Origin: an uncultured Methanomethylovorans sp.
GTDB taxonomy: Archaea; Halobacteriota; Methanosarcinia; Methanosarcinales; Methanosarcinaceae
Assembly: GCA_937968035.1 (NCBI GenBank)
Contig: CALBTS010000056.1
Location: 1 to 8,069, forward strand
Direction: 5' to 3'
Length of the DNA: 8,069 nt
The notes below the pieces were generated by a model. That model searched no databases. It worked only from the letters and a program-made list of their open reading frames with translations, and was not told where the DNA came from. Both the position numbers and the translations under genes were made by a program. Shown here piece after piece: positions 1 to 8,069 of this stretch (the first letter of the stretch is position 1; every line of letters begins with the position of its first letter).

Positions 1-45
1 GATCGTATTCGGTGACTGGAGTTCAGACGTGTGCTCTTCCGATCT
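1..45. other. Illumina TruSeq i7/read-2 adapter remnant (artefact)
   Basis: Positions 12-45 read as the standard TruSeq read-2 adapter, ending in GTGTGCTCTTCCGATCT. The 11 bases before it fit the library layout: GAT is the end of the P7 oligo, followed by an 8-base index CGTATTCG. This is library sequence that was not trimmed and was assembled onto the contig end. It should be removed; genomic sequence begins at about base 46. Recognition is from memory of the adapter sequence, but the match is long and the P7-index-adapter order is exact. Confidence 0.97.
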
Positions 46-247
46 TGTTTAGCCGTAAGTGAAGAAAATGCCCATATCATATTATTACCCTTAAAGGACA
101 ACAATCTTTTACTATTTAATACTAGTCGCAGTATTAATTAAGCATATTTGTAAAAAATAATATATATCTATGTACATGTATTTATATAAGTTTAATTTAT
201 ATGTTATGTGCTAAAACAATTATATGATATTATCACCACAGGACACT
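46..247. other. AT-rich region downstream of cca; no confident gene
   Basis: This stretch separates the adapter from the stop codon of cca and is strongly AT-rich, with runs such as TATATATC and the palindrome TACATGTA at 173-180. In the plus strand one frame is open from base 46 to a TAA at 139-141, giving 31 codons that could be the C-terminal end of a gene cut by the contig edge. In AT-rich DNA an open run this short can arise by chance. A minus-strand ATG near 90 also opens a frame that runs into the adapter. Neither is supported enough to call a gene. Confidence 0.6.
150..160 (-). terminator. Possible T-tract terminator of cca
   Basis: Six A residues at 152-157 on the plus strand give a T6 run on the cca strand about 90 bases after the cca stop codon. 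Archaeal transcription commonly ends at such T-rich runs without needing a hairpin. No strong stem precedes it. The composition of the whole region is AT-rich, so this is a plausible but weak call. Confidence 0.3.
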
Positions 248-1609
248 TTATATCCTGGGCCAATTCATCAGGAACAATTTGAAGTTCATGTCCTGGATAC
301 TATATATCTCACTGTTATGAAGCAGTTCAAATCCGCTTTTTACTGAGGAACTAACCTGTTTACCCATGGAACACGAAGTAAGCCTCTCTTTCAAAAGTGA
401 ACATGCATCAGAATACTTGCGGGGTATTTCTGCTACATAGGTACCGTTTTCTATATAGAATGCAAAAACATTTTCTGCATTTACATATTTGGCTTTGAAG
501 GTTTCGGCATGCTTATGGACCCATACAGGCGGACCCCTGTGCTTCCGCAAGGCTGGAAGAGTGGCAGACATGAGCTCCAGTAATATTACTGTTTTTTGTC
601 CTGACCATGATCCTTTATTAAGGACCTTGAATTCATGCTCTTCAAGCAATGCAACAACTGCAAGCTCCATCTTATACAGTTGTGGATATAGTACATCTTC
701 CACTACATCAGGTGTTTTGAATGTGATAGCAATAAATGCAGTCCCACGTGACCTAAGTCTTTGAAGCAGCTCGCTGTCGGTCACTGATGTGTCAGATCCC
801 GGGAAAAAGAAATCCAATGTAGGAGACAGTAAGAATTCTCTACATGGATCGATGAACATGCAAAACTTATCCAGCGACAAGGCCGCAGCAACATTGCGTT
901 TCGGATCAGTGGGATCCACTACAACGAGCGGCTCTGCATGTTGTGTAGTGCCGTGTGCGTTCAGGTCGATATATGTGCCAGGCTGCCAGCCGCAGGCAGA
1001 TCTGATCACATTCTCAAAAGAACCATATTTTATCACAAGCAGTTCTGTAAGATAACCTGAGAACCCCTGTGTTCTCAGTTCTGAGCCATATACACCTGCT
1101 CCTTTCATGAACTGTTTTAGCAGCAACACGTCCGGTTCAAGTCCCAGAATATTTCTTTTAACAAATTCGTTATGGAAAGGTGTTCTATCAACTGCGGACC
1201 TGATGCATGCAGCGGACTGTACTCTGAAACAGGGGACTATGTCCACATCGAACCCTCTGTATCTCATATTTATGTAAGGGTGTTCAGCATAGCGTTCTTC
1301 AAAAAATTCGGATTCTTCAGCTATTTTTCTTGCAATGGTCAGCCCATTTTTTTCAAGTTCTTCCCTGCTGGCGTTTTCCGGGAACATGATGAATATGTCC
1401 AGATCATGTGTCCCCGATATCCAGGTATTTCTGGCAGCTGAACCGACAAGGCTGGCAGACACATCATCCAGGCCCATTGAGCAGGCTATGAGCTCTACTT
1501 TTTTTACAAGCAACTCTGTTATCTCTTTCAGATGGTCCCTTTCTTCATTTTTTGGACTTATCCTTTGCAGAACGACTGCTCTCAATCCTTTAAGTACATC
1601 GTTTTCCAT
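248..1609 (-). CDS. cca: CCA-adding enzyme (archaeal class I tRNA nucleotidyltransferase)
   Basis: Cytosolic enzyme that builds or repairs the CCA 3' end of tRNA from CTP and ATP without a nucleic-acid template. The 453-residue product is close to the usual archaeal size (437 in Archaeoglobus). The nucleotidyltransferase signature GSAARNTW is at residues 56-63. The metal-binding carboxylates are D69 and D71 in THDLDIFIMFP and D123 in DVDIVPC; the first is Asp where the Archaeoglobus enzyme has Glu. Other family blocks are RYAEHPY (106-112), SAVDRTPFH (138-146), GFSGYLTELL (182-191), VVDPTDPKRNVAA (230-242) and LYPQL (307-311). The frame stays open 39 codons further upstream to an ATG at 1726. 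That extension is low-complexity, unlike the family, and covers the likely promoter, so I chose the ATG at 1609. A GTG at 1618 preceded by AGGA is an alternative. It is transcribed divergently from the protease gene and ends in TAA. Confidence 0.95.
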   Translation of the reverse strand: MENDVLKGLRAVVLQRISPKNEERDHLKEITELLVKKVELIACSMGLDDVSASLVGSAARNTWISGTHDLDIFIMFPENASREELEKNGLTIARKIAEESEFFEERYAEHPYINMRYRGFDVDIVPCFRVQSAACIRSAVDRTPFHNEFVKRNILGLEPDVLLLKQFMKGAGVYGSELRTQGFSGYLTELLVIKYGSFENVIRSACGWQPGTYIDLNAHGTTQHAEPLVVVDPTDPKRNVAAALSLDKFCMFIDPCREFLLSPTLDFFFPGSDTSVTDSELLQRLRSRGTAFIAITFKTPDVVEDVLYPQLYKMELAVVALLEEHEFKVLNKGSWSGQKTVILLELMSATLPALRKHRGPPVWVHKHAETFKAKYVNAENVFAFYIENGTYVAEIPRKYSDACSLLKERLTSCSMGKQVSSSVKSGFELLHNSEIYSIQDMNFKLFLMNWPRI

Positions 1610-1655
1610 AAAAGCCACTTTATGTCCTATGATGCTGCTTATGCTTTTCTTGGAG

Positions 1656-1666
1656 TTATAATTTAT
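1656..1666 (-). promoter_or_regulatory. Candidate TATA box for cca
   Basis: The minus strand reads ATAAATTATAA here, centred about 52 bases before the ATG at 1609. With the usual archaeal spacing of about 25 bases, transcription would start near 1635 and give a leader of about 26 bases. A second AT-rich candidate lies at 1684-1697. Either one would leave out most or all of the upstream 39-codon extension. The whole region is AT-rich, which limits certainty. Confidence 0.4.
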
Positions 1667-1729
1667 GGAGTAGTTACAGCTTGGAAATAAATTTATTATG
1701 TTATTGCAAGTTTGAAAAGCAAACAAATA

Positions 1730-1737
1730 TTATATAC
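1730..1737 (+). promoter_or_regulatory. Candidate TATA box for the protease gene
   Basis: TTATATAC lies about 48 bases before the ATG at 1781, preceded by an A-rich stretch (CAAACAAATA) that could act as the TFB recognition element. Expected transcription start is near 1758-1760, giving a leader of about 20-25 bases that contains the ribosome binding site. This is a typical archaeal arrangement inferred from sequence only. Confidence 0.5.
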
Positions 1738-1766
1738 TTATTTTTATTATATTACTTGTATTGTTT

Positions 1767-1775
1767 AAAGAGGAA
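1767..1775 (+). promoter_or_regulatory. Ribosome binding site of the protease gene
   Basis: AAAGAGGAA, with its GAGG core at 1770-1773, ends seven bases before the ATG at 1781. It fixes the start used here, and the start is followed immediately by a clear signal peptide. Confidence 0.6.
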
Positions 1776-1780
1776 TATAT

Positions 1781-4700
1781 ATGAAGAAAAACCATCTTTT
1801 ACTACTAATTCTTTTTTCTTTGATGTGCACGTCAGGTATTGCTTTTGCGAACTCATCGGTTCCGGTCCAGGAATCAATTAATCCTGCTTTTGTAGCGCAG
1901 TCCACAACACAGGCTCAAAGCGTCGATATGCTGAGCAGCGGGGAGGGGGCCACAGGCCAGTTATCCGATACAATAGACTTCTCTTATATTGATTATTCAC
2001 CTTCCTCTCTAATGCTGGATACTTATCTCCCATATTATGATCTCAGGACGCAGGGGAAGGTCACTTCTGTAAAAGACCAAGGGTCATGCGGTTCATGCTG
2101 GGCCTTTGCATCATATGCCTCCCTTGAATCAACTCTTATGCCAGGTGAAAACCTTGATCTTTCGGAACAGAATCTAAAGAACCTGCATGGATTCGACGTA
2201 GATCCATGCTCAGGAGGAAATGCCCAGATGGCAACTGCATATTTTGCCAGATGGGCTGGTCCTGTATTAGAGTCAAAGGACCCATATGATCCATCCATTA
2301 TTTTCTCTCCTTCTCTGAAAGCTACTAAACATGTGCAGGAATCCATTTTCCTTCCGACAAGGAAATCATCACTAGACAATGATGCTATCAAATGGGCTCT
2401 TTATCAATATGGAGCAGTTTATGCTTCAATGATATGGTCCGATTCATCCTATGATTCTAAGAATAATTCTTATTATTATACAGGTTCTTCTACTACAGGA
2501 GGTCACGGTGTCACTATAGTAGGATGGAACGATAGTTTTGACAGCAAAAGATTCTCTCCTGCTGCCCCAGGCAATGGAGCCTTCATTGTAAAGAACAGTT
2601 GGGGGGATTCATGGGGAGAGGCGGGCTATTTCTATATCTCCTACTACGATTCCAGTTTTGCAAAAAGGAACGTTAATGCCGTTTTCACAGCTGAACAGGT
2701 CAATAATTACGATAATATCTACCAATATGATCCGCTTGGCTGGACAGCATCCGTTGGTTACGGGGATACCGTAGTATGGGGAGCAAATGTGTACACTGCG
2801 TCATCAGATGAGGTTCTGGAAGCAGTATCATTCTATACTACCAGTTCAGGGGTCAGCTATGATGTATCTATTTACACAGATGCCGTTTCCAATCCTATCG
2901 GGGATCTGAAGAGCAATGTTTCAGGCATTTTTGATTATTCCGGTTACCATACTGTAACCTTGGATGATCATGTGGACCTTGACACAGGACAGAATTTCTC
3001 CGTAGTGATCAAATTAACTACTTCAGGATATGGTTATCCTCTTGCCATGGAAGTACCACTGCCTTATCTTTACAGCAGTTCCGCAACATCAAATGCTGAA
3101 GAAAGTTACATCGGGGAAAACGGACAGGTATGGGAGGATATCACATCCGTGTTTCCCAATGCCAATCTCTGTATCAAGGCATTGACATCGGATGCTGTCC
3201 CAATGACGGTGATGAACGCAGATACAGGGAAAACTTACTTCAACATCAGTACTGCTGTGCAGGACCCACTGACACTTCAAGGCCATACTATCCTGGTGGG
3301 TCCCGGAACATTGCAGGATAATGTACGGGTAAATAAAGCACTTACAATAAGGTCGTCCACAGGCGATCCTGATGACACAGTGGTGAAAGCGCTCGATCCT
3401 TCAGGACACGTTTTCTATGTGACGGCTTCCAATGTTTCGATATCAGGTTTTAACGTCACTGGTTCTCTTAATAACAAAGGTATATACATAGACGGAGTAA
3501 AAGGCTGCAGTGTTTATGACAACATTGTTACAAATAACAATTATGGCATATATGTCCGCTCATCCGTGGATGTAACTATTACAGATAATCACGTAACAGC
3601 CAACAATGCAGGTATCCTTCTTAGCGGTTCATCTAATTGTAATGTCCTAGATAATGAAGTAGATGCTAATGCGGGTCAGGGTGTGTACCTGCTCAGCACG
3701 TCAGCATGTGTGGTTAATAATAATACCTTTGATTCCAACTTACAAGGTTTAAGACTGGATGACAGTGTTGATAATTATCTTACAGCCAATAATATCAGTT
3801 CAAGTAATTATGGCATATTGCTGTTATCCTCTTATTCGTTGGATACTGTTTCAGATAATGCAGCAATGGACGGTCCAAATGTTGCTGCGGTCGAACTATC
3901 CGATAAGAGTTCAGCAGGATCTCATCCGAAGCTATTGGGATCGGACAGGATCACTCCCAGATCAACTCATGGAAATGTTCTCGACGGCAATACAATTCGA
4001 TCGAATAGTTATGGTATCTTGTCAAAATACTCGGTTTACAATAATATTGTCAATAATACTTTGTATTCCAATGACCAGGGCATTTACTTTATTGATAGTT
4101 CTTTAAATACTATCCAGAACAACATTCTGGACTCCAACTCGTTACAAGGTATCTACATGCTGGCATCTGACGATAATAATGTGAATAATAATACAATCAG
4201 GCAAAATAATGTAGGCATTCGCCTGCAATCAGGTAACAGGAACATGCTGAATAACAATTCAGTAATATCTAATAGCTACGGTCTATTGTTGTACTCTGCC
4301 ACTGATAGTACTATTTCTGACAACAGCTTATCTTCCAACAACCAGGGGGTCTATCTTGTCAACTGCACTTCCAGTCAGGTATTGAACAACACCGCTTCTC
4401 TTAATGTCTATCAGGGAATTTATATTGTAAGATCTCATGATAATCTGGTTAAGAACAATCAATTGATTCAAAACAAAGCAGGTATCCGTCTTGAGCTAAG
4501 CAATAGCAATGTACTGGATGAAAATATTGCAAGATCAAATAGTTATGGCTTCTTACTGCAATCCGCTGCTGATAACATTATTTCCAACAATGCTGTTTCC
4601 TCCAATAACCAGGGCATTTACTTTATAGACGGTTCTTTCAATACCATCACAGCAAACACAGCAAGTGGCAATACTTTGCAAGGTATCTACCTGGTCAGTT

Positions 4701-5428
4701 CCCATAGCAATGTCATTGAGTATAACCGGGTGCTACAAAGCAAACAAGGTATTCGTCTTCAGTCCAGTGATCAAAATATTTTAGATGGAAATCATCTGCA
4801 GTCAAATTCCTATGGTGCGTTATTGCTTTCCAGTGATAACAATTCCATTCTAGCAAATGCTGCAACAGAAAATGAAATAGGTATAGGTCTGAGTCTTTCA
4901 GATATGAACCTGCTGGCGGACAACGAAGCCCTTAATAGTGCAAGTTCCGGGATATATTTTGATTCTTCAAGCTATAATGATCTCATTTCTAACAGGGCAG
5001 CATACAACAAATATGGAATGCGTCTGTATAAGAGTACACACAATGCACTTGAGGAGAACCGACTTGCAAACAACAAGTATGGTTATCTGGCGCAGTCTTC
5101 AGGTGACAACTTGTTAAAAACCAACAATGTATCGCTCAATGAATGGTGTGGTGTGTATCTGCAATCTTCCGGTTCTAACCTTGTCTTCAACAACATGTTC
5201 AACAATATTAAGAACGTTGTTGATGATGGCTCAAATACCTGGAACATCACAAAGACCACAGGTACGAACATAGCGGGGGGCTCGCACATTGGAGGCAATG
5301 TATGGGCTTCACCCAAAGGAACAGGCTTCAGCCAGACAGCCACGGACGTAGATAAAGATGGGATATGTGACACAAAGTATAACGTGGGAGGTAGTTCTTT
5401 TGACTACCTGCCTCTTTATTTCAGGTGA
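1781..5428 (+). CDS. Secreted C1A (papain-family) cysteine protease with lectin-like domain and NosD-type beta-helix
   Basis: Predicted exported endopeptidase of 1215 residues. Residues 1-23 form a signal peptide (basic MKKNH, hydrophobic core, AFA cleavage site). A short pro-region (24 to about 83) has the NPxF and IDFSYI motifs I associate with this family, with no long I29-type inhibitor visible. The papain-like domain spans about 84-305. Its oxyanion Gln is Q100, the nucleophile C106 in GSCGSCWAF, the general base H242 in GGHGVTIVGW, and N272 in KNSWGDSWGE, so all active-site residues are present. About 308-468 resembles the lectin-like domain that follows C1 proteases in methanogens. About 473-560 resembles the N-terminal cap of NosD-like surface proteins, and about 563-1145 is a right-handed parallel beta-helix. 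The C-terminus carries DVDKDGICD (1189-1197), a possible calcium-binding loop. No membrane anchor, PGF-CTERM or sorting signal is seen, so it is probably secreted or held non-covalently. Domain names are from family knowledge; the substrate is unknown. Confidence 0.9.
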   Translation: MKKNHLLLLILFSLMCTSGIAFANSSVPVQESINPAFVAQSTTQAQSVDMLSSGEGATGQLSDTIDFSYIDYSPSSLMLDTYLPYYDLRTQGKVTSVKDQGSCGSCWAFASYASLESTLMPGENLDLSEQNLKNLHGFDVDPCSGGNAQMATAYFARWAGPVLESKDPYDPSIIFSPSLKATKHVQESIFLPTRKSSLDNDAIKWALYQYGAVYASMIWSDSSYDSKNNSYYYTGSSTTGGHGVTIVGWNDSFDSKRFSPAAPGNGAFIVKNSWGDSWGEAGYFYISYYDSSFAKRNVNAVFTAEQVNNYDNIYQYDPLGWTASVGYGDTVVWGANVYTASSDEVLEAVSFYTTSSGVSYDVSIYTDAVSNPIGDLKSNVSGIFDYSGYHTVTLDDHVDLDTGQNFSVVIKLTTSGYGYPLAMEVPLPYLYSSSATSNAEESYIGENGQVWEDITSVFPNANLCIKALTSDAVPMTVMNADTGKTYFNISTAVQDPLTLQGHTILVGPGTLQDNVRVNKALTIRSSTGDPDDTVVKALDPSGHVFYVTASNVSISGFNVTGSLNNKGIYIDGVKGCSVYDNIVTNNNYGIYVRSSVDVTITDNHVTANNAGILLSGSSNCNVLDNEVDANAGQGVYLLSTSACVVNNNTFDSNLQGLRLDDSVDNYLTANNISSSNYGILLLSSYSLDTVSDNAAMDGPNVAAVELSDKSSAGSHPKLLGSDRITPRSTHGNVLDGNTIRSNSYGILSKYSVYNNIVNNTLYSNDQGIYFIDSSLNTIQNNILDSNSLQGIYMLASDDNNVNNNTIRQNNVGIRLQSGNRNMLNNNSVISNSYGLLLYSATDSTISDNSLSSNNQGVYLVNCTSSQVLNNTASLNVYQGIYIVRSHDNLVKNNQLIQNKAGIRLELSNSNVLDENIARSNSYGFLLQSAADNIISNNAVSSNNQGIYFIDGSFNTITANTASGNTLQGIYLVSSHSNVIEYNRVLQSKQGIRLQSSDQNILDGNHLQSNSYGALLLSSDNNSILANAATENEIGIGLSLSDMNLLADNEALNSASSGIYFDSSSYNDLISNRAAYNKYGMRLYKSTHNALEENRLANNKYGYLAQSSGDNLLKTNNVSLNEWCGVYLQSSGSNLVFNNMFNNIKNVVDDGSNTWNITKTTGTNIAGGSHIGGNVWASPKGTGFSQTATDVDKDGICDTKYNVGGSSFDYLPLYFR
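3533..3799 (+). repeat. Early copy of the 89-residue four-coil super-repeat
   Basis: Residues 585-673 hold four coils with turn glycines at 589, 611, 634 and 656. The next coil begins at glycine 678, giving spacings of 22, 23, 22 and 22. This is the same order and register as the main array downstream. The copy is diverged in sequence. It is followed by a coil at 678 resembling the first coil of the unit, then by an irregular segment (residues 699-740) before the main array. Confidence 0.65.
4001..5068 (+). repeat. Four tandem 267-base (89-residue) super-repeats in the beta-helix
   Basis: Residues 741-1096 form four consecutive 89-residue units starting at residues 741, 830, 919 and 1008. 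The first three begin with the same SNSYG; so does the fourth, and a partial fifth begins with NNKYG at 1097. Within each unit the coil glycines are spaced 22, 23, 22 and 22. The glycines are at 745, 767, 790, 812; 834, 856, 879, 901; 923, 945, 968, 990; and 1012, 1034, 1057, 1079. Each coil has the pattern xGI.L..S..N.I..N, which fits stacked beta-strands with an asparagine ladder. The coil types can be told apart: SNSYG-LLL, NNQGIYF, LQGIY and GIRLQS. Confidence 0.85.
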
Positions 5429-5444
5429 TCGAAAATTATCGCAG

Positions 5445-5486
5445 AAAGAGAACATTTCTTCAGAATAGTCCTATGTTCTCTTTTTT
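5445..5486 (+). terminator. Hairpin plus T-tract at the convergent protease/proB junction
   Basis: AAAGAGAACAT (5445-5455) pairs perfectly with ATGTTCTCTTT (5473-5483) around a 17-base loop, and the 3' arm runs into T6 (5481-5486). This has the form of an intrinsic terminator for the protease transcript, starting 17 bases after its TGA. The loop contains the proB stop codon, and the 3' arm and T-tract lie within the last codons of proB. Transcripts from the other side would also form the stem, but with a poorer T-run after it. Confidence 0.7.
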
Positions 5487-6590
5487 GATCACATGGTTAT
5501 AATTCTTGTATCCAAGGAGATCTGTTATCTGGTTAGTGTGCTGGCCTTTGATCTTGGTCAGTTCACTTGATGAGTAATCAGTGATCCCTTTTGCAAAGAC
5601 TTCCCCGTTGGATCTTATTTCGATGATATCCCCTCTTCTGAAATCACCGTTAACATTGGTGATGCCAGAAGGCAGGAGGCTCATACTATTTTTGATGGCT
5701 TCTTTTGCACCCTCATCAACTTCCACTGAACCGCAGGATCTGGATAACAAGATCCAGCGTATCCTGTTTGTGTGGACTTCCTTGTTTGCCATGAATAGCG
5801 TACCTATTTCCTCGCCATCGAGTAATCTGAGCAGGATGTCTTTTTCTCTGCTGCTGGCGATTATCGTGTGGCAGCCCGCAAGACCACAGATCTTGGCAGC
5901 CATTATTTTTGTTCGCATGCCTCCCACGCCTTTGAGACTTGTCGGATTCCCTCCATAGCTTTCCACTTCAGGAGTTATCTCCTCTACAAGGTGAAGCAGC
6001 TTAGCACCATGATTGTTGTGGGGGTTCTTGTCATAGAGCCCATCAATATCCGAGAGGATTATAAGGAGATCTGCTTCTGTTTTGCTGGCAACCATGGCAG
6101 ATAGCTTGTCATTGTCCCCAAAAGTAGCTTCGATCTCATGTACGCATATAGGGTCGTTCTCATTGATTATGGGGATAACTCCATAACTAAGGAGGGTGTG
6201 CATACTGTTTCTGAGATTGAGGTATGTTAACCTGTTAGAAAAGGACTCATAAGTAAGGAGCAACTGAGCTACCTTCAGTCCATATTTGCTGAAGGCTTTA
6301 CTCCATTCCTGCATGAGGATGCTCTGTCCAACAGCTGCTGCAGCCTGTCTTACAGGTATTTCCCGTGGCCTTGAGTCAAGATCGAGCACGTCCACTCCAA
6401 GTCCTATGGAGCCTGAACTTACTATTACTACCTTCTTTCCTGAATTATGCAGTGTAAAAACCTGTGAAGCTATGGAATCCAAGAAACCAGGGCTTAGTTT
6501 ACCTTCATCCTGGTTTATGGATGTAGTCCCTATTTTCACCACAATTTTGTTTATGTCGCCTAAAAGCTCTTTCCTGCTGCTCAAGAACAT
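5460..6590 (-). CDS. proB: Glutamate 5-kinase
   Basis: Phosphorylates L-glutamate with ATP to gamma-glutamyl phosphate, the first and usually proline-inhibited step of proline synthesis. The 376-residue product has an amino-acid-kinase domain at about 12-260 and a C-terminal PUA domain at about 275-360, the standard full-length layout. Visible motifs are KIVVKIGTTS (15-24), VSSGSIGLG (57-65), IINENDPI (141-148), FGDNDKLSA (157-165), LSDIDGLYDKNP (179-190) and GVGGMRTKI (221-229). It is the second gene of the operon and its ATG overlaps the end of proA by 10 bases (ATGTTCTTGA). The only Shine-Dalgarno-like site, AGAGG at 6593-6597, is just two bases from this ATG but eight bases from the TTG at codon 3. 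Translation may therefore start at 6584, giving a TTGA stop-start overlap. Confidence 0.96.
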   Translation of the reverse strand: MFLSSRKELLGDINKIVVKIGTTSINQDEGKLSPGFLDSIASQVFTLHNSGKKVVIVSSGSIGLGVDVLDLDSRPREIPVRQAAAAVGQSILMQEWSKAFSKYGLKVAQLLLTYESFSNRLTYLNLRNSMHTLLSYGVIPIINENDPICVHEIEATFGDNDKLSAMVASKTEADLLIILSDIDGLYDKNPHNNHGAKLLHLVEEITPEVESYGGNPTSLKGVGGMRTKIMAAKICGLAGCHTIIASSREKDILLRLLDGEEIGTLFMANKEVHTNRIRWILLSRSCGSVEVDEGAKEAIKNSMSLLPSGITNVNGDFRRGDIIEIRSNGEVFAKGITDYSSSELTKIKGQHTNQITDLLGYKNYNHVIKKENIGLF

Positions 6591-7960
6591 TGCCTCTGCA
6601 TAGTTTCTTTTTCTGTTATGACATCAGAGAGTTCTTTGTTCAGCTCTCTGTGAGTGAATTTCTTTGCTTCAGGTCCTACATAGTCAGCAACTTTATCGCC
6701 ATTTCCTATGAGAACATATTTGTAGATCATAAGACCTTCCATGCCCACAGGTCCTCTGGCATGGATCTTGTTAGTGCTTATACCGACTTCCGCTCCTTTA
6801 CCATATCTGAAACCATCGGCAAATCTTGTGGATGCATTTATCATGACGCTGGACGAATCCACAAAGTTAGCGAACTTTTTCTTTTTCTTCTGGTTCTCGG
6901 TAACAATGGCGTCAGTGTGATGTGATCCATATGTATTGATATGCTCAATGGCCTCTTCTATTGAACTCACCAGCTTTATGGAAAGAATAAGGTCGTTGTA
7001 CTCGGTACTCCAATCTTCTTCCACCGCGCGTACCAGATTTTTAATGAAATCTATATGCTCCAGTATCGCAAAGGATCCTTTATCACAACGTAATTCCACA
7101 GCTGCACTGTCCAGCATCTGGGCCATTTTAGGCAGGAACTTCTCCGCAATCCTTTCGTGCACCAATAATGTTTCCATAGCATTGCATACGGCAGCATACT
7201 GCACTTTTGAATCAAAACAGATGGTGTAGGCTTTTGCCAGATCTGCATCCTCATCAACGTATACATGGCAGATCCCGTCGGCATGGCCGAGTACTGATAT
7301 CTTTGTATTGTCCTGAATGAACTTTACGAATGCGTTAGAGCCTCTGGGTATGAGCAGGTCGATATAGGTATCCATTGCCAGGATATCCATTACTTCTTCC
7401 CGCGTTTCCATGAGCTGGAATGCCCCTTTTGGGATCCCTTCCACTTTCTCGACAGCTTCTACCAATATATCGAATATGGCCCTGTTTGAGTTAAGTGCCT
7501 CTCTTCCACCTTTGAAAATGGTGGAATTCCCGCTTTTAAGACAAAGTGCCATGATCTGGGGAACAACATCCGGTCTGGATTCAAATATCACTCCTATCAG
7601 ACCAATTGGACAACTTACCTGATAAAGCTCCAGGCCATTGTCAAGCTCCAGAGAACTCATCGTCCTGCCAACAGGGTCTTCGAGTTTTATTACATCTCTT
7701 ATGCCAGCTATCATGCCATTTATCTTACTGTCGCTGACCTTCAGCCTGTCTACCATTGCCTGGGTAAGTTCACCTTTTCTCTGGGCTTTCTCAGCGACTT
7801 CCAGGTCTCTTATATTAGCTGAAAGTATGGCTTGCCTGTTGATGTCCAGTGCATTTGCCATTTCTTCAAGTGCACGGTTCTTTATATCCGTGCTCACGCT
7901 TGCAAGGGTGATGGATGCTTTTTTAGCTTCTATCACCTTTGCTTCTATCTCTGTTACCAT
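6581..7960 (-). CDS. proA: Glutamate-5-semialdehyde dehydrogenase (gamma-glutamyl phosphate reductase)
   Basis: NADPH-dependent reduction of gamma-glutamyl phosphate to glutamate-5-semialdehyde, which cyclises to pyrroline-5-carboxylate. The 459-residue product belongs to the aldehyde dehydrogenase superfamily. Numbering from the start chosen here, family blocks are KKASITLASVS (13-23), FESRPDVVPQ (126-135), STIFKGGREA (146-155), LLIPRGS (202-208), the catalytic C259 in QYAAVCNAMETLLVH, and ARGPVGMEGLMIYKY (401-415). The frame runs 15 codons further upstream to an ATG at 8005. I chose 7960 for three reasons: AGGTGG is eight bases before it, MVTEIEAKV matches where family members begin, and the only good TATA box is too close to 8005 for that ATG to be in the transcript. 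The charged tail after about residue 430 is somewhat longer than in bacterial ProA (about 417 residues). It is the first gene of the proA-proB operon. Confidence 0.96.
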   Translation of the reverse strand: MVTEIEAKVIEAKKASITLASVSTDIKNRALEEMANALDINRQAILSANIRDLEVAEKAQRKGELTQAMVDRLKVSDSKINGMIAGIRDVIKLEDPVGRTMSSLELDNGLELYQVSCPIGLIGVIFESRPDVVPQIMALCLKSGNSTIFKGGREALNSNRAIFDILVEAVEKVEGIPKGAFQLMETREEVMDILAMDTYIDLLIPRGSNAFVKFIQDNTKISVLGHADGICHVYVDEDADLAKAYTICFDSKVQYAAVCNAMETLLVHERIAEKFLPKMAQMLDSAAVELRCDKGSFAILEHIDFIKNLVRAVEEDWSTEYNDLILSIKLVSSIEEAIEHINTYGSHHTDAIVTENQKKKKKFANFVDSSSVMINASTRFADGFRYGKGAEVGISTNKIHARGPVGMEGLMIYKYVLIGNGDKVADYVGPEAKKFTHRELNKELSDVITEKETMQRQCS

Positions 7961-7968
7961 GGATCGAA

Positions 7969-7974
7969 CCACCT
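7969..7974 (-). promoter_or_regulatory. Ribosome binding site deciding the proA start
   Basis: On the minus strand AGGTGG lies eight bases before the ATG at 7960 and matches the GGAGGTGA core expected from the archaeal 16S 3' end. No comparable site is seen just before the alternative ATG at 8005. Confidence 0.6.
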
Positions 7975-8015
7975 GAGCTTGTTTCTGAAAGAGGGGATGT
8001 ATCATTTATTCAGAC

Positions 8016-8022
8016 TATATAA
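8016..8022 (-). promoter_or_regulatory. Candidate TATA box of the proAB operon
   Basis: The minus strand reads TTATATA here. About 25 bases downstream puts the transcript start near 7992-7994, leaving a leader of about 30 bases before the ATG at 7960. The alternative ATG at 8005 would lie only about 11 bases from the box and so upstream of the expected transcript start. The remaining bases to 8069 show no further gene. Confidence 0.55.
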
Positions 8023-8069
8023 CTACTAACTGATATTGCAATTAGTTCTTAAGCCTTATACTTATCGAT

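Follow-up and report, generated by a model that had tools for sequence, protein, structure and literature searches.

The window analysed here (the whole stretch of 8,069 nucleotides) derives from an uncultured Methanomethylovorans sp., a probable methanogenic archaeon, and carries a long ORF of 1215 residues on its forward strand (Table 1). The genes cca, proB and proA adjoin it, as they also do at locus L001, and no RNA families were detected at the gathering threshold. The ORF product is a predicted papain-type protease followed by a lectin-like domain and a long C-terminal repeat region, and it is likely to be secreted. Its match to PF00112 (110.8 bits; cut-off 20.7) places it in peptidase family C1A. 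Gln100, Cys106 and His242, assigned by motif and by analogy with Cwp84 as oxyanion glutamine, catalytic cysteine and catalytic histidine, are invariant in all eight sequences compared, namely P0001, which equals the window protein save for three residues, and seven relatives. The C-terminal part is modelled as a right-handed beta-helix, and its match to the 22-residue PbH1 coil repeats of TIGR03804 (281.3 bits; cut-off 19.45) assigns it to the parallel beta-helix repeats. Over its 589 residues the helix is acidic, with 29 Lys and Arg to 46 Asp and Glu. The Pfam matches of the ORF include no anchor family, no disaggregatase repeat (PF06848) and no wall-binding repeats (PF04122).

Table 1. Features of the ORF and its predicted beta-helix (window positions)
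Feature	Position	Strand	Evidence or remark
ORF, 1215 aa: C1A protease, lectin-like domain, beta-helix	1781..5428	+	
Likely signal peptide, residues 1-23	1781..1849	+	judged by eye from sequence
Papain-family cysteine protease domain, residues 86-288	2036..2644	+	PF00112
Lectin-like domain, residues 313-469	2717..3187	+	PF18560, 173.1 bits; Cwp84 structure match
Predicted beta-helix, 24 coils, residues 558-1146	3452..5218	+	family profile matches, glycine spacing, structure model, fold matches
Unit 0, residues 580-668	3518..3784	+	glycine spacing, coil comparison; outside the span first annotated
Insert in first turn of coil 678, residues 685-729	3833..3967	+	pLDDT under 50
Unit 1, residues 736-824	3986..4252	+	autocorrelation, glycine spacing
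Unit 2, residues 825-913	4253..4519	+	autocorrelation, glycine spacing
Unit 3, residues 914-1002	4520..4786	+	autocorrelation, glycine spacing
Unit 4, residues 1003-1091, diverged	4787..5053	+	glycine spacing, coil comparison
Partial unit, residues 1092-1136: first-type coil 1101, then third-type 1124	5054..5188	+	
Longer strand 3-strand 1 turn before Gly790	4136..4147	+	glycine spacing, model
Same longer turn, other copies	3668-3679, 4403-4414, 4670-4681, 4937-4948, 5138-5149	+	
Arg658, first Arg of +2 ladder	3752..3754	+	Arg in 40/40 cells
Other +2 ladder Arg codons	4220-4222, 4487-4489, 4754-4756, 5021-5023	+	
Tyr744, before first-type glycine	4010..4012	+	Tyr in 56/56 cells
Seven Tyr before first-type glycine: residues 588, 677, 744, 833, 922, 1011, 1100			

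Each coil is marked by a glycine. Six of these (residues 567, 589, 611, 634, 656 and 678) precede an insert, and eighteen follow it: 745, 767, 790, 812, 834, 856, 879, 901 and 923, then 945, 968, 990, 1012, 1034, 1057, 1079, 1101 and 1124. The first-pass annotation described a cycle of spacings of 22, 23, 22 and 22 residues over four full units and a partial fifth. The four full units are present as described (745-1101), but the cycle begins one unit earlier: the glycines at 589, 611, 634, 656 and 678 are also spaced 22, 23, 22, 22 (‘unit 0’), giving five full units and one partial. A further first-type coil, at 678, comes after unit 0. The insert, a predicted-disordered stretch of 45 residues in the first turn of this coil, varies among the eight sequences; the span across it from glycine 678 to glycine 745 ranges from 66 to 70 residues. 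All 17 coil spacings are identical in the eight sequences examined.

The higher-order period of 89 residues is real, and outscores the single coil in both protein and DNA. Gapless autocorrelation of residues 736-1100 gives 2.08 for lag 89 (43.5% identity), 1.85 for lag 178 and 0.85 for lag 22 (26.8% identity). In the DNA, offsets of 267 and 534 bases show 53.0% and 50.8% identity, compared with 39.2% for an offset of 66 bases and 26.6% on average. Because 23-residue coils handicap lag 22, the 17 coils from 745 to 1101 were also compared in register. Lags 4 and 8 then score 2.06 and 1.94, and lags 1-3 and 5-7 score 0.82-1.26; none of 20,000 coil permutations reached the lag-4 similarity. In all 10 unit pairs, in-phase identity exceeds that of all three rotations. 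The first-pass annotation would have been refuted by 22-residue offsets scoring as well as the 89-residue offset, and they do not.

One coil in four is longer, and its place in the cycle never changes, as first annotated. By the strand list of the model, the extra residue of all six long coils lies in the turn that leads from strand 3 to the strand 1 that follows. The suggestion that the final partial unit skips a coil is also borne out: the three coils nearest to 1124 (879, 968 and 634) are all of the third type, and the missing coil is the second-type one. The outer units have drifted: in unit 0, coils 611 and 656 find their closest matches among other coil types, and so do coils 1034 and 1057 in unit 4.

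The first-pass annotation attributed the cycle to growth by duplication of 267-base blocks. In-phase unit identity (34-51%, versus 20-34% out of phase), together with the phase carried by the predicted-inward position +11, fits block duplication, but not recent copying. Third codon positions agree between units only slightly above background (0.367 versus 0.290, sd 0.028), identical residues share codons in 52 of 121 cases against 46 expected from usage, and Tandem Repeats Finder reported no array over the beta-helix units. With synonymous sites near background and no tandem array reported, the blocks are ancient. The period remains visible today mainly because a handful of surface positions are under selection, and less because of recent copying.

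Numbered from the coil glycine, those positions cluster on one edge. In each unit the series Leu-Tyr-Tyr-Arg occupies position +2 of strand 1, which probably points outward, judging from strand alternation and the Arg and Tyr found there. Over the eight sequences, the Arg at +2 of the fourth coil type is invariant (40/40 cells), as is the Tyr just before the first-type glycine (56/56 cells). The second-type Tyr at +2 is not: residues 769, 858 and 1036 vary, and unit 0 has Leu. Identity within versus between phases is 0.65 versus 0.15 at +2, 0.48 versus 0.20 at -1, 0.67 versus 0.43 at -3, 0.25 versus 0.09 at -2 and 0.54 versus 0.23 at +11. Positions 0, 1, 3, 6, 14, 16 and 19 give no clear period-4 signal, and neither does +4 by itself in the window (lag-4 statistic -0.03). 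Core positions carry little phase (+11, and slightly +9), and we present as new a period written mainly on the predicted surface of the modelled helix. The lag-4 statistic at +2 is 0.71 in the window and at most 0.30 in 49 other runs from 41 loci; Tyr is common at +2 of such helices anyway (38%), Arg less so (6%). Positions -2, -1, +2 and +4 together hold 12 Lys and Arg, 6 Asp and Glu, and 23 aromatic residues (His included) in 96 cells; the other surface rows counted hold 11 Lys and Arg and 33 Asp and Glu.

These four edge positions, which were pooled after the tables had been inspected, are invariant in 66 of 96 cases (69%) in the window family, and in 15/72, 7/24 and 31/120 cases (21-29%) in three control families. 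Gapped coils were dropped, leaving 18 of 20 in control 1 and 30 of 33 in control 3; before dropping them, the Fisher comparison with the best-matched control (17/80) gave 2.5e-10. The Methanolobus control, with 6 of 7 coils gap-free, is more diverged, and one of its eight members could be tested for the cycle. The core and the other surface sites are conserved alike in the window family and the best-matched control. A regular feature along the helix face, for example a binding site, had been anticipated. As a pattern the feature is well supported, since the longer turn borders the edge that bears the period-4 residues and the raised conservation; a binding site is what we infer from it.

Four-coil cycles occur in a few other proteins. 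Among 230 proteins similar to the window protein, 145 have nine or more coils in a row, and their best lag, at z of 3 or more, is 4 in 19, 1 in eight, 2 in three and 3 in three. The 19 comprise P0001-P0008, eight members of a Methanosarcina family of proteins of about 870 residues (below, the 870-residue proteins), P0165, P0056 and P0170, such that lag 4 is best in two other families and one single protein, all found by similarity. In a sample ranked by the NosD model, for which loci were hand-picked from those listed (mostly long open frames, not random), lag 4 was best in none of 47 runs from 40 loci of the 79 fetched. The 49 runs cited above are these plus two from L151, a locus outside that sample, in which lag 4 is best at z 1.9 and 1.6. 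Selection by similarity gave 28 runs from 19 loci, and lag 4 reached z 3 or more in two of them, L159 (spacing of the 870-residue type) and L166 (z 3.1); other lags did so in five (lags 3 and 1 in two runs each, lag 5 in one). We reject the idea that such helices cycle every four coils as a rule: proteins with the cycle were found by similarity, and none appeared among the 47 NosD-ranked runs. The titles and abstract openings searched, outside subscription journals, mention no four-coil period, and term searches of the accessible text of PMC2447325, PMC3361143 and PMC4460559 found nothing on NosD helices.

The 870-residue surface proteins of Methanosarcina (P0196, P0173, P0142 and kin) resemble the window protein in that their Tyr-Gly coil is followed by one of 23 residues, and in two of three modelled cases the extra residue lies in the same turn. 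They differ in having no protease domain listed, other long coils in some units, and a different set of outward residues, with Trp at +2 and Lys, Trp and Arg at +4. Edge positions of the second four-coil family show no excess conservation over other surface sites (53/80 versus 119/180, and 68/84 versus 150/189). Common ancestry of the four-coil units of the window family and the 870-residue proteins was considered but is not claimed. In 22-residue windows the best sequence phase aligned the long coils of the window protein and the 870-residue members tested, but such windows carry the register shift and the match is discounted. Once the comparison was limited to positions -2 to +12, five of eight cases favoured the expected rotation, and permutations gave 124-742 of 2000, which is not significant.

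The nearest known counterpart is Cwp84 of Clostridioides difficile (PDB 4ci7 and 4d59), which matures an S-layer protein and shares both the C1A protease and, after it, the lectin-like domain (window residues 88-470; E 3.6e-33 to 4d59 over residues 90-470). Cwp84 continues into cell-wall-binding repeats (PMC4089489), in place of which the window protein has its beta-helix. The same three kinds of domain occur in C1-lectin-NosD(-PKD) surface proteins of Methanosarcina and Methanolobus (e.g. P0030-P0040, P0050). None of these is among the 19 with a significant four-coil cycle, and their edge is not specially conserved; 24 served as controls, and in 17 of them the test could be applied, as it requires nine consecutive coils. 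In P0024, an incomplete protein under the name Methanomethylovorans sp., this protease-lectin half is followed by a disaggregatase repeat instead, which suggests that the C-terminal half may serve as an interchangeable module for targeting. NosD itself, a nitrous oxide reductase maturation protein, differs from the window protein: TIGR04247 scores 198 bits, below its cut-off of 300, and the nos neighbourhood is absent, with cca, proB and proA in its place. Copper binding, which the NosD name might suggest, was rejected in view of that score and of the 5 Cys, 7 His and 6 Met in 589 residues.

What might such an edge do? The reading that we favour, tentatively and with rather less than even confidence, is that this is a likely secreted protease whose beta-helix presents a row of equivalent binding sites to an archaeal surface polymer. 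Each four-coil, 89-residue unit repeats one extra residue, the Leu-Tyr-Tyr-Arg series and a further Tyr, and these residues would line one helix edge as equivalent candidate sites. Beta-helix coils usually rise 4.8 Å, and the sites would thus lie about 19 Å apart. The row would likely hold the enzyme on a cell-surface polymer, most probably a glycan, while the enzyme, by analogy with Cwp84, would trim or process a surface protein. In favour of this reading are the Cwp84 match with its invariant active-site residues, the period-4 signal and raised conservation of the edge, its charge and aromatic content, and the domain arrangement of P0024. Against it are the acidity of the helix as a whole, the frequency of Tyr at +2 in such helices, the varying second-type Tyr, the choice of edge positions after the tables had been inspected, and the second four-coil family, whose edge shows no excess conservation; moreover, yeast Awp beta-helices, which bear regular outer ladders on strand 1, bound no glycan on a mammalian glycan array (PMC8746771). 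The protein is best read, then, as a Cwp84-like surface protease in which the wall-binding module is replaced by a row of putative glycan or protein sites. A bolder version, in which the helix is a ‘molecular ruler’ whose longer turns set identical Tyr-Tyr-Arg sites every four coils (~19 Å) to match the repeat of the polymer and lay the protease down in register, seems to us improbable. If it were true, the four-coil cycles of three families (the window family, the 870-residue proteins, and P0165 and P0056) would mark a general route from plain beta-helices to repeated receptors.

The edge could instead be a protein contact, whose register the four-coil rhythm would reflect, with helices packing side by side against one another or against the S-layer. 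We consider this somewhat unlikely, though the edge has the conservation expected of an interface, and both Tyr and Leu abound there in addition to Arg. A self-associating bacterial beta-helix (4kh3, rank 39) is among the fold matches, but fold similarity shows no function, and an Arg every fourth coil is, in our judgement, unusual for a plain hydrophobic contact. The rhythm might also be a relic of the ancient block duplication, kept by packing, with the Tyr that precedes the glycine fitting the longer turn and no ligand involved. The blocks are old, +11 and slightly +9 carry phase, and outer ladders may serve simply to stabilise coils (PMC8746771). The remaining core positions lack clear phase, however, and the edge is invariant two to three times as often as in the control families; we consider a relic unlikely.

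Glycan enzymes, NosD and tailspikes are among the closest fold matches, and the presence there of AlgE4, inulin lyases and PL6 lyases raises the idea that the helix itself cuts or changes glycans with a site on strand 1. We regard this as very improbable: five or more equal repeats are unlike one active site, and no such family model is among the Pfam and NCBIfam matches. AlgE4, PL6, GH28 and the phage tailspikes, right-handed beta-helices too (10-19% identity in the matches listed), have one active groove and no repeated site. In GH28 helices the sugar groove is formed by strand 1 and adjoining turns, and one strand there carries an Arg and a Lys two positions from each other (PMC8952511), which speaks for the favoured reading of the edge as a row of glycan sites.

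NosD-type beta-helix matches occur in 136 of 149 sampled genomes of the order, and to our knowledge no ligand has been identified for any of these archaeal proteins. In the window family, sequence singles out one edge, and on it defined, repeated and largely invariant residues. With one edge so defined, what such helices bind becomes a question for single-edge mutagenesis. The same test—aligning coils, seeking a superperiod and checking whether it lies on the surface—can be used by others.

The beta-helix of this protein is built from units of 89 residues (267 bases), each comprising four types of coil. The first-pass annotation had proposed a cycle of coil spacings of 22, 23, 22 and 22 residues over four full units. 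Autocorrelation at fixed lags, computed for both the protein and the DNA, bears out the cycle itself, as does in-register comparison of coils, the fairer test; the number of full units, though, is five rather than four. The additional one, unit 0 (residues 580–668), lies ahead of a 45-residue insert that is disordered in the AlphaFold2 model; units 1–4 (residues 736–1091) and a partial unit follow. Five long spacings among twenty share one phase (chance 2.6e-4, computed after the spacings had been seen), and all 17 spacings of the main run are kept in eight of eight sequences. The insert (window 3833–3967) interrupts coil 678 (coils being named by their glycine) at its first turn and varies among relatives. 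Because the span from 678 to 745 is 67 residues, or 89 minus 22, this region may be a decayed unit.

At lag 267, agreement at codon positions 1, 2 and 3 is 0.561, 0.662 and 0.367, against backgrounds of 0.276, 0.266 and 0.290. Identical residues share the same codon in 52 of 121 cases, versus 46 expected from usage, and Tandem Repeats Finder (score 30) reports no tandem array in this stretch. Such near-background agreement at synonymous sites, together with the lack of an array, indicates that the unit duplication is ancient. Units 1–3 are the most alike (42–51% identity); pairs involving unit 0 or 4 are 34–38% identical.

To locate the positions that carry the phase, we numbered each coil from its glycine (0), permuted phases within units 500 times, and scored excess in-phase identity. 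The signal is strong at +2, -1, -3 and +11 (0/500 permutations), present at -2 (4/500), +7 (6/500) and +9 (1/500, yet with an excess of only 0.06), and weak at +4, +5, +12 and +17; no clear signal emerged from this test at 0, 1, 3, 6, 14, 16 or 19. The +2 residues run Leu, Tyr, Tyr, Arg in each unit (Tyr, Leu, Tyr, Arg in unit 0). Across the eight sequences, the Arg of the fourth type is present in 40/40 cases, the Tyr of the third in 40/40 in full units and 7/8 in the partial unit, and a Tyr directly precedes the first-type glycine in 56/56. The second-type Tyr is less conserved (7/8 at 769, 5/8 at 858, 8/8 at 947; 1036 varies, and unit 0 has Leu). Since +2 alternates with aliphatic +1 and +3, and accommodates Arg, its side chains should face outward.

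The AlphaFold2 model has a mean pLDDT of 75, mostly 85–97 in the coil region. In its strand list, strand 3 begins 15 residues past the glycine in 22- and 23-residue coils alike, wherever the strands are distinct, and the following strand 1 comes after a gap of 3–5 residues in the six long coils and 0–3 in the others. With the start of strand 3 constant and this gap longer, the model places the extra residue in a third-turn bulge that borders the +2/-1 edge and would reappear at the same corner.

Rows -2, -1, +2 and +4 form the sole clearly basic and aromatic part of the helix; the rest is acidic. As controls for conservation, we aligned eight sequences from each of three families that combine these kinds of domain; the 19 proteins that show a significant four-coil cycle include no member of the control families (17/24 were testable). 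Invariant positions in the four pooled rows number 66/96 in the family of the window's protein versus 15/72, 7/24 and 31/120 in the controls; of the latter, the Methanolobus alignment is small and has diverged further. The corresponding figures are 137/216 versus 115/162, 19/54 and 159/270 for the core, and 62/216 versus 53/162, 6/54 and 91/270 for other surface positions.

Four coils is the best lag in none of 47 beta-helix runs (at least nine coils each) sampled with the NosD model. In a set of 49 runs, including two picked by similarity, no run reaches the window's level at +2 or -1. Similarity turned up two further four-coil families, and P0170 is a single additional case. The first comprises cell surface proteins of ~870 residues (P0142, P0154, P0158, P0169, P0173, P0178, P0180 and P0196; named members are from Methanosarcina), with Trp at +2 and Lys, Trp and Arg at +4. 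The second (P0165 and P0056, each listed on a 212,222-base contig) has Arg-Asp-Val at +4. Both share the phase signal at -1 and +4, and the ~870-residue family that at +2 also; in both, however, the signal is broader than the window's (+17 and +19 in the ~870-residue family; +12 in P0056 and P0165; +10 and +17 in P0165). A common origin with the window's unit is unsupported by sequence-phase matching, and the ~870-residue family has no excess conservation of the -2, -1, +2, +4 edge. Three-coil and two-coil cycles occur in other beta-helices (P0131, P0123 and the locus L165; P0206).

Genes of the window
Feature	Position	Strand	Domains
cca	251–1726	-	
1215-residue ORF	1781–5428	+	papain-type protease domain, lectin-like domain, beta-helix
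proB	5463–6590	-	
proA	6584–8005	-	

The same gene order occurs at L001, a locus from a Methanococcoides sp. EBM-47 record, whose protein differs from P0003 (listed as Methanomethylovorans sp.) at 1 of 1218 residues. P0001 differs from the window's protein at three residues, and seven further listed relatives are 77–91% identical to P0001 over their full length. Across 185 genomes from the order, a single one, G001, matches the helix at the level of these relatives (79%); 146 others have a helix hit, and the matches listed for them do not exceed 42%. P0024, a partial protein listed as Methanomethylovorans sp., joins the same protease-lectin half to a disaggregatase repeat. P0082, P0091, P0078 and P0073 are protease-lectin proteins with 93-residue tandem repeats (71–83% identity at lag 93) and no listed NosD domain. 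The proA stop overlaps the proB start by ~10 bases (6581–6590, minus strand). Positions 12–45 exactly match what we take to be an Illumina sequencing-library adapter; this contig end is likely an artefact.

Where Cwp84, the Clostridioides difficile protease, has cell-wall-binding repeats after its lectin-like domain, the window's protein has a beta-helix. The Cwp84 authors leave the ligand of the lectin-like domain open (PMC4089489). In GH28 beta-helices, strand 1 makes up the sheet at the centre of the binding groove, its Arg256 and Lys258 are part of the catalytic site, and the sugar chain is thought to be bonded by the first and third turns (PMC8952511). The coat of Methanosarcina cells includes a glycosylated S-layer and, in one of two types, a uronic-acid polysaccharide (PMC12369344). 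Overall, the best reading of the window's protein is a surface-held protease that would carry a row of putative glycan or protein sites.
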